Below are positions 1-64,000 of a DNA stretch of 64,000 nt, piece by piece (within the stretch, counting starts at the first letter, position 1; each line of letters begins with the position of its first letter). The DNA is from Paremcibacter congregatus (lineage in GTDB: Bacteria; Pseudomonadota; Alphaproteobacteria; Sphingomonadales; Emcibacteraceae). The position numbers and the translations under genes are program-made. The stretch covers positions 1,767,501-1,831,500 of the forward strand of contig NZ_CP041025.1 of NCBI RefSeq assembly GCF_006385135.1, written 5' to 3'. The notes beneath the pieces are model-generated. The model was not told the origin of the DNA. It was given only the letters and a program-made list of their open reading frames with translations, and made no database searches.

Positions 1-1265
1 TCAACAACGACACCTGAATATTCTTCGTCAACGTCGATTACGACTTCTTCATAAGGCTCGGTCCGCGCACCGGTCTCTGGGTCTTCTTTATAAAGCACTC
101 GGGGACGGGAGATGGTCAACTCAAAGCCTTCACGGCGCATTGTTTCAATCAGAACCCCCAGTTGCAGCTCGCCACGTCCAGCCACCTCGAAGCCGTCTTT
201 GGCTTCACTTTCGGTGATTTTAATGGCGACGTTACCTTCGGATTCAACAGCCAGACGGTCCCTGATCATGCGGCTGGTGACTTTGGAGCCTTCACGACCG
301 GCGAAAGGACTGTCATTGACCGAGAAGCGCATGGACAACGTCGGGGGATCAATCGGTTGAGCCTGTAGGGCTTCGGTCACTTCCGGCGCGCAGAAGGTAT
401 CGGCAACCGTGCCGACGGACAGACCGGCAATGGAAATGATTTCACCGGCCATGGCTTCATCAACCGGAACCCGGTCGAGGCCACGGAAAGACATCAGTTT
501 ACTGGCGCGGCCGGTTTCGACGATTTCGCCTTTTTGGTTGATCACTTTGATCTGGTCATTGACCTTGATCTTGCCGCTTTGTACGCGACCGGTCAGTACT
601 CGGCCCATGAAGTTATCGCGGTCGAGAAGGGTGGCCAGCATGGTAAAGGGCTGGTCAATATTCTCTTTTGTCATGACAGAAGGTTTGTCATAATATTCGA
701 GGATTTTTTCCAGCAATGGGTCGAGATTTTCCCGAGGACCATCCAGTTCATGATCGGCCCAGCCATCACGGCCAGAAGCGAACAGGGTCGGGAAGTCAAG
801 TTGATCTTCGTTGGCGTCCAGGCTGACAAACAGGTCGAAGACCTCGTCATGAACGGCGTCTGGACGACGGTCGGGTTTATCAACTTTATTAACGACAACA
901 ATTGGCTTCAATCCAAGCGCCAGGGCTTTGGAAAGCACGAATTTTGTCTGAGGCATTGGGCCTTCTGCGGCATCTACCAGAAGAATCACGCCGTCAACCA
1001 TGCTGAGGATTCGTTCCACTTCGCCACCGAAGTCGGCATGGCCCGGGGTATCAACGATATTGATCCGGTGGTCTTTCCATTCAATGGAAGTACATTTGGC
1101 GAGAATGGTAATGCCACGTTCTTTTTCAAGGTCGCCGCTGTCCATCGCGCGTTCTTCAACCCGTTGATTTTCCCGGAAAGTTCCACTTTGACGGAACATG
1201 GTGTCAACCAATGTTGTTTTGCCGTGGTCAACGTGGGCAATGATAGCAATATTACGAAGTGACAT
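1..1265 (-). CDS. typA: GTP-binding ribosome-associated protein TypA/BipA (3' end cut off by window edge)
   Basis: Translational GTPase of the EF-G/LepA family that binds the 70S ribosome and supports ribosome assembly and stress adaptation. About 421 codons from the N-terminus are visible; the C-terminal part lies outside the window. The start is the ATG at 1265 ([19 protein letters not shown]). The G1 motif [10 protein letters not shown]3 motif [14 protein letters not shown] and G4 motif NKVDKPDRR are all intact. The beta-barrel domain 2 and the start of domain 3 ([26 protein letters not shown]) follow and are typical of TypA rather than LepA. It is transcribed away from the quinone reductase at 1414; the 148-base gap between them must hold both promoters. 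Confidence 0.96.
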
Positions 1266-1413
1266 TTGTTTCACCTAAAACTGTTGATTAACCTGATGCA
1301 AAAATCTATTTATGATGCAGTGCAATATCAGGGCTAAAAATTCGGCGCAGTATACTGCTATTGAGTTGAAAGTCTATGTGAATTTATGATTAAGCAAAAT
1401 TAAGGGAAATTCG

Positions 1414-2388
1414 ATGAAAGCCATGATTGTCCGGGAGCGGGGAACACTTGAAAATTTAAAGCTTGAAACTGTCGAGGATCCCGTTGCCGATGCCAAAAGC
1501 GTCGTCATCGATATCAAGGCATGCGCCGTGAATTTTGCCGATAGCCTGATGGTGGAAGGCAGTTATCAGGTCAAACCACCTTTGCCTTTCAGTCCCGGTC
1601 TGGAAGTCGCCGGAACCGTGAGTGAAGTTGGCAGTGAAGTCAGTGGCTGGAAGGTCGGGGACAAGGTTCAGGCCTTGACCAACTGGGGTGGTTTCGCTGA
1701 AAAAATTGCAGTTCCGGCCAAATCATTGTGCGCCATCCCGGCAGGGATGACTTACGAGGAAGCGGCGTCTTTTGTTGTCGCTTACGGCACCAGCCATGTG
1801 GCGCTTGGATACCGGGCCCGGTTGCAACCGGGTGAATGGTTGGTGGTCAATGGCGCCGGAGGAGGGGTAGGCCTTACGGCTGTCGAGTTGGGGGCGATTA
1901 TGGGCGCCCGGGTAATTGCCACGGCGGGTTCTGATGAAAAGCTGGCCATCGCCCGTGAGAAAGGGGCCGAATTTACCCTCAATTATCGCACAGAGAATAT
2001 CCGTGACCGGATCAAGGAGATCACAGACGGCAAAGGGGCCAATGTGGTATATGATCCGGTGGGTGGTGATGTTTTTCGTCAGTCTTTTCGGGCGATGGCG
2101 CCAGAAGGCCGCATGATTGTGATCGGCTTCGCGAGTGGTGATATCCCTCAGGTTCCGGCTAATCACCTTTTGGTCAAGAATATCGAACTCATCGGTTTTT
2201 ACTGGGGAGCTTACAAGCAATTCAAGAACCAAGTGCTGGTGGATTCTGCCGTCGAGTTATTTGACTGGTATAAAAAAGGAGCGATCAAGCCGCATATTAG
2301 TGCGACATACCCGCTTGAAAAAACGGCGGATGCCATTCGGGCCTTGCGGGCGCGGACATCGGCCGGGAAAGTCATTGTCACCATCTGA
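1414..2388 (+). CDS. NADPH:quinone oxidoreductase family protein (zinc-free MDR)
   Basis: A 324-residue medium-chain dehydrogenase/reductase of the quinone oxidoreductase group. It has the N-terminal GroES-like fold (AVNFADSLMVEGSYQ; SPGLEVAGTV) and a Rossmann domain with the nucleotide-binding run VNGAGGGVGLTAVELG near residue 150. The zinc ligands of true alcohol dehydrogenases are absent, as expected for quinone or enoyl reductases that use NADPH. The physiological substrate cannot be read from sequence; quinone, acryloyl-CoA-like or enoyl substrates are all known in this family. The ATG at 1414 follows an AAGGGAAA ribosome-binding site. It appears monocistronic. The pseudo-receiver gene starts 119 bases downstream. 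Confidence 0.9.
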   Translation: MKAMIVRERGTLENLKLETVEDPVADAKSVVIDIKACAVNFADSLMVEGSYQVKPPLPFSPGLEVAGTVSEVGSEVSGWKVGDKVQALTNWGGFAEKIAVPAKSLCAIPAGMTYEEAASFVVAYGTSHVALGYRARLQPGEWLVVNGAGGGVGLTAVELGAIMGARVIATAGSDEKLAIAREKGAEFTLNYRTENIRDRIKEITDGKGANVVYDPVGGDVFRQSFRAMAPEGRMIVIGFASGDIPQVPANHLLVKNIELIGFYWGAYKQFKNQVLVDSAVELFDWYKKGAIKPHISATYPLEKTADAIRALRARTSAGKVIVTI

Positions 2389-2506
2389 CATTATTTATCT
2401 GCTTTATTTGTAATTAATCTTACGGCATTAGGTAAGCATTAACGGATCACGGGTATGCTTTTTTGCTTGAGTGTATTGCATAACCCTAAAGGGAATAAAG
2501 TTACCT

Positions 2507-3277
2507 ATGTCCGTTTTATCAGAAGAAGCTGTTGATGCCCTCTATGAATCAGAGGCGATTGAAGAGGCGCAGGAAGTTGCCGCCAATCTGGAATTGCGCC
2601 TTCAGCAAATGATCAGTTGCGATATCAGCAAGGAAGAAGCCCATAAACTGATGATGCAGGACAGCTCTAACCTGCGGTTAAAGGTTAAGGCGGTGAGCCT
2701 GCCGGGGTTGAACGCCATTTGCCAGCGTCTTGATGAATACCTCTGGCACATCAAAGAAATTTCCATGCAGAATATTACTGATCTACAGCAGTTCAGTGAC
2801 CGGATCAGTAAGGCTCTGGAAGGTGGAGAGGGCTATATAGAGGATGTTGCCGAGGAAATTCGCAATCTGCCTCATCATTCGACCTTCAACATTGACGACA
2901 TCAAAATTGTTAATAAAGAGGTGACGTTGGTTTTGCCGCAAAAGGTTGCGGCCCGGGTCGTGGAACGTGAACTGGTTGAATGTGGTTATCGGGTTAATAC
3001 CGTGTTGGATTCTCTGCAGGCCTTTGAAATCATTCTCGAGACAAAACCTGACCTGGTGATTTGCAGCGCCATGTTGCCGCGCCTCAGTGGCGTTGACCTG
3101 ATATGCGCTCTCAGGGCCATGCCAACGACACAGGATGTGCATGTGGCTTTGCTGACCAGTCTGGAACTAAATCACCCTGACTTGCGGAAATTGCCGATGA
3201 ATGTCGGGATTATTCGCCGTGGCGAGGCGTTTGGTTCTGACCTTGCCGATGTCTTGCAGCGATTTAACATTACCTGA
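2507..3277 (+). CDS. Response-regulator-like protein with a degenerate receiver domain
   Basis: A 256-residue protein with a helical N-terminal half (residues 1-135, rich in Glu/Leu, predicted coiled) and a C-terminal receiver-like domain (about 138-250). In the receiver the acidic pair that binds Mg is replaced (LVLPQKVAARVVE). The phospho-acceptor Asp position reads Ser (LVICSAMLPRLSGVDL), and the conserved Lys near the end is Arg (GIIRRGE). The fold motifs PRLSGVDL and VALLTS remain. Phosphorylation in the usual way is therefore not expected. I chose the ATG at 2507 over an upstream GTG at 2471, because the first 12 residues would be an unrelated extension. A terminator follows at 3301. 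The partner and output are unknown. Confidence 0.75.
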   Translation: MSVLSEEAVDALYESEAIEEAQEVAANLELRLQQMISCDISKEEAHKLMMQDSSNLRLKVKAVSLPGLNAICQRLDEYLWHIKEISMQNITDLQQFSDRISKALEGGEGYIEDVAEEIRNLPHHSTFNIDDIKIVNKEVTLVLPQKVAARVVERELVECGYRVNTVLDSLQAFEIILETKPDLVICSAMLPRLSGVDLICALRAMPTTQDVHVALLTSLELNHPDLRKLPMNVGIIRRGEAFGSDLADVLQRFNIT

Positions 3278-3300
3278 TTATTTTCCCATAATATGCTATA

Positions 3301-3337
3301 AAGCCTTCCACCCTGTCGCGGGGCGGGAGGCTTTTTT
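3301..3337 (+). terminator. Rho-independent terminator after the receiver-like gene
   Basis: AAGCCTTCC pairs with GGGAGGCTT around a GC-rich loop and is followed by a run of six T. It lies 24 bases after the stop at 3277 and separates that gene from the propionyl-CoA carboxylase genes. Confidence 0.85.
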
Positions 3338-3390
3338 ATATGATCAGGTCTATTTTTATATGGACTGAATTACAAAAATTTAACTCACCA

Positions 3391-3441
3391 GTAACATTAT
3401 TGAATTGACTTTTGGATGGCCACAATGTTACTGATCAGTAA
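3391..3441 (+). promoter_or_regulatory. Putative operator/promoter region of pccBA
   Basis: Two inverted elements sit 50-100 bases before pccB. GTAACATT (3391-3398) and AATGTTAC (3424-3431) form an 8-base inverted pair. A perfect 14-base palindrome TTACTGATCAGTAA lies at 3428-3441. A -35-like TTGACT (3405-3410) is 17 bases from TTACTG, so the palindrome would overlap a weak -10, as expected for a repressor site. ACAATGTTACT (3422-3432) recurs exactly in the marR-ilvE gap at 23729-23739. Which regulator binds is inference only. Confidence 0.5.
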
Positions 3442-3490
3442 TCAAAAAACTTAAGTCAAAATATGTCATGAATCAAACCTAGAGGACAAC

Positions 3491-5023
3491 ATGCAGGATA
3501 TTCTGGATCAGCTTGAGAAAAAGCGCGAGCAAGCGCGTATGGGCGGCGGACAGCGCCGTATTGATGCGCAACATGGCAAAGGTAAACTCACGGCGCGTGA
3601 ACGTATAGATGTCCTGCTTGATCCGGACAGTTTCGAAGAATATGACATGTTTATGGAGCATCGCTGTGTCGATTTTGGCATGGCCGAGCAGAAGATTTCC
3701 GGCGACGGGGTTATCATCGGCAGTGGCACCATCAATGGGCGACTGGTTTTTGTTTTCAGTCAGGATTTTACGGTCTTTGGCGGTTCTCTGTCTGAAACCC
3801 ATGCGGAAAAAATTTGCAAGGTCATGGATATGGCCATGAAGGCTGGTGCGCCGATCATTGGGTTGAATGATTCTGGCGGGGCCCGTATTCAGGAAGGCGT
3901 TGCGGCCCTGGCGGGCTATGCCGATGTGTTTCAGAAAAATATCATGGCGTCCGGTGTCATTCCACAGATTTCTGTGATTATGGGCCCCTGCGCCGGCGGC
4001 GCGGTATATTCACCCGCCATGACCGACTTTATTTTCATGGTCAAAGACAGTTCTTATATGTTCGTGACCGGACCGGATGTGGTCAAAACCGTGACCAATG
4101 AAACGGTAACCCAGGAAGAGCTTGGCGGGGCGATTACTCATACAACAAAGTCGAGTGTCGCTGATATTGCCTTTGATAACGACGTGGAAGCCTTGCTTCA
4201 GGTGAGGCGACTGGTGGATTTGTTGCCGGCGAACAATCGTGACACTTCGCCTGATTTTCCGACATTTGATGACCCGAACCGGGAAGAGCTGTCGCTTGAC
4301 ACCCTGATCCCGGACAATCCCAACAAACCCTATGACATGCACGAACTTATTCAGAAAGTCATAGATGAGGGGGATTTTTACGAAATTCAACCGGAATTTG
4401 CCAAGAATATCATCACGGGTTTTGGACGGATTGAGGGGCAGACCGTGGGTTTTGTCGCCAACCAACCAATGGTGTTGGCAGGTTGCCTGGACATCAATGC
4501 CTCACGCAAGGCGGCGCGTTTTGTGCGTTTCTGCGATTGTTTTAACATTCCCATCGTTACCTTTGTCGATGTGCCAGGCTTTCTGCCGGGCACCCAGCAG
4601 GAATATGGCGGGATCATCAAGCAGGGCGCCAAGTTGTTGTTTGCTTATGGCGAGGCGACGGTGCCGAAAATCACCATCATCACGCGCAAGGCTTACGGCG
4701 GTGCGTATGACGTGATGGCGTCGAAACATCTGCGGGGGGATTTGAATTTTGCCTGGCCGACAGCTGAAATTGCAGTGATGGGCGCTAAAGGCGCGGTCGA
4801 GATTATCTTCCGCGCTGACAATGGTGATGCGGAAAAGATCCAGGCGAAAACCGATGAATATTCCGCCAAGTTTGCCAATCCTTTTGTTGCTGCCGGGCGT
4901 GGATATATTGATGATGTGATTATGCCGCACGCCTCGCGACGCCGCATTTCCCGGGGGCTGCGTATGCTGAAGAATAAGCAGATCAGCAACCCGTGGAAGA
5001 AGCACGACAATATTCCGTTGTAA
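3491..5023 (+). CDS. pccB: Propionyl-CoA carboxylase beta subunit (carboxyltransferase)
   Basis: Carboxyltransferase subunit that moves the carboxyl group from carboxybiotin to propionyl-CoA, giving (S)-methylmalonyl-CoA in the breakdown of Val, Ile, odd-chain fatty acids and propionate. The 510 residues are the usual PccB length and span the two crotonase-like halves of the carboxyltransferase fold. Recognisable stretches include [20 protein letters not shown] near the N-terminus, [49 protein letters not shown] and [13 protein letters not shown]. The start at 3491 follows AGAGGACAAC. It is the first gene of a two-gene operon with pccA, 34 bases downstream. Acetyl-CoA carboxylase beta (AccD) lacks this length and the DPNR-type linker, so PccB is preferred. 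Confidence 0.95.
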
Positions 5024-5057
5024 GCCGCTTACGAGAAGTAAAAGAGAGATCAAGACC

Positions 5058-7043
5058 ATGTTTTCAAAAATTCTCATTGCCAACCGCGGCGAAATTGCCT
5101 GTCGTGTGATCAAAACCGCCCGCAAGATGGGCATCCAGACCGTTGCCGTATATTCCGATACCGATGCCGAGGCCCTGCATGTACGACTGGCCGATGAAAA
5201 AGTTCATATTGGCGCATCCCCGGCGGCGGAAAGCTATCTGATTGCCGACAAGATTATCCAGGCGGCCAAGGATACAGGGGCGGAAGCCATCCATCCGGGG
5301 TATGGATTCTTGTCTGAAAATGCCGATTTCTGCGAACGGCTTAAAAAGGAAGGCATCATCTTCATTGGGCCGGACGTTAAAGCCATTGGCGTGATGGGCG
5401 ACAAGATTGAATCGAAGAAATTCGCCGCCAAGGCCGGGGTTAATACGGTACCAGGCAATACGGATATCATCCGGGATTCTGCACATGCGGTCGAAATATC
5501 CGGGGGTATTGGCTATCCTGTGATGATCAAGGCGTCTGCCGGCGGCGGCGGCAAGGGCATGCGGGTGGCCTACAATGATGAAGAGGCGGCCGAAGGCTTT
5601 ACCTCCGCCACCAATGAAGCCATCTCCAGCTTTGGCGACGATCGGGTCTTTATTGAGAAATTCATTGAAGAGCCGCGCCATATCGAAATTCAGGTGCTGG
5701 GTGACAGCTTTGGCAATGTGATTTATCTCGGGGAGCGGGAATGTTCGATTCAACGCCGTCATCAGAAGGTGATCGAGGAAGCGCCCAGTCCCTTCCTTGA
5801 TGAGGCGACCCGAAAACATATGGGGGAGCAATCCGTCGCCCTGTCAAAGGAAGTACAGTATAAGTCTGCCGGGACGGTCGAATTTATCGTCGATAAGAAC
5901 CGCAACTTCTATTTTCTGGAAATGAATACCCGGCTTCAGGTTGAACATCCGGTTACCGAGCTGATCACCGGTGTTGATCTGGTGGAACAGATGATCCGGG
6001 TGGCCTATGGCGAAAAGCTCACGCTCACTCAGGCTGATATTAAGCTCAAGGGCTGGGCCATGGAAAGTCGGGTTTATGCCGAAGATCCTCTGCGCGGTTT
6101 TCTGCCATCGATTGGCCGGGTGGTGAAATATGCCCCGCCAGAAGAAAGCGATCATGTGCGCGTCGATACCGGGATTTATGAAGGTTCTGAAATCTCCATG
6201 TTTTATGATCCGATGATCGCCAAGCTGATCACCTACGGCGAAACACGGGATGAGGCGATCCATCATATGCGCGATGCGCTTGATCGCTATTATATCCGGG
6301 GTCTGAATCATAATATCGCCTTCCTGGCTGATGTCCTGAACAGTGATCGTTTTCAGTCGGGCAACATCACCACCAATTATATTGCCGAAGAATATCCCGA
6401 TGGCTTTGTTGGCGGGGCGCTACCAGAGTCGACGAAGGTGGTGATGGTGACCGCAGCACAGGTTATCCATTCCTTTGAAATGGCGCGTCAGGCGAGCATT
6501 TCTGACAAGATGAATGAAGATGCTCCGCACTATGGGGAGGAATGGCGCGTCATCCTCGCTGGAGAAACTCATGCGACGCAGCTTTATGCAACGGACGAAG
6601 GCTGTACAGTCGTTATCGCTGGGCAGCCGCATGACGTTACGACAACCTGGGTGCCCGGAGGGCCGCGGTTCTTTGGCGCGATAGATGGGGTCGACGTCTG
6701 TGTCGAGGTTGAGCGCCGGCGTGACGGCTACCGTCTGAGCTATAACGGAGCAACGCAGAATATCCAGGTACGCACGCCACGCGAAGCGGAACTGGCCGCG
6801 TTGATGCCGGAGAAAATGCCGCCGGACATGTCCAACTTCCTGCTCTGCCCGATGCCGGGGCAGGTCGTCTCAATTGATATCGTGGCGGGTGATGAGGTCA
6901 AAGCCGGGCAAATCCTTTGTGTGGTTGAAGCCATGAAAATGGAAAATATCCTGCGGGCGGAAAAAGACGCCGTGGTCAAGAAAGTTTCCGCCGAAGCCGG
7001 GGACAATCTGGCGGTTGATGAAATCATCATAGAATTTGAGTGA
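5058..7043 (+). CDS. pccA: Propionyl-CoA carboxylase alpha subunit (biotin carboxylase and biotin carrier)
   Basis: A 661-residue biotin-dependent subunit. Biotin carboxylase occupies about residues 1-450 (ILIANRGEIACRVIKTA; ATP-grasp glycine loop ASAGGGGKGMRVA; EMNTRLQVEHPVTE). A middle BT-type domain contacts PccB, and a C-terminal biotinyl domain carries the biotin-lysine motif VVEAMKMENIL about 30 residues from the end. It carboxylates biotin with ATP and bicarbonate for PccB. The length and domain order fit PccA of alphaproteobacteria; methylcrotonyl- or acetyl-CoA specificity is less likely given the adjacent PccB. A terminator follows at 7063. Confidence 0.95.
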   Translation: MFSKILIANRGEIACRVIKTARKMGIQTVAVYSDTDAEALHVRLADEKVHIGASPAAESYLIADKIIQAAKDTGAEAIHPGYGFLSENADFCERLKKEGIIFIGPDVKAIGVMGDKIESKKFAAKAGVNTVPGNTDIIRDSAHAVEISGGIGYPVMIKASAGGGGKGMRVAYNDEEAAEGFTSATNEAISSFGDDRVFIEKFIEEPRHIEIQVLGDSFGNVIYLGERECSIQRRHQKVIEEAPSPFLDEATRKHMGEQSVALSKEVQYKSAGTVEFIVDKNRNFYFLEMNTRLQVEHPVTELITGVDLVEQMIRVAYGEKLTLTQADIKLKGWAMESRVYAEDPLRGFLPSIGRVVKYAPPEESDHVRVDTGIYEGSEISMFYDPMIAKLITYGETRDEAIHHMRDALDRYYIRGLNHNIAFLADVLNSDRFQSGNITTNYIAEEYPDGFVGGALPESTKVVMVTAAQVIHSFEMARQASISDKMNEDAPHYGEEWRVILAGETHATQLYATDEGCTVVIAGQPHDVTTTWVPGGPRFFGAIDGVDVCVEVERRRDGYRLSYNGATQNIQVRTPREAELAALMPEKMPPDMSNFLLCPMPGQVVSIDIVAGDEVKAGQILCVVEAMKMENILRAEKDAVVKKVSAEAGDNLAVDEIIIEFE

Positions 7044-7062
7044 CAGCAACATGACATATGCC

Positions 7063-7091
7063 AAAAAGGCGGCCTTCGGGTCGCTTTTTTT
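7063..7091 (+). terminator. Terminator of the pccBA operon
   Basis: AAAAAGGCGGCC, a TTCG tetraloop, then GGTCGCTTTTTTT form a stable hairpin with a T-tract 20 bases after the pccA stop. Confidence 0.85.
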
Positions 7092-7148
7092 ATGTTTGCG
7101 CTTCTTAAATTCAGGTATCATGGTGGGGTGTAAAGACAAGGAGTTTTG

Positions 7149-7460
7149 ATGTTACCTGAAGGACATAAAGCGGTGCGGCTGATCATCTCCGGCAGAGTGC
7201 AGGGGGTATGGTTCCGCGGCTGGACAGTAGACACGGCGCAGGAGCTTGGCCTTGACGGGTGGGTGCGCAATCGCGCGGATGGAACTGTAGAGGCGTTATT
7301 GGTCGGGGTGGAAGCCAATGTGGAGCGTATGATTGGCAAATGCCACGAAGGACCGCATCTGGCCCATGTGACGGAAGTGAATGTTCATAACGCGATGGGG
7401 ATTACAGCCAAGGGGTTTATCCAGAAGCCGACTGTCGATGTCGAAGCGCGTCGCACTTAA
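7149..7460 (+). CDS. acyP: Acylphosphatase
   Basis: A 103-residue acylphosphatase that hydrolyses carboxyl-phosphate bonds of small acyl phosphates in the cytoplasm. The signature GRVQGVWFRGWTVDTAQELGL carries the catalytic Arg of the phosphate-binding loop, and GWVRNRADGTVEALLVG carries the catalytic Asn. The family consensus GVGFR reads GVWFR here, a tolerated change. The ATG at 7149 has an ACAAGGAG site 6-13 bases upstream; a TTG one codon earlier is not needed. Its 3' end overlaps the convergent lipoprotein gene by four bases. Confidence 0.93.
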   Translation: MLPEGHKAVRLIISGRVQGVWFRGWTVDTAQELGLDGWVRNRADGTVEALLVGVEANVERMIGKCHEGPHLAHVTEVNVHNAMGITAKGFIQKPTVDVEARRT

Positions 7461-7906
7461 AACGGGGTTCTTTTTGCCTGTGTGCGGGACGCCAGTAGAG
7501 GAGAGGCGACATTGAAGTTATTCAGGCGGGCGATGCCGTCCTGGATTTTAAATTCAAAGGTTTCCTTTGCCTGTTTGTCTTTCTCGTAGGCGGTTTGATA
7601 ACCGAGATAATTTGATGTCCCCAGTATAAGGTCTGTCTTAACCGACCAGGATATTCTGGTGGAACTGACATGAGGACCCAGATTGTTTTTTAATCTCTGC
7701 ATCAGGCGGATAAATTTTTCTTTCGACACATACTGTTGAAAGGCGTCGGTCGTATTGCTGTAAATGGTGGCATAGGCGCCGGCATTATAGCTCGCATGAA
7801 ATTCTTCAACCGCCAGTTCCGCAATGTCAGTGCCTTCCGATGCGGAACAGCTGAGCAACAACAGGGGCAGGGAAAGTGTGAGAAGGAAGCGCTTAATCTT
7901 CTGCAT
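7457..7906 (-). CDS. Small lipoprotein, DUF4019-like
   Basis: A 149-residue predicted lipoprotein. The N-terminus [23 protein letters not shown] is a signal peptide ending in the lipobox LLSC. The mature part ([37 protein letters not shown]) looks like a small cystatin/NTF2-like alpha+beta fold of the DUF4019/DUF3887 kind. I set the start at 7906, where the signal peptide begins; this overlaps the end of lipB by 14 bases, so the two are probably co-transcribed. The role is unknown. The family name is from general appearance, so it is tentative. Confidence 0.75.
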
Positions 7907-8561
7907 TGGTCGACGTGTCTTCAAAAATTGAATCCCATTTCTGGCGCAGTACCGCATCGACATCGAACAGGGTCACCGGCAGTCCGAGATCAACCAGCGA
8001 CGTTACCCCGTGTTCTGATATGCCACAGGGAACGATGCCGGTGTAATGATCAAGGTCTGGCTCCACATTGATGCAGATGCCATGAAAGGTTACCCATTTG
8101 CGTACCCTGACGCCGATGGCGGCAATCTTTTCTTCGCGACCACCTTCGCGGGTGACCCAGACGCCAACCCGGCCATCCCGTCGTTCGGCGCTGACATTGA
8201 ATTCACTCAATGTATCAATGACCCATTGTTCCAGGCGCGAGACGAATTGGCGCACATCGCGTCCTCGCCTGGCGAGATCCAGCATGACATAAACCACCCG
8301 CTGCCCCGGCCCATGATAGGTATATTGACCGCCGCGTCCGGTTTCATATACCGGAAAACGATCCGGGCTCATAAGGTCCTGGGCATCGGCTGATGTGCCG
8401 GCGGTATAGAGTGGCGGATGCTGCAGGAACCACACCAGTTCTGATGCTGTGCCGGCGCGAATATCCGCGACCCGTTGTTCCATCAGGGCCATGGCCTCGT
8501 CATAATCAACCAGGCCGTCGCTGTATTTCCATTCAAGAGCGTTATTTTCCGCTTTTATCAT
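7893..8561 (-). CDS. lipB: Lipoyl(octanoyl) transferase LipB
   Basis: Transfers octanoate from octanoyl-ACP to the lipoyl domains of 2-oxoacid dehydrogenases and GcvH, the first step of lipoate synthesis. The 222-residue protein carries the LipB signature [21 protein letters not shown], the catalytic Lys in [17 protein letters not shown] and the catalytic Cys in [15 protein letters not shown]. Length and motifs are standard. It is divergent from the FliN-like gene, with 89 bases between starts. Confidence 0.95.
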
Positions 8562-8650
8562 GCTTTTCTTTTAACCAAATAATAACTATGCTATTTCACT
8601 ATAGAAGATATATCCAACTTTCGACCATAGATTAAGGATAAAACGTAAAA

Positions 8651-8893
8651 ATGTCACAGGCAATTGATGATGTCTCCATGGAGCTGACGGTGGTATTGGG
8701 TCAAACCATGATGCCGATACGCCATTTGCTCAAACTCGGCCGCGGCGCGGTGATTGAACTGGACGGTCATCAGGACCAGCCGGTACAGATCTACGCCAAC
8801 GGTGAAATGATCGCCAAGGGCGAGATTATGATGGCCGGTGAAAATATCGCGGTCAATATCACCAAGAGCGTGAAAAATTACCAACGGACGTAA
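8651..8893 (+). CDS. fliN: FliN/SpoA-domain protein, flagellar motor switch-like
   Basis: An 80-residue protein that is almost wholly a SpoA (FliN C-terminal) domain: VSMELTVVLGQTMMPIRHLL, KLGRGAVIELDGHQDQPVQI and NGEMIAKGEIMMAGENIAVNI. FliN forms the C-ring of the flagellar motor and binds CheY-P and FliH. FliN proteins are usually longer, with an N-terminal tail; here only about eight residues precede the domain. No other flagellar gene is in the window, so it may be the real FliN encoded away from the main cluster or a stand-alone SpoA protein. The start at 8651 follows AAGGATAAAACG. Confidence 0.85.
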   Translation: MSQAIDDVSMELTVVLGQTMMPIRHLLKLGRGAVIELDGHQDQPVQIYANGEMIAKGEIMMAGENIAVNITKSVKNYQRT

Positions 8894-8968
8894 TTTATAC
8901 TACATAAAATATTGTGTAATATAAAAAAATATACACACAAAACTTGATTTATTGTGCGCTGCTCCCTA

Positions 8969-9020
8969 AGTTAAGCCTACGGCCTTGTAGATAAGGCCGT
9001 CGTTTAACTGCGGGCAAACG
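8969..9020 (+). promoter_or_regulatory. Structured leader upstream of cysH
   Basis: An inner stem ACGGCCTT/AAGGCCGT (8979-8986 with 8993-9000) is enclosed by AGTTAA/TTAACT (8969-8974 with 9004-9009). A competing stem CGTTT/AAACG (9001-9005 with 9016-9020), followed by TTTT, would break the outer stem. This could be an attenuator or regulatory RNA for cysH, or simply the terminator of the FliN-like gene. It lies 39-90 bases before the cysH start. Confidence 0.4.
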
Positions 9021-9058
9021 TTTTAGTTGCCTGTTCAACAACGTGATAGGGTAAAAAA

Positions 9059-9781
9059 ATGACAGCCGCACAGCCACAGACAGTACTGGATTCCCCGCGC
9101 AGCTATGAAGAGCTTATGGCGCTTTATGGCGACATGGATAGTCTTGGGCTTCTGGATGCGATGATCAATCAGGAATTCAAGGATCGGATCGCTCTGGTTT
9201 CTTCCTTTGGCGCGGAGTCTATCGTGTTGCTTGATCTGGTGGCACAGGTGAACCCGGCAACGCCCGTGATCTTTATTCACACACAAAAATTGTTTGGCGA
9301 GACGGTACGTTACCGTGACAAGGTAGCGGAACAGCTTGGCCTGACCAATATCGTTACCGTGAAGCCTGATCCGGTGGATGTGGCCAATGAAGACAAAAAC
9401 GGCCTGTTGTGGACCCGGGATACGGACGCCTGCTGTGATTTACGCAAAGTCCGGCCTCTGGCGCGCGCCATGAATGAATATGATGCCTGGATCACGGGAC
9501 GCAAGCGGTTTCAAAGCACAACCCGTAACGCCATTCCTTTGATCGAGAAAGATGGTTCGAAGATCAAGATCAATCCGCTGGCCCATTGGAATCAGGATGA
9601 GCTGGACCAGATTATCGTCCAAAAAGGCTTGCCCAAACATCCGTTGGTTGATCAGGGTTACCCCTCTATCGGCTGTATGCCGTGCACGTCACCGGTGGAA
9701 GCCGGGCAGGATCGCCGCATGGGCCGTTGGGCCGGGCAGGGGAAAACCGAGTGTGGAATCCATATCGCGGAAAATATTTAA
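9059..9781 (+). CDS. cysH: Phosphoadenylyl-/adenylyl-sulfate reductase (assimilatory)
   Basis: A 240-residue reductase that converts APS/PAPS to sulfite with thioredoxin in sulfate assimilation. The fold is of the PAPS reductase family (LVSSFGAESIVLLDLVAQVN; TPVIFIHTQKLFGET). It has the paired cysteines ACCDLRKVRPL, the CxxC pair in GCMPCTSPVEAGQDRRMGRW and the catalytic ECGIH near the C-terminus. The CC...CxxC set marks the [4Fe-4S] type, which usually acts on APS. No other sulfate-assimilation gene is adjacent. The ATG at 9059 follows GATAGGG. A structured leader lies upstream. Confidence 0.93.
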   Translation: MTAAQPQTVLDSPRSYEELMALYGDMDSLGLLDAMINQEFKDRIALVSSFGAESIVLLDLVAQVNPATPVIFIHTQKLFGETVRYRDKVAEQLGLTNIVTVKPDPVDVANEDKNGLLWTRDTDACCDLRKVRPLARAMNEYDAWITGRKRFQSTTRNAIPLIEKDGSKIKINPLAHWNQDELDQIIVQKGLPKHPLVDQGYPSIGCMPCTSPVEAGQDRRMGRWAGQGKTECGIHIAENI

Positions 9782-9879
9782 CCGATTGTTGCGATTAGCT
9801 ATTGCTAATTCCGTCGGGGTTTGCTACTTCACCGTCAGTCGGAAATTGCAGGTCAGTTTTCGATGCCAATTCAAAGTGT

Positions 9880-9967
9880 GCGGCCGTGGCGGAATTGGTA
9901 GACGCGCAGCGTTGAGGTCGCTGTGGGATAATATCCCGTGGAAGTTCGAGTCTTCTCGGCCGCACCA
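9880..9967 (+). tRNA. tRNA-Leu (anticodon GAG)
   Basis: The acceptor stem GCGGCCG pairs with CGGCCGC, with discriminator A and CCA encoded (9965-9967). The D-loop GGCGGAATTGGTAGACGC, the anticodon loop TTGAGGT closed by AGCG/CGCT, a long variable arm (TGGGATAATATCCCG) and the T-arm GTTCGAGTC are all present. The class II variable arm and GAG anticodon fix it as leucine. Confidence 0.96.
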
Positions 9968-10087
9968 ACTCTTTAAGTTTTGAAATACCCCTAAAAAAAC
10001 TGAACACCTGAATCATATTAAGTTCCTTATTGATGCATGTTTTATTACTGAAATAATTTTTTGTGGTCTGTCAAAAAAGATATTGAT

Positions 10088-11131
10088 ATGAAATTTTCAA
10101 ACACTAGTACCCGTGCGGCAATCCTGGCGTTCCCTAAAAGTGGGATAGCTTATAATGAAGCTCTTTATAATGCATTAGAAAGAGAAGGCGTCGAAGTTAA
10201 AGAAGGCACATATGCGGGGAGGTGGCTGCTTAAGAGTTTATATAAACACGATAGTATACACATTCACTGGCCTTCGTTTTTTTACGCCGGAAAAACGAGT
10301 ATGGTAAGTGAAATTTTAGCCTTTGCGAAATTTTGTTTATTTCTTCTTTTTGCAAGAATTAGGTGCCGGGCCGTTTTTTGGACCGCCCACAATCTTTATC
10401 CGCACAATCGCAGTAGAACACCTTACCTTGATAAAATTGCACGTTGGGTGGTTATTCTTCTCTCGTCAAAAGTGTTCGTCCATAGAGAAACTGCCGCAAA
10501 GAGGTTCCTTAAGGAGTTTCCGATAGCAAAGTCGAAATTGGAGTTAATTGATCATGGTAACTGGATTGATTACTATCCTCACAATATTAGTCGCGAGGAG
10601 GCTAGATTAAAATTTAATATTCCTGAAGATAAATTCGTATATTTATTTATAGGCTTATGCTCTGAATATAAGAATGTGGATCGTTTGGTAGAAGCCTTTA
10701 AGCAACTTCCTCAAGATGCTGTGTTACTTATCGCCGGGAAATTTCAAAACCAAGATTATTACGCGAAGGTTAAAGAGGTAATATCTGACATCACTGATAA
10801 GCAAATCCATCTAGAGGCAAAATTTATTCCAAACGATGAGTTGCAATATTACCTTCTCGCCAGTGATGCTGTCGTGTTGCCTTATGCCGATTCACTTACA
10901 TCTGGTGCTGCAGTATTGGCATTGGGGTTTGGGCGCCCTGTAATAGCGCCAGGTTTAGGATATTTGGTGGATGTGATTAATCCTACAAACGGCGTTTTAT
11001 ATTACCCAAATGAAAAACCTGAACTGGTAAAAGCAATGGAATATATAAGAACTGAAAAATATTCTGAAGAGGGGATCGTGAAATATGCAGCTTCACTCTC
11101 TTGGGATTCTGCTTGTAAAGCCTTACGCTGA
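10088..11131 (+). CDS. GT4-type glycosyltransferase
   Basis: A 347-residue glycosyltransferase of the GT-B fold. The N-terminal half carries IHIHWPSFFYAG and FWTAHNLYPHN, and the C-terminal half has the nucleotide-sugar domain (FLFIGLCSEYKNVDRLVEAF-like core; DAVVLPYADSLTSGAAVLAL; GFGRPVIAPGLG; NGVLYYP). The acceptor and sugar are not readable. The ATG at 10088 is chosen because it begins the Rossmann-like segment; a GTG at 10061 is possible. By eye the gene is much richer in A and T than its neighbours, and it stands alone between tRNA-Leu and the lrp-type gene, suggesting horizontal acquisition. The 3' end overlaps the convergent regulator by nine bases. Confidence 0.85.
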   Translation: MKFSNTSTRAAILAFPKSGIAYNEALYNALEREGVEVKEGTYAGRWLLKSLYKHDSIHIHWPSFFYAGKTSMVSEILAFAKFCLFLLFARIRCRAVFWTAHNLYPHNRSRTPYLDKIARWVVILLSSKVFVHRETAAKRFLKEFPIAKSKLELIDHGNWIDYYPHNISREEARLKFNIPEDKFVYLFIGLCSEYKNVDRLVEAFKQLPQDAVLLIAGKFQNQDYYAKVKEVISDITDKQIHLEAKFIPNDELQYYLLASDAVVLPYADSLTSGAAVLALGFGRPVIAPGLGYLVDVINPTNGVLYYPNEKPELVKAMEYIRTEKYSEEGIVKYAASLSWDSACKALR

Positions 11132-11569
11132 ACTTAACAAAATACTTGTCTCACTGTTGAGAATGCCATCAATATAACGGACTTCTCCAAGGACACGGTC
11201 AAATTCGCTTAGGCTGGTGGCATGAATTTCCGCCACCAGATCCCACGACCCATTGGTGGTATGCAGTGTATGCAGTTCGGGCATGCCTCTTAATTTTCTG
11301 ATGACTTCTCGGGTGGACTTGCCAACAACCTCAATCAGCATTACCGCCCGGATCAGGTCCGGCGCGCTGCCTTCGCGCATTCTGACGGTAAACCCGAGGA
11401 TTGTACCGGAGTCCAGAAGGCGGTCGAGGCGGTTCTGTACAGTGCCCCGAGATACTTTTAAAATCTGGGCCAGTTTTGATAAAGGCGCCCTGCCATCGTA
11501 GCGCAGCAGAGAAATTAATTCCCGATCAAGGTGATCATAAACAAAGCTGTTATTTTCGATTTTGGTCAT
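11123..11569 (-). CDS. Lrp/AsnC family transcriptional regulator
   Basis: A 148-residue Lrp/AsnC protein. The N-terminal winged helix (LDRELISLLRYDGRAPLSKL; LKVSRGTVQNRLDRLLDSG) is followed by the RAM/AsnC ligand-binding domain (IRAVMLIEVVGKSTREVIRK; VAEIHATSLSEFDRVL). Such proteins sense amino acids. It is divergent from ocd-ctlX with 168 bases between starts and a 16-base palindrome in that gap. The simplest reading is a local regulator of ornithine/citrulline catabolism, with the ligand perhaps arginine, citrulline or ornithine (inference). Confidence 0.92.
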   Translation of the reverse strand: MTKIENNSFVYDHLDRELISLLRYDGRAPLSKLAQILKVSRGTVQNRLDRLLDSGTILGFTVRMREGSAPDLIRAVMLIEVVGKSTREVIRKLRGMPELHTLHTTNGSWDLVAEIHATSLSEFDRVLGEVRYIDGILNSETSILLSSA

Positions 11570-11601
11570 GTTTTGTCATTTTGCTCAATTTGCACTGTCA
11601 T

Positions 11602-11617
11602 TATGATATATATCATA
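11602..11617. promoter_or_regulatory. Palindromic operator candidate between lrp-type gene and ocd
   Basis: A perfect 16-base palindrome TATGATATATATCATA lies 33 bases upstream of the regulator's start and 120 bases upstream of ocd. AT-rich palindromes of this size are typical Lrp/AsnC binding sites. Binding is inferred from position and form only. Confidence 0.5.
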
Positions 11618-11737
11618 TCGTTTTTTATAAAAAAATAACATTGTTTCTAAAATTTTTACTGGCTACTCTCAAACATTAATAGGGATCTTCTTTTCAGGAA
11701 GAAGAAAAATAACGTTTAAGAAAGACGGGCACGCGCC

Positions 11738-12802
11738 ATGAAAAATAACACCTTACACAATCTCAATCTGGTTCCTTTTGTTAGCGTGGACGATATGATG
11801 AAGATCGTTCTGGAAATCGGTGTGGAAAATGTCCTGACCGGCATTGCCGAATATCTGGATGCCGATTTCAGACGTTGGGAAAGCTTTGACAAGACACCGC
11901 GCGTGGCTTCTCATTCAGAGGCCGGCGTGATTGAGCTGATGCCGACCAGTGATGGTGATGTTTATGGTTTTAAATATGTGAATGGTCACCCCGATAATAT
12001 GAAGACAGGTCGTCAGACCGTCACTGCTTTCGGGGTATTGTCCGAGGTCGAAACCGGCTATCCGGTTCTGCTGACGGAAATGACGATACTGACGGCGCTG
12101 CGGACGGCGGCGACATCGGCAATGGTCGCCAAATATCTCGCGCCGAAAGGCGCACGCAGCATGGCCCTGATTGGCAATGGCGCCCAGTCCGAGTTTCAGG
12201 CGCTGGCCTTCAAGTCCATTCTTGGGATAACCGATCTACGCTTGTATGATATTGATCCGGCGAGCACGAAGAAATTCATGCATAATATGGCGGATCAGGG
12301 GTTTGCCATCACGGCCTGCACCACAGAGCAGCAGGCGGTAGAGGGAGCTGACATCATTACGACGGCGACGGCTGATAAACAGTATGCCACGATCCTGACG
12401 GATAATATGATCGGCGCCGGGGTGCATATCAACGCCATCGGAGGCGATTGTCCCGGCAAGACAGAATTACACAGGGATATTCTTTTGCGTTCGGACATCT
12501 TTGTTGAATATACACCGCAGACCCGTATTGAAGGTGAAATACAGCAGATGGATGCCGACCACCCGGTCACAGAACTGTGGCAGGTGATGACAGGGCAGGC
12601 GCCGGGACGCACGGACGACCGCCAGATCACTTTATTTGACGGGGTTGGTTTTGCCATTGAAGATTTTTCCGCCTTGCGCTATTTGCGGGATCAGTTGGAA
12701 CGCACCGGTCATTTTGAAGATCTTGATATGATTGCTGATCCTGATGATCCCCGCGACCTCTATGGTATGGTGATGCGGGCGAAAGCCAATCAGCAGGAAT
12801 AA
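11738..12802 (+). CDS. ocd: Ornithine cyclodeaminase
   Basis: A 354-residue enzyme of the ornithine cyclodeaminase/mu-crystallin family, which converts L-ornithine to L-proline and ammonia with bound NAD. Visible are the ornithine-contacting part (GFKYVNGHPDNMKTGRQTV), TALRTAATSAMVAKYLAP, the Rossmann motif ALIGNGAQSEFQ near residue 145, and the catalytic Asp in LFDGVGFAIEDFSAL. The length and DGVGFA motif match genuine ornithine cyclodeaminases rather than alanine dehydrogenase or mu-crystallin types. The next gene, ctlX, starts four bases after its stop, so citrulline can be taken to ornithine and then proline by one operon. Confidence 0.92.
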   Translation: MKNNTLHNLNLVPFVSVDDMMKIVLEIGVENVLTGIAEYLDADFRRWESFDKTPRVASHSEAGVIELMPTSDGDVYGFKYVNGHPDNMKTGRQTVTAFGVLSEVETGYPVLLTEMTILTALRTAATSAMVAKYLAPKGARSMALIGNGAQSEFQALAFKSILGITDLRLYDIDPASTKKFMHNMADQGFAITACTTEQQAVEGADIITTATADKQYATILTDNMIGAGVHINAIGGDCPGKTELHRDILLRSDIFVEYTPQTRIEGEIQQMDADHPVTELWQVMTGQAPGRTDDRQITLFDGVGFAIEDFSALRYLRDQLERTGHFEDLDMIADPDDPRDLYGMVMRAKANQQE

Positions 12803-12806
12803 TTCC

Positions 12807-13736
12807 ATGATCCACCGCAGCAGCATTCAGGCCCCTGGCGCCGTCGTCGTTATCAGACCGCATCATTTCAGTCCAAATCAGGAGACGGCGTCGGACAACG
12901 CCTATCAGCGATCGGCAGTGGGCTGGGATCTGACAGTGGTGGCCCAGGCAGCCTATGATGAAGTGACCATGGCGGCGACAACTCTTGAAGAGCATGGTGT
13001 TACGACGCATCTTTTTGAAGATGAGACGACAGAAACACCGGATTCTGTATTTCCAAATAACTGGTTTTCGACTCATGCAGGTGGCCATGTGGCGCTTTAT
13101 CCCATGTATGCCCGGAACCGTCGTAAGGAACGCCGACAGGATGTGATAGAAATGCTGAAACAGTATTATCGCGTCCAGGATGTCATTGATTACTCGGGAC
13201 TGGAACAGGATAATATTTTCCTGGAAGGGACGGGGGCGATGGTTCTTGATCATATTGACCGGGTGGCCTATGCCATTAAATCGAACCGCACGGACCCTCT
13301 TGCGCTGGAACGCTTCTGCACCCATTTTAATTTTGAGCCGATGGCGTTTGAGGCCAAAGATGCTAATGGGGTTGCCGTTTATCACACTAATGTGCTGATG
13401 TGTATTGCCACGGACTTTGTTTTGATTGGCCTTGATATGATATCCTGCCCTGACAGGCGGCAGGAAATTGTACGGCGGTTTGAACAATCAGGCCGTGAAG
13501 TCATCGCACTTAGTGATCAGCAAGTTGCCAATTTCGCGGCGAATGCCATAGAATTGCAGGGTGCCACGGGTCGTCTTTTGGCTCTTTCCGCGCGGGCGTA
13601 TAACGTTTTGACGCTACCGCAAAAAGCCATTATTGAACGAACCGTTCCACTGGTGCCTTTGCATGTGCCGACCATTGAGATGGCCGGCGGATCAGTCCGT
13701 TGTATGCTGGCCGGAATTCATTTGTCCGCGCGCTAA
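12807..13736 (+). CDS. ctlX: CtlX-type citrulline hydrolase (arginine deiminase superfamily)
   Basis: A 309-residue guanidino-modifying enzyme of the amidinotransferase/arginine deiminase fold. Features are FPNNWFSTHAGGHVALYPM (acidic/Asn substrate loop), FLEGTGAMVLDHIDRVAY, the catalytic His in VAVYHTNVLMCIA and the nucleophilic Cys in GGSVRCMLAGIHL close to the C-terminus. The closest described group is CtlX, which hydrolyses citrulline to ornithine, CO2 and ammonia; an arginine or dimethylarginine substrate cannot be excluded from sequence. Pairing with ocd four bases upstream and a divergent Lrp regulator supports the citrulline-ornithine-proline route. It ends only 14 bases before the convergent ychF. 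Confidence 0.85.
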   Translation: MIHRSSIQAPGAVVVIRPHHFSPNQETASDNAYQRSAVGWDLTVVAQAAYDEVTMAATTLEEHGVTTHLFEDETTETPDSVFPNNWFSTHAGGHVALYPMYARNRRKERRQDVIEMLKQYYRVQDVIDYSGLEQDNIFLEGTGAMVLDHIDRVAYAIKSNRTDPLALERFCTHFNFEPMAFEAKDANGVAVYHTNVLMCIATDFVLIGLDMISCPDRRQEIVRRFEQSGREVIALSDQQVANFAANAIELQGATGRLLALSARAYNVLTLPQKAIIERTVPLVPLHVPTIEMAGGSVRCMLAGIHLSAR

Positions 13737-13750
13737 GACAGAAAGCGCCC

Positions 13751-14854
13751 TTAGTTCGCGAAGCGGAAGTGGAGGACGTCGCCATCAGCGACTACATACT
13801 CTTTGCCTTCCAGGCGCATCTTGCCGGCATCCTTACAGCCGGTTTCACCCTTATGTTCGATATAGGCGTCAAAGGCGATGGTCTCGGCGCGGATAAACCC
13901 GGTTTCAAAGTCGGTATGGATTACGCCGGCCGCCTGTGGGGCCTTGGTATTCTGTGTCACAGTCCAGGCACGGGCTTCTTTCGGGCCGACGGTGAAATAA
14001 GTGATCAGGTTCAACAGGTCATACCCCGCCCGGATCACACGGCCCAGGCCGGTTTCCCCAAGCCCGAGGTCTTCGAGGAACGCTTTTTGTTCTTCTTCGT
14101 CTTCCAATTGGGCGATTTCAGATTCCAGTGCGGCGGAGATGATCACTGATACAGCGTTTTCTGCCTTGGCTTTTTCGGCGACCCGGGTGCTGAGTGCATT
14201 GCCTTCGGCGGCTTCTTCTTCACTGACATTGCAGACATACAGCACCGGTTTGGTGGTCAGCAGTTGCAGCTCATCAATCAATTTCTGTTCTTCCTCGTCT
14301 GCGGCCTCTACCACACGGGCTGGCTGACCCTCTTCAAGTACCGCGAGCATGCGTTCGGCAAGGGCCATCAGGGCCTTGGCGTCCTTGTCCTGACCGCGGA
14401 TGCGCCGTTCCAGGCCGGATTTACGTTTGGTCAGACTGTCGATGTCGGACAGCATTAATTCGGTCTCGACGGTTTCCGCATCGGCAATGGGATCAATGGT
14501 GCCTTCCACATGGGTGATGTCGTCATCTTCAAAACAACGCAACACGTGAATGATGGCATCGACTTCGCGGATATTGCCAAGAAACTGGTTGCCAAGACCT
14601 TCGCCCTGGGATGCGCCGCGCACCAGGCCGGCGATATCGACAAAGGATAACTGCGTCGGGATGATTTCTTTGGAGCCGGCAATGGCCGCCAGTTGATTTA
14701 ACCGGGGATCGGGTACCGGGACCTGCCCGACATTGGGTTCGATGGTACAGAAGGGATAATTGGCCGCCGCCGCCGCTGCCGTATTGGTCAGTGCGTTAAA
14801 CAGCGTTGACTTGCCCACGTTGGGAAGACCGACAATACCACATTTAAAACCCAT
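13751..14854 (-). CDS. ychF: Redox-regulated ATPase YchF
   Basis: A 367-residue Obg-family P-loop protein that prefers ATP over GTP and associates with ribosomes and stress responses. G1 is [15 protein letters not shown], the G3 region is [20 protein letters not shown], followed by the coiled-coil hairpin (about 120-200) and the C-terminal TGS domain ([30 protein letters not shown]). Length and motifs are standard. It is downstream of pth by 11 bases in the run prs, rplY, pth, ychF. Confidence 0.97.
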
Positions 14855-14865
14855 AATTCATTCCA

Positions 14866-15456
14866 TCATTTACTGTTAGGTTTAAGCCGGAGACCGACTT
14901 CGTTTAAAAATTTAGCGCCGCGTGTCTCGCCGCTGTCATCCGCCAGCGCAGGCGCGGCATAAGAAATCGCATCCAGCAGGTCTTCAAGCCATGTCTGGTC
15001 CGCCTTGGCAAAATCGCCGAGAACATGACCGGTAACCGCATCTTTATCGCCAGGATGACCAATACCGAGACGAATGCGATGATAGTCCTTGCCGAGGTGT
15101 TGATCAAGGCTGCGCAAGCCATTATGACCGGCATGACCGCCGCCTGTCTTGAACTTTATCTTTCCGGCGGGAATATCCAGTTCGTCATGAAAAACAAATA
15201 TGTCGGCGGGGGATATTTTATAGAAGCGCGCAGCTTCTCCCACGGACTGGCCGGACAGGTTCATATAGGTTTGCGGTTTTAGGATCAGGGCTTTTTCACG
15301 TCCCAGGTGACCTTCAGACAAAAGGCCCTGAAATTTTGGCTTTGAGGCCGAAAAATTATGGCGGTGACCAATCTCGTCCACCGCCATAAATCCAATATTA
15401 TGCCGGTTGTTGTGGTATTTATTTCCGGGATTTCCCAGTCCAACCAATAACAACAT
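14866..15456 (-). CDS. pth: Peptidyl-tRNA hydrolase
   Basis: Recycles peptidyl-tRNA released from stalled ribosomes. The 196 residues include the start [20 protein letters not shown] with the catalytic His and binding Asn, then [27 protein letters not shown] (catalytic Asp) and [17 protein letters not shown]. It lies between rplY and ychF with short gaps, the usual arrangement in proteobacteria. Confidence 0.97.
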
Positions 15457-15489
15457 GGCATGTATCCTTTAACCTTAAGGCGTGGAAGA

Positions 15490-16131
15490 TTACTCTTCGT
15501 CGCCTTCAGTTGCTTCTGCTTCAGCAGTTTCGCCTTCATCTTCATCACCGGAGTCCGCACTCTTCAGACCGCTCGGGGCAGAAATAGTTGCGATGGTGAA
15601 ATCACGGTCATCAATCACAGGTGTCACGCCCTTAGGCAGTGTAACCGTGCTGATGTGAATACTCTCGTTCATTTCAACTTCAGAAATGTCGATTTCGATG
15701 GCTTCCGGAATGGCGTTGGCCGGGCATGAGAATTCAACCTCATGACGAACCACATTCAGAATGCCGCCGGCTTTGATGCCTGGGCTGACTTCTTCACCAA
15801 CAAAGTGGATCGGAATCATGATGTTCAGGCTGGACCCTTTGGCCAGGCGGAAGAAATCCACATGCATTGGCCAGTCGGTTACCGGGTGGAACTGAACGTC
15901 ACGGGGAAGTACAGTTTCTTTATCCTTGCCGATTTGAATTTCGTATGAAGTGTTCAGAAACCCACCAGTATTTAGCTGCTTCACCAGATCGATGCGGCTA
16001 ATGGTTACTGTAACTGGGCCTTTTTTGTCGCCATAAATTACGGCGGGGATTTTGTCTTCTCTACGTAACGCACGAGAGGACCCCTTACCCGCTTTTTCGC
16101 GCAATTCAGCTTTAATAACTGGACTTGCCAT
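15490..16131 (-). CDS. rplY: 50S ribosomal protein L25/general stress protein Ctc
   Basis: A 213-residue long form of L25 (Ctc/TL5 type) that binds 5S rRNA. The N-terminal L25 domain (LREKAGKGSSRALRREDKIP; VIYGDKKGPVTVTI) is followed by the C-terminal TL5 beta domain (MIPIHFVGEEVSPGIKAGGI) and an acidic tail rich in Glu and Asp. The long acidic form is normal for alphaproteobacteria. A hairpin lies upstream at 16189-16223. Confidence 0.96.
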   Translation of the reverse strand: MASPVIKAELREKAGKGSSRALRREDKIPAVIYGDKKGPVTVTISRIDLVKQLNTGGFLNTSYEIQIGKDKETVLPRDVQFHPVTDWPMHVDFFRLAKGSSLNIMIPIHFVGEEVSPGIKAGGILNVVRHEVEFSCPANAIPEAIEIDISEVEMNESIHISTVTLPKGVTPVIDDRDFTIATISAPSGLKSADSGDEDEGETAEAEATEGDEE

Positions 16132-16188
16132 CTTTAAATTCTCCTAATTGATAATAAAAATATCAGCCTCCAGGGGTGCCAATATTAA

Positions 16189-16223
16189 AGGTCTGCACCT
16201 TAAGTTTTAAGAGTACAGACCTC
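16189..16223 (-). promoter_or_regulatory. Hairpin in the prs-rplY gap
   Basis: AGGTCTG (16189-16195) pairs with CAGACCT (16217-16223) around an AT-rich loop that itself contains CTTAA/TTAAG. On the minus strand it is followed by TTTAATATT. It may be a weak terminator of prs or a leader hairpin of rplY; the sequence does not decide. Confidence 0.35.
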
Positions 16224-16309
16224 ATAGTTCGCAGCTTTTAACGTGAAATGGTTAAAAACTCAACGATTATTTGCATTAATTGCCGGCTTATTTCAGCTGC
16301 GTATCGCGC

Positions 16310-17248
16310 TTAATCAAAAAGCACGGAAACGGATTCTTCCTTATTGATACGATTGATCGCTTCGGCAAGTAAGGGGGCAATGCTGACCTGGCGGATTTTA
16401 GAGCAGTTTTTCACGGCCTCTGAAGCGGCGATGCTGTCTGTAATCACAACGGTTTCCAGTACGGAATTGGTAATGCGCTCTACCGCAGGACCGGAAAGAA
16501 CCCCGTGGGCCACATAAGCACTGACGCCAGTGGCGCCGCCGTCGCGCAGGGCTTTGGCTGCATGACACAGAGTACCGGCTGAATCCACAATATCATCAAC
16601 CAGGACACAGTGATAGCCTTCGACTTCACCAATCACATTCATAACTTCGGAAACACCGGCTTTTTCGCGCCGTTTATCGATAATGCCCAAAGGAACCCCA
16701 AGGCGCTTGGCATGAGCGCGCGCGCGAACTACGCCGCCGACATCAGGGGAGACGACCATGATCTTTTCACCCTTGGCGACCAGGCTTTCCTCAATGTCGC
16801 GCACCAGAACCGGGGAGGCGAACAGATTGTCGGTGGGAATGTCGAAGAATCCTTGAATTTGTCCGGCATGAAGGTCCATGGTCAGGACCCTGTCGGCGCC
16901 GGCTTCTGTAATCAGGTTGGCAAGGAGTTTGGCTGAGATCGGGGTGCGGGGGCCCGGTTTACGGTCTTGCCGGGCATAACCGAAATAGGGGATGACAGCG
17001 GTGATACGGGCAGCGGAGGCGCGGCGCAGGGCATCAATGCTGACCAGAAGTTCCATGACGTTATCGTTGGCCGGAAAAGAAGTGGGCTGAATCACAAAAA
17101 CGTCCTCACCGCGGACGTTTTCTTTAATTTCTACCCATACCTCTTTGTCTAAGAATCGCTTCACATCCGCGTTTGTCAGTCTCATATCAAGACAGGTCGC
17201 GATGGCTTCTGCGAGGGGCCTGTTGCTGTTGCCGGACAGAAGTTTCAT
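16310..17248 (-). CDS. prs: Ribose-phosphate pyrophosphokinase
   Basis: Makes PRPP from ribose-5-phosphate and ATP for purine, pyrimidine, His, Trp and NAD synthesis. The 312 residues are the class I length. Motifs: [40 protein letters not shown] (ATP flexible loop), [37 protein letters not shown] and the PRPP-binding loop [17 protein letters not shown]. The start at 17248 follows AAAGGAAATT. Confidence 0.97.
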
Positions 17249-17672
17249 GGATAATTTCCTTTGTACAAAAAAACACCGAATCTCGGTTAAAAAATATAGC
17301 GGGAAAAATCAAAAAAAGCGACTCTATCCCTAATTTCCGCGCAAGCTAGCAATAGCCCCCCGCAAAGTAAACAAGATTCGGAGTCTCTCGTATTCGGAGG
17401 AGCCTGTTTGACGGTTAGGGACAGGAGAGGGACAGTTCGCACAATCCATAATTTCAGAATGAAATCAAAGTCGTTGTTATAATTTAGAATTATTATAATG
17501 AGTTGCCACGGGAAATATTTTCTTGCCGGGAAGGTCACACAAACGTGAGTGATTTCACGCCATTGTGAGTGGTTAGTGATAGGGACCGGGGGCACCATGG
17601 AAATTGCGTAAGGTATTATTTATGCAAGGCGGGACACGCTGATGAAAACTTGAATTCTTATGGAGGGAAATA
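17249..17672. other. 424-base non-coding gap between prs and the spondin-domain gene
   Basis: I find no convincing gene here on either strand. It holds the divergent promoters of prs and the spondin-domain gene. ATTCGGAG occurs twice in close succession near 17380-17400, and GTGAG-containing short repeats lie near 17545-17570, but no clear regulator site can be named. A GGAGGGAAATA ribosome-binding site lies just before 17673. Confidence 0.5.
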
Positions 17673-18503
17673 ATGATATTTAGTATTAGAAATATGATGC
17701 TGGCCGTAACGGCGGGCATTTTGAATCTATCGACGGCCGCGCAGGCCACAACGGTGGAAGTAGAGGTAACAAACCTGTTTGCTCCGGGCGGGCTCGCTAT
17801 GACGCCGGTATGGGTCGGGTTTCATGGCGGTTCTTTCGACAGCTTTGACAGTGGAACTGCGGCGTCTGCTTCTGTCCAGGCGCTGGCCGAGCGGGGTGAT
17901 GCAAGTGGTGTATCTGCCGACTTCAACAGTATCAGTGGCGGTGTGCAAGGGGTGGTCGCTGCTCCGTCTGGGTTCCCGGGTGCGCCGGTTTTTGAACCGG
18001 GTGAAGTGGCGTCGGCGCTGTTCAACATCACTGCTGCGACTAACGGTTATCTCAGCTTCCTGTCCATGTTGATACCGACCAATGACGCTTTTATCGGCAA
18101 TGATGATGCGATGGCCTATTCCCTTTTTGATAGCCAGGGCAATTTTCAGGCTTTGGATATTCTGGTCATCGGCGGGAATGTCTGGGATGCGGGTACCGAA
18201 GCCAATATAGGGTATGACTCTCCGTTTCTGATCGGGGCGGGCGGGATGCCGCGACAAGATGAAGGCTCTGTGATTGGTGTTCACGGGGGGCTTGCGACGC
18301 TGCCTGGGGGATTTCCGATCTTTGGGGGAGATACCCCGGCCGGATACTCGATTGCTCAGGCTGCGGCCGATTTTACGGCTCAGGGTTTTGAGGTGGCTCG
18401 CATCCGGGTCAGTCAGGTGTCGTCCCCTGCGGCATTCGGCTTAATGGGATTGGGATTGTTCGGTGTAATGGCACTGTCCCGCCGTAAACGCCTTCTCGCG
18501 TAG
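17673..18503 (+). CDS. Secreted spondin-domain protein with CTERM-like sorting tail
   Basis: A 276-residue exported protein. A signal peptide (residues 1-25, ending AAQATT) is followed by a Spondin_N-like domain: VEVEVTNLFAPGGLAMTPVW, HGGSFDSFDSGTAAS, LAERGDASGV and LSFLSMLIPTNDAFIGNDDA. The C-terminus is Ser-Pro-Ala-Ala, a hydrophobic segment (FGLMGLGLFGVMAL) and a basic end SRRKRLLA. That is the layout of PEP-CTERM/VPLPA-CTERM sorting signals cleaved by exosortases, though the motif reads SPAA rather than PEP. No exosortase gene is in the window. The function is unknown; a surface or matrix role is inferred. A strong terminator follows. Confidence 0.82.
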   Translation: MIFSIRNMMLAVTAGILNLSTAAQATTVEVEVTNLFAPGGLAMTPVWVGFHGGSFDSFDSGTAASASVQALAERGDASGVSADFNSISGGVQGVVAAPSGFPGAPVFEPGEVASALFNITAATNGYLSFLSMLIPTNDAFIGNDDAMAYSLFDSQGNFQALDILVIGGNVWDAGTEANIGYDSPFLIGAGGMPRQDEGSVIGVHGGLATLPGGFPIFGGDTPAGYSIAQAAADFTAQGFEVARIRVSQVSSPAAFGLMGLGLFGVMALSRRKRLLA

Positions 18504-18523
18504 GAAATGAATAATCCCAATAG

Positions 18524-18562
18524 GTGGTGGCTCTGGGCTATAGAGTCACCACCAATTTTTTG
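18524..18562 (+). terminator. Terminator after the spondin-domain gene
   Basis: GGTGGTGGCTCT pairs with AGAGTCACCACC (one G-T wobble) around GGGCTAT and is followed by AATTTTTTG. It sits between convergent genes and may also serve pgeF. Confidence 0.85.
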
Positions 18563-19354
18563 TTACCTCAGCATAATACAGGATATCTGACGGCCATAAT
18601 CGGGATCCTGCTGATGGGTGGTGCGGCGGTAGCTGAAAAAGTCATCAGCCAGAGCATAGGTATCCTGCGGCATGACCGTTATATCTGATATGCCGGCGCG
18701 GATCAGACGGTCCTGGGTAAAGGCTTTCAGGTCAAACAGATAATGATTTTGGCGGGCGCCGGGCAGGAAAAATTTGCTGTATCCGGCGTCACGTGTGGTA
18801 AATGCCTGACGAAACTCAGGGCCAACCTCATAGTTTTTCTGGGCAATACAAGGCCCGATCGCCACACGGATATCGGACAGACGGGCGCCTTGCGCCACCA
18901 TAAGGTTCAAGGTATTTTCAATAACGCCGTTGAGGGCGCCCTGCCATCCGGCGTGGGCTGCGCCAATCACCTCGGCTTGTGGATCTGCAAACAGGAGCGG
19001 GGCGCAATCGGCTGTCAGAATACCAAGTGCGGTATATTTTTGCCGTGTCACCACCCCGTCGCCTTCCGGCATATGAGGGGCTTGCCAGGGGGTGTCCAAT
19101 AGATGCACCTGATTGCTGTGAATTTGATAAACTCCGCACAAATTTTTTGCTGAAGGAGAAAGATGAGTGCGGATCACATCCCGATTGGCGATGACATGTT
19201 CGGGATTATCATTGGACCCTAATCCGGCATTTAACCCTTTATATATCCCTTGTGAATATCCACCTTTGCGGGTGTAAAACCCGTGAGAAATGTTATCCAG
19301 CATAAGATTCTGGCAAAGGCAGGGGGATATTTTGTCAGCATTATTTGTGTTCAT
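18563..19354 (-). CDS. pgeF: Peptidoglycan editing factor PgeF (laccase-domain, YfiH family)
   Basis: A 263-residue protein of the multicopper-oxidase-like YfiH/YlmD family, which in bacteria removes misincorporated L-Ser from muropeptide precursors; some members act as purine nucleosidases. Motifs: HGFYTRKGGYSQGIYKGLNAG near the N-terminus, VYQIHSNQVHLLDTP, LGILTADCAPLLFAD and IGAAHAGWQGALNGVI (metal His/Cys ligands), VAIGPCIAQKNYEVG. The ATG at 19354 is preferred; an upstream in-frame TTG is unlikely. It overlaps midA by 14 bases in the operon lgt-midA-pgeF. Confidence 0.93.
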   Translation of the reverse strand: MNTNNADKISPCLCQNLMLDNISHGFYTRKGGYSQGIYKGLNAGLGSNDNPEHVIANRDVIRTHLSPSAKNLCGVYQIHSNQVHLLDTPWQAPHMPEGDGVVTRQKYTALGILTADCAPLLFADPQAEVIGAAHAGWQGALNGVIENTLNLMVAQGARLSDIRVAIGPCIAQKNYEVGPEFRQAFTTRDAGYSKFFLPGARQNHYLFDLKAFTQDRLIRAGISDITVMPQDTYALADDFFSYRRTTHQQDPDYGRQISCIMLR

Positions 19355-20447
19355 CAGTCGAAAATCCAATAACGCCGCCGAGGTTGGCGTCGGTTAAGGC
19401 CATAACCTTGAACAGATGCCCCATCTCCGCCTTATCGGTAAGGCGGTGCAAGGCGGCCGTGATGTCCTTTTTTTGTGTCGCATTTGCCTGAGCCATCAGA
19501 GTATTCGCCCGGGCATCGATCCCCAGGTGTTTGAGAAAAGCGCCCTGCCCAACGGGGCCGTATACCCGACCGCCTGCTTCTTCTGCGACTTCCTTCAGGC
19601 GTTGAAAATTCACATGGGTAGTAAGGTCAGCATCGCCGGGATCTTGCAGAATATCACAGTATTCATGGGATTTCAGAGCCTGCAGAGTATCACCGGTGCC
19701 ATGACGGTCATGACCATAATCGGCGATTATTCCGGCACCGCCATGTTTGCTGATATATTCACTGATTTCCATCAGGATATTTTCCCCCACCGGACATATT
19801 TCCGCAATACTGTCTTCTTCGGCCCGATGTAGCGCCGCCGGGATAAGCTTTTCAGGAGATGGCACAGGTGCAAGCGTCAAGGTCAGTTTTTCATCCTGTG
19901 TCAGGGAAATCAGACGCTCATGCCAGCCACGGTCTTTTTTCTGAAACTGACGCACTGGTAAGGCATCGAAGAATTCATTGGCGATCAGCAAAACCGGCGC
20001 ACCGTCAATTTGCCTGAATACATCCCCAATGCGATTATGCCAGTGGGGGGTGAGTTCTGCCGGGATGTTTTGCTGTTGTATTTTTCGCAAAGCCGGTGAC
20101 ATTTCCACCATATGCACTCTGGTGGCTTCCCGCAGGCCGTGGACGACTTTCATGGCCCGAAGTGCATCCTGCATAAGAGTGCCTCTGCCAGGGCCAAGTT
20201 CAATCAGATGGATTTCGGCCGGGGATCCCATATTCAGCCAGTTTGTCGCATGCCACAGGCCGATCATCTCGCCAAACATCTGGCTGATTTCCGGCGCTGT
20301 GGTAAAATCACCCTTGGCGCCAAAGGGGTCCTGTTTCATATAATAACCATGACGGTCATTACCGAGTGCTTCCGCCATATAACCGGCAATGGACAGCGGC
20401 CCCTGGGCCTTGATCAGTTTAACCAGATAGGAGTCCAGCGTCTTCAT
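19341..20447 (-). CDS. SAM-dependent methyltransferase, MidA/NDUFAF7 family
   Basis: A 368-residue class I methyltransferase of the DUF185 family. The mitochondrial homologue NDUFAF7 methylates an arginine of a complex I subunit; the bacterial substrate is not established. Motifs: GDFTTAPEISQMFGEMIGLW, the SAM loop LIELGPGRGTLMQDALRA, MVEMSPALRKIQ, IANEFFDALPVRQFQ and IIADYGHDRHGTGDTLQAL. The start at 20447 forms an ATGA overlap with the lgt stop, so translation is coupled; the longer in-frame extension upstream is lgt sequence in another frame. Confidence 0.92.
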   Translation of the reverse strand: MKTLDSYLVKLIKAQGPLSIAGYMAEALGNDRHGYYMKQDPFGAKGDFTTAPEISQMFGEMIGLWHATNWLNMGSPAEIHLIELGPGRGTLMQDALRAMKVVHGLREATRVHMVEMSPALRKIQQQNIPAELTPHWHNRIGDVFRQIDGAPVLLIANEFFDALPVRQFQKKDRGWHERLISLTQDEKLTLTLAPVPSPEKLIPAALHRAEEDSIAEICPVGENILMEISEYISKHGGAGIIADYGHDRHGTGDTLQALKSHEYCDILQDPGDADLTTHVNFQRLKEVAEEAGGRVYGPVGQGAFLKHLGIDARANTLMAQANATQKKDITAALHRLTDKAEMGHLFKVMALTDANLGGVIGFSTDEHK

Positions 20448-21262
20448 AGGGCTGCCTTTTTTGGGCGGAATATAAGATACAGGCCGACCAAAACCATCGG
20501 GATCGACAGCAATTGTCCCATGGTGAGGAAATCGGTGCCATAAAGGAAGCCCAACTGATTGTCCGGTTCCCGGAACTGTTCGACGATGGTGCGGGAGATG
20601 GCGTAGCCAATAACAAAAACACCCGTCAGCAGGCCCGGCTTTTTTCGGGCGTTGGTGAAATTCATCAAAACCCATAAAAGGAAAAATAACAGCAGACCTT
20701 CCAGCGCGGCTTCATAAAGCTGGCTTGGGTGCCGCGGCAGAGGACCGCCACGGGGAAACACCATGCCGATTGCAGCATCGGTCGGTCTGCCAAAAAGTTC
20801 ACCATTGATGAAATTGGCGATCCGGCCCAGGAACAACCCGACTGGAGCGACGCAGGCCAGCAAGTCGGTGAACCGCCAGAAAGCAATCTTTTGAGTACGG
20901 CAAAAGATATAGGTGGCAATGGCCACCCCGATAAAGCCGCCATGGAAGGACATGCCGCCGTCCCACACCGCGAAAATTTCTGCAGGTTTGTGGAGATACA
21001 CATCCAGGTTATAAAACAGGACATAGCCCAGTCTGCCGCCGAGGATCACGCCGACCATCGCCCAGAAAGCAAAATCACCAACCTGGGCTGCGTTGCAAGG
21101 GGCGCCTTTTTTTTTGATCAGTTGCAGCAAATAAAACCATCCGATTCCCCACCCGAGCAGATAAGCCATGGAGTACCACCGAATCGCTATGGGCCCGATT
21201 CTAACAATTTCGGGGGAAATGTCGGGAAAGGTGAGGGAAGCAGATAATAAAAATTCAAACAT
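20444..21262 (-). CDS. lgt: Prolipoprotein diacylglyceryl transferase
   Basis: An inner-membrane enzyme that transfers diacylglyceryl from phosphatidylglycerol to the lipobox Cys of prolipoproteins. The 272 residues form about seven membrane segments with the signature regions IAIRWYSMAYLLGWGIGWFY, YVLFYNLDVYL, GGMSFHGGFIGVAIA (catalytic His), LGRIANFINGELFGRPTD and HPSQLYEAALEGLLLF. Several predicted lipoproteins are in this window. It is first in the operon with midA and pgeF and divergent from the ubiK-like gene. Confidence 0.97.
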   Translation of the reverse strand: MFEFLLSASLTFPDISPEIVRIGPIAIRWYSMAYLLGWGIGWFYLLQLIKKKGAPCNAAQVGDFAFWAMVGVILGGRLGYVLFYNLDVYLHKPAEIFAVWDGGMSFHGGFIGVAIATYIFCRTQKIAFWRFTDLLACVAPVGLFLGRIANFINGELFGRPTDAAIGMVFPRGGPLPRHPSQLYEAALEGLLLFFLLWVLMNFTNARKKPGLLTGVFVIGYAISRTIVEQFREPDNQLGFLYGTDFLTMGQLLSIPMVLVGLYLIFRPKKAAL

Positions 21263-21470
21263 AAATATGTCGCCGGTTATCGCAGTTTTACAATTGTTTA
21301 GACGTTATCATGGCGGGGTTTTTATGCAAGTCAAGTTACAAAGAATTGAATCCGCTTGGCATTCCTGTAGTGTGGCGTCATATTACTTCAAAATAAGCAT
21401 AAATCGGGGGCGCTTTGATCCACTCGGTTTGGTGCATAAATGGGGAAATCACAATATTAAAGGTGGTCAC

Positions 21471-21788
21471 GTGCAAACTGACAATAAATTTTTTGATGAT
21501 CTGGCGAAATTGGGCCAAAGCGCTGTTGGCACCCTGCATGGGGTGAAAGGCGAGATGGAGGCGGCTGTCCGCGCTCATCTTGAACAGATGATGCAGGGTA
21601 TGGATCTGGTTTCCCGTGAGGAATTCGAGGTTGTTCGCGATATGGCAAAACAAGCCCGCGCGGAAAACCTTCAACTTGCGCAACAGGTCGCCGATCTGCA
21701 AAAGGCCCTGTCGGAAACCGGCAAGAAGCCTGCCACACCGACGAGCCGTAAGAAAACACCTTCAAAAAGCGATAAAGATACAAAATAA
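21471..21788 (+). CDS. ubiK: Accessory factor UbiK family protein (BMFP domain)
   Basis: A 105-residue protein of the UbiK/YqiC family, short coiled-coil proteins that aid ubiquinone synthesis under oxygen. Seen are KFFDDLAKLGQSAVGTLHGV, the amphipathic helix EMEAAVRAHLEQMMQGMDLV, the family hallmark VSREEFEVVRDMAKQARAEN, a coiled coil and a basic Lys/Thr/Ser tail. I place the start at the GTG at 21471, after AAAGGTGG; longer in-frame extensions reach into lgt's promoter and have no family match. The stop overlaps the next start (TAATG). Confidence 0.85.
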   Translation: MQTDNKFFDDLAKLGQSAVGTLHGVKGEMEAAVRAHLEQMMQGMDLVSREEFEVVRDMAKQARAENLQLAQQVADLQKALSETGKKPATPTSRKKTPSKSDKDTK

Positions 21789-22288
21789 TGACAGCCGTAA
21801 GTTTTGACGGATATAATGCCACACTGGCTAATCCGCTGGATATTTTAGAAATGATGGCCGGACAGAATGAATGGCCTTATGAACGCACGAATGACGAAGA
21901 AATCACCGTCGCGGTTAACGGAGAATGGTGTGATTTCCACATTCGTTATTTCTGGGTGCCGGAAGAAGGGCTGTTGCAGGCTGCCGGGATGTTAGACATG
22001 CGGGTGCCGGATAACAAGAAGGCCAATGTTCTCGAAACGATCAATCTGGTCAATGAACAACTGGCCATTGGTCATTTTGCCATCTGGACGGAAGACAGTA
22101 CCCTGATGTTCCGCCACAGCAATATGGTGGAAACAGAAGTGACGCCGGCGACCTGTGAGAAAATTACGGATACCATTCTGTCTGAAAGCAACAAATATTA
22201 TCCGGTCTTCCAGTTTGTGCTGTGGGCGGGAAAAACCCCGGCAGATGCCATGGCCGTGGCCATGCTGGAAACCGTAGGCGAGGCATAA
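21788..22288 (+). CDS. YbjN-domain protein
   Basis: A 166-residue cytoplasmic protein of the YbjN family, a type III secretion chaperone-like fold whose role is unclear. Typical stretches are PLDILEMMAGQNEWPYERTN, EITVAVNGEWCDFHIRYFWV, LINLVNEQLAIGHFAIWTED-like text and FQFVLWAGKTPADAMAVAML. It is translationally coupled to ubiK by TAATG and followed by proC 55 bases later; this trio order is common in alphaproteobacteria. Confidence 0.88.
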   Translation: MTAVSFDGYNATLANPLDILEMMAGQNEWPYERTNDEEITVAVNGEWCDFHIRYFWVPEEGLLQAAGMLDMRVPDNKKANVLETINLVNEQLAIGHFAIWTEDSTLMFRHSNMVETEVTPATCEKITDTILSESNKYYPVFQFVLWAGKTPADAMAVAMLETVGEA

Positions 22289-22343
22289 GCCGACTGCCGC
22301 GGTGTCCTGTAAAAGGACGCCTTGAAAACAACTGGATTTAAAC

Positions 22344-23186
22344 ATGACGAAGCTAACGGATATTAGTGCGGCACGGCCGCTGGTGCTGGTGGGCTGCGGA
22401 AAAATGGGGGGCGCCCTGTTGCAAGGGTGGCTTAAAGGCGGTCTGACGGCGGATGCGGTATATGTGATTGATCCGTTTGTGGACAATGCCCGCGCGATGG
22501 TCCCGGGTCTGGCGCCTGAGAAGTTTTATGACAGCGTTGCTCAGCTCCCGAAAGACTTGACACCGGGCTTTATCGTTCTGGCGGTTAAGCCGCAAATGAT
22601 GGATCAGGCTCTGGAAGACCTTAAAGGTTTGACCGTTGCCGATACGGTTTTTCTGTCCATTGCCGCTGGAAAAACCATTAATTACTTCACAGAAATTCTT
22701 GGGCTGGACGCCGCCGTTGTACGGGCCATGCCTAATACACCGGCCGCTATCGGACGGGGTATTACGGTTGGCTATGCCAATCGTAATGTCACAGACAGCC
22801 AGAAAGCCACCTGCCATGAGCTGCTGAAGGCGGCGGGCGTTGTGGATTGGGTGACGGAAGAAGGGCTGATTGATGCCGTAACCGCAGTATCCGGCAGTGG
22901 GCCCGCCTATGTTTTTCATCTGGTGGAGGCGTTGGCGGGCGCGGGAGAAACTCTCGGTCTGGATAAAGAGCTGGCACAAAAACTGGCCACTCATACGATA
23001 TGCGGGGCCGGGGCCTTGCTGGAACAGTCTGCGGATGACGCAACACAGTTGCGCAAGAATGTTACCAGTCCCAATGGCACAACCGAAGCCGCGCTTAATA
23101 TATTGATGCGCGACGAGGGGCTTGGAAAACTTATGGTTCAAACCGTACGGGCGGCTTATCAACGTTCAAGAGAGCTGGCGGACTAG
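22344..23186 (+). CDS. proC: Pyrroline-5-carboxylate reductase
   Basis: Reduces 1-pyrroline-5-carboxylate to proline with NAD(P)H. The 280 residues start with the Rossmann motif LVLVGCGKMGGALLQGWL, then FIVLAVKPQMMDQALEDL, SIAAGKTINYF, VRAMPNTPAAIGRGITVG and the signature segment VTAVSGSGPAYVFHLVEALA, ending with LRKNVTSPNGTTEAALNIL. It is third in the ubiK-ybjN-proC run and is a second route to proline in the window besides ocd. Confidence 0.96.
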   Translation: MTKLTDISAARPLVLVGCGKMGGALLQGWLKGGLTADAVYVIDPFVDNARAMVPGLAPEKFYDSVAQLPKDLTPGFIVLAVKPQMMDQALEDLKGLTVADTVFLSIAAGKTINYFTEILGLDAAVVRAMPNTPAAIGRGITVGYANRNVTDSQKATCHELLKAAGVVDWVTEEGLIDAVTAVSGSGPAYVFHLVEALAGAGETLGLDKELAQKLATHTICGAGALLEQSADDATQLRKNVTSPNGTTEAALNILMRDEGLGKLMVQTVRAAYQRSRELAD

Positions 23187-23210
23187 GCTGGATCAGGGGC
23201 AGGAAACGGG

Positions 23211-23711
23211 TCAGTCGCCCATGTCCTGATTGATCTGCCCGAGAAGCTTTTCTCTATTTTCCTCGTTGATCAGCGCGCTCAGCACTTTCCAGAACCCCTC
23301 GACATTATCTTCTCCGGCCTGTGCAAATGCCTTGAGCATATGTTCCTTTTGGTGTTCGGTAATTTTACCAAGCAATTCTTCGCCCTGTTCGGTAAGATTG
23401 AGCAAACGCTGCCGCCGGTCTTCCGCTCCAATATCCTGACGAATATATCCCTTTTCAACCAGGGCGCTTAAAACCCGTGACAGGCTTTGTTTCGTGATAT
23501 TCAGCAGGTCAAGAAGCTCTGCCACTTTCAGGCCAGGATTACGGCCGACAAAATGCAGCACGCGGTGATGGGCCCGGCCAAAACCATACTTTTGCAGCAC
23601 ATCATCAGGCCAGCTGATGAAGTCACGATACCCAAAATACAGCAGCTCCATCCCCTTGAGGAATTTCTGGTGATCCGAGTGTTTTTTAATGTCAAAAAAT
23701 ATGTCAGTCAT
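23211..23711 (-). CDS. MarR family transcriptional regulator
   Basis: A 166-residue winged-helix protein of the MarR family: YGFGRAHHRVLHFVGRNPGL, the recognition region VAELLDLLNITKQSLSRVLS, the wing GYIRQDIGAEDRRQRLLNLT and C-terminal dimer helices. MarR proteins are dimeric repressors of nearby or distant genes. It is divergent from the branched-chain aminotransferase, with 132 bases between starts. That gap contains ACAATGTTACT, also present before pccB, which suggests but does not prove a shared regulon for branched-chain amino acid and propionyl-CoA breakdown. Confidence 0.92.
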   Translation of the reverse strand: MTDIFFDIKKHSDHQKFLKGMELLYFGYRDFISWPDDVLQKYGFGRAHHRVLHFVGRNPGLKVAELLDLLNITKQSLSRVLSALVEKGYIRQDIGAEDRRQRLLNLTEQGEELLGKITEHQKEHMLKAFAQAGEDNVEGFWKVLSALINEENREKLLGQINQDMGD

Positions 23712-23739
23712 ATTGACATATTTAAATTACAATGTTACT
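23711..23739. promoter_or_regulatory. Putative MarR-type operator between marR and ilvE
   Basis: The segment contains ATTG, ATTTAAAT and CAAT arranged with rough dyad symmetry, then ACAATGTTACT (23729-23739), identical over 11 bases to a stretch in the pccB promoter region (3422-3432). Autoregulation and control of ilvE are inferences. Confidence 0.4.
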
Positions 23740-23843
23740 CATATCAAGTCTTAAGTGAAATATTATTAAATAGTCTTCGGGCGAAATGTTTATTTATGAT
23801 ATCTTATGAGACATATGAAATTTAAATTTTATTGAGGTAACAC

Positions 23844-24719
23844 ATGTCATCCACATCTTTCGACGACCGTGATGGCGTCATCTGGTTCAACGGCGAATTG
23901 GTTCCGTGGCGGGACGCCAATGTTCATATTCTCACCCACGCACTGCATTATGGCAGTAGCGTTTTTGAAGGTCAGCGGGCATATCGCGGCGAGATTTTTA
24001 AACTGCGGGAACATTCCCAACGTTTGATCGATTCCGGTAAAATGCTGGGCTTTGAAAATACATATTCTGTGGAAGAAATTGATCAGGCGGCCATTGATGT
24101 GGTGAAAGCCAACGGTCTTGTGGATGCCTATGTGCGGCCGGTGGCCTGGCGCGGTTCCGAAATGATGGGTGTTGCGACCAAAGGCACCAAAATTCACCTG
24201 GCGGTTGCTGCCTGGGAATGGCCATCCTATTTTGGTGAAGAAGCCAGACTGAAAGGACTGCGTCTGGAAATCGCCAAATGGAAAAGACCATCCGCTGAAA
24301 CCGAGCCGGTACATGCCAAGGCGGCGGGCCTTTATATGATTGCGTCACTATGTAAGGATGCGGCAACAGAACATGGCTATGACGATGCCCTGATGCTTGA
24401 TTACCGGGGGCAGGTGGCGGAAGCTACAGGCGCCAACATCTTTTTCCTGAAAGACGGGGTGTTGCATACGCCAAAACCGGATTGCTTCCTTGACGGGATT
24501 ACCCGCCGGACGGTGATTGATCTGGCCAGGCAGCGTGGCATTGAGGTTATCGAACGGGCGATTATGCCGGAAGAGATGGCCGGTTTCGAGCAAGCCTTCC
24601 TGACAGGGACGGCGGCTGAGGTTACGCCTTTGTGCGAAATTGGAGAGTATAATTTTGTGGTGGGAGATGTCTGCAAAACCCTGATGAAAGATTATGACGA
24701 TCTGGTCAACAGACGTTAA
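23844..24719 (+). CDS. ilvE: Branched-chain amino acid aminotransferase
   Basis: A 291-residue PLP-dependent class IV aminotransferase interconverting Val, Leu, Ile and their 2-oxo acids. Seen are VIWFNGELVPWRDANVHILT, HYGSSVFEGQRAYRGEIFKL, VRPVAWRGSEMMGV, the catalytic Lys in PVHAKAAGLYMIA, DALMLDYRGQVAEATGANIF and FLTGTAAEVTPLCEIG. Length and motifs fit the bacterial IlvE subgroup that lies near marR genes in several alphaproteobacteria. Its last 19 bases of coding and stop context are duplicated at 25376-25394. Confidence 0.94.
   Translation: MSSTSFDDRDGVIWFNGELVPWRDANVHILTHALHYGSSVFEGQRAYRGEIFKLREHSQRLIDSGKMLGFENTYSVEEIDQAAIDVVKANGLVDAYVRPVAWRGSEMMGVATKGTKIHLAVAAWEWPSYFGEEARLKGLRLEIAKWKRPSAETEPVHAKAAGLYMIASLCKDAATEHGYDDALMLDYRGQVAEATGANIFFLKDGVLHTPKPDCFLDGITRRTVIDLARQRGIEVIERAIMPEEMAGFEQAFLTGTAAEVTPLCEIGEYNFVVGDVCKTLMKDYDDLVNRR
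24700..24718 (+). repeat. Direct repeat copy 1: 3' end of ilvE
   Basis: ATCTGGTCAACAGACGTTA is the true end of ilvE (codes LVNRR and most of the stop). An identical 19-base copy lies at 25376-25394, flanking the first DUF6491 gene. Confidence 0.9.
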
Positions 24720-24748
24720 AGTACATTAAAAATACTATAATGCAAAGT

Positions 24749-24782
24749 AACGAAGGTGGTCAATCAAGGCCACCTTCGTTTA
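24749..24782. terminator. Bidirectional terminator between ilvE and DUF6491 gene A
   Basis: AACGAAGGTGG and CCACCTTCGTT form a perfect 11-base stem around a ten-base loop, followed by TATTAT. It lies 30 bases after ilvE and 17 bases beyond the stop of the convergent gene. Confidence 0.85.
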
Positions 24783-24798
24783 TTATAAACATAAAATA

Positions 24799-25230
24799 CT
24801 ACTCATTATCACGATAGGCTATGAGCTGTGTTGCCATTTCTTTATTGATTTTCTTAATTGCTTTTACTCTGTATTGTTGATCGCCGAAATAAACACTTTC
24901 ATCAATGTTCCCACAAAAACGGAAATTATTTGATGTGTTAAGACCAATCTGTTGAGCAAAGTCTATGTCAAAACGGGGATGCTTTAACGAAAGGTAATAG
25001 ACCATATCATTGGCACGCGTATATACCAGTAGACTGGAAGTATTCAGTGCTTTCCAATGCACTCTCTTGTTGAGCTTTATACAATCTTTACTCTTATCAA
25101 AGCTTGAAATTATATTGTTGTAAGTGTCTTCTGAAAGTTTTTCTGGCATTTGTTTTTCGGCCGTAGCAATTTGGCTAAAAAGCAGAAAACTTAACCCAAT
25201 AGCACCAAGAGAAAATTTTTGAAACTTCAT
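24799..25230 (-). CDS. Secreted DUF6491-family protein, copy A
   Basis: A 143-residue exported protein with a signal peptide (cleavage after ATA, residue about 24). The mature part has the DUF6491 pattern: FDKSKDCI with a Cys, a Trp about ten residues later (VHWKALNTSSLLVYT), YYLSL, a second Cys (FRFCGN) and a final helix KAIKKINKEMATQLIAY. The two Cys could form a disulfide. It resembles copy B at 25448 over the full length, but the two have diverged widely. It is AT-rich relative to neighbours and flanked by the ilvE-end repeat. Function unknown. Confidence 0.8.
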   Translation of the reverse strand: MKFQKFSLGAIGLSFLLFSQIATAEKQMPEKLSEDTYNNIISSFDKSKDCIKLNKRVHWKALNTSSLLVYTRANDMVYYLSLKHPRFDIDFAQQIGLNTSNNFRFCGNIDESVYFGDQQYRVKAIKKINKEMATQLIAYRDNE

Positions 25231-25375
25231 AAGATAAAACCCCTTTTATGAATTGGAAAAACAATAGTAGCACAATCTAAAGTTTTTTACTAATTAATTT
25301 ACAGCTACTTAAAGGTGGTGTTTTTTGCGCCAAACTAGATTGGGCCTTAACGGGATCACCAAAGAAGGGTGATTA

Positions 25376-25394
25376 ATCTGGTCAACAGACGTTA
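25376..25394 (+). repeat. Direct repeat copy 2: displaced ilvE 3' end
   Basis: Identical to 24700-24718 over 19 bases, followed by G instead of A. It is not attached to an ilvE reading frame. A perfect terminator follows 17 bases later, as if this were the original end of ilvE before DNA was inserted. Confidence 0.9.
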
Positions 25395-25411
25395 GAATGT
25401 GAAGTCATCAG

Positions 25412-25445
25412 AAAAGGCGGCTGTATCAATCAGCCGCCTTTTTTA
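25412..25445. terminator. Terminator next to DUF6491 gene B
   Basis: AAAAGGCGGCTG and CAGCCGCCTTTT form a perfect 12-base stem with a seven-base loop and a T-tract on the plus strand. It lies just beyond the stop of the convergent gene at 25448 and 18 bases after the displaced ilvE end. Confidence 0.9.
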
Positions 25446-25447
25446 TG

Positions 25448-25897
25448 TCACTGTTTTTGTTTGGTTTCTTTTTTCTGTCTTTGATATTGCAGCAACTGCT
25501 TGGCCGTATCCTCGTCCAGTTTCTGAATGGCGCTGATGGTGTAGCGCTCACCGTCAATAAACAACGCATTGCCACCATAAGGGCAAATTCGATTGTCAAA
25601 GCGAGAATGCACCCCGATGGTGTGGGCAAACTTAAGTTCCAGAGAACGTTGCACCAGTTTGATATAATAAGGTCGTTTCTTCGTGGGCGCATAGACAATC
25701 AGACGCTGATCATCAAGAGCCGTCCAGTCGTTTATTGTCCGGGAGAAAATGCAGTCTTTTGATTTATCAAAACTGGCGATCAGTTCTTTATACGCGGGAT
25801 CGGATAGCGGATCGACTTTATTTTCTTCCGCGATGGCCGTCAGGCCACCAGCCAGCAGCACAAAACCAAAGAAATAGTGTGCAAATCGAAGTTTCAT
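25448..25897 (-). CDS. Secreted DUF6491-family protein, copy B
   Basis: A 149-residue exported protein. Signal peptide residues 1-23 (ending TAIAEE), then the DUF6491 pattern FDKSKDCIFSRTINDWTALD, RLIVYAPTKKRPYYIKL, a second Cys in DNRICPYGGNALFIDGERY and AIQKLDEDTAKQLLQYQ. The C-terminus is a Gln/Lys-rich tail. It shares FDKSKDCI, YY-L and A-I-K-(5)-A-QL spacing with copy A. The role of this family is not known; small periplasmic proteins of this kind are widespread in proteobacteria. Confidence 0.82.
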   Translation of the reverse strand: MKLRFAHYFFGFVLLAGGLTAIAEENKVDPLSDPAYKELIASFDKSKDCIFSRTINDWTALDDQRLIVYAPTKKRPYYIKLVQRSLELKFAHTIGVHSRFDNRICPYGGNALFIDGERYTISAIQKLDEDTAKQLLQYQRQKKETKQKQ

Positions 25898-25954
25898 AAC
25901 AGCCTCACCAGTTATTTCGAAGACCTTAAATATAAAGAACTTAAACTGAACGCT

Positions 25955-26524
25955 TCATGAATAGCTTAAAGCGATGCCGGTAAAATAAACGTGACCATAG
26001 GCCAGGGCGATATAGAGAACGGCGGCGATAACGCCTACCTTGATATCGGCCCCGAGAGTGGTTGTTGCCGGTTTGACCCGGATCCCGTCGCGGCGGTTGA
26101 GCAAAATCATTTCAAGGGGCGCCCAAAGCGCCAGAATGCCGAACAAGGTCAGTGACCGACTGTCGCCATTGGCGAGGAGATGCGCTAACGCCCATAAGAA
26201 CACGCCGGTGAGCTGAGGGTGCCGGATCAGTCGCCGGATCCTGCAAGGAACCCGCGCAGCAACCAGGAGGTAAAGGGCGGGATACATCAAGATCACCGTG
26301 GCGAGATTGCCCCATTCCGGCGGGCTGTAGACAAAGGCCGTTTCGGTACCTCGCCACCCTAAAATGATGAGAAGGATGGACAAAAGAACACCGATGGAAA
26401 ATATACCTTTATAGATATTCTCCCCCAGTTGTTCGGCTACCTTCTGGCGATGCTTGGGCAAGGCTGCCGGAATTAAATGTAATAGGCCGAAAAACAAGGT
26501 GCCCGCAAATAAGTTTAACACCAC
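25955..26524 (-). CDS. NnrU family membrane protein
   Basis: A 189-residue protein with about five to six membrane segments (LFAGTLFFGLLHLIPA; GIFSIGVLLSILLIILGW; LATVILMYPALYLLVAA; VGVIAAVLYIALAYGHVYF). The family hallmark IRRLIRHPQLTGVFLWALAHLLANGD-like stretch marks NnrU, first described near nitrite/nitric oxide reductase genes and related to isoprenoid-modifying methyltransferases. No denitrification gene is nearby. It starts at one of two adjacent GTG codons (26524 or 26521) after GAGGAGA. Confidence 0.88.
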   Translation of the reverse strand: MVLNLFAGTLFFGLLHLIPAALPKHRQKVAEQLGENIYKGIFSIGVLLSILLIILGWRGTETAFVYSPPEWGNLATVILMYPALYLLVAARVPCRIRRLIRHPQLTGVFLWALAHLLANGDSRSLTLFGILALWAPLEMILLNRRDGIRVKPATTTLGADIKVGVIAAVLYIALAYGHVYFTGIALSYS

Positions 26525-26604
26525 TAATCTCCTCTTTTATCATTTCATGATGACGGTCCTATTACAGGACAGTACTTCCTGAGGTATGCTGTATTTATTG
26601 ATAT

Positions 26605-28290
26605 CTAGAACAAGCCCTGGACCAGTCCTTCTTCATCAACTTCAATTGAATTGGCAGCAGGAACCCGGGGCAGGCCCGGCATGGTCATGATGTCCCCGCA
26701 GACAACCAGCAGGAATTCGGCGCCGTTCGAAAGCCGAACTTCACGGATTGGAACGACATGGTCGGTCGGCACCCCTTTGAGATTGGGATCAGTGGAAAAA
26801 CTGTATTGGGTCTTGGCGATGCAAACCGGGTAATGTCCAAATCCCTGGTCCTGAAAGTGTTTGATCTGGTCCCGGATTTTTTTATCGGCAACAATCTCGC
26901 TGGCGCCATAGATTTCCTGGGCGACGGTCTGAATTTTGGTCCAGAGCGAGATGTCGTCATTATAAAGGGTGCGGAATGTGCTGTCTGTGCCATCCACCAG
27001 GTCAACAACATGTTGGGCGAGGGCGGTTGTGCCCGCCCCACCATTGGCCCAATGGGTAGCCTCTATGGCGCGAACCCCGAGCTTCTCGCATTCTTCGATA
27101 ACGCACTGAATTTCTGCGTCGGTATCCGTGGGAAAACGGTTTATGGCCACGACTTCCTTAACCCCAAATTTGCGCAGGTTTTCCACATGGCGCTTAAGGT
27201 TCGACAATCCCTTTTCCACAGCGGGGACATTTTCCGTGCCCAGATCTGCTTTGGCGACGCCGCCATGCATTTTTAATGCGCGAATGGTGGCGACGAGAAC
27301 CGCCGCGTGGGGCGCGAGACCCGCCTTGCGGCATTTGATGTCAAAAAATTTCTCCGCCCCGAGATCGGCGCCAAAACCTGCTTCCGTAATCACATAATCG
27401 GCCATTTTCAAGGCGGTTTTTGTGGCGATAACAGTGTTGCAGCCATGGGCGATATTGGCAAAGGGGCCGCCGTGAATGAAGGCTGGATTATGTTCCAGCG
27501 TTTGGACCAGATTTGGCATCATCGCGTCCTTAAGAAGCGCCGTCATCGGCCCGTCGGCCAAGATATCCCGGGCATATACCGCTGTACGATCCCGGGTGAA
27601 CCCGACGAGAATTTGTCCCAGACGCCGACGTAAATCTTTCAGGTCCGTGGCGAGACAAAAACAGGCCATAACCTCTGATGCCGGGGTAATGTCAAAACCG
27701 CCTTCCCGGGGATAGCCATTGGCGACGCCGCCCTGTGATGTGGTAATCTGCCGGAGAGAACGGTCATTCATATCCATGACCCGTCGCCAGGTGATGCGCC
27801 GGGTGTCAAGGCCGGTTGTGTTATCCCAATATATGTGATTGTCGATCATGGCCGCGAGCAAATTGTTGGCGGCGCTGATCGCATGGAAATCACCGGTGAA
27901 ATGCAGATTGATATCTTCCATCGGGATCACCTGGGCATGACCGCCACCGGCAGCCCCGCCTTTCATGCCAAAACAGGGCCCGAGGGATGGCTCGCGAATA
28001 CAAATCATGGCATTCTTGCCAATCTTGTTCAAACCATCCCCCAACCCGACTGTGGTTGTTGTCTTGCCTTCGCCGGCAGGTGTCGGTGTAATGGCGGTAA
28101 CCAGAATAAGCTTGCCGTCAGGCTTGTTTTGTAACGTTTCAATATGAGAAAGCTTTATTTTGGCTTTATCGTTGCCATAACGCACCACTTCTTTGGCCGG
28201 GATATCCAGTTTCAGGGCAATTTCTTCGATAGGCTGCGCAGTGGCCGCCCGGGCAATTTCGATGTCGGAAAGGGGTGCATGTGTGGTCAT
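26605..28290 (-). CDS. fhs: Formate-tetrahydrofolate ligase
   Basis: Makes 10-formyl-THF from formate, THF and ATP. The 561 residues contain the P-loop [60 protein letters not shown], and [20 protein letters not shown] with the monovalent-cation and folate sites. Length and motifs are standard for the tetrameric bacterial enzyme. It is divergent from the phosphonate cluster, with 312 bases between starts; an FNR-type box lies in that gap, 102 bases from its start. Confidence 0.97.
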
Positions 28291-28602
28291 TTTTTCTTAT
28301 CCCAAGTTTATTTTAATAGTTATTTTGAATGTCACTTATTTGCGTTGGTAAAGAGCCTAAGGCTTTTTGACCAAATTTACAAAAAAAACCATTGATGCGG
28401 ATCAATAAGTATTTTGCCCGGTAATATTACTATGATTAAGGCAAGGATATTTCTAAAATATTTCTGTGATGTTACGGTTACTTTATCGCTTATCGTACCT
28501 ATATAAGGCATAATATTAAAAAAATAGCGTCATTCTGGACCTGATTCCATAGCTGTTTGGCGGCTTGGCGCATAATTATGTGATATGAAGAGGAGCCCCC
28601 TT
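28291..28602. other. 312-base intergenic region between fhs and the phosphonate cluster
   Basis: No gene is visible. The region holds the divergent promoters. An FNR/FixK-type palindrome is at 28392-28405. A GAGGAG ribosome-binding site (28589-28594) lies eight bases before the pepM start. Confidence 0.6.
28392..28440 (+). promoter_or_regulatory. FNR/FixK-type box and class II promoter for pepM
   Basis: TTGATGCGGATCAA (28392-28405) is an exact match to the FNR-family consensus TTGAT-N4-ATCAA. If centred at -41.5, the -10 hexamer would begin at 28428, where TACTAT is found, giving a start near 28440 and a leader of about 160 bases. The geometry fits activation of the plus-strand phosphonate operon; the minus-strand spacing toward fhs gives no good -10. 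Regulation by oxygen or nitric oxide is inferred. Confidence 0.55.
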
Positions 28603-29904
28603 ATGGGTAAAAATGTTTATGTTGGCATGGCGGCGGATTTGTTGCATGAGGGTCACACAAATATTTTAAAAATTGCCGCTTCCCACGGCGATGTCACCGT
28701 CGGCGTTCTGACCGACAAGGCGATTGCATCTTATAAACGTCTTCCTTTTATGAATTATAATCAGCGTAAGGCTCTGGTTGAACAGATCAAGGGCGTGATG
28801 CGTGTTGTGCCCCAGGAAACGCTGGATTACGAGCCTAACTTGCGGGAATATCGCCCGGATATAGTGGTTCATGGCGACGACTGGAAAACCGGTGTGCAGA
28901 AAAAGGTGCGCCAGAAGGTGATTGATGTTCTGGCAGAATGGGGTGGAGAGTTGATTGAGCCCACATATACTGCTGGCATTTCTTCCACGTTACTTAATCA
29001 GGCCTTGAAAGAAATCGGTACGACCCCGGGGGTGCGGCTACAGGCGCTACGCCGTCTGATAGACGCCAAAAATGTGGTGCGGGTGATCGAGGCCCATAGC
29101 GGTCTTACAGCGCGAATAGTGGAAACGGCGGAAGCGGAATATAAGGGGAAAAAACGTCAGTTTGACGCCATGTGGTCCAGTAGCCTGACAGATTCCACCG
29201 CCCGTGGAAAACCGGACAACGAGGCGGTTGATATTTCGTCCCGCCTGGTGACGGTGAATGATATTTTCGAAGTAACAACGAAACCGATGATTTTTGACGG
29301 CGATACCGGCGGCCGGATCGAACATTTTCCCTATATGGTGCGGTCTCTGGAACGCACCGGGGTTTCGGCGGTTATTATTGAAGATAAAATTGGTTTGAAG
29401 CAAAATTCCCTGTATGGCACCGATGTGATGCAGACCCAGGATGATCCGGAAAATTTCTGTCAAAAGATCAAAGCCGGTAAGGCGGCCCAGGTCACCAAGG
29501 AATTTATGATTATCGCCCGGATTGAAAGTCTTATTCTGGAAAAGGGGATGGATGACGCCATTGCCCGGGCGCATGCCTATGTCAAGGCGGGGGCAGATGG
29601 TATCATGATCCACAGCCGTGAGAAGACACCGGATGAAATTCTCACCTTCTGTGAAATATTCAGAGCATCATATCCGGATGTGCCTTTGGTTGTTGTGCCG
29701 ACAAGTTTTAATGAAATCACGGATGAGGAATTGGGCCGGGCTGGGGTGAATGTCGTGATACACGCCAACCACCTGCTGCGTTCCGCCTATCCGGCGATGG
29801 TGAAAACCGCCAATTCCATTCTGGCCAATGACCGGTCTTTTGAAACAGATGAAATGTGTTTGCCGATCAAGGATATTTTGAATCTGATCCCGCAGAGGGT
29901 CTAA
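28603..29904 (+). CDS. pepM: Phosphoenolpyruvate mutase with N-terminal cytidylyltransferase domain
   Basis: A 433-residue two-domain protein. Residues 1-135 are a nucleotidyltransferase of the HxGH type (HEGH at 15-18; GISST at 125-129), like glycerol-phosphate cytidylyltransferases. Residues about 150-433 are a PEP mutase: [20 protein letters not shown] (Asp 232 and 234 for Mg) and the defining EDK-x5-NS motif ([10 protein letters not shown], 260-269), which separates PEP mutase from isocitrate-lyase relatives. The mutase forms the C-P bond of phosphonopyruvate; the other domain probably puts CMP on a downstream phosphonate. The ATG at 28603 is chosen over 28585 because it follows GAGGAG by eight bases. 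It begins a five-gene operon. Confidence 0.94.
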
Positions 29905-31043
29905 TGGAACATACAATCCGGATCGCGCATCAGAACGCCTTTGCTGTCGTTGCAGACCACTTGCGGCAACTAGAGAATAATCATGTCCTGATTGTCGGCA
30001 GCGCAAGAAGCTGCCGCGATACCGGCATTATTGAGGCGCTCAGGCGTCATATGCCAGATCTTGTCATTGATCAGTTTGGTGATTTCAGCCCCAACCCTGA
30101 TTTTCAGGAAGTATGGCGGGGCTGCAGGATGCTTAAAAAGTCAGGTGCCGCCGCGGTGATCTCTCTTGGTGGCGGAACAGCCATGGACATTGCCAAAAGT
30201 ATGGTTGGCTTACATCAGCTTGATGAGCCCGCAGCCCGAACCGTCATTTGCAACGGCGGGCGTGATCTCTCAGCCTCTACTCTGAGCCATATAGCACTGC
30301 CAACAACGGCAGGCTCCGGTAGTGAAGCTACACATTTTGCCGTGGTATATCTTGACGGAATAAAATATTCTCTGGCTTCAGCTCATCTTATGCCGACCTT
30401 AAGCATTATTGACGGGACGCTTACCCGGGGAATGCCGCGCGCTTTGGCCGCGTCTTCGGCTATGGATGCGCTTTGTCAGGCTATAGAATCCTATTGGGCG
30501 GTTGCGGCGACCAAAGAAAGCATGTTGTACGCCACGCGGGCGATCGAACTTTTAAAGCTTTACATGTTGCCGGCTATCAATGACCAAACATCTGAAGCCC
30601 AGAACAGAATTGCGGAGGCGGCGTGTCTGGCGGGTCAGGCCATCAATATCACCAAGACGACGGCTGCACATGCCTTTTCATATTACCTGACCCACCAGCA
30701 CGGCATACCGCATGGGCATGCGGTAAGTTTCTGTTTGCCGGCAGTGGCGCGGGTTAATTATGAGGCGGAGGAAGATTTTCTGACACCCGGCGATCTACAG
30801 GCGCGGTTTCAGAAATTGTTTCAGTTGACGGGTGTTGCCACTCTTGATGAATTTACCCAGTGGTTTAAAAACCTGATGGGACAGATTGGGCTTGTCACTA
30901 ACCCGGAAATGATGGGTTTTGACTTTGATAAAGAGGAACAGGCCTTCTTAAGGTCCGTTAATCTGGAACGATTAAAAAACAATCCCGCCCCCTTGGATAT
31001 GAAGAAATTTATACAGTATTTTAAAGAAAACAGGCACAGGTGA
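29904..31043 (+). CDS. Iron-containing alcohol dehydrogenase, phosphonoacetaldehyde reductase type
   Basis: A 379-residue group III Fe-alcohol dehydrogenase. Motifs: the NAD-binding SLGGGTAMDIAKSMVG, ALPTTAGSGSEAT, the metal-site region SSAMDALCQAIESYW, HAFSYYLTHQHGIPHGHAVS with two metal His. In the usual family the residue four after the ligand Asp is His; here it is Gln, a feature I associate with phosphonoacetaldehyde reductases (PhpC-like). It would reduce phosphonoacetaldehyde to 2-hydroxyethylphosphonate. The ATG overlaps the pepM stop (TAATG) and the next gene begins three bases after its stop. No AEP transaminase is present, which favours the alcohol over the amine product. Confidence 0.85.
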   Translation: MEHTIRIAHQNAFAVVADHLRQLENNHVLIVGSARSCRDTGIIEALRRHMPDLVIDQFGDFSPNPDFQEVWRGCRMLKKSGAAAVISLGGGTAMDIAKSMVGLHQLDEPAARTVICNGGRDLSASTLSHIALPTTAGSGSEATHFAVVYLDGIKYSLASAHLMPTLSIIDGTLTRGMPRALAASSAMDALCQAIESYWAVAATKESMLYATRAIELLKLYMLPAINDQTSEAQNRIAEAACLAGQAINITKTTAAHAFSYYLTHQHGIPHGHAVSFCLPAVARVNYEAEEDFLTPGDLQARFQKLFQLTGVATLDEFTQWFKNLMGQIGLVTNPEMMGFDFDKEEQAFLRSVNLERLKNNPAPLDMKKFIQYFKENRHR

Positions 31044-31046
31044 GTA

Positions 31047-32198
31047 ATGATCAAACCCGAAGATTTTTACGGTGAAATGAACAAAAACGGCCTGGCTTAC
31101 TTCACCGGCGTCCCAGATTCTCTGCTGAAAAGCTTTTGCGCTTATGTCAGTGACTTTACCTTTGCCGGCAACCATGTCATTGCCGCCAATGAAGGTGGCG
31201 CGATAGGGCTTGCCATTGGTTATCACCTGGCCACTGGAAATACCCCTGTGGTGTATCTCCAGAATTCGGGCCTTGGCAATACCATCAACCCTTTGCTGTC
31301 ACTGGCTGACCAAAAGGTCTACGGCATTCCCATGGTGTTGCTGATTGGGTGGCGGGGGGAAATAACTCGCGACGGGCAGCAGTTAAAAGACGAACCACAA
31401 CACAAAAAGCAGGGGCAGGTGACAGAGGCGATGCTCACCGCCATGGGAATTTCTTATAAAATCATTGATGCCGATACCAAAGATTACCCGGCTATTTTGG
31501 CGGAAATGACGGTGGAAGCGAAGTCGTCTTCACAACCGGTGGCGTTGTTGGTGCGCAAAGGAACCTTCGCGCCCTATCATTTGCGCATGGGGGATACTCC
31601 GGAACAGAGCGGACTTAAGCGTCTCAGCCGGGAAAGGGCGATTGCCTTGCTGGTGGATAAAATGCCGGATGCATCGTTTGTCGTGTCGACCACGGGAATG
31701 GCGTCGCGTGAATTATATGAATTACGGTCGCAGAAGAAACAGGGGCACGAAAAAGACTTTCTGGTTGTTGGGGGCATGGGCCATGCCTCGCAAATCGCCT
31801 GCGAAATGTCCCGGCGCAGCGAGAAGCAGATTTACTGTCTGGATGGTGACGGAGCCTTTCTGATGCATATGGGGAGTACGGCGTTAAATGCCGCGGGGAA
31901 ATTTTGTCATATTGTGCTTAATAATCAGGTGCATGATTCAGTCGGCGGGCAGCCGACCGCGGCATCCGGTATAGATATACCGGCTATTGCCCTGGCTTGT
32001 GGTTATCAGGCGGCAGAAACTGTCGAAACAGAAGCGGATTTGATCCATGCCATGGACATGTTGGCTGATTTCAAGAAAAAAGGAAGTTGTCTTCTTGAAG
32101 TCAAGGTTATTCCAGGGGCGCGTAAAGACCTGGGGCGACCCGGTTTAAGCAGTCAGGAACTTAAGTCAAAGAATATGAAGTATCTTGGAAGTATTTGA
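31047..32198 (+). CDS. aepY: Phosphonopyruvate decarboxylase
   Basis: A 383-residue thiamine-diphosphate enzyme that decarboxylates phosphonopyruvate to phosphonoacetaldehyde, pulling the unfavourable mutase equilibrium forward. Features: YFTGVPDSLLKSFCAYV, IAANEGGAIGLAIGYHLATG with the catalytic Glu, YLQNSGLGNTINPLLSLAD, the TPP motif GDGAFLMHMGSTALN...LNNQ, and DSVGGQPTAASGIDIPAIA. Length and the VPDSLLK and NSGLGN stretches are typical of Ppd. Its place between the Fe-dehydrogenase and the lipid-type transferase matches pathway order. Confidence 0.95.
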   Translation: MIKPEDFYGEMNKNGLAYFTGVPDSLLKSFCAYVSDFTFAGNHVIAANEGGAIGLAIGYHLATGNTPVVYLQNSGLGNTINPLLSLADQKVYGIPMVLLIGWRGEITRDGQQLKDEPQHKKQGQVTEAMLTAMGISYKIIDADTKDYPAILAEMTVEAKSSSQPVALLVRKGTFAPYHLRMGDTPEQSGLKRLSRERAIALLVDKMPDASFVVSTTGMASRELYELRSQKKQGHEKDFLVVGGMGHASQIACEMSRRSEKQIYCLDGDGAFLMHMGSTALNAAGKFCHIVLNNQVHDSVGGQPTAASGIDIPAIALACGYQAAETVETEADLIHAMDMLADFKKKGSCLLEVKVIPGARKDLGRPGLSSQELKSKNMKYLGSI

Positions 32199-32258
32199 GC
32201 AGAAACAAAAAGTTTGCTAATTTTTGTGGTATAGTAAAGATTGAGAAGGGTCCCTGAA

Positions 32259-33404
32259 ATGGCTACCACCCGGATAATGGCGATTATAGAAAAAACCGAA
32301 TTTTCGGCCTGTAAAGTGGCGGGATTACCTCTGACTGATCGCTTGGTCAAAGGCTTTATTGCAGCGGGGATGACAGAAATTTATGTGATCGGGGAAATCA
32401 AAGGGGATCGCGAAGTCGTGGCCAACGAAAAGGCGGTCACCATACATGATGTGCGCAATGAGGAGGACATTCCTCATGAGGGGCGAACCGTGTTTCATAT
32501 TCGCGATAATATTGTTCTGCGCGACAGCCTGTTGTCGCAGGTGGCTACTGATCAGGGAACCGGGGCTTTCCGGTCTCCGGAAGGGAAACTTTTATTTACC
32601 ATTGGTCGATTGCTCGAACGTGAAACGTTACCTGATGTTGTACTTTCCAATGATGATTTTACTTTGTGTAGCACGTTGCAGGATGTGCGGGAGGCGGATC
32701 GACGCCTGTTCAGTTGGCTTTATAAGTCAACCGATGGCATTGTAACGGTCAAAATTGACCGGCCGTTGTCCCGTATTTTCAGTCGCTATTTCGCCCGCTT
32801 TGACATGACGCCCGCCTTTTATACCTATGTCAATGGTGTGCAAAGTCTGCTTATGCTGTGGTTTTTTCTGCATGGCGGAGACAATGCGCTGTTCCTCGGG
32901 TGCATGATGTACCAGGTTGTGGCGGTTTTTGATTGTGTTGATGGGGAAATCGCCCGGGCAAAGTTTCAGCAATCGACCGCCGGGGCGCGGCTGGATACCG
33001 GCATAGACATGCTCAGTAATATTTTGTTTATGGGGGGACTAAGTTATGCGCTCTGGGATATCCACGGAGACTCTTATGTGGCGCTGGGCAGTTATCTGCT
33101 GCTGTTGGCGCTGTTCGGGATTATGATGATGATCACGCTGCTGTATTTTGGCCCTAAAGGCGGTAGCTTTGATGTCCTGTCACTGGTCATTCGGGAAAAG
33201 CTGTTGGCATCAGAACGGTTGACGTCCGTCTTTACGGCGGTTAATTATATCATGAAACGGGATTTCTTCGCATTGGTCTTCGCCATTTTGGGGATGACCG
33301 GCCATGCATTGTTAATTCCTTATTCCCTGTTGGGTGGATTGATCGTCTGGAATCTCGCTATCTTGCTGAATGCCCGATCCATTCTCGACTATCGGTATAA
33401 CTGA
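32259..33404 (+). CDS. CDP-alcohol phosphatidyltransferase fused to a degenerate nucleotidyltransferase-like domain
   Basis: A 381-residue membrane protein. Residues 1-150 look like an NTP-transferase fold (VAGLPLTDRLVKGFIAAGMT; IYVIGE) but lack the GxGxR nucleotide loop, so this part is probably inactive. Residues about 185-380 are a CDP-alcohol phosphatidyltransferase with five to six membrane segments and the full motif DCVDGEIAR-x8-G-x3-D-x3-D (Asp 225, 228, 246, 250). The layout recalls bifunctional inositol-phosphate enzymes (IPCT/DIPPS). In this operon it would transfer a CMP-activated phosphonate to a lipid or other alcohol. The ATG at 32259 follows GAGAAGGG; an upstream TTG is not needed. 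Confidence 0.88.
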   Translation: MATTRIMAIIEKTEFSACKVAGLPLTDRLVKGFIAAGMTEIYVIGEIKGDREVVANEKAVTIHDVRNEEDIPHEGRTVFHIRDNIVLRDSLLSQVATDQGTGAFRSPEGKLLFTIGRLLERETLPDVVLSNDDFTLCSTLQDVREADRRLFSWLYKSTDGIVTVKIDRPLSRIFSRYFARFDMTPAFYTYVNGVQSLLMLWFFLHGGDNALFLGCMMYQVVAVFDCVDGEIARAKFQQSTAGARLDTGIDMLSNILFMGGLSYALWDIHGDSYVALGSYLLLLALFGIMMMITLLYFGPKGGSFDVLSLVIREKLLASERLTSVFTAVNYIMKRDFFALVFAILGMTGHALLIPYSLLGGLIVWNLAILLNARSILDYRYN

Positions 33405-33415
33405 GTAATCTGCAT

Positions 33416-34942
33416 ATGTCTGCTAAAGAGGCGCGTGATAAAAGTGACATTGTCCGCGGCGCCGGCCTGAATTTTTTGGGTTTTCTGGTGCGCTTGAGTT
33501 CACGATTGCCTTTCATCCTGCTGGTGGTGGCTCTGTTTGGCAACGCGCTTTACGGACGCTATATTTTCACCATAACCATTGTTGAACTCGCCGCGGCGCT
33601 TGCGGTTTTCGGTTTCAAAAATTCCCTGTTCAAATTTGTCATGGACATCAAATACTCCAATGGCCACACGACAGAGGAAATCATTGTCGCGGCGCTCTGT
33701 AGTGCGGTAACCGTCGGATTGCTGCTGGTGGGCGTCATCGTGGCCGGGGCTGACCTGTTGGCGCAGTTCTTTGATTACCCAGAGATGGTGACCGGCCTGC
33801 GCAGTATTGCCCCGGTTCTGCTGTTGATTGCAATTAATGAAATCCTGTTGGCCGGCACCCGTATATCCCGTAACATGAAATATGAAGTTGCGGCCAAAAG
33901 CTTTATTGAACCCTATGTGTTGTTGATCAGCATGCTGGTATTTTATTTTCTTGATTTTGGGGCGCCCGGGCTGCTTCTGGCTTATACTGTTTCGATCATG
34001 GCGTCTTTGGCAACATCCATATGCGGCTGTGCCAAACTCTATTCCCTGAGAAATTTTATCACCGCCCGGCCACGGTTTTACATCATCAAGGCGATGTTTA
34101 AATTTTCGGCACCCACAGCTTTTCACGATCTGGCGTTGCTGGTGTTTATGCGTCTTGATGTGTTTATTGTTAAATATTTTTTCTCGGAATCCATCCTTGG
34201 TATTTACGATATCGCTCAGCAGATCACCACGTCAGTGGAAAAAATTTATCAAAGTTTTTATCCCATTCTTGCCCCTGTTATGGCCAAGAATCTGGTGGAA
34301 AAGGATTATGCCGTTGTTGAACGGCAGATGGTTATGGTCAGCCGCTGGACCTTGATGGTGCAATGTGTGTTGGTGGTGCTGGCGGTCTTTTACGGGACGG
34401 CCTTCATGACCATGATTGCCGATACCGGAACCAGCCCGGAGACCTTGGCCGCGGGGGGAGTTGTGTTGCTTTTCCTGATGATGGGGCAGACCATAAATGG
34501 CGGCTTTGGTATGACAGATATGCCTCTTCTTTACCGCTTTCCCATCTTCAATCCGATCATTTCCTTGATGATGGTTGTCCTTTATGCCTCAATAGCCTGG
34601 GGTTTCGTCCAGATATTGAAGTTTGACATGAAAGGCGTGGCCATTGCGTTGTGTTGTACGTACTTTATTATGAATCTGGCGCGGGTGATTGTCGTACGGC
34701 GGCTTATGGGCATTAATATGCTGCAAATGAGCCTGTTGCGGGTGGTGATTGCCGCAATTGGCAGCGTGGCAATCTTTCAGGCGATCACGCATATCGTGCC
34801 GGTCAATCTTCTGAGTGGTTCAGGTATCGCCTTGGGCGCGCCTTTACTGGTGGTGATTTATGGCGCGTCGGTCATGGGATTTTGCATGACCCCGGGGGAT
34901 AAGAAAAAACTTTTAGGCCGCTTTAAACGGAAAGACGTTTAG
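33416..34942 (+). CDS. Wzx-like flippase (oligosaccharide/lipid-linked exporter, MOP superfamily)
   Basis: A 508-residue membrane protein with 12-14 predicted helices and the N-terminal pattern of polysaccharide flippases (GAGLNFLGFLVRLSSRLPFI; NALYGRYIFTITIVELAAAL; FGFKNSLFKFVMD). These proteins flip lipid-linked glycans or related amphiphiles across the inner membrane. As last gene of the phosphonate operon, 11 bases after the transferase, it is the likely exporter of the phosphonate-decorated product. The substrate cannot be read from sequence. The gene ends 79 bases before a separate membrane operon. Confidence 0.85.
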   Translation: MSAKEARDKSDIVRGAGLNFLGFLVRLSSRLPFILLVVALFGNALYGRYIFTITIVELAAALAVFGFKNSLFKFVMDIKYSNGHTTEEIIVAALCSAVTVGLLLVGVIVAGADLLAQFFDYPEMVTGLRSIAPVLLLIAINEILLAGTRISRNMKYEVAAKSFIEPYVLLISMLVFYFLDFGAPGLLLAYTVSIMASLATSICGCAKLYSLRNFITARPRFYIIKAMFKFSAPTAFHDLALLVFMRLDVFIVKYFFSESILGIYDIAQQITTSVEKIYQSFYPILAPVMAKNLVEKDYAVVERQMVMVSRWTLMVQCVLVVLAVFYGTAFMTMIADTGTSPETLAAGGVVLLFLMMGQTINGGFGMTDMPLLYRFPIFNPIISLMMVVLYASIAWGFVQILKFDMKGVAIALCCTYFIMNLARVIVVRRLMGINMLQMSLLRVVIAAIGSVAIFQAITHIVPVNLLSGSGIALGAPLLVVIYGASVMGFCMTPGDKKKLLGRFKRKDV

Positions 34943-35021
34943 GGGCGCGCGGGCGTGAATTCCCCTTGATATTCCTTAAATCAAATACTACTCTTCTTGC
35001 CTGAGATTAGGTAAATATAAA

Positions 35022-35789
35022 ATGAGGCGGAAGCGCCACTTGGGTGGGGGTCAGATTATTAGAGTTATTTCAAAATTTGCTGCCCTGTTTCTGTTGTTTC
35101 TGGCAGGTTTAAGCCTTAGCCATGCGGAAAAAAAGCCGCTCGCGCCGGCACAAGCTGTCGAGGAAGCCTTACGTGATTCCAAAATTCAGACCGAACTGCC
35201 CTGTATCACGGACAGGACTACCAACCCGACCTGCAAGGATTTTGTCCCGGAACCGCCCCCGGAAGGCCTGAAAAGTTTTCTGGAGGCAATTGTTGCATTT
35301 TTCAAGGTCGCGGGGCCTATTCTGAAAATTCTGTTTTATGCTGCGCTGATCCTGTTGTTGGGGTATGCGCTTTACTATCTGTTCGATCATTTTGAATGGA
35401 AAGACGGGGCGCCGCGCAAGAAACTTAAAGCCGTCAAAAAAGATATTCATCGGGCCACAACAATCGCCAAGCCCACGCCATATACTGTACCGACGTTACA
35501 GGACGCTGACCAGATGGCGGCCACCGGTAATTTTGCCGATGCCGTGCATTTTTTGCTGTTGGCGTCTTTGGATGCGATGCAGTCAAAATTGCGCGGTCTG
35601 TTGAATATCTCGGCGACCAGCCGTGAAATCATCCAGAATGATATTTTGTCCCCACAGGATCGCGATCTGCTGTTTCCCCTGGTTACACAGGTAGAACGCA
35701 GCCTGTTTGCCGGGGAAGCTACAGAACAGACAGATTATGATTTATGCCGGGATAAATTCCTGCAATTGACCGAAGGGCGGACCTTATGA
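35022..35789 (+). CDS. DUF4129-type membrane protein
   Basis: A 255-residue protein: signal-like N-terminus (residues 15-35, ending LSHAEK), a Pro-rich linker with two Cys, one membrane segment (AGPILKILFYAALILLLGYALYYL, about 105-128), then a cytoplasmic DUF4129-like helical domain (DADQMAATGNFADAVHFLLL; ISATSREIIQ; VERSLFAGE). Such proteins accompany MoxR-DUF58 operons; the function is not known. The stop overlaps the next start (ATGA), so it is the first gene of the six-gene operon. Confidence 0.8.
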   Translation: MRRKRHLGGGQIIRVISKFAALFLLFLAGLSLSHAEKKPLAPAQAVEEALRDSKIQTELPCITDRTTNPTCKDFVPEPPPEGLKSFLEAIVAFFKVAGPILKILFYAALILLLGYALYYLFDHFEWKDGAPRKKLKAVKKDIHRATTIAKPTPYTVPTLQDADQMAATGNFADAVHFLLLASLDAMQSKLRGLLNISATSREIIQNDILSPQDRDLLFPLVTQVERSLFAGEATEQTDYDLCRDKFLQLTEGRTL

Positions 35790-37186
35790 CTGTTGCGCCG
35801 TCGCAGGACCAGATATTTTCCCCCCGAACCGTTCTGATTCTTGTCGGGGTGAGCCTGTTTGCCATGCTCGCGTCTATTTTGGTCATTTCATTCGGTAATG
35901 AGCAGGAAACCTACACGACAACGCGCCAGAACAGTTTCTCCGTATCGGCCATTGGCCATAAGGCTTTTGTCAACAGTCTGAAGCATCAGAACATCCCGGT
36001 GTTGATCAGCCAGTATAAAACGGCGGAGCGGCTGGCGCCTAACTCCATTTTGATGTTGTTGGAACCGGATCTGAATTTTTCGAAACCGGAAATTCTCGAG
36101 AAACTGCTCACCCACGAGACGAAGATACTGGTCTTGCCCAAACGCCGGGGCGCCAGACGGGGTTTCCAGAACCCGCGCTGGCTTTCGAAAACATATCTGA
36201 CGAGTTATGAAGCGCCGGAAAAAATTCTGAAAATGGTTGACCCGCTAGCCAGTATTTACAGACCTTATCACCCGAGAAAAGAAAAAAAGACCCTGGAAGA
36301 GGACCTGAAAACTTCAACAGAAGAAAAAACAGAGCTTGAAAAGGCGCCAAACGAAAGTTCTGGACATGACCCGGATGAGGTCAAGGAAGAGCCTCTCGAC
36401 TGGACTGTGACCAAAATCAAAGATATGCCGGACCTGCTTAATCCACAATTGATGCGATCCGATAAGATCGAGCCGCTGCTGGCGACAAAGGATGGTATTC
36501 TGGTTGGAATGATGTTTGGTGATCTGGGGACGACCATTGTGATTTCCGATCCGGATATTTTGTCTAATTTCGGGTTAGGACGTGGTGATAATGCGGCGAT
36601 CATGCAGTATGTCGTCGATTTCCTGCGCGTCGGCAATAACACCATTTTTGTCGACGAGACCAGTCACGGCTTTACCCGTAATCCTGATTTTATACGGTCG
36701 GCGTTTGAATATCCTTTTATCTTTGTCACACTACAGGTGCTGATTTTTACGGTGCTTCTGGTTTGGGCCACGGCGCAACGGTTTGGAACGCCGCAGAAAA
36801 CAAAGCCCGCCCTGAAGCCGGGCAAGGCGGTTCTGATCCAGAATACGGTAAACTTGCTTAATGCCGGGGATCACAAGCCGGAAATCCTGGTGCGCTATGT
36901 TGACCTGACGTTGCACGCCATGGCGCGTCGGTTAAGGGTGCCGCGTCATCTGGATGAGGCGGATACCATTCACTGGCTGGATGAGTATGGCCGCAAGCAT
37001 AACGTCCATATGGAATTTCGCGTCATTAAACACCGGGCCCAGATGCTGAACAGCAAAACCGGTCCCCGGTCTCACAGTTTCATGGATGTCGTCCATGACA
37101 AACCCTTATTGCAAATAGCTTTGCACCTTGAAAAATGGAAACAGGAGATGCTTGATGGATCTGGCACAGATAAACTCAATCAGTGA
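35786..37186 (+). CDS. DUF4350-domain membrane protein
   Basis: A 466-residue protein with a membrane helix near residues 12-32 ([20 protein letters not shown]) and another near 312-330 ([20 protein letters not shown]). The DUF4350 region between them includes [31 protein letters not shown], a Glu/Lys-rich insert (about 165-205) and [20 protein letters not shown] plus FVDETSHGF. The C-terminal part is cytoplasmic. It resembles GATase-like domains without a clear active site. Its end overlaps the moxR start by 32 bases. Confidence 0.82.
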
Positions 37187-38111
37187 ACGGATAAAACAAC
37201 AGGTCGGTAAGGTTATCATCGGGCAGGATGATGCCCTGGACCTGATTATTGTCTGTCTGATTTCGGAAGGTCATATTCTGTTGGAAGGTGTGCCGGGGAC
37301 GGCTAAAACGCTTTTGGCGAAAACGATTGCCGCCACTCTGCAGCTTGATTTTGGGCGGGTGCAGTTCACACCGGACTTAATGCCGGGGGATGTATTGGGC
37401 ACCAATCTGTTTAATTTTCAAACCAATGAATTTGTCCTGACCAAAGGTCCGATCTTCACCCAGTTTCTGCTGGCTGACGAAATCAATCGTACGCCACCCA
37501 AAACCCAAGCGGCCCTGCTTCAGGCGATGAATGAACGTGCCGTGACCATTGAAAGCGTCACCCATGATCTGGGAACGGGCTTTATGGTGGTCGCTACCCA
37601 GAACCCGATCGAGCAACAAGGGACCTACCCATTGCCGGAAGCCCAGCTTGACCGGTTCCTGTTTAAACATATTCTGAGTTATCCAAGCGCCGCCCAAGAA
37701 AAATCCATCGTTCTGAAACACGGTCATAAAACCGGCATGGCAGAAGCAACGGATTTCTCGGTAGAGCCGGTGGGCGATCTTGCGACACTGGATGAAATCC
37801 GGAACTACGTACAGAAGATCCAGTTGTCGGAAGAAAACGTCGATTATATTGTCAATATCGTGCGTAGTACGCGAGAGCATCCTTCATTGCAGTTTGGCGC
37901 ATCGCCGCGCTCGGCCACGATGCTGGCGCGGGCGGCGCGGGGGTATGCAGCGTTGCAGGGACGGGATTATGTTATTCCCGATGACATCAAGTTCCTTGCG
38001 GTGCCGACATTACGGCATCGGGTGATCCTGGCGCCGGGCGCAGATATCGAAGGGCTGGATACGGATCAGATTATCCTGCAGATTGTTGATCAGACGGCGG
38101 CTCCCCGATAG
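37155..38111 (+). CDS. MoxR family AAA+ ATPase
   Basis: A 318-residue AAA+ protein of the MoxR group, thought to act as a chaperone for assembling metal- or VWA-domain partners. Motifs: [14 protein letters not shown], Walker [32 protein letters not shown], Walker [21 protein letters not shown], sensor [20 protein letters not shown] and the C-terminal helical part [20 protein letters not shown]. The start at 37155 follows ACAGGAG; it is inside the 3' end of the DUF4350 gene. DUF58, the usual partner, follows 14 bases later. Confidence 0.94.
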
Positions 38112-38125
38112 GCAGGTATTGTTAA

Positions 38126-39436
38126 ATGCGTCCATCCCTAAAAGCACTATATATATTTGGTGGTCTGATCCTTGTCTCTCTGGCGGTAGTTGTCTTCGCA
38201 GAGGAGGGCGCGATGATCACCGTTGTGCTCGCGGGGATCTTTCTGGTTATCTTGTTTCTTGACGGATTAAAGTCCTGGCCGGGAAGCGAGTTTTCCATTC
38301 GTCATCGCCTGCCGAATTGCCTGTATATGGGGGCAACGGATCATATGGAGCTTGAGGTCATCGTGCCGGATGCCTGGGGCGCATGCCGGATGGAAATTGC
38401 CGTCGATGTAGAGGAGAAAATCACCCCGGTTACGGTGTTTTATCTGATGATTGACAGTCTGTCCCGGAATCTGGGCACGGTTCCTTTAACCCCGTTATTG
38501 CGCGGGAAAAGTTCAGTGGACCGGATTTGGTTGCGCTGGCAAGGTCCCTTGGGTCTGGCGAGCTGGACCCGACGGATTGATATCATGAACTCTTTGCCTA
38601 TTCTGCCTAATATCCGATCCGTATCACAGGATGCGGTGAAATTCTCCGCCCGTGATGCACTGTTCGGGATCAAACCACAGTGGCAATTAGGTAATGGCTC
38701 GGAGTTTGATGCTTTGCGTGAATATGTCCCGGGATTTGACAGCCGGGCGATTGACTGGAAAAGTTCTGCCCGGCATCACAAACTGATCTGTAAGGAGTTT
38801 CAAACCGAGCGTAACCACCAAATCATTCTTGCCTATGATACGGCCCACCTGATGCGAGAGCCGATCAATGGCATACCAAAACTGGATCATGGCATAAATT
38901 GCGGTTTGTTGTTGTCTTATCTGTCATTGAAAAATGGTGACAGGGTAGGGGTGATGGGCTTTGATTCAAAGGTACGCCAGTATCTGGGGCCGACCGGTGG
39001 AGTTCAGAATTTTACTAAAATACAACAAGTCACGGCGGATCTGAGTTACAGTAGTGAAGAAGCCAATTATACGCTGGCGATGGCGGAATTACTGTCCCGG
39101 CTTAACCGGCGATCTCTCATTATTCTGTTGACCGATTTCGAAGATACGGTAACCGCTGACTTGATGATAGATAACCTTAAACGGTTGTCAGAACGCCATC
39201 TTGTGGTTTTTGTTTCTCTTCGGGATAAAGATGTTTTTGACTTTGCACGAAAGAAAGTCACCCAGCTCGACGACCTGACGGGGACTGTTATCGCACAGGA
39301 TTTTATACAGGAACGGGCCATCGTTCTGGAAAAACTGACCCGCATGGGGGTTCAGTGTCTGGATACCAGTGTGGAAGACCTGAAAGTGGATTTGTTGAAC
39401 AGCTATTTGCATATCAAGCGCCGGGAGATGATCTGA
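38126..39436 (+). CDS. DUF58-domain protein (MoxR partner)
   Basis: A 436-residue protein: two N-terminal membrane helices (about 5-50), a beta-rich part, and the DUF58 core FDALREYVPGFDSRAIDWKS followed by SARHHKLICKEFQTERNHQI, then a VWA-like fold (IILAYDTAHLM; GVMGFDSKVR; LIILLTDFEDT). The metal-ion adhesion site reads DTAHL rather than the DxSxS motif, so metal binding is uncertain. The stop and next start overlap as TGATG. It probably acts with the MoxR ATPase on a membrane target. Confidence 0.92.
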   Translation: MRPSLKALYIFGGLILVSLAVVVFAEEGAMITVVLAGIFLVILFLDGLKSWPGSEFSIRHRLPNCLYMGATDHMELEVIVPDAWGACRMEIAVDVEEKITPVTVFYLMIDSLSRNLGTVPLTPLLRGKSSVDRIWLRWQGPLGLASWTRRIDIMNSLPILPNIRSVSQDAVKFSARDALFGIKPQWQLGNGSEFDALREYVPGFDSRAIDWKSSARHHKLICKEFQTERNHQIILAYDTAHLMREPINGIPKLDHGINCGLLLSYLSLKNGDRVGVMGFDSKVRQYLGPTGGVQNFTKIQQVTADLSYSSEEANYTLAMAELLSRLNRRSLIILLTDFEDTVTADLMIDNLKRLSERHLVVFVSLRDKDVFDFARKKVTQLDDLTGTVIAQDFIQERAIVLEKLTRMGVQCLDTSVEDLKVDLLNSYLHIKRREMI

Positions 39437-40455
39437 TGAATGCTGTTAAACATGCAAGCCTGAAAAGCTCAACCTTCCGGCTGGAACGGGAACATATCTG
39501 GAAAGAACTGGATGGGCTGTTGGTGCGTGCTGAAAAAAAAGGCATAAAATCGCTCACGTCACAAGAACTGCTGCGCCTGCCAAACCTGTATCGGGCCACT
39601 CTGTCGGCGTTGTCGGTGGCGCGGAGCACGTCTCTGGACCTCAGCCTGGTTACGTATCTTGAAAGCTTGTCGACCCGGGCTTATTTTCAGATATACGGGG
39701 TGCGGACTACGGTAAAGGGGGCGCTCGGCGGTTTCTTTACCCAGACTTTTCCAACTTTGGTGCGGCAAGCCAAATGGCATGTGCTGATTTCTTTTCTCTG
39801 CATGTTGATGGGAGTTGTCGCCGGCTATAGCCTGACGAGCACCAATCAGGACTGGTTTTACAGTTTCGTCGGAACGGAAGATTCCCGTAACCCGTCCGCA
39901 AGCACAGAACACCTCAGGTCGACAATTTACAATGAAGAAACCAAAAACAAAGACGAATTGTCCGTCTTCTCAACCTTTCTGTTCACACATAATGCCAGGG
40001 TTGGCATGCTGGCTTTTGCGCTCGGTTTTGCGCTTGGCCTTCCGACCCTGTACCTGATGTTTAAAACCGGTTTGATGCTTGGGGCGTTTACGGCATTGTT
40101 CGCCAGCCGGGGATTAGGGATCGATATATGGGCCTGGTTGCTGATTCATGGGGTGACGGAACTGCTTGCCGTTGTCCTGTGTGGTGCCGCCGGATTGATA
40201 CTCGCTCATGCCATCATTTTTCCGGGAAAGCATACCCGGCTGGAAAATCTCGCGATTGAAGGCCGTCGGGCGGGGCTAATCGTTCTGGGCGGGGTGTGTA
40301 TGTTTTTTATCGCCGGCCTTCTCGAAGGTTTTGGCCGCCAGCTTATCACTGATATGAATGTCCGTTTTATCATTGCCGGAAGTTCCGCAGTATTATGGGG
40401 CCTGTACTTCATCGCGGTAAATTATGGCAGGGAGGCGCCCGGTGGCAAAAGCTAA
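39436..40455 (+). CDS. SpoIIM-like (stage II sporulation protein M family) membrane protein
   Basis: A 339-residue protein with a cytoplasmic helical N-terminus (ERPHIWKELDG-type region, residues 1-115) and about five to six membrane helices (VLISFLCMLMGVVAGY; VGMLAFALGFALGLPTLYLM; AWLLIHGVTELLAVVLCGAA). HGVTELLAV is the family hallmark. In sporulating Firmicutes SpoIIM helps septal peptidoglycan degradation; in alphaproteobacteria the family is found in MoxR-DUF58-RDD operons with unknown role. The start at 39436 is fixed by the TGATG overlap. Confidence 0.88.
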   Translation: MNAVKHASLKSSTFRLEREHIWKELDGLLVRAEKKGIKSLTSQELLRLPNLYRATLSALSVARSTSLDLSLVTYLESLSTRAYFQIYGVRTTVKGALGGFFTQTFPTLVRQAKWHVLISFLCMLMGVVAGYSLTSTNQDWFYSFVGTEDSRNPSASTEHLRSTIYNEETKNKDELSVFSTFLFTHNARVGMLAFALGFALGLPTLYLMFKTGLMLGAFTALFASRGLGIDIWAWLLIHGVTELLAVVLCGAAGLILAHAIIFPGKHTRLENLAIEGRRAGLIVLGGVCMFFIAGLLEGFGRQLITDMNVRFIIAGSSAVLWGLYFIAVNYGREAPGGKS

Positions 40456-41464
40456 AAGGAATACCTTTAAAACCACGACGAAGAACCATCGTCGCACACG
40501 GGAAATTATCTCTCCAGAAGGTATCAGCCTGTCTGTTCGTCTGGCGGATCGCGGAGAGCGCGCGGTTGCCTTTGTCATTGATATGGTGATTATTGGCGTG
40601 GCCATCTTTGCGATGTTTCTCTTTACTCTTTTTATGCATAAGTTTATTGGCGAGACCCTGAGTATCATTTTTATCATGGGGACCTACTTTATCCTGCGCA
40701 GTTTTTATTTCGTGATTTTTGAGTTGAAATGGCAGGGACAGACCCCGGGCAAACGCATTCTAGGCATTCGCGTAACCCGACGTTCCGGCGGAAGACTGGA
40801 AGCCGGCGCCCTGTTTGCCCGTAACCTGATGCGGGAGGTGGAGATCTATATTCCCTTGTCTTTGGTGTTTGCCGGAAGCCAGATGGGGGTTGCCCAGTGG
40901 GCGATCGTGCTGAGTTTGATCTGGAGCAGCATCATGTTGTTTATGCCGCTGTTTAACAAGGATTGTTTGCGAACGGGTGATATGATCGCCGGAACCTGGG
41001 TGATATCAGTCCCTAAAACGGTTTTATTGCCGGAAGTGGGGCAGCATGCGGCATCCGCGACGAATGACCCGGTGGGGATGAAATTCCATTTCAGCAAAAA
41101 ACAGCTAAGTATTTATGGTATTTATGAAGTGCAAACCCTGGAAAATGTTTTACGGCGGGAAACCAAAGACCGTCATCGCCTGTTTCAGGAAGTTGCGCAA
41201 CGAATTCAGGCCAAAATAGGCTGGCAGCCAGTGCATTCGCAAGAAGATGCAGGGGAATTCCTTCAGGCTTTCTATACCGCGTTACGTCGTCATCTTGAGG
41301 CTGATATGTTAATGGGGCGGCGAAAAGAAAACAAATTCGCCGGGCAGAAAACTGTTCGCAGCGGGAAGGCTATATCCTCTGGGGCACATCCGGGCGATAA
41401 ATCTGCCACACCGGAAGTGGCCCAGAAGAAAAAAATCAAGAATCCTCTTTATAAGAAAGATTAG
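40442..41464 (+). CDS. RDD-family membrane protein
   Basis: A 340-residue protein. The RDD domain (residues about 30-195) has the Arg-Asp-Asp pattern in RLADRGERAVAFVIDMVIIG and the second-half hallmark QGQTPGKRILGIRVTRRSGG, with about four membrane segments. A long soluble C-terminal part follows (FHFSKKQLSIYGIYEVQTLE; Lys-rich end). The GTG at 40442 is favoured by AGGGAGG just upstream; an ATG at 40424 is possible. The gene overlaps SpoIIM by 14 bases and closes the six-gene operon. Function unknown. Confidence 0.88.
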   Translation: MAKAKRNTFKTTTKNHRRTREIISPEGISLSVRLADRGERAVAFVIDMVIIGVAIFAMFLFTLFMHKFIGETLSIIFIMGTYFILRSFYFVIFELKWQGQTPGKRILGIRVTRRSGGRLEAGALFARNLMREVEIYIPLSLVFAGSQMGVAQWAIVLSLIWSSIMLFMPLFNKDCLRTGDMIAGTWVISVPKTVLLPEVGQHAASATNDPVGMKFHFSKKQLSIYGIYEVQTLENVLRRETKDRHRLFQEVAQRIQAKIGWQPVHSQEDAGEFLQAFYTALRRHLEADMLMGRRKENKFAGQKTVRSGKAISSGAHPGDKSATPEVAQKKKIKNPLYKKD

Positions 41465-41471
41465 GCCTCCC

Positions 41472-42242
41472 TCAGGCGAAAACCTGGGACAGTTCGTCGA
41501 TGTCGACACCTTCTTTTGCTGCGCGCAGTTCGTAATACACCATGGCGGAAATCACGGAACCAAAGGCGGTAATATAGGCGCTGACGATATACAGGATGGT
41601 GCCCATGAGCGGCAGGTTTCCTATAATTGCCATCAACCCTCCTGCAACAGCATTGATAAGTGTTGAAATAATAACCACCAGAACTAACAGCCCGAAGATG
41701 CTCCAGCGGTGTCCCTTGGTCAGTTTCTCACTGCGGGACAGACAATCGCCTATGTTACGGCCTTCGACCACCCGCACGGGAATGGCAACATAAAACATGA
41801 TTGCCAGAATAACGCCCGGCACGATGAGCAAGATCATGCCAAGGGCTATGATAAATCCAATGATGATGGCGAGTCCTACGACGGGAAAGACAACGGCAAG
41901 GCCTTTGGAGATAAGATCGCCTATGCTGACCTTATGGCCTTTCATGCTTTCAAAGGTGCCATAAATCAGCATGGCGGACAGCAGGCTGCCAAAAATAACC
42001 TGTAGCACCATCGTGACCCCGGCGATGGCCAGTGGGTTGGAGATGTCACCCAAGGTAACCGGAGACCCGCCTAATGGCGCAATAATGAAATAAGCGTTGG
42101 GGATCATCAGAATCAAGGCCAGCAGACCAAAAGAAGGCAAGTTGCTGTTCAATGTAGAAAAACTGTTTGCCAGAACCCGTCCAACGGAAAATTCCCTTGT
42201 CAGGGAAGCTGGCGGCGTCTCTTGTGGTGTTTCTTCGGTCAT
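41472..42242 (-). CDS. Multi-pass membrane protein of unknown function
   Basis: A 256-residue protein with about six hydrophobic helices (FGLLALILMIPNAYFIIAPL; VTMVLQVIFGSLLSAMLIYG; FPVVGLAIIIGFIIALGMIL; WSIFGLLVLVVIISTLINAV). Between helices 4 and 5 lies VPVRVVEGRNIGDCLSRSEK-like text, a loop seen in membrane domains related to glycerophosphodiester phosphodiesterase membrane regions. The N-terminus is a Thr/Glu/Pro-rich cytoplasmic tail. It converges on the RDD gene with seven bases between stops. No function can be named. Confidence 0.75.
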   Translation of the reverse strand: MTEETPQETPPASLTREFSVGRVLANSFSTLNSNLPSFGLLALILMIPNAYFIIAPLGGSPVTLGDISNPLAIAGVTMVLQVIFGSLLSAMLIYGTFESMKGHKVSIGDLISKGLAVVFPVVGLAIIIGFIIALGMILLIVPGVILAIMFYVAIPVRVVEGRNIGDCLSRSEKLTKGHRWSIFGLLVLVVIISTLINAVAGGLMAIIGNLPLMGTILYIVSAYITAFGSVISAMVYYELRAAKEGVDIDELSQVFA

Positions 42243-42439
42243 GTGATATCCCCTTCGATAATATTTTTATAATCCTGTTCTAAGGTGGAATTACTATGAC
42301 TCAGACCCCGTTGCAAGTCAAACGGGATCAGAAGGTTAAAGTGCACGCGCAGTGAGGCATTTCATTTTATCTCTTTGACTTCAGAAAGAAATACACCATA
42401 AACTAGCGCCAATGAAATGATAAACAATTGGGAAATGTC

Positions 42440-44674
42440 ATGGGATACACAATGGAAAAACATCTAAAGCTTGGGAAGAAAAATGTATACTCTGGAAAAA
42501 TTGCCCTGCTACTGGCCGTGGGTCTTGGTCTGACCCTCACGGGCTGTGGTGAAGGTGGTTCGGATCAGAATACGAAAACTCCCCGGAAAGAGACACAAAA
42601 CACAATGAATTCAGAAACTGTGCAGCCCCCTGTTGCAAAGAAAATTCCTCATACCATGGAGATCCATGGGGATGTCAGGACAGACAATTATTATTGGATG
42701 CGGGATGATGAGCGCAAGGCCCCTGAGGTCTTGGCATACCTGAATGCGGAAAATAGCTATACGACAGCAAAAATGAAACATACCGAAGCATTTCAGGAGA
42801 AGCTGTTTGACGAAATGACGGGACGGTTGAAGAAAGATGACTCGTCGGTTCCTTATCAAAAAAACGGATATTGGTATTACAGTAATTTTTCCGGTGATCA
42901 GGAATATCCGGTCTATGCCCGCCGTACCGGCAGCATGGACGGTGAAGAACAGGTTATTCTTGATGCGAACAAGCTTGCTGAAGGGCACGAATTCTTCTCT
43001 CTCGGAGGGATGGCTGTCAGTTCTGATACGACCCTATTGGGATATGCGACCGATGTACTGAGCCGTCGACTGTATAAAATAGAATTTAAAAACCTGGGAA
43101 CTGGTGAGAAACTTGCGGACATATTGGTGGATACGACAGGCACGATTGTCTGGGCCAATGATAACAAAACCGTTTTTTACATTAGGAAAGACCCACAAAC
43201 CCTCCTTGGATATCAGGTTTTTCGTCATAAACTGGGCACAGACCAGGCCGATGATGTACTGGTGTATGAAGAAAAGGACACCACTTTTTATACCGGTCTC
43301 GGCAAAACCCGTGATGACAGCGTGATTTATATTTATCACAGTCATACCAGTAAAAAAGGTGCCTCGGTTATTGATGCCAATAAACCTGATAGCGCTTTTA
43401 AATTGTTTCACCCGATAGAAGACGGTCATGAATATTCTTTTGCCAAATTGGGGAATGAGTATTACATCCGCACCAATTGGCAAGCTAAGAATTTCCGTCT
43501 GATGAAAGTGGATGCAACCCAAACCACAGATAAAAGCAAGTGGCGTGACGTGGTGCCTCATCGGAACGGGGTATTTTTAAGTGATTTCGAGCTTTTCACC
43601 AATCATCTGGTGGTGCGGGAGAAGGAAGAAGGGTTGACCCGCCTGCGGGTGATGGACCTGGCCGGCGGGAAAGATAGGGATTTGGCTTTTGACGATCCGG
43701 CCTTTTCCGCTTCTATCGGCTATAATCCGGAAATTGATACAGACAAAATGCGGGTGAATTACAGCAGCCTGACCACCCCGAGCACAGTGTATGAATATGA
43801 CCTTAAGGATGGCAGCCGGGCAATTCTGAAACAGGATGAGGTGCTTGGTGATTTCAACCCGGCGAATTATGCCAGTGAACGCCTTTTTATTGAGGCGCGT
43901 GACGGCACCAAGGTGCCGGTTTCCCTGGTTTATCGTAAGGAATTGTTCAAGCAGGACGGCGTAAATCCGCTTTATCAATATGCCTATGGGTCTTACGGTC
44001 ATACCATTGAACCACGTTTTGACAGTTCTCGCCTTACCCTTCTTGATCGCGGGTTTGTTTATGCCATTGCCCATATTCGTGGTGGGCAGATGCTCGGACG
44101 AGGCTGGTACGAGGACGGTAAACTATACAATAAAATGAATACCTTCACGGACTTTATTGACGCGACCAAAGGGTTGGTGGCGCAGAAGTATGGCGCCAAG
44201 GATAAAATATTCGCGGTTGGCGGCAGTGCAGGGGGGCTCCTGATGGGGGCCGTGGTCAATATGGCGCCGGAACTGTATCGCGGTGTGGGCGCCCACGTTC
44301 CTTTTGTGGACGTGCTGACTACGATGCTTGATACGTCTATTCCCTTGACCACCAATGAATATGATGAATGGGGCAACCCTAATGAGACAGACTATTACGA
44401 GTATATGAAAACCTATTCACCCTATGACAATGTCACGCGGCAGGATTATCCCAATATGCTGGTTACCACGGGGCTGCATGATTCACAGGTGCAATATTTT
44501 GAACCGGCCAAATGGGTTGCTAAATTGCGAGATTACAAAACCGATAACAATAGATTGTTGTTCCACGTTAATATGGAAGCGGGGCATGGCGGCGCGTCGG
44601 GGCGTTACAAACGCTATAAAGACAAGGCGCTTGAATTTGCCTTCTTCTTCGACCTGCTTGGCATCATGGAATAA
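42440..44674 (+). CDS. ptrB: S9 family oligopeptidase (oligopeptidase B-like), lipoprotein
   Basis: A 744-residue prolyl-oligopeptidase-family peptidase. The N-terminal signal peptide ends in the lipobox LTGCGE (Cys near residue 36), so it is probably membrane-anchored, unlike cytoplasmic oligopeptidase B. The beta-propeller covers about residues 65-470. The alpha/beta hydrolase domain has the nucleophile Ser in AVGGSAGGLLMG, Asp in VTTGLHDSQVQYFEP and His in MEAGHGGASGRYKRY. The family cleaves short peptides, with oligopeptidase B after Arg or Lys. I start at the ATG 42440; 42452 is also possible. Confidence 0.9.
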   Translation: MGYTMEKHLKLGKKNVYSGKIALLLAVGLGLTLTGCGEGGSDQNTKTPRKETQNTMNSETVQPPVAKKIPHTMEIHGDVRTDNYYWMRDDERKAPEVLAYLNAENSYTTAKMKHTEAFQEKLFDEMTGRLKKDDSSVPYQKNGYWYYSNFSGDQEYPVYARRTGSMDGEEQVILDANKLAEGHEFFSLGGMAVSSDTTLLGYATDVLSRRLYKIEFKNLGTGEKLADILVDTTGTIVWANDNKTVFYIRKDPQTLLGYQVFRHKLGTDQADDVLVYEEKDTTFYTGLGKTRDDSVIYIYHSHTSKKGASVIDANKPDSAFKLFHPIEDGHEYSFAKLGNEYYIRTNWQAKNFRLMKVDATQTTDKSKWRDVVPHRNGVFLSDFELFTNHLVVREKEEGLTRLRVMDLAGGKDRDLAFDDPAFSASIGYNPEIDTDKMRVNYSSLTTPSTVYEYDLKDGSRAILKQDEVLGDFNPANYASERLFIEARDGTKVPVSLVYRKELFKQDGVNPLYQYAYGSYGHTIEPRFDSSRLTLLDRGFVYAIAHIRGGQMLGRGWYEDGKLYNKMNTFTDFIDATKGLVAQKYGAKDKIFAVGGSAGGLLMGAVVNMAPELYRGVGAHVPFVDVLTTMLDTSIPLTTNEYDEWGNPNETDYYEYMKTYSPYDNVTRQDYPNMLVTTGLHDSQVQYFEPAKWVAKLRDYKTDNNRLLFHVNMEAGHGGASGRYKRYKDKALEFAFFFDLLGIME

Positions 44675-44695
44675 CCGTCGTAGCTTCTCATAAAG

Positions 44696-47194
44696 TCAAA
44701 AGAGTACCCGATCAAAGGCGTCCATCAGCTTTTCCAGGCTGATGGGCTTGGTCAGGTACTCTTCAAAACCGGCGCTCTTGCCCCGGCGAATATCTGATGT
44801 CATGGCACTGGCGCTGAGGGCAATAACAGGTGTTTTGCGGGTGGTTTCTGATTGTTTAAGGTAATGCAGGGCTTCCAGGCCATCCATTCCAGGCAGATTA
44901 ATGTCCAGCAGAATAGCGTCCGGCTTGCTTTTCTCGGCAATTTTAAGACCAACCTCAGCGGATTGTGCCGAAATCAGGTGAATATGAGGGAGCTCTTCCA
45001 TAATGGCTTCCATCAGGGCCAGATTTGAGGGGTTGTCCTCTATATACAAAACCATAAAATGGTTATCATTTTGCCGTTGGGCGACAGATGGAGAAGAAGG
45101 GGCCGTGTCCTGCTGTTGTGGCTGGTTTTTCTGAGGGGCGGCCAAAGGAAAATCAATCCAGAAACGACTGCCAAGTTCTTCCACGCTGTGGAAGCCAAGA
45201 GAACCATTCATTTCCTCGATCATTTTCTTAGTCAGGACCAGACCGATACCGGTGCCCTCAACCTCTGTGATTTCTGCACCAAGCCTGTTGAAAGGCTGAA
45301 ACAGCTCCTTCTGTTTGTCGAGAGGAATTCCGAACCCGGTATCACTGATGGTGAAACGAAACATTCCCGTTTCGGTGATCTGACTATGCAACGTTATTTT
45401 TCCGCCCTGGCGATTATATTTCACGGCGTTTGAAATAAGATTCAGGATAATTTGTTTGGCCCGCAGATGATCCGCCAGAATAATATCGTCTGTCTGCATC
45501 ATATTGTTTAAAATAGATATATTTCGCTCTTCGGCCAAAGGCTGGGTAAAGGACAGGCATTCATCGATCAGTCCTAGCGTACTGACCCGTTCAATAGAAA
45601 TGCCGAAATTGCCGGCTTCAATTTTAGCCAGATCAAGCACTTCGTTGATGAGATCAAGCAAATGTTCGCCACCGCGTTTGATTTTTCCAACAAACTCATT
45701 TTGTCGTTCGCTGAGTTTTTCCTTTTTCCCGCTTTCAAGAAGCTGAGCAAACCCCAAAATGGCATTGAGCGGGGTGCGTAGCTCGTGGCTCATATTGGAT
45801 AAAAATTCAGATTTGGCTCTGTTGGCTTTATCGGCTGCCACCCGGGCGCGGTTTAATTCTGAAGTGCGGTCTTCGACTAATTCCTGCAGGTTATCGCGAT
45901 GGCGTTCCAGCTCTGCTTCCGTATTTTTCAGATCGCTTACATCCATTGCGAAAACAACGATTACCGGCTCTCCGTATATTTCTTCGGGGCATAGTGTTTT
46001 GATGGAATGAAACCAGTAATCTCCATCTCCTATCGGAAATCTGCGAATGACTTCAACAGGTTCATAATTGCCGCGGTGGAATATTTCTCGATCATTTTGC
46101 ACGATTTTGGCGCCGATTTCTCTGTTGACCAGAAGTTCCGCATGGGAGTGACCGATAATTGTATCTATATCTTTATGGAGGAAATTACATAAAGCCTTGT
46201 TGGCTTCGAGAATGATACCGTCGTAATTTTTGACAAACACCATCGCGGGCACGCTATCTATGATGGCGCGCATTCTGTAGGCGCTTTGTTTGATGAGTTT
46301 CTCTGATTCAATGCGATCTGTGATATCTACGGTAATACCCAGGACCCCGACGACATTATCTTCATTGTCCTTCAGGGGGATCTTGCTGACCAGAACTGTA
46401 AAAACGTCCCCTTCGGCATTCTCATATTGTTCCTGAATATTAAAAATACCTTCGCCTGTATCCAGAACTTTTTGGTCGCAATATGCGTAATATTCCGCGC
46501 GCCCAGGCCGGAATTGGTGGTCCTCGCTTTTGGTTCCGATGATGTCCTCGGGGGCATCAAGCTGAATAACCTTGGCGAACGACGTGTTGCAGCCAAGATA
46601 GTTAAGATTGCGGTCTTTCCAAAAAATCTGATTGGGAATTTGATTGATTAAGAGTTCAAGAAACTGGTTCTGTTTAAAAAGTTCGTTTTCAATATCTAAT
46701 CGTTTTTTTTCAGCTGATTTATATTCCAGATATTCGCCGATTTGTATGGAACAGATCTTGAGAATATCTTTCAGGTCGCTACGGGTGAGGGGGTTGATGT
46801 CCATAACCCCGATTAGGCCGTTGATATCTCCGGTCCCTGTACGGGTGGCTACGCCGGCATAGCTGGTAATGTTTTCTTTGGCCAGCAACTCATCTTCGGG
46901 AAAAGCGCTCTGCACATCGGTTGCATGCAAAAAGAAATCTTCTTTAATGACACGGAGGCAGGGGGTTCCTTTGAGTGGATATTCAAAATTGGTCTTTACC
47001 TGTCCATTGGCGCATAAGGATGCGGTACATACTGTTTTTGCCGCCAAGGCATCGGCACCGTCAAACGTGTCAATAAATACAAACTTGATCTGGAGCTGTT
47101 CTGACAGAAAAACGGTAAGGGCGTCAAGAAAACCCAGATCTGACTTTTCCCATTCTCTGTTGTAGAGATAATCAATAACGCGCGAAACGCTCAT
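44696..47194 (-). CDS. GAF-PAS-PAS hybrid sensor histidine kinase
   Basis: An 832-residue soluble hybrid kinase without membrane segments. A GAF-like domain spans about 15-155; PAS 1 about 178-296 (LLINQIPNQIFWKDRNLNYL); PAS 2 about 303-423 (DSVPAMVFVKNYDGIILEAN); then a coiled coil, and HisKA with His 470 in NMSHELRTPLNAILGFAQLL. The HATPase follows (NAVKYNRQGG; DTGFGIPL; GTGIGLVLTKKM), and a C-terminal receiver has Asp in AILLDINLPGMDG and Lys in YLTKPI. It is complete and probably active. The signal and any phosphorelay partner are unknown. The start at 47194 is preferred to the longer frame. Confidence 0.93.
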   Translation of the reverse strand: MSVSRVIDYLYNREWEKSDLGFLDALTVFLSEQLQIKFVFIDTFDGADALAAKTVCTASLCANGQVKTNFEYPLKGTPCLRVIKEDFFLHATDVQSAFPEDELLAKENITSYAGVATRTGTGDINGLIGVMDINPLTRSDLKDILKICSIQIGEYLEYKSAEKKRLDIENELFKQNQFLELLINQIPNQIFWKDRNLNYLGCNTSFAKVIQLDAPEDIIGTKSEDHQFRPGRAEYYAYCDQKVLDTGEGIFNIQEQYENAEGDVFTVLVSKIPLKDNEDNVVGVLGITVDITDRIESEKLIKQSAYRMRAIIDSVPAMVFVKNYDGIILEANKALCNFLHKDIDTIIGHSHAELLVNREIGAKIVQNDREIFHRGNYEPVEVIRRFPIGDGDYWFHSIKTLCPEEIYGEPVIVVFAMDVSDLKNTEAELERHRDNLQELVEDRTSELNRARVAADKANRAKSEFLSNMSHELRTPLNAILGFAQLLESGKKEKLSERQNEFVGKIKRGGEHLLDLINEVLDLAKIEAGNFGISIERVSTLGLIDECLSFTQPLAEERNISILNNMMQTDDIILADHLRAKQIILNLISNAVKYNRQGGKITLHSQITETGMFRFTISDTGFGIPLDKQKELFQPFNRLGAEITEVEGTGIGLVLTKKMIEEMNGSLGFHSVEELGSRFWIDFPLAAPQKNQPQQQDTAPSSPSVAQRQNDNHFMVLYIEDNPSNLALMEAIMEELPHIHLISAQSAEVGLKIAEKSKPDAILLDINLPGMDGLEALHYLKQSETTRKTPVIALSASAMTSDIRRGKSAGFEEYLTKPISLEKLMDAFDRVLF

Positions 47195-47470
47195 ATTACG
47201 CCTTTTCCGCTGATACGACACCAATCGGCCGGAACAAATTTAATTTTAACATTTGGTTCCCAAATTACACCATAAATTACTTGTATGTCACAGTATCACT
47301 ATAGTGGCTTAAATCCAATTTGATTAACCTTTTTATTTATATCGTAAAATGTATTTCAACAGATAATATAGTATAGCTTGAGATCTTTATATCCTTGCAT
47401 TCTCATTTATTGAGAGATATTAATGTTAAAATTAAATGAAAAGTTGTATTAAATTTAAATGGGGGCATAA
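47195..47470. other. AT-rich intergenic region between the sensor kinase and the surface-protein gene
   Basis: A 276-base AT-rich stretch with divergent promoters. TCTCA/TGAGA form a small hairpin at 47401-47415. A GGGGG ribosome-binding site precedes 47471. No gene or named regulator site is evident. Confidence 0.5.
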
Positions 47471-49132
47471 ATGTTGCAATCTGTTCAAACGATCCATCGT
47501 GATTCCGAAAAAAATAACACCACTTTAGAAAAAAACACCTCGCATCCGAAAAAAATAACCCGGGCAAGTACCATTGTGCTTGCTTTGTTGCCTTTGTCTG
47601 CATGTGGCGGAGGCGGGAGTAGCCCGACGACAACAGCTCCTCCGGTAGCCCCGCCAGCAACGCCAGATTTTACAGAAGACCCCACGAATGTATTTGTCGC
47701 GCGAGATGATAGCGCCCGAACTTTGGATAAGGGTACGGCTACGGCGAACCTCACGGTTACTGGCAAAGCTGGTGATGACAGCATTACGACGGGTTCTGGT
47801 GCCGACATAATCATAGGCGCTGGAGGAGGGGACACCATCTCTTCGGGTGCTGGCGTTGACTTTATTCGAGGCGGTGAAGGCCTTGATACGATTGATGCCG
47901 GATCTGGTGATGATGTGATTGTGGTTGTTGGAACGACCTCGGCGGACCAATATGACGGCAACGATATCACCAACCCTGCGGGGTCAGGAATGGACTTATC
48001 CAGTTTATTGTCATTGGCTGACTTGAATGGCCGTACGGTGAGCGAGGTTGTCAGTGGCGAGACGATCGATGGGGGAGGAGGAAATAATACCCTCTATATA
48101 TATGGGACAGTGGATTTAACAGGCGTTACGCTGACTAATCTTACACAATTAGTGGTAAATTCAGATGTGACCCTAACTCAGGCCCAGATTAATCAGTTTA
48201 CGACAATTAAAGGGGATGGAAGTTCTGTTCTTAATATTACTGTCCCAGATGGTGCCGACGGTGTTGTGTTGGATTTTAGTAATGTTGACTTGACCGGTAT
48301 TGGTGAAATCAATGTGAGTGGCAATATCACCATTACCATATCTTCTCTGGCAGACCTTGAAGGTGTCGGAAACTTCATAACTTCAGGCGGAGCAAGTTTT
48401 AATCTGGCTTTCATTGCGGGAGAGACGCCAACTGAAATAAGTTTGCAGGAAATCTCAGATATGTTTGCGGGCGTCACTTCTATCAATCTTGGAGATCACG
48501 TTACCTTAAAGGTTGATGCACCTGAGCTATTGGCAGAACTGGGGATCACCTCTATTTCAGGTAATGGATCTTTGCAAGCGGATGACACTATTGAAGCCCG
48601 TACGGCGTTAGATAATATTGTTCTTGAAGTCGGTGCGATTTATGCACAAACAGATAATTTTACAACGGCAGAAGATACGCAGATATATTTGTCGATTTCT
48701 GATGATATTCTAGGTAATGATTCTTCCCTTTATGGCAGTGATGTCACCTTTAACAACATATCTCTGTCCGGTAGTTCGACTGAGAATGCTACCGTAAGAA
48801 TTGATTATGATCTTGGGGTGGTTATCATCACTCCAAATGAAAATTATACTGGTGCTCTTGAGCTAACGTATAATATTAGTGATTTTGAAGGTAATCAAAC
48901 TTCAGGTGATGTTTCTGTCGATGTCGCTTCAGTAGACGATCCGGCAACGGCGTATGGGGCAACGGCAATTGTTTCAATTGGGGAAACAAGAAAATTATCG
49001 ATTGACGGTATCGTTGAAATTGGCGGAATAATTATTGATCGTGATGGCGATCAACTGCATATTCAGGACGTGGATAGTGATTTGTCGTCGCTTGTAATCC
49101 ACGTGGTGAGCACAACGCACGGGTCTGTATAA
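47471..49132 (+). CDS. RTX-type surface protein, N-terminal part (ends at an in-frame TAA)
   Basis: A 553-residue frame that is the first half of a larger protein. A basic N-terminus (HPKKITRAS) leads to a hydrophobic segment ending in a lipobox-like LPLSACGGGGSS (Cys near residue 45), then a Pro/Thr linker and RTX-like calcium-binding repeats (GKAGDDSITTGSGADIIIGA; GAGVDFIRGGEGLDTIDAGS, about 92-150). Long beta-rich adhesin-like sequence follows (TLTNLTQLVVNSDVTLTQAQ). It ends inside a CSPG/cadherin-like repeat (STTHGSV then TAA). The same frame stays open for 495 more codons. Directly downstream are type I secretion genes, so this is very likely their cargo. Confidence 0.85.
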   Translation: MLQSVQTIHRDSEKNNTTLEKNTSHPKKITRASTIVLALLPLSACGGGGSSPTTTAPPVAPPATPDFTEDPTNVFVARDDSARTLDKGTATANLTVTGKAGDDSITTGSGADIIIGAGGGDTISSGAGVDFIRGGEGLDTIDAGSGDDVIVVVGTTSADQYDGNDITNPAGSGMDLSSLLSLADLNGRTVSEVVSGETIDGGGGNNTLYIYGTVDLTGVTLTNLTQLVVNSDVTLTQAQINQFTTIKGDGSSVLNITVPDGADGVVLDFSNVDLTGIGEINVSGNITITISSLADLEGVGNFITSGGASFNLAFIAGETPTEISLQEISDMFAGVTSINLGDHVTLKVDAPELLAELGITSISGNGSLQADDTIEARTALDNIVLEVGAIYAQTDNFTTAEDTQIYLSISDDILGNDSSLYGSDVTFNNISLSGSSTENATVRIDYDLGVVIITPNENYTGALELTYNISDFEGNQTSGDVSVDVASVDDPATAYGATAIVSIGETRKLSIDGIVEIGGIIIDRDGDQLHIQDVDSDLSSLVIHVVSTTHGSV

Positions 49133-50620
49133 AAAAATGGCGCAGTAGTTACTGAGTTCACTTACGAGGATGTCGCGGACGGAATAGTTGAATTTTCGCA
49201 CAGTGGTGGTACGGACCTTCCGCAACTGACACTGGCGCTGGAAAATGAGGCTGGGGTACTAGGTGAAGAGTTTGATGTTACAATTAAACTCGCTGATATT
49301 GATAATACTTATATTATTACTTCTGCGGGGCAATTTCCTTCTGGTTTGGTTATTGGTGCCAATGAAACCAAAATAATTGAATCTCCGTACGAATATTATT
49401 ACAGCAATTCAAATACTCAAACCCTGACCAATTATGGGTCTATCGAAGCGTCAACTTCAGAAGAGGGCTTTTTTGTGCCGATTCAATCCGATGCGATTGA
49501 ATCAGTTACAAATTATGGGAGAATAGAGGTGCTCGGAGGGAGCACATCAAGTGCGGTAAACTTGAAGGTTTCAGGCCAGTTTATTAATCACGGATTAGTA
49601 GAAGTCTACGTAAACCTTTCTTCTGATGATATTAATTATCAGGCGGCTGGCGCAGTTGCTATAGATATTATAAACACGGGAACTATCCTGGCATCTGGTG
49701 AAACAACGACCGGTGTTCTTGGTCAATTCGGTTTGAACCTCACAAACTCAGGCACAATTTATGCTAGTGGATCAGAAGTCACTACCGGGGTATTCGCCTT
49801 TGACAATGAAGCGTATATCACGAATAGCGGTGTGATCATGGCAATTGCAACAAATGATAATGCTGAACCGTCGAAAGGGATAGCGTTGTGGACTTATAAC
49901 AATAGTGTCGTAAATTCAGGCACAATCGTTGCGGATATAGCCATCGATTCCGTGTTGACAACCACTATTGATAATACAGGAAGCATTGAGGGAAATATTG
50001 ATCTGTCCTCCGAGGTAGATACCCTTTCTAATAAAGGCCTAATCAAGGGGGATATTATTCTCAATGGGGGAGATGATATTTATACTACCGTTGGAGGCCA
50101 GACTATTGGTATTGTTGACGGGGGTGCAGGGGATGATATGCTTCAGGGGGGGGGCGCGGCCGACTACTTAAAAGGGGGTGTTGGAAATGACAGCCTTTAC
50201 ACGGGCTCCGGTGGTGCCGATCACCTGTTCGGAGGTTACAACGATGATCTGCTCTATATTGAATCCACCGATTTCTCTATGCTGAATGGGGGAGACGGTG
50301 TGGACGCCGTTATTATTGCCATGAATGAGACCGCTATTGATTTTAGCCTGTATGCTAAAGATAATATCGAGAATATAGAACAAATTATTTTTGATGCCTC
50401 AGGCAGTAGTCTCAGTATCTCGCAACAGGATATTCTGGAAATGACCGATGACAATAACCAGATTATGATCATGGGCGATGTTGGTGATACAGTTGCATCT
50501 ACGGGACAAAACTGGGAGCAAGGAATTAACCAGGTGGTTGACGGGGAGACGTATCATACCTATACCTCGGGAGATGCCACCTTACTGGTGGATTCTGATA
50601 TTACGCAGACGATATCCTGA
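49133..50620 (+). pseudogene. C-terminal part of the RTX-type surface protein, separated by one stop codon
   Basis: This stretch continues the frame of 47471-49132 after TAA, with no good start codon of its own. It begins KNGAVVTEFTYEDVADGIVE and FSHSGG, which completes the CSPG/cadherin-like repeat cut by the stop (HG-x-x...G...FTYEDV...SHSGG). It then has repeated Asn/Thr/Gly-rich beta repeats (ITNSGVI; VVNSGTIVA; LTNSGTIYA) and C-terminal RTX nonapeptides (DGGAGDDMLQGGGAADYLKG; GVGNDSLYTGSGGADHLFGG). The end (SGDATLLVDSDITQTIS) resembles a type I secretion signal, acidic/hydroxylated with a terminal hydrophobic patch. If the stop is real, the secreted signal is lost unless there is readthrough. 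Confidence 0.75.
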
Positions 50621-50654
50621 TAGAACGATTTGTAGGTATAGACAGGCGGCATAA

Positions 50655-52004
50655 ATGAAAAGTACAGTTTGGGGGAAATACATTTTGTATTTCGTCGTGA
50701 TCATTCTTGTAAGTATACAAGAAAACCATGGACATGCGGAAGAGAAAAACTCACCCGCCTATACTCAGCAGTTCAAAGAAAATATTCAGGCGGCGGTAAA
50801 AAACCATCCTCGTACAGCGGCCGCTATTGCCCAGCGGGACAGTTATCGATTTCGTCAACGCGAAGCTGAGGCGGGGCTGTACCCAACTCTGGATATGGGG
50901 CTTTCAGGACGTTATCGCCTGGCCGAGGATTTCGAGGAAAGGATTGATAATTTTAACGAGCGCACCCGCCGCAAGGAATCTGCTCATGCGACCCTGACCG
51001 GACGACAGTTGCTCTATGATGGGGGACAGACCTCAAACCGCATCGCCAGTGCCAAACATTCCTTCACCGCCGCCCATCAGGAATATGACCTAACGGCATC
51101 CGATGTGGCCTTGTTGGCGGTAGAAATGCATTTCCAGGTCATTTTCCAACGCAATCGTCAGATCCTGCACGAGGAAATCATAAGTGATCACAGGGATATG
51201 CTGGATAAGGTGACATTGCGATTTGAAAGCGGACGCGGCGCACAACGTGATGTGGCGCTATTACAATCCCGCCTGGCGCTGGCCGAAGCTGAAGCTTCGT
51301 CAGTGCGCAAAAGCCTGGAATCCAGTCTCAGTCAGTATGAAGAAAATTACGGCTTTGCTGCCCAGACGCTAAAGCGCCCTGAGCTTGCCCTGAATATTCC
51401 AGCAACTTTGTCGGAAGCTTTGGAAATAGGCTTTCAAAATAGTCCGTCTCTTAGCATGGCCGGGGCGATGACCCAGGCCTCCAAATCCACGGTTGCGGCG
51501 GAGAAAGCTGATCAATTGCCCCATGTATCATTGGAACTGGCGGCGACGAAGTATGATCTGGACCGGGGCAATGATGATTATGATGTCACCGGTCGGTTGG
51601 TTATGAATTATAATCTCTACAGTGGTGGAGCGACAACAGCGCGGATTGCACGCTCTCGCAAGGATTTCGAACGCACCCGTCATCTGGAAGCCGAAACCAA
51701 CCGTCGGGTAACCCGGGAAATCAAAGTGGCCTATCAAAATATGCTGTCTCAAAACGATCGGGTTTTAGCCCTGAAACGGGCCACGGACGCCAGTCTGAAA
51801 AATGCGGAACAGCTTCTCGAACAGTTTGAAGCAACCGGCGGGAGCCTGCTGTCTTTACTAGAAGCCAAGAAAGATTATTATCAGGCCCGTGAGCAATATA
51901 TGGCGGCTCTGGTCGAAAAGGATATTTTGCGTTACAGTCTGCTCGACGCCATGGGTACCCTGAACATGACATTGAATATCCGCATACAAAAGGCAGAAGA
52001 ATGA
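50655..52004 (+). CDS. TolC-family outer membrane protein of a type I secretion system
   Basis: A 449-residue outer membrane efflux protein with a signal peptide (about 1-28, ending HAEE). Two repeats of long coiled helices match the TolC fold: NHPRTAAAIAQRDSYRFRQR and EAEAGLYPTLDMGLSGRYRL in the first, VTLRFESGRGAQRDVALLQS and TKYDLDRGNDDYDVTGRLVM in the second. DGGQTSNRIASAKH and YSGGATTARIARS mark the strand-helix turns. It is of the LapE/AggA type and starts the three-gene tolC-ABC-hlyD set, 35 bases after the RTX protein's end. The stop overlaps the next start (ATGA). Confidence 0.92.
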   Translation: MKSTVWGKYILYFVVIILVSIQENHGHAEEKNSPAYTQQFKENIQAAVKNHPRTAAAIAQRDSYRFRQREAEAGLYPTLDMGLSGRYRLAEDFEERIDNFNERTRRKESAHATLTGRQLLYDGGQTSNRIASAKHSFTAAHQEYDLTASDVALLAVEMHFQVIFQRNRQILHEEIISDHRDMLDKVTLRFESGRGAQRDVALLQSRLALAEAEASSVRKSLESSLSQYEENYGFAAQTLKRPELALNIPATLSEALEIGFQNSPSLSMAGAMTQASKSTVAAEKADQLPHVSLELAATKYDLDRGNDDYDVTGRLVMNYNLYSGGATTARIARSRKDFERTRHLEAETNRRVTREIKVAYQNMLSQNDRVLALKRATDASLKNAEQLLEQFEATGGSLLSLLEAKKDYYQAREQYMAALVEKDILRYSLLDAMGTLNMTLNIRIQKAEE

Positions 52005-53776
52005 GCGACGCACAAGACACGACGCTGGGCGCGACCACGACGCCAGGAAAAATCTGGCAGGACCACTGGTTCTGGGGCGCTTTTCGTCAAAACTGGTGGA
52101 CCTACGGCCAAATTATTCTGGCGGCCGTCATGATCAATTTCTTTTCCCTCGGCAGCTCTGTCTTTATCATGACAGTCTACGACCGTGTGATCCCCAATAA
52201 TGCCGTTGACAGCCTGGTGGCGCTCTGCGTCGGGATGTTTATTATAATCGGGTTTGATTTTCTTTTGAAATATCTCAGGGCCTATTTTATTGATACCGCC
52301 GGGCAGAATGTGGATATGACCGTCGCCAACGGCATCTTTGACCGGATCATGAAATTGAAACTCTCGACCCAGAAAGGCTCGACCGGGGGCTTGGTCAATA
52401 CCGTGCGTGAATTTGAATCCATACGGGATTTCTGTACCTCCGCCACACTGGCGACAGTGGTCGATGTGCCGTTTATCTTTCTTTTTCTTCTGGTCATTGC
52501 CATCATAGGGGGGCCAATTGTCATCGTGCCCGCTCTGGCTGTTCCATTTGTCCTGATTGTCGGTTTCGCCATCCAACCCTTTTTGTCACGATTTTCCAAG
52601 GAAGGCATGCAGGAAGGCGGCAGCAAGCAAAGTACGTTGGTGGAAATGGTTTCTGGTCTGGAAACTCTGAAAACCCTGGGGTCTGATCAGTTGTTTCAAG
52701 ATCGCTGGTCCAAGGCTGTGGAAAGCCATTCCAAGGTCAGCCTGCGGTCCCGCCTGTTCAGTCAGATCGCCATTAACAGCGCCGCTTCGGCTCAGCAGCT
52801 GACACAGGTAGGGATTGTTGCCTATGGTTTCGTCCTGATTATGCAGGGCGAACTATCCATTGGTGGTCTGATTGCCTGCGTGATTATTGCTGGACGTTGT
52901 CTGGCGCCGCTGGGGCAGCTGGCCAACCTTCTGACACGGTACAATCATGCTAAAACTGCTTATGCTGCGCTTGATAAACTGATGAAGCAGGATAGTGAAG
53001 AAACCAGCGATCGGGATTTTATCCGGCGAGAAAGCCTGAAGGGCAAAATTGAATTCAAGAATGTCACATTTAAATACCCGGATCAGCCGATGCGGGCGCT
53101 GGACAGTGTATCTTTCACAGTAGAACCGGGAGAGAAAATCGGAGTTCTTGGTAAAATCGGGTCCGGTAAAAGCACGGTACTCAGGCTCGCCGCCGGTTTA
53201 TATGAACCGGATGAAGGCGCTGTGCTGATTGATGACACAGACTTACGTCAGATTGTCCCGGAAGATCTGCGCCGTAACATGGCGGTTGTCCTCCAGGATA
53301 TTGTGCTGTTTTCCGGCAGCATCAAGGAAAATATCACCATGGGGCATGATGATGTCGCCGATGCGGATATCTTAAGGGCGGCGGAAATCAGTGGGGCCCA
53401 GGACTTCCTGGGCAAAATCCCCAACGGTTATGACGTGAAGCTGCGTGATCGGGGCGAGGGGCTGTCCGGCGGCCAGAAGCAAGCTTTGGCCATTGCCCGG
53501 GCATTGGTGCGCAAGGCGCCGCTGGTGATGATGGATGAACCAACCAGTGCCATGGACACAAGTTCGGAAATGAAACTGATTTCTCAGTTGAAAGAAGAAC
53601 TCAAAGATCGAACTTTTCTGATTGTCACCCACCGGCCAAGTATGCTGGCGCTGGTTGACAAGATCATCGTCATTGATCAGGGCAAGGTTGTCGCCCAGGG
53701 ACCGAAAGATGATGTGTTAAAATTTCTTGGGGGCGGACAGAACGCGACCATCCCCGGCGCGGCCAGGAAGGGATAG
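52001..53776 (+). CDS. Type I secretion ABC transporter (permease-ATPase, LssB/LapB-like without C39 domain)
   Basis: A 591-residue half transporter: an N-terminal tail of about 30 residues, an ABC membrane domain with about five to six helices (IILAAVMINFFSLGSSVFIM; VFIMTVYDRVIPNNAVDSLV), and the nucleotide-binding domain with Walker A GKIGSGKST, signature LSGGQKQALAIARALV and Walker B LVMMDEPTSAMD. LapB/LssB proteins usually begin with a C39-like peptidase domain of about 130 residues; it is missing here, so cargo recognition relies on the C-terminal signal. It pairs with the HlyD-like gene four bases downstream. Confidence 0.93.
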   Translation: MSDAQDTTLGATTTPGKIWQDHWFWGAFRQNWWTYGQIILAAVMINFFSLGSSVFIMTVYDRVIPNNAVDSLVALCVGMFIIIGFDFLLKYLRAYFIDTAGQNVDMTVANGIFDRIMKLKLSTQKGSTGGLVNTVREFESIRDFCTSATLATVVDVPFIFLFLLVIAIIGGPIVIVPALAVPFVLIVGFAIQPFLSRFSKEGMQEGGSKQSTLVEMVSGLETLKTLGSDQLFQDRWSKAVESHSKVSLRSRLFSQIAINSAASAQQLTQVGIVAYGFVLIMQGELSIGGLIACVIIAGRCLAPLGQLANLLTRYNHAKTAYAALDKLMKQDSEETSDRDFIRRESLKGKIEFKNVTFKYPDQPMRALDSVSFTVEPGEKIGVLGKIGSGKSTVLRLAAGLYEPDEGAVLIDDTDLRQIVPEDLRRNMAVVLQDIVLFSGSIKENITMGHDDVADADILRAAEISGAQDFLGKIPNGYDVKLRDRGEGLSGGQKQALAIARALVRKAPLVMMDEPTSAMDTSSEMKLISQLKEELKDRTFLIVTHRPSMLALVDKIIVIDQGKVVAQGPKDDVLKFLGGGQNATIPGAARKG

Positions 53777-53779
53777 GTT

Positions 53780-55057
53780 ATGACGAAGTTAAAGGTTAAG
53801 CCTACCTCGGCGTCAAACATCCTCTTGCTGAGTATCTTTGGGTTTTTTGTATTGTTCATCCTCTGGGCGTCACTGGCGGAACTGGATGAAGTGACCCGGG
53901 CGACAGGCCGTGTAGTGCCGAGCAAGCAGATTCAGGTGATCCAGAATCTTGAAGGCGGAATCATTAAAGAAATTCTGGTTAAACAGGGAGACAGCGTCAA
54001 GGCCGGTGACGTGCTGGTTCGGCTCGACCGGACCCAGTTCGATGCGGATTTTAACCGCAATGAAGAAGAATTCATGATGCTCAAATCATCTTTGATCCGT
54101 CTAACGGCCGAAAGTCAGTTCGAGGTGCCGGAATTCGAACCGTCATTCACGGAAAAATATCCAACCTTGGTGATCAATGAGCAAAATCTCTATCATGCCC
54201 GTCGCGCGGAGTTTGAAGCGTCCATCAGCAGCCTGAGTGCCCGACTGAAACAGATTGAACAATCGGCGATTGAGGCCGAGATCAGCCTTATCAGTGCACG
54301 CTCCGCCGAGAAGACCACTGCCGCGGAGGTGGAAATGCTGAAACCACTGGTCGAAAAAGGGATTGAACCACGCCTGGAACTGATCCGGGCCGAACAACGC
54401 CTGATACAGGCGGAAGGCGATCATAAAATTGCGGCGTTGAATGTGGGTAAAGCGGCTAAATCGGTAGAGGAAGTCAATCTGCAGATTGAGGCCGCACGTC
54501 AGAAATTCCGTGCCAGCGCCCTGACGGAACTGAACGATGCACAGAACCAGATAAACAAGTTGCTCGACGCTTTGCCGGCGTTGTCAGACAAGGTCGACCG
54601 CACCAATGTGATTGCCTCGACCGATGGCACCATAAACCGGGTTCTGGTCAGTACGGTCGGCGGTGTGATCAAGCCGGGCATGCCGATTGTGGAATTGGTG
54701 CCGCTTGATGATACGCTGCTGATCGAAGCCGAGGTTCAGCCATCGGATATTGCATTTTTGCGCCCGGGCCAACCGGCGCGGGTCAAATTAACGGCCTATG
54801 ATTATTCCCGTTATGGATCGCTTGATGCAGAGGTCGAGAATATTTCTCCCGATGCCATTATGAATGAGCAGAAACAAAATGTTTATATCATCAAGATCCG
54901 CACGACGGAAAACAGCCTGATGACCGGTGAAGGTGATTTTCCAATCCTGCCAGGCATGGTCGCGGAAGTCGACATCCTGAATGGTAAAAAATCGATCATG
55001 CGCTATTTGATGAATCCGGTGCTGAAGCTTAAGGACAATGCCTTCCGGGAACGGTAA
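53780..55057 (+). CDS. HlyD-family type I secretion adaptor
   Basis: A 425-residue membrane fusion protein: one N-terminal membrane helix (ILLLSIFGFFVLFILWASLA, residues about 13-32), a lipoyl-like half (GRVVPSKQIQVIQNLEGGII; EILVKQGDSVKAGDVLVRLD), a coiled-coil hairpin (about 95-275), then the second lipoyl half and C-terminal beta-barrel (VIASTDGTINRVLVSTVGGV; PGQPARVKLTAYDYSRYGSL; PGMVAEVDILNGKKS). It bridges the ABC transporter and the TolC-like channel. The typical length and RSEED-like C-terminal barrel support a complete protein. Confidence 0.94.
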   Translation: MTKLKVKPTSASNILLLSIFGFFVLFILWASLAELDEVTRATGRVVPSKQIQVIQNLEGGIIKEILVKQGDSVKAGDVLVRLDRTQFDADFNRNEEEFMMLKSSLIRLTAESQFEVPEFEPSFTEKYPTLVINEQNLYHARRAEFEASISSLSARLKQIEQSAIEAEISLISARSAEKTTAAEVEMLKPLVEKGIEPRLELIRAEQRLIQAEGDHKIAALNVGKAAKSVEEVNLQIEAARQKFRASALTELNDAQNQINKLLDALPALSDKVDRTNVIASTDGTINRVLVSTVGGVIKPGMPIVELVPLDDTLLIEAEVQPSDIAFLRPGQPARVKLTAYDYSRYGSLDAEVENISPDAIMNEQKQNVYIIKIRTTENSLMTGEGDFPILPGMVAEVDILNGKKSIMRYLMNPVLKLKDNAFRER

Positions 55058-55078
55058 AGCTTTTGAAGGCTGGTTCCT

Positions 55079-55498
55079 TTATTTTTCCACCACATCCCGG
55101 TGCATGGGGGCGAGCAGGGCGAGAAGCTTGTTTTGTGTGGCTGTCGGGATGTTGGCTTCCCGCATGGCTTGCTGCAGGTTTTCCACCAGTGCATTGAAAT
55201 GCAAAGTGGTCAATTCCAATCCGACATGGGCTTTTTTCATCGTGACCCCGGTGTAGATACAGGGTCCGCCGGTGAGCTGACACACCTGATCGGAAATATG
55301 TTTCGCCAGCCGGTCCATTTTACTGCGGGCAAAGGTGTGTTTGATCCGGGGGTCTTGCAATGATAAATCCAGAGTTCGGGTCACCACCTGGGTGATAGCG
55401 GCCTGTCCGCCGATCTTGTCATAGAGAGTTTCGGCCTGGCCCGGTGTGGAGAAACCGAGCGCGATGATTACAGCGCATAGTGAGAACCATTTTGTCAT
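55079..55498 (-). CDS. Periplasmic group 1 truncated hemoglobin
   Basis: A 139-residue protein with a signal peptide (MTKWFSLCAVIIALGFSTPG, cleaved after AQA) and then a 2/2 globin: LYDKIGGQAAITQVVTRTLD, DPRIKHTFARSKMDRLAKHI and the proximal-His region TGVTMKKAHVGLELTTLHFN. Truncated globins bind O2 or NO; export is unusual for this group. A CPC-like pair (QVCQLTGGPCIY) might form a disulfide. The start at 55498 is one base after the DUF3034 stop, so the two are coupled. The neighbours (DUF3034, cupredoxin-like protein, EAL protein) form a conserved set I have seen in other proteobacteria. Confidence 0.85.
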   Translation of the reverse strand: MTKWFSLCAVIIALGFSTPGQAETLYDKIGGQAAITQVVTRTLDLSLQDPRIKHTFARSKMDRLAKHISDQVCQLTGGPCIYTGVTMKKAHVGLELTTLHFNALVENLQQAMREANIPTATQNKLLALLAPMHRDVVEK

Positions 55499-55499
55499 C

Positions 55500-56390
55500 T
55501 TAAAATCCTGCCTGTAAAGAGAGATACGCCCCGCGCTGTCTGCCTTGAAGGGCAATGTCGCCCAGATCAAGGGCGGCAAGGGTTAGGGAAATATTTTTGT
55601 TAAAGAAATACGCCAGATAAGCGGCGGCGGCGTTTTGTTCCCGGGCGAAGGCAAGGTTGTCGGGCTTCGTCCGGTAATCCACCCCTGCCACCAGGTTTGA
55701 GGTAATCATGTAAGCGAGAGAAAATTCCCCTTGAAGGGAGTGCCCGGACGTTGCACTGCCAAATCCTAGAAGACCATACTGGTTGGCTTCAGTGAGCCGC
55801 GCCGTGGCGCTGATGATCAGGCTGTGATCAAGCAATATTTTCGTTGCTGCGAGGTAATACTCAAAACTGTCGTTGTCTGCTGACCCGAGGGCGCGGACCA
55901 AGGCGTCTTCCTTGTTGTTTTTATACGTCATGCCGACCGCGATCTGGGGCAGGAGCTTATCCTGATCATAAACGGCATTGCCATACAGACGAATTTTCGC
56001 CCCGATGATATCCTGATCAAAGACATACCCTTCACCCAGGCCGAGACGTCCCCCGGCGTCCCGTGTGTTGAACCAGTGGTGAGTGTAGCTCAATTCCACC
56101 CGGTCATAGAGGCCAACGGAGAAACCGGTCGCCTGCAGGGTGAAATCAGATAAGACAGCCGTCGTATGGTGGGCATTGACGCCGACACCTCGATCAGACC
56201 CGTACCCCGTGATCAGGGCCCATGTGCTCAGGCCGCTGCCGCCGGCGCCTTCGATCTGGCTGACACCGCCGGTGGCGACAAGCTTGCCTTGGTCAAAAAG
56301 ACCGTCTGCCGACGCCACAGATGGCACGAGCAGAACACCGGAGATAATAACTGCTTTTGCGAGGCGTTTATGAAAGCTGGAGAGAGACAT
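55500..56390 (-). CDS. DUF3034-family outer-membrane-like protein
   Basis: A 296-residue exported protein. Signal peptide about 1-28 (VIISGVLLVPSVASADG), then alternating amphipathic beta strands typical of a small outer membrane barrel: LFDQGKLVATGGVSQIEGAG, VGLYDRVELSYTHHWFNTRD, KIRLYGNAVYD, IAVGMTYKNN, and a terminal Phe (AYLSLQAGF). Length and the GGVSQIEGAGG start fit DUF3034. No function is assigned. The start at 56390 is chosen at the signal peptide. It is the first gene of a pair with the truncated globin and is divergent from the MauL-type gene. Confidence 0.85.
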   Translation of the reverse strand: MSLSSFHKRLAKAVIISGVLLVPSVASADGLFDQGKLVATGGVSQIEGAGGSGLSTWALITGYGSDRGVGVNAHHTTAVLSDFTLQATGFSVGLYDRVELSYTHHWFNTRDAGGRLGLGEGYVFDQDIIGAKIRLYGNAVYDQDKLLPQIAVGMTYKNNKEDALVRALGSADNDSFEYYLAATKILLDHSLIISATARLTEANQYGLLGFGSATSGHSLQGEFSLAYMITSNLVAGVDYRTKPDNLAFAREQNAAAAYLAYFFNKNISLTLAALDLGDIALQGRQRGAYLSLQAGF

Positions 56391-56534
56391 TTTTATTTTC
56401 CGACTATGACATCTTGCTCTGGGTATCAAGGAATGTTTCAAGGCAAGGCCATATATTAAAGATACTTTAAACTTTTCTACATAAGGTCGACCCTATATCT
56501 GACGCGTTAATTATTTCTGAATTTAGGGATTGAA

Positions 56535-57155
56535 ATGGCTAATCTGTATGGTTTTATAGCATGTCTGATGGTGGGAACGCTGTGGAGCAGTGCCGCTTTT
56601 GCGGGATCGGCGACGGTTTCAGTTCTTGATCAGGAAGGCAAACCTGTCCCCAATGCTGTCGTCAGTTTTACGTCCGGAGATATCAGTAAAAACAATTTGT
56701 CCCCGGGTCAGGACCAGTCGATCATGAGCCAGCAAAACAAACAATTTGTCCCTCATGTTTTACCGGTTCAGGTCGACAGCAACGTACTATTTCCCAATAA
56801 AGATGACTACCGCCATATGGTATATTCCTTTTCCAAGGCCAAAACGTTCCAGATCAAGCTTTACGGGGGAGAAAACCAGATTTCCGTTCCCTTTGAAAAG
56901 CCGGGTGTGGTGCCGGTCGGATGCAATATACATGATGACATGCTGGGCTATATTGTTGTCCTGAACACGGGGCATTTTGCCAAGACCGATGAAAAGGGGC
57001 AGGCTATTGTGTCCGATATTCCTTCAGGAACCTACAGGACCGAGATATGGCATCCGGTTCTCCAGAACAAAGCGGCAGAGTATACACAGGAGCTCGACAT
57101 GCCGGCGGATAATACATCGCTGCCAGTCACATTCACGATTAGCCTGAAACAATAG
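56535..57155 (+). CDS. Cupredoxin-like periplasmic protein (MauL/methylamine-utilization type)
   Basis: A 206-residue exported protein: signal peptide about 1-23 (ending AAFAG), a short Ig-like part (SATVSVLDQEGKPVPNAVVS), a cupredoxin core and a C-terminal beta part. Possible type 1 copper ligands are His 94 (DDYRHMVYSF), Cys 130, His 133 and Met 136 (PVGCNIHDDML). The Cys-x2-His-x2-Met spacing is shorter at the Met than in plastocyanin but suits a blue-copper site. Annotated relatives are called methylamine utilization proteins, yet no mau gene is near. It precedes the EAL gene by 35 bases. Confidence 0.85.
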   Translation: MANLYGFIACLMVGTLWSSAAFAGSATVSVLDQEGKPVPNAVVSFTSGDISKNNLSPGQDQSIMSQQNKQFVPHVLPVQVDSNVLFPNKDDYRHMVYSFSKAKTFQIKLYGGENQISVPFEKPGVVPVGCNIHDDMLGYIVVLNTGHFAKTDEKGQAIVSDIPSGTYRTEIWHPVLQNKAAEYTQELDMPADNTSLPVTFTISLKQ

Positions 57156-57190
57156 TATTTTTAAATCTGATCCTTAAAGAACCCTCTCGT

Positions 57191-59581
57191 ATGACACTTT
57201 CTTTTACAAATTTTAAGACCAAACTTGTTGTCTTCTTTGTTTCGTTATTTGTTCTGGTTCAGATCATTACGAATACGGCGGTCTATATTACGACGAAAAA
57301 TAACTTAGAAAATCAGGCTGTTTCAAACCTGACATTCAGTGGTCAGGCCATTCGTCGCGCCGTGGCCCAGCGTAATCAGGAACTGAGCGCCGCAGCGGAA
57401 CTTCTGTCCCGGGACTTTGGGTTTCGGGAGGCCGTTGCGACAAAAGATACGCCCACTATTATTTCAGCATTACAAAACCTGACCACCCGTATTGATACCG
57501 ATCGGGCCTTTATCGTGTCTATGGATCAGAAAGTATTGGCCCAATATGGTACAGAGGAACGGACGGATTTATCTGTAAATAAGGACAAAGCCCTTTTCCC
57601 GCCAGAGGTGTTCGCTGCGGTAGAAAAAAACGGTGAGGCTTCTGGCTTTATTCAGATCGACGGAGTGATGTATGAAATCGTCATCTTGCCTGTTCTGGCG
57701 CCGACGCCGATTGCGTGGATGGTATTGGGGATAGAAATCAACAAAGCTTATCTCGACGACATCAAGCAAACGCTGCCCGTAGGACTGGAAATCAGCATTG
57801 TGCATCATCAGGAAAATTCAGAAGCCCTGCTCGCGGCGGATACTTTTTCTCTGGCAAATGAACTGGAAAATACATTTCTGCCTGACTTAACTGATTTAAA
57901 AAGCGCCGAAGTTTTTCAGCAAAACATCACCAATCAGCGGTATATGTCGCTGACTCTGCCTTTACAGTCTGTGACCAGCCGCCATACTATTTATGCGGTT
58001 GTACATTACTCACTGGATGTGGTTTTTAGTCCGTTCAAGCCACTTATGATTACACTTGCCGGGGTTTTGCTGGCCGGGATGATCGCGTTTATCTATGAAA
58101 GTTTCGTGATCGCCCGCAGTGTGACCCGTCCCCTGCAGGAACTGCGTACTGCGGCGGTTAATATTTCAAAAGGTGTTTATCAGCCTTTGAATGACCTGCA
58201 CCAGAATGACGAATTTGGCGACCTTGCGGCAAGTTTCAATAAAATGATTGAAGATATTGATATCCGTGAGCAGAAAATCACCTTTCAGGCTGAACACGAC
58301 CTGGAGACCGGGCTGCCGAACCGGTTGAAATTTGAAACAGTGCTTGATCAGTTGATCGCCGAAAACCCGCCGGGTGAGGCGGGGAGCCAAAATATTGATG
58401 TTTTTATTTTGACTTTCCAGTCCATTGCCGAGGTCAGGAATAGTTTGGGATATTCTGTCGCTGAAACGCTGATTTCACAAATGGGTGCCCATATTTCAGC
58501 AACGCTTCCTGCAGCCGATGTGTTTTTTGCCCGGCTGAACACCATATCTTTTATCCTGGCGCTTAGGGAGCCTGTCGAAGATCGTCTGCATACGATGCTG
58601 ACATTGCTGAAGAGTTTCGACAAGCCCTTTATCTGTGGTGATTACAATATTGATATGACGGTACAGATTGGGGGAGCGACCTATCCAGAACACGGTAAAA
58701 CGGCGGCCGATCTGATACAGAAAACCCACATCGCGATTTCACAATCATCAGGCACGGCGCATCACTACGGCATCTATAATGCGGAAAAAGACACTCAGGA
58801 TACGCAAAAACTATCCTTGATGGGTGATTTACGGGCGAGTATGAATAAAAATGAGGTTTTTTTCCATTACCAGCCCAAGATTGATTTGAAAACCGGTCGG
58901 ATGACCCATGTCGAAGCCCTGATGCGTTGGATACACCCTGAAAGGGGATTTGTGGCCCCGGATGAATTTATCCTGCTGGCCGAACAAACCGGCCATATTC
59001 ACGCCTTGACCGCCTGGGGACTGGAACAGACCATTGATGCCTGCGCCAGATGGCGTGAAGCCGGCTACCGACTGAAAATGGCGATGAATTTGTCAGCGAA
59101 AGATCTTGTCAATCGGCAACTTCCGGATCAGATCCAGCGGTTGATGACGGAAAAACGGGTTTCCGCGGAATGGATGGTCTTTGAAGTTACAGAAAGTGCC
59201 GTCATGCAGGAGCCGGAGATCGTGCTGGATACCCTTAACCGCATGTCGGATTTGGGGCTGACCCTTTCGATTGACGATTATGGTACGGGCTATTCATCCC
59301 TAAGCTATTTAAAAGAGCTTCCGGTGAGCGAGTTGAAAATTGATAAGTCATTTGTTCTCAGTCTTGCCACCAATAAGAACGATCAGATTCTGGTGCGGTC
59401 CACCATTGATCTTGCCCATAATCTGGGACTTAAGGTGACGGCAGAGGGGGTTGAGGATCAGGTCAGTGCTGAACTGCTGAAAGCTTATGGGTGTGATGTG
59501 GGCCAGGGGTATTATTTCAGCCGGCCAGTATCAGAAGAAGATCTGCTGTCCTATTACAGAGAACAGCGGCAGGCGTCCTGA
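57191..59581 (+). CDS. Membrane c-di-GMP phosphodiesterase (dCache-HAMP-degenerate GGDEF-EAL)
   Basis: A 796-residue signalling protein. The first membrane helix is about residues 13-32, followed by a periplasmic Cache-like sensor (about 34-270), a second helix (about 278-300), HAMP (SVTRPLQELRTAAVNISKGV) and a GGDEF-like domain whose signature reads ARLNTISFILAL instead of RxGGDEF, so no cyclase activity is expected. The EAL domain is intact: HVEALMRWIHP, NLSAKDLV, FEVTESAV, DDYGTGYSSLSYL and LKIDKSFV. It should hydrolyse c-di-GMP in response to a periplasmic signal. It follows the cupredoxin-like gene and may report on it or on the neighbouring globin and DUF3034 proteins. Confidence 0.93.
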   Translation: MTLSFTNFKTKLVVFFVSLFVLVQIITNTAVYITTKNNLENQAVSNLTFSGQAIRRAVAQRNQELSAAAELLSRDFGFREAVATKDTPTIISALQNLTTRIDTDRAFIVSMDQKVLAQYGTEERTDLSVNKDKALFPPEVFAAVEKNGEASGFIQIDGVMYEIVILPVLAPTPIAWMVLGIEINKAYLDDIKQTLPVGLEISIVHHQENSEALLAADTFSLANELENTFLPDLTDLKSAEVFQQNITNQRYMSLTLPLQSVTSRHTIYAVVHYSLDVVFSPFKPLMITLAGVLLAGMIAFIYESFVIARSVTRPLQELRTAAVNISKGVYQPLNDLHQNDEFGDLAASFNKMIEDIDIREQKITFQAEHDLETGLPNRLKFETVLDQLIAENPPGEAGSQNIDVFILTFQSIAEVRNSLGYSVAETLISQMGAHISATLPAADVFFARLNTISFILALREPVEDRLHTMLTLLKSFDKPFICGDYNIDMTVQIGGATYPEHGKTAADLIQKTHIAISQSSGTAHHYGIYNAEKDTQDTQKLSLMGDLRASMNKNEVFFHYQPKIDLKTGRMTHVEALMRWIHPERGFVAPDEFILLAEQTGHIHALTAWGLEQTIDACARWREAGYRLKMAMNLSAKDLVNRQLPDQIQRLMTEKRVSAEWMVFEVTESAVMQEPEIVLDTLNRMSDLGLTLSIDDYGTGYSSLSYLKELPVSELKIDKSFVLSLATNKNDQILVRSTIDLAHNLGLKVTAEGVEDQVSAELLKAYGCDVGQGYYFSRPVSEEDLLSYYREQRQAS

Positions 59582-59654
59582 AACAACGGAATTATGGATT
59601 TAGCCATGATGCAACCAGTCATGGCATCATTTTCGGGTTGTTAAATAGGGAAAG

Positions 59655-59744
59655 TGGCGGAGAGGGTGGGATTCGAACCCACGATGGGCTTGCACCCATG
59701 CCGGTTTTCAAGACCGGTGCATTCAACCGCTCTGCCACCTCTCC
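59655..59744 (-). tRNA. tRNA-Ser (anticodon UGA)
   Basis: On the minus strand the acceptor GGAGAGG pairs with CCTCTCC, with discriminator G and CCA encoded. The anticodon loop CTTGAAA holds TGA closed by a CCGGT/ACCGG stem. The long variable arm (TGGGTGCAAGCCCA) and T-arm GTTCGAATC are present. Class II form and the UGA anticodon fix it as serine. Confidence 0.96.
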
Positions 59745-59959
59745 GAAATACTGGGTAACAAGTTGAATTGCTGTGAGGACAGGATTTAGCGGATCGGCTT
59801 CAACAGGTCAAGGGCAGAATGATCCGCATTGAATTATTTTTGCCAAGAGTTTAAAAAAATGCCTTTATATTGCCGTCATTTATAGACATTATAGAAACTG
59901 TAAACCGGGACATTAAAGCAGGGATACCTGCAGAAAAGGGATATGAGGGCTTGAGTATA

Positions 59960-61003
59960 GTGATTACAAGAATAATTCTGACGTTTTCCATCTTGATCAT
60001 GAGTTTCACCAATGGTGCAATCGCGAAAGACCGGGTTGTCCCAGATAACCCGCAGCCCTTTGAAGAATGGGTTGCGGACCTGAAGACAGAAGCCCTGGGC
60101 AAGGGCATCTCAGAATCTGTTTTTGAGGCAGCCTTTCAGGATATTACGCCAGACCCGAAAGTTATCAAGCTCGACCGCCATCAACCCGAATTTACCCAAA
60201 CCTATTTTGATTATATTTCCAAGCGAGTTAGTCAGACCAGGATTAAAAACGGCCTGAAGAAGGTCGCTGAAAATGCGGATGATCTGGCGGCGGTCGAAGA
60301 TAAAATCGGCGTGCAGCAGCGGTTCATTGCTGGCATATGGGGGATGGAAACCAATTACGGCGGCTACACGGGGGGCTATAACGTAATCAAAAGCCTGGCG
60401 ACTCTGGCCTATGACATGCGACGGCCAACCTATTTCCGTAGCCAGTTGCTCGGCGCACTGAAAATACTGGAAGAAGGCCACATCACCCCGGAAAACTTTA
60501 AAGGATCCTGGGCTGGCGCCATGGGGCAGGGGCAGTTCATGCCAACCAGCTTTTTCGCCTATGCCTATGATTTTGACGGCGATGCCAAAAAGGATATTTG
60601 GACCAATCAAAAGGATGTGTATGCATCCATTGCCAATTACCTGAAGAAACATGGCTGGGAATCTAACCGAACCTGGGGGCGTCAGGTCAGGCTGCCTCAG
60701 GACATTGATGGGTTATGGGAAAAGGTTAAACAAACAGGGAAAGTAAAATCCTGCCGACGGGCCCTGAAAGACCACAGCATACAATTGTCTCTGCCGGAAT
60801 GGCAGGCGCTCGGCGTGCGGACCATTTATGGCGCCGATTTGCCGAAGGTGACGGACCCTGATTTTACGGCTTCTTTGGTGATGCCCGCGGGTAAGGATGG
60901 GCCTGCGTTCCTGACCTATAAAAACTTCCGGGCAATTTTGAGCTATAACTGCTCCAATTATTATGCCCTTGGTGTAAGCCTGTTGTCGGATGAGCTGAAA
61001 TGA
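59960..61003 (+). CDS. Lytic murein transglycosylase (MltB type)
   Basis: A 347-residue exported muramidase-like enzyme that cleaves peptidoglycan to anhydro-muropeptides. A signal peptide (IILTFSILIMSFTNGAIAKD) is followed by FEEWVADLKTEALGKGISES, the catalytic Glu in GIWGMETNYGGYTGGYNVIK, and GSWAGAMGQGQFMPTSFFAY with NYLKKHGWESNRTWG. A C-terminal peptidoglycan-binding-like part is not clear. I start at the GTG 59960 ahead of the signal peptide; an in-frame TTG far upstream would add unlikely sequence. The stop overlaps rlpA's start (ATGA). Confidence 0.9.
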   Translation: MITRIILTFSILIMSFTNGAIAKDRVVPDNPQPFEEWVADLKTEALGKGISESVFEAAFQDITPDPKVIKLDRHQPEFTQTYFDYISKRVSQTRIKNGLKKVAENADDLAAVEDKIGVQQRFIAGIWGMETNYGGYTGGYNVIKSLATLAYDMRRPTYFRSQLLGALKILEEGHITPENFKGSWAGAMGQGQFMPTSFFAYAYDFDGDAKKDIWTNQKDVYASIANYLKKHGWESNRTWGRQVRLPQDIDGLWEKVKQTGKVKSCRRALKDHSIQLSLPEWQALGVRTIYGADLPKVTDPDFTASLVMPAGKDGPAFLTYKNFRAILSYNCSNYYALGVSLLSDELK

Positions 61004-61848
61004 ATTTCTTGAAGACAATATTTATTCTGTCGGGCTGTTTGGTGCTTGTTGCCTGCGGTAATAATTCAGGGACTTATGAGGCGGGAATACCTCCGGTTCC
61101 CAATCCGGCCTATAAGGTTGGCAAGCCATACAAGGTGGCCGGGAAAACCTATCGTCCGGTTGTGGACCCCCAGTATGATCGTACAGGCCTTGCGTCATGG
61201 TACGGCAGCCAGTTTCATGGCCGTAAAACAGCCAATGGCGATGTATTTAACATGAATGACCTGACGGCAGCCCACACGACTTTGCCCATGCCCAGTTATG
61301 TGAAGGTCACCAATCTGGATAATGGCAGGTTTCTGGTGTTGAAAGTCAATGACCGTGGCCCGTTTGTCGGTGATCGTCTGATTGATGTTTCCCGACGGGC
61401 GGCACAACTGCTGGGGTTTGAGAAAAAAGGGGTCACCAAGGTCCGGGTTCAGGCCGTTGATGGTCCGCAGGGCAGGTTGCCGCAGCAAAGAATGGCCAAT
61501 AATGCTCCTTCCGTAAAGAAGAAAGCCCCTCTATTGGTGGCCCGACCCACGATCGACGTGGTGGAGGAAACATTGACCGCGCCGGGGAATGCTTCGTCGG
61601 TGCAAGAGGCCAGGGCCAAGAAGCTTTATGTGCAGATTGGTGCCTATTCTGATCCCAGAAATGCCAATAAAGTTGCCAAAGACATAGACCATGTGAAGGC
61701 CGCAAAAGTGGAAAAGGTTGATGTTAACGGCCAAAATTTATATCGTGTCCGTATAGGCCCGCATCCTACGTTAGAATTTGCCGAGATAATCCTTGGCAGA
61801 GTTCTTTCTCTGGGTCACAATACAGCCCGGATCATTAGCGACTATTAA
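61000..61848 (+). CDS. rlpA: Septal ring lytic transglycosylase RlpA
   Basis: A 282-residue outer membrane lipoprotein that cleaves denuded glycan strands at the septum. Lipobox LVACGN (Cys about residue 20), then the double-psi beta-barrel with the RlpA signature GLASWYGSQFHGRKTANGDV and FNMNDLTAAHTTLPMPSYVK, VNDRGPFVGDRLIDVSRRAA, and a C-terminal SPOR domain (about 205-282, KLYVQIGAYSDPRNANKVAK). The alphaproteobacterial form keeps both domains. It overlaps the MltB-type gene and is followed by dacF. Confidence 0.95.
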   Translation: MNFLKTIFILSGCLVLVACGNNSGTYEAGIPPVPNPAYKVGKPYKVAGKTYRPVVDPQYDRTGLASWYGSQFHGRKTANGDVFNMNDLTAAHTTLPMPSYVKVTNLDNGRFLVLKVNDRGPFVGDRLIDVSRRAAQLLGFEKKGVTKVRVQAVDGPQGRLPQQRMANNAPSVKKKAPLLVARPTIDVVEETLTAPGNASSVQEARAKKLYVQIGAYSDPRNANKVAKDIDHVKAAKVEKVDVNGQNLYRVRIGPHPTLEFAEIILGRVLSLGHNTARIISDY

Positions 61849-61881
61849 ACACTAAGCAAAGATCGAATAATTAGAAATATT

Positions 61882-63051
61882 ATGACAAAAACCACACTGC
61901 CGCGCCCTTTAAAAAGTCTTATTATGCTGCCTGTCTTCTGCCTGAGCCTTCTCAATGCGGAAGCAGCGGAAATCAAAACCCAGGCCAAACATGCCATCAT
62001 GGTGGAGGGGTCCACTGGGGCGGTGTTGTTTGAACATGATGCCGACGTGACCATGCCGCCGTCGTCAATGAGTAAATTGATGACAATTTATTTGACGTTT
62101 GAGCGCTTGCGTGATGGTAATATTCTGTTGGATGACGAACTGGATGTCAGTGAAAATATCTGGCGGAAATGGCGTTTGCAGGGATCAACCATGTTCCTGA
62201 AAGCGGGACAGAAAGTTACCGTGCGTGATCTGTTGATGGGCGTGATTGTTCAGTCCGGCAATGATGCCTGCGCCGTTCTGGCAGAAGGGCTTGCCGGATC
62301 AGAGACCGTTTTTGTTGAATGGAGCAATGAAAAAGCACAAGAACTGGGGATGACAAATTCACATTTTACCAATGTTAATGGCTGGCCAGATCCTCAGCAT
62401 TATATGTCTGCACGCGATCTGGCGACTCTGTCACAGCATCTGGTATCTGAATTTCCCGATTATTACGCCATGTTCAAGGAAAAGAAATTTACCTATAACG
62501 ATATTTCCCAAACCAACCGTAATCCGATTCTCTACAGCATGCCGTCGGCGGATGGTCTGAAAACCGGACATACCGAAGATGGGGGATATGGTGTCGCGGC
62601 GTCCGCCATAGAGGATGGCCGGCGACTTATCCTGGTGATTAACGGTCTTAAAAGCAACCGGGCCCGTGCGCGGGAAGCAGAACGCCTGTTGAATTACGGC
62701 TTCCGCAACTTCAGTGTGTACCCGTTGCTGAAAGCCGGTGAAGTGGTTGACGAGGCCAATGTCTGGCTTGGGATGAATGGCAAGGTTCCTCTGGTTATTG
62801 AAGAAGATGTTGTTCTGTCAATCAGCCGTCAGGACCGCCGTAAAATGAAAGCAAAAATCATTTATACCGGTCCGATCCCGGCTCCGATTGTCAAAGGTCA
62901 GCCGATTGCGATGCTGGAAATTTCCGCCAAGGATATGAAACCCGTAACCTATCCTCTTGTCGCGGGGGCGGATGTTTCTAAACTGGGCGGAGTGAGCCGT
63001 CTAAAAGCGGCGTTTAATTACCTCCTGATGGGATCGGCAGGCAGTGAATAA
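61882..63051 (+). CDS. dacF: D-alanyl-D-alanine carboxypeptidase (PBP5/6 family)
   Basis: A 389-residue penicillin-binding protein that removes terminal D-Ala from pentapeptide side chains. A signal peptide (about 1-30, LNAEAAE) precedes the catalytic SxxK (PPSSMSKLMTIY), SxN (VQSGNDACAVL) and KTG (DGLKTGHTEDGGYG) motifs and a C-terminal PBP5_C-like beta domain (VPLVIEEDVVLSISRQDRRK), with an amphipathic end. It sits between rlpA and tmk, an order common in alphaproteobacteria. Confidence 0.95.
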   Translation: MTKTTLPRPLKSLIMLPVFCLSLLNAEAAEIKTQAKHAIMVEGSTGAVLFEHDADVTMPPSSMSKLMTIYLTFERLRDGNILLDDELDVSENIWRKWRLQGSTMFLKAGQKVTVRDLLMGVIVQSGNDACAVLAEGLAGSETVFVEWSNEKAQELGMTNSHFTNVNGWPDPQHYMSARDLATLSQHLVSEFPDYYAMFKEKKFTYNDISQTNRNPILYSMPSADGLKTGHTEDGGYGVAASAIEDGRRLILVINGLKSNRARAREAERLLNYGFRNFSVYPLLKAGEVVDEANVWLGMNGKVPLVIEEDVVLSISRQDRRKMKAKIIYTGPIPAPIVKGQPIAMLEISAKDMKPVTYPLVAGADVSKLGGVSRLKAAFNYLLMGSAGSE

Positions 63052-63715
63052 TCAGACAACTCCGCGGGGAAAATTCATTTCCTTCGAAGGCGGCGAGGGG
63101 GTGGGAAAATCCACCCAGGTCACGCTGTTGCGAGATCATTTGACCGCTGAGGGCTATGAAGTTGTTGTCACGCGGGAACCCGGTGGAACAACGGGGGCAG
63201 AGGAGATCAGACAACTTCTGTTGTCCGGTGATACAGACAAATGGCTGCCGATGACGGAAGTTCTGCTGTTTTACGCCGCCCGGGTGGATCACATTGAACG
63301 GGTGATCAAGCCGGCGCTTGAGGCCGGAAAATGGGTAATCAGCGACCGGTATGCTGATTCCAGTTTTGCATATCAAGGTGCCGGGCACGGCCTGACCCAG
63401 GATACCCTGAAAGAACTGCATCATATTGCGACCCGTGATTTCTGGCCGGATCTTACTCTGGTTCTTGATGCGGATGTAGATCATGGCCTGTCCCGTGCAA
63501 CGGAAAGAGAAGCGGCCGTTGCAGCCAATAACCGTGAAGACCGCTTTGAAAATATGACAAATGATTTTCATCAGCGGTTGCGGCAGGCTTTTCTTGATAT
63601 TGCCGCGGCAAACCCAGTACGGTGCCGGGTCATTTCAGCCACAGGGTCTATTTCAGACGTCGCACAGCGCATCTGGCAAGCGGTTCAGAATTTTCGACAA
63701 GGGGCGGCAGGGTGA
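63044..63715 (+). CDS. tmk: Thymidylate kinase
   Basis: Phosphorylates dTMP to dTDP. The 223 residues have the P-loop ISFEGGEGVGKSTQVTLL, the TREPGG loop (VVTREPGGTTGAEEIRQLLL), ISDRYADSSFAYQGAGHGL with the dTMP-binding and DRY-like motif, and the lid (SRATEREAAVAANNREDRFE). It starts at a GTG overlapping the dacF stop by eight bases, and its stop overlaps holB (GTGA). Confidence 0.96.
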   Translation: MNNQTTPRGKFISFEGGEGVGKSTQVTLLRDHLTAEGYEVVVTREPGGTTGAEEIRQLLLSGDTDKWLPMTEVLLFYAARVDHIERVIKPALEAGKWVISDRYADSSFAYQGAGHGLTQDTLKELHHIATRDFWPDLTLVLDADVDHGLSRATEREAAVAANNREDRFENMTNDFHQRLRQAFLDIAAANPVRCRVISATGSISDVAQRIWQAVQNFRQGAAG

Positions 63716-64000
63716 GTGATATCGCACTTGAACAGGGGCTCGGTTTGGGACTTGATCTGCAAGGTCATGAAGAGGCTGAACAGATGTTCCTGGACGCCTT
63801 TAACTCCGATCGCCTGCATCATGCCTGGCTGGTGACAGGACCGCGGGGCATCGGCAAGGCGGCGCTGGCTCACAAGATGGCCCGCTTTTTGATGCACAAT
63901 CCGCCAGAAGCTAACGCGGGACCAAGCCTATTTGGCGATGTGTTGGAAAAAACACCGGCCGAAAGTCTGAATACCGATCCTTATTCGGGCATTAACAAGG
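63712..64000 (+). CDS. holB: DNA polymerase III delta' subunit (3' end outside window)
   Basis: The first 96 codons of a clamp-loader subunit. The start is a GTG in a GTGA overlap with tmk. Visible are HEEAEQMFLDAFNSDRLHHA and WLVTGPRGIGKAALAHKMAR, the degenerate P-loop of HolB-type AAA+ proteins. The tmk-holB order supports the assignment. The rest is outside the window. Confidence 0.88.
   Translation, partial: MSDIALEQGLGLGLDLQGHEEAEQMFLDAFNSDRLHHAWLVTGPRGIGKAALAHKMARFLMHNPPEANAGPSLFGDVLEKTPAESLNTDPYSGINK

Follow-up and report, generated by a model that had tools for sequence, protein, structure and literature searches.

What brings a predicted exported globin, a DUF3034 protein, a putative blue-copper protein and an EAL-domain receptor together around one divergent intergenic region? 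The window (the whole 64,000-nucleotide stretch of Paremcibacter congregatus DNA that was analyzed) carries the four genes side by side, and reading of the sequence confirmed the following features.

55079 to 55498, minus strand: predicted exported globin, group-1-type truncated, 139 aa (Pfam, HbN relatives, residue counts).
55500 to 56390, minus strand: DUF3034 (PF11231) predicted outer-membrane protein, 296 aa (Pfam, AlphaFold2, FapF match).
56391 to 56534, no strand: divergent intergenic region, 144 bases (sequence, box search).
56535 to 57155, plus strand: predicted exported cupredoxin, 206 aa (Pfam, ligand alignment, AlphaFold2).
57191 to 59581, plus strand: dCache_3-HAMP-degenerate GGDEF-EAL transmembrane receptor, 796 aa (Pfam, residue counts).

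Gene order, strands, the one-base spacing and the 144-base gap agreed with the earlier note. The DUF3034 gene starts with ATG and ends with a TAA stop at 55502-55500, the globin ATG lies at 55498, one base past that stop, and the EAL gene is the next gene after the cupredoxin gene. Export of the globin, DUF3034 and cupredoxin was predicted from N-terminal hydrophobic segments judged by eye and is supported by lipobox-type N termini in most gammaproteobacterial globins and, for DUF3034, by the predicted barrel. A search of divergent promoters for an FNR/CRP-like box returned 0/34 with one mismatch and 5/34 with two mismatches versus 1.6 expected, which is not convincing.

Recurrence of the locus was assessed in 398 sampled Pseudomonadota genomes, 39 of which contained DUF3034. 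The globin subfamily, which an alignment search placed in 41/398 genomes at ≥142 bits (next match, 92 bits), was present in 39/39 genomes with DUF3034 and in 2/359 without it, while full-length cupredoxin (≥119 bits) was found in 52/398 genomes, among them 38 of the 39 with DUF3034. Fisher p values for linkage of the module, 5e-52 (globin with DUF3034) and 3e-40, are too small, since the genomes are kin. Neighborhoods were compared at 120 loci, comprising 40 genomes and 80 named loci that were the best matches to the window rather than a random draw, with neighbor genes scored from mechanical open frames. The globin gene lay immediately downstream of DUF3034 in all 39 sampled genomes and in 117 of the 120 loci; the other three (L077, L082, and L130) had no globin match beside DUF3034. 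Apparent globin-DUF3034 fusions in L046, L058, and L066 were an artefact of over-long open frames.

All four genes were adjacent in 30/39 DUF3034 genomes. The set thus recurs, and the outcome that the earlier note had named as damaging to its proposal, genes lying apart in most genomes, is not what was found. Five of the 39 genomes hold a cupredoxin-EAL pair elsewhere (L224, L225, L226, L228, and L229), and G126 has its cupredoxin elsewhere in the genome (L227). At L040 the EAL gene is 1.7 kb off on the other strand; in G019 only cupredoxin is nearby and no EAL gene was seen; and G078 has DUF3034-globin with no cupredoxin found, the sole such case among the 39. About one-third of loci had no receptor adjoining the barrel-globin pair, and in the 39-genome sample most receptor-less loci were matched by a cupredoxin-EAL pair elsewhere, a pattern that G078 and G019 do not fit. 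The four-gene grouping is far beyond chance.

Three layouts were observed: cupredoxin-EAL-DUF3034-globin in one direction, mostly within one DUF3034 clade that lies outside the class of the window; DUF3034-globin-cupredoxin-EAL, in Caballeronia and kin; and the divergent form of the window, in alphaproteobacteria. On the DUF3034 tree, layout labels required 17 changes, compared to 63.9 for shuffled labels. The window fell in a clade of five, separate from the main divergent clade, that comprised its own EAL layout, a histidine kinase locus (L076) and three loci with no receptor alongside. Flanking genes beyond the module were not conserved in the 120 neighborhoods, and this includes the RTX secretion locus, which had been put forward as a natural target of the module; no TolC/ABC/HlyD type I set lay near any of 120 other copies, which leaves that suggestion unsupported.

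The window DUF3034 protein matched its Pfam family at 1e-87 (294 bits, positions 1 to 255 of 255, above the curated cutoff), and a sequence search against solved structures gave nothing meaningful. The AlphaFold2 model, built on a shallow alignment of 26 sequences, had 12 strands and a pLDDT of 81.8; together with a C-terminal Phe and a matching barrel fold, this predicts an outer-membrane β-barrel. Compared with solved folds, the model was closest to FapF (Z 20.1), followed by KdgM and NanC (∼18.5) and COG4313 (17.9). The FapF, KdgM, and COG4313 channels are likewise 12-strand barrels, and the alignments to FapF and COG4313 extend into part of the DUF3034 N-terminal segment; however, identity is ∼10%, the invariant glycine-rich form of that segment is DUF3034's own, and a common barrel fold says nothing about DUF3034 function. 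This glycine-rich segment, ahead of the first long strand, is the best-conserved part of the protein (T40, G42, G48, G51, and G53), and the strands carry invariant or nearly invariant charged residues (E99; K132; K157; E222; and E238, R240, and K242). From the model and these conserved residues, we infer that the 12-strand barrel would be plugged and its lumen charged. The two mentions of DUF3034 found in open-access papers are both apparently unrelated, one looking like a slip for DUF3037 and one being an actinobacterial protein.

The globin matched Bac_globin (1.2e-17), and its closest solved relatives were HbN structures, with distal-pocket variants as the top entries and a whole-domain profile match of 3e-25 (PDB 1idr and 2gl3). 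The proximal His F8 was present in 116/116 relatives (motif MKKAH in the window), and profile and histidine together place the window globin among group 1 truncated hemoglobins. Unlike HbN, it is predicted to be exported, carries an additional Cys pair and has Leu and Ile in place of Tyr B10 and Gln E11. Among the relatives, B10 was Tyr in 7/116 (mostly Val, Leu, Ile, or Met) and E11 was Gln in 0/116 (Leu, Phe, or Ile instead), a comparison to be read with the fact that the Tyr/Gln pair is typical of HbN-like function and not of every group 1 truncated hemoglobin. The Cys pair (CQLTGGPC in the window) was complete in 112/117 and wholly missing in 5/117, with a single Cys never seen, which is the pattern of a disulfide. 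A lipobox was detected by pattern in 18/24 globins of the one-direction layout, and in more by eye; judged by these N termini, the globin is probably a lipoprotein in many gammaproteobacteria and soluble in the window. Heme binding is assumed from the conserved residues. The idea of an O2, NO or redox sensor is reasonable as far as sensing goes, whereas the absence of Tyr B10 and Gln E11 makes a classical O2-binding globin less likely. Instead of sensing, the globin could also act as an enzyme.

The cupredoxin gave a subthreshold Cupredoxin_1 match (0.0048) and a CarboxypepD_reg match (9.5e-6). Its type-1 copper ligands (H94, C130, H133, and M136) were invariant in 21 aligned sequences, and copper loading is assumed from these residues. 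The AlphaFold2 model (pLDDT 90.4), likewise built on a shallow alignment, had a plastocyanin-like fold (Z 12.5, rmsd 1.7 over 83 residues), with residues 59 to 144 matching plastocyanin and NirK domains (Z ∼12.5). Transthyretin-like matches spanned residues 22 to 206 with only ∼85 to 95 residues aligned, as expected for a cupredoxin nested within a transthyretin-like/carboxypeptidase-regulatory sandwich. Thus, the protein has the fold (Z 11 to 12.7) and His-Cys-His-Met ligands of amicyanin/plastocyanin-type cupredoxins but differs from them in its predicted position inside such a sandwich. The only annotations given to its relatives are "methylamine utilization protein" and carboxypeptidase regulatory-like protein.

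Pfam matches in the receptor (EAL at 2.8e-71, HAMP, a weak GGDEF, and dCache_3 at residues 42 to 265) bear out the "Cache-EAL" label given previously. The EAL metal and catalytic residues (E575, N633, E665, D695, D696, K716, E752, and Q772) are intact in the window and were conserved in 71/71 sequences save for one E/D site. The GGDEF site, in contrast, is degenerate in the window receptor and intact in several relatives. Since GGDEF varies while the EAL residues are kept, EAL activity is probably the constant one.

Two sub-modules emerge from these comparisons, DUF3034 with globin and cupredoxin with the dCache receptor. Cupredoxin occurred without DUF3034 in 14 sampled genomes; six such loci were fetched with a dCache-EAL-type neighbor (L214, L216, and L219 to L222), and in G154 the neighbor is a dCache-HAMP-Ser/Thr kinase. 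Because the cupredoxin-receptor pair can stand alone and the barrel-globin pair almost never does, the former is suggested as the core and the latter as an upstream input. The output is interchangeable, with EAL in most loci. Other DUF3034-globin pairs lay beside histidine kinases (L076, L081, and L083, with L089 and L144 likewise by sequence cluster), GGDEF-EAL proteins (L086, L090, and L099), a HATPase protein (L152), or a short cupredoxin and a HAMP chemoreceptor (L080). Four Xanthomonadaceae-type loci (L098, L116, L133, and L135) had cupredoxin with a short membrane protein that has a periplasmic domain and no recognized output domain. The output was swapped even in the window's clade, so the front end is more constant than the output. 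Of the earlier proposal, a periplasmic heme/copper set acting with a c-di-GMP phosphodiesterase, the recurrence stands; the set nevertheless divides in two, and its output is not bound to c-di-GMP, as the versions with a histidine kinase, a chemoreceptor or a Ser/Thr kinase show. Biofilm release is unsupported and cannot be the general function of a module whose outputs are swapped.

The alternative receptors go with a different, shorter cupredoxin, which may have been recruited independently. In an exploratory comparison, seven receptor-less loci had a ChrR-type cupin gene within 3.4 kb and an ECF sigma gene close by, compared to 0/82 loci with a receptor, in genomes that are kin and with statistics that ignore kinship.

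We propose that the module is a trans-envelope heme/copper sensory system with plug-in outputs, a reading that in our judgment has about an even chance of being right. Linkage, dependence, conserved residues, predicted folds and output exchange are computed results; the components would be in physical contact, in the order barrel, globin, cupredoxin, receptor. DUF3034 would sit in the outer membrane as the plugged barrel, and the globin, co-expressed with it, would bind heme on the periplasmic side, so that at the outer membrane the pair would present or process a signal. The copper protein would carry or report redox or ligand state to the inner-membrane receptor, by way of its dCache domain in the periplasm, and the receptor would act through HAMP on the output; in the window, the signal would raise or lower activity of the EAL phosphodiesterase and so change c-di-GMP. 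The missing distal residues, which usually stabilize O2, together with the paired Cys and the link to ChrR, favor redox state, NO or reactive oxygen as the more likely signal ahead of simple O2 storage. The further idea that electrons or ligand state pass from barrel and heme globin through the blue-copper protein to interchangeable receptors, as a new trans-envelope input cassette, is tentative and on balance improbable.

The YfiBNR (TpbB) system of Pseudomonas aeruginosa combines an outer-membrane lipoprotein, a periplasmic Cys protein and an inner-membrane HAMP c-di-GMP enzyme, and periplasmic redox state acts through the Cys-containing protein on that enzyme (PMC3375315). YfiBNR, which senses envelope and redox state (PMC3375315), is the closest working analogue of the role proposed here, alike in logic. 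However, heme and copper proteins are absent from YfiBNR, its enzyme YfiN is a cyclase where the module has an EAL phosphodiesterase, and the two have no families in common except HAMP/GGDEF. Pfam and NCBIfam content did not place the module in YfiBNR, the OmpA-like lipoprotein YfiB, YfiR and the YfiN cyclase being missing, and the Stenotrophomonas Bts module consists of other genes. No description of the function of the module, DUF3034 or the exported globin family was found in the open-access literature; the module is real, widespread and apparently undescribed, and it is apparently a variant of trans-envelope sensory signaling.

The alternative that survives best is an uptake or detoxification unit, in which the barrel admits a small molecule, such as NO or peroxide, that the globin and cupredoxin convert or supply with electrons, the receptor merely reporting substrate or adjusting lifestyle. 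The resemblance of the barrel to the FapF, KdgM/NanC, and COG4313 channels is consistent with such a unit, as is the pairing of a globin with a blue-copper protein, which are classic redox partners. The seven receptor-less loci near ECF sigma and ChrR-type cupin anti-sigma genes, a type known from singlet-oxygen and peroxide responses, point the same way. We nevertheless consider it unlikely, if worth keeping in view: NO dioxygenation in HbN is supported by the Tyr B10/Gln E11 pair, which this globin has lost, neighbor clusters contained no reductase conserved in the module, and the cupredoxin keeps with receptors where barrel and globin are absent.

Invariant type-1 ligands and the solitary cupredoxin-receptor pairs would also suit copper sensing, in which the cupredoxin would signal copper in the periplasm to the receptor, with globin and barrel as accessories. 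This is very doubtful, given that a heme protein nearly always accompanies the barrel gene, that neighbor clusters showed no evident recurrence of copper-export genes, and that a mononuclear type-1 site is better suited to electron transfer than to metal-level sensing. A chain passing electrons to or from the outside of the cell, with the receptor as secondary control, would give a Cyc2-rusticyanin-like layout, and the order barrel, heme protein, cupredoxin is like that of known outer-membrane electron conduits. We hold it to be highly improbable, because a 12-strand barrel would be too small to enclose the globin and the module has neither a c-type cytochrome nor an oxidase as a conserved member, even though in cable bacteria truncated-hemoglobin domains are exported as fusions with multiheme cytochromes (PMC11976967). 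That unrelated genes came together by chance or shared regulation, as the splitting of components between loci might suggest, has a negligible probability, since linkage holds in three layouts and several classes while flanks differ (Fisher p of 5e-52 and 3e-40, inflated by kinship).

For the trans-envelope sensory reading, the combination of constant inputs and exchangeable outputs offers a route to learning what is reported by the heme-copper pair in the periplasm and how c-di-GMP, chemotaxis or kinase signaling is driven by it. Functional assignment of DUF3034 would annotate many organisms, with more than 580 stretches of public genomes encoding it and viral copies not found. Large plasmids in Caballeronia and Novosphingobium also carry copies, and the annotations there read DUF3034 family protein, group 1 truncated hemoglobin and EAL domain protein, with the cupredoxin again given as either methylamine utilization protein or carboxypeptidase regulatory-like protein.

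The module is bordered in the window by a type I secretion locus on its upstream side and by a tRNA gene on the other.

49346-50620, RTX/repeat-type open frame, upstream of the module
50655-52004, outer-membrane efflux protein of the type I secretion set
52001-53776, ABC transporter of the type I secretion set
53780-55057, HlyD-type adaptor, last gene of the type I secretion set
59655-59744, tRNA-Ser(TGA) gene, directly after the EAL gene

The three components of the secretion set are all present, and only 21 bases separate the end of the adaptor gene from the globin stop. Past the tRNA gene, the order is lytic-transglycosylase-like, RlpA-like, D-alanyl-D-alanine carboxypeptidase-like, and thymidylate-kinase-like. 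Because DUF3034 was absent from the sampled genomes of the same genus, the secretion locus and the module may together represent an insertion next to tRNA-Ser(TGA).

In one sampled genome, G078, a second DUF3034-globin copy (G078:C3:72188-73313) was broken by in-frame stops, and the cupredoxin was not found in that genome, which suggests decay.

Partners other than those of the module were observed at several fetched loci. A high-potential iron-sulfur protein is encoded immediately past the globin at L128 (5087-5398), a possible redox stand-in for the cupredoxin. At L215, L217, L230, and L234, a stand-alone cupredoxin gene is followed by a protein of ∼400 aa without a clear Pfam match; the L234 protein is weakly porin-like, and these loci perhaps encode a further barrel-cupredoxin pair. 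The cupredoxin of L223 (genome G154) is adjoined by a dCache_3-HAMP protein (2329-5025) whose output is a Ser/Thr protein kinase, an uncommon receptor architecture. DUF3034-globin is adjoined at L100, L129, L131, L075, and L121 by an ECF sigma factor with a ChrR-type cupin or RskA-type anti-sigma factor, with a Lipoprotein_15 gene in between at L100 and L131.
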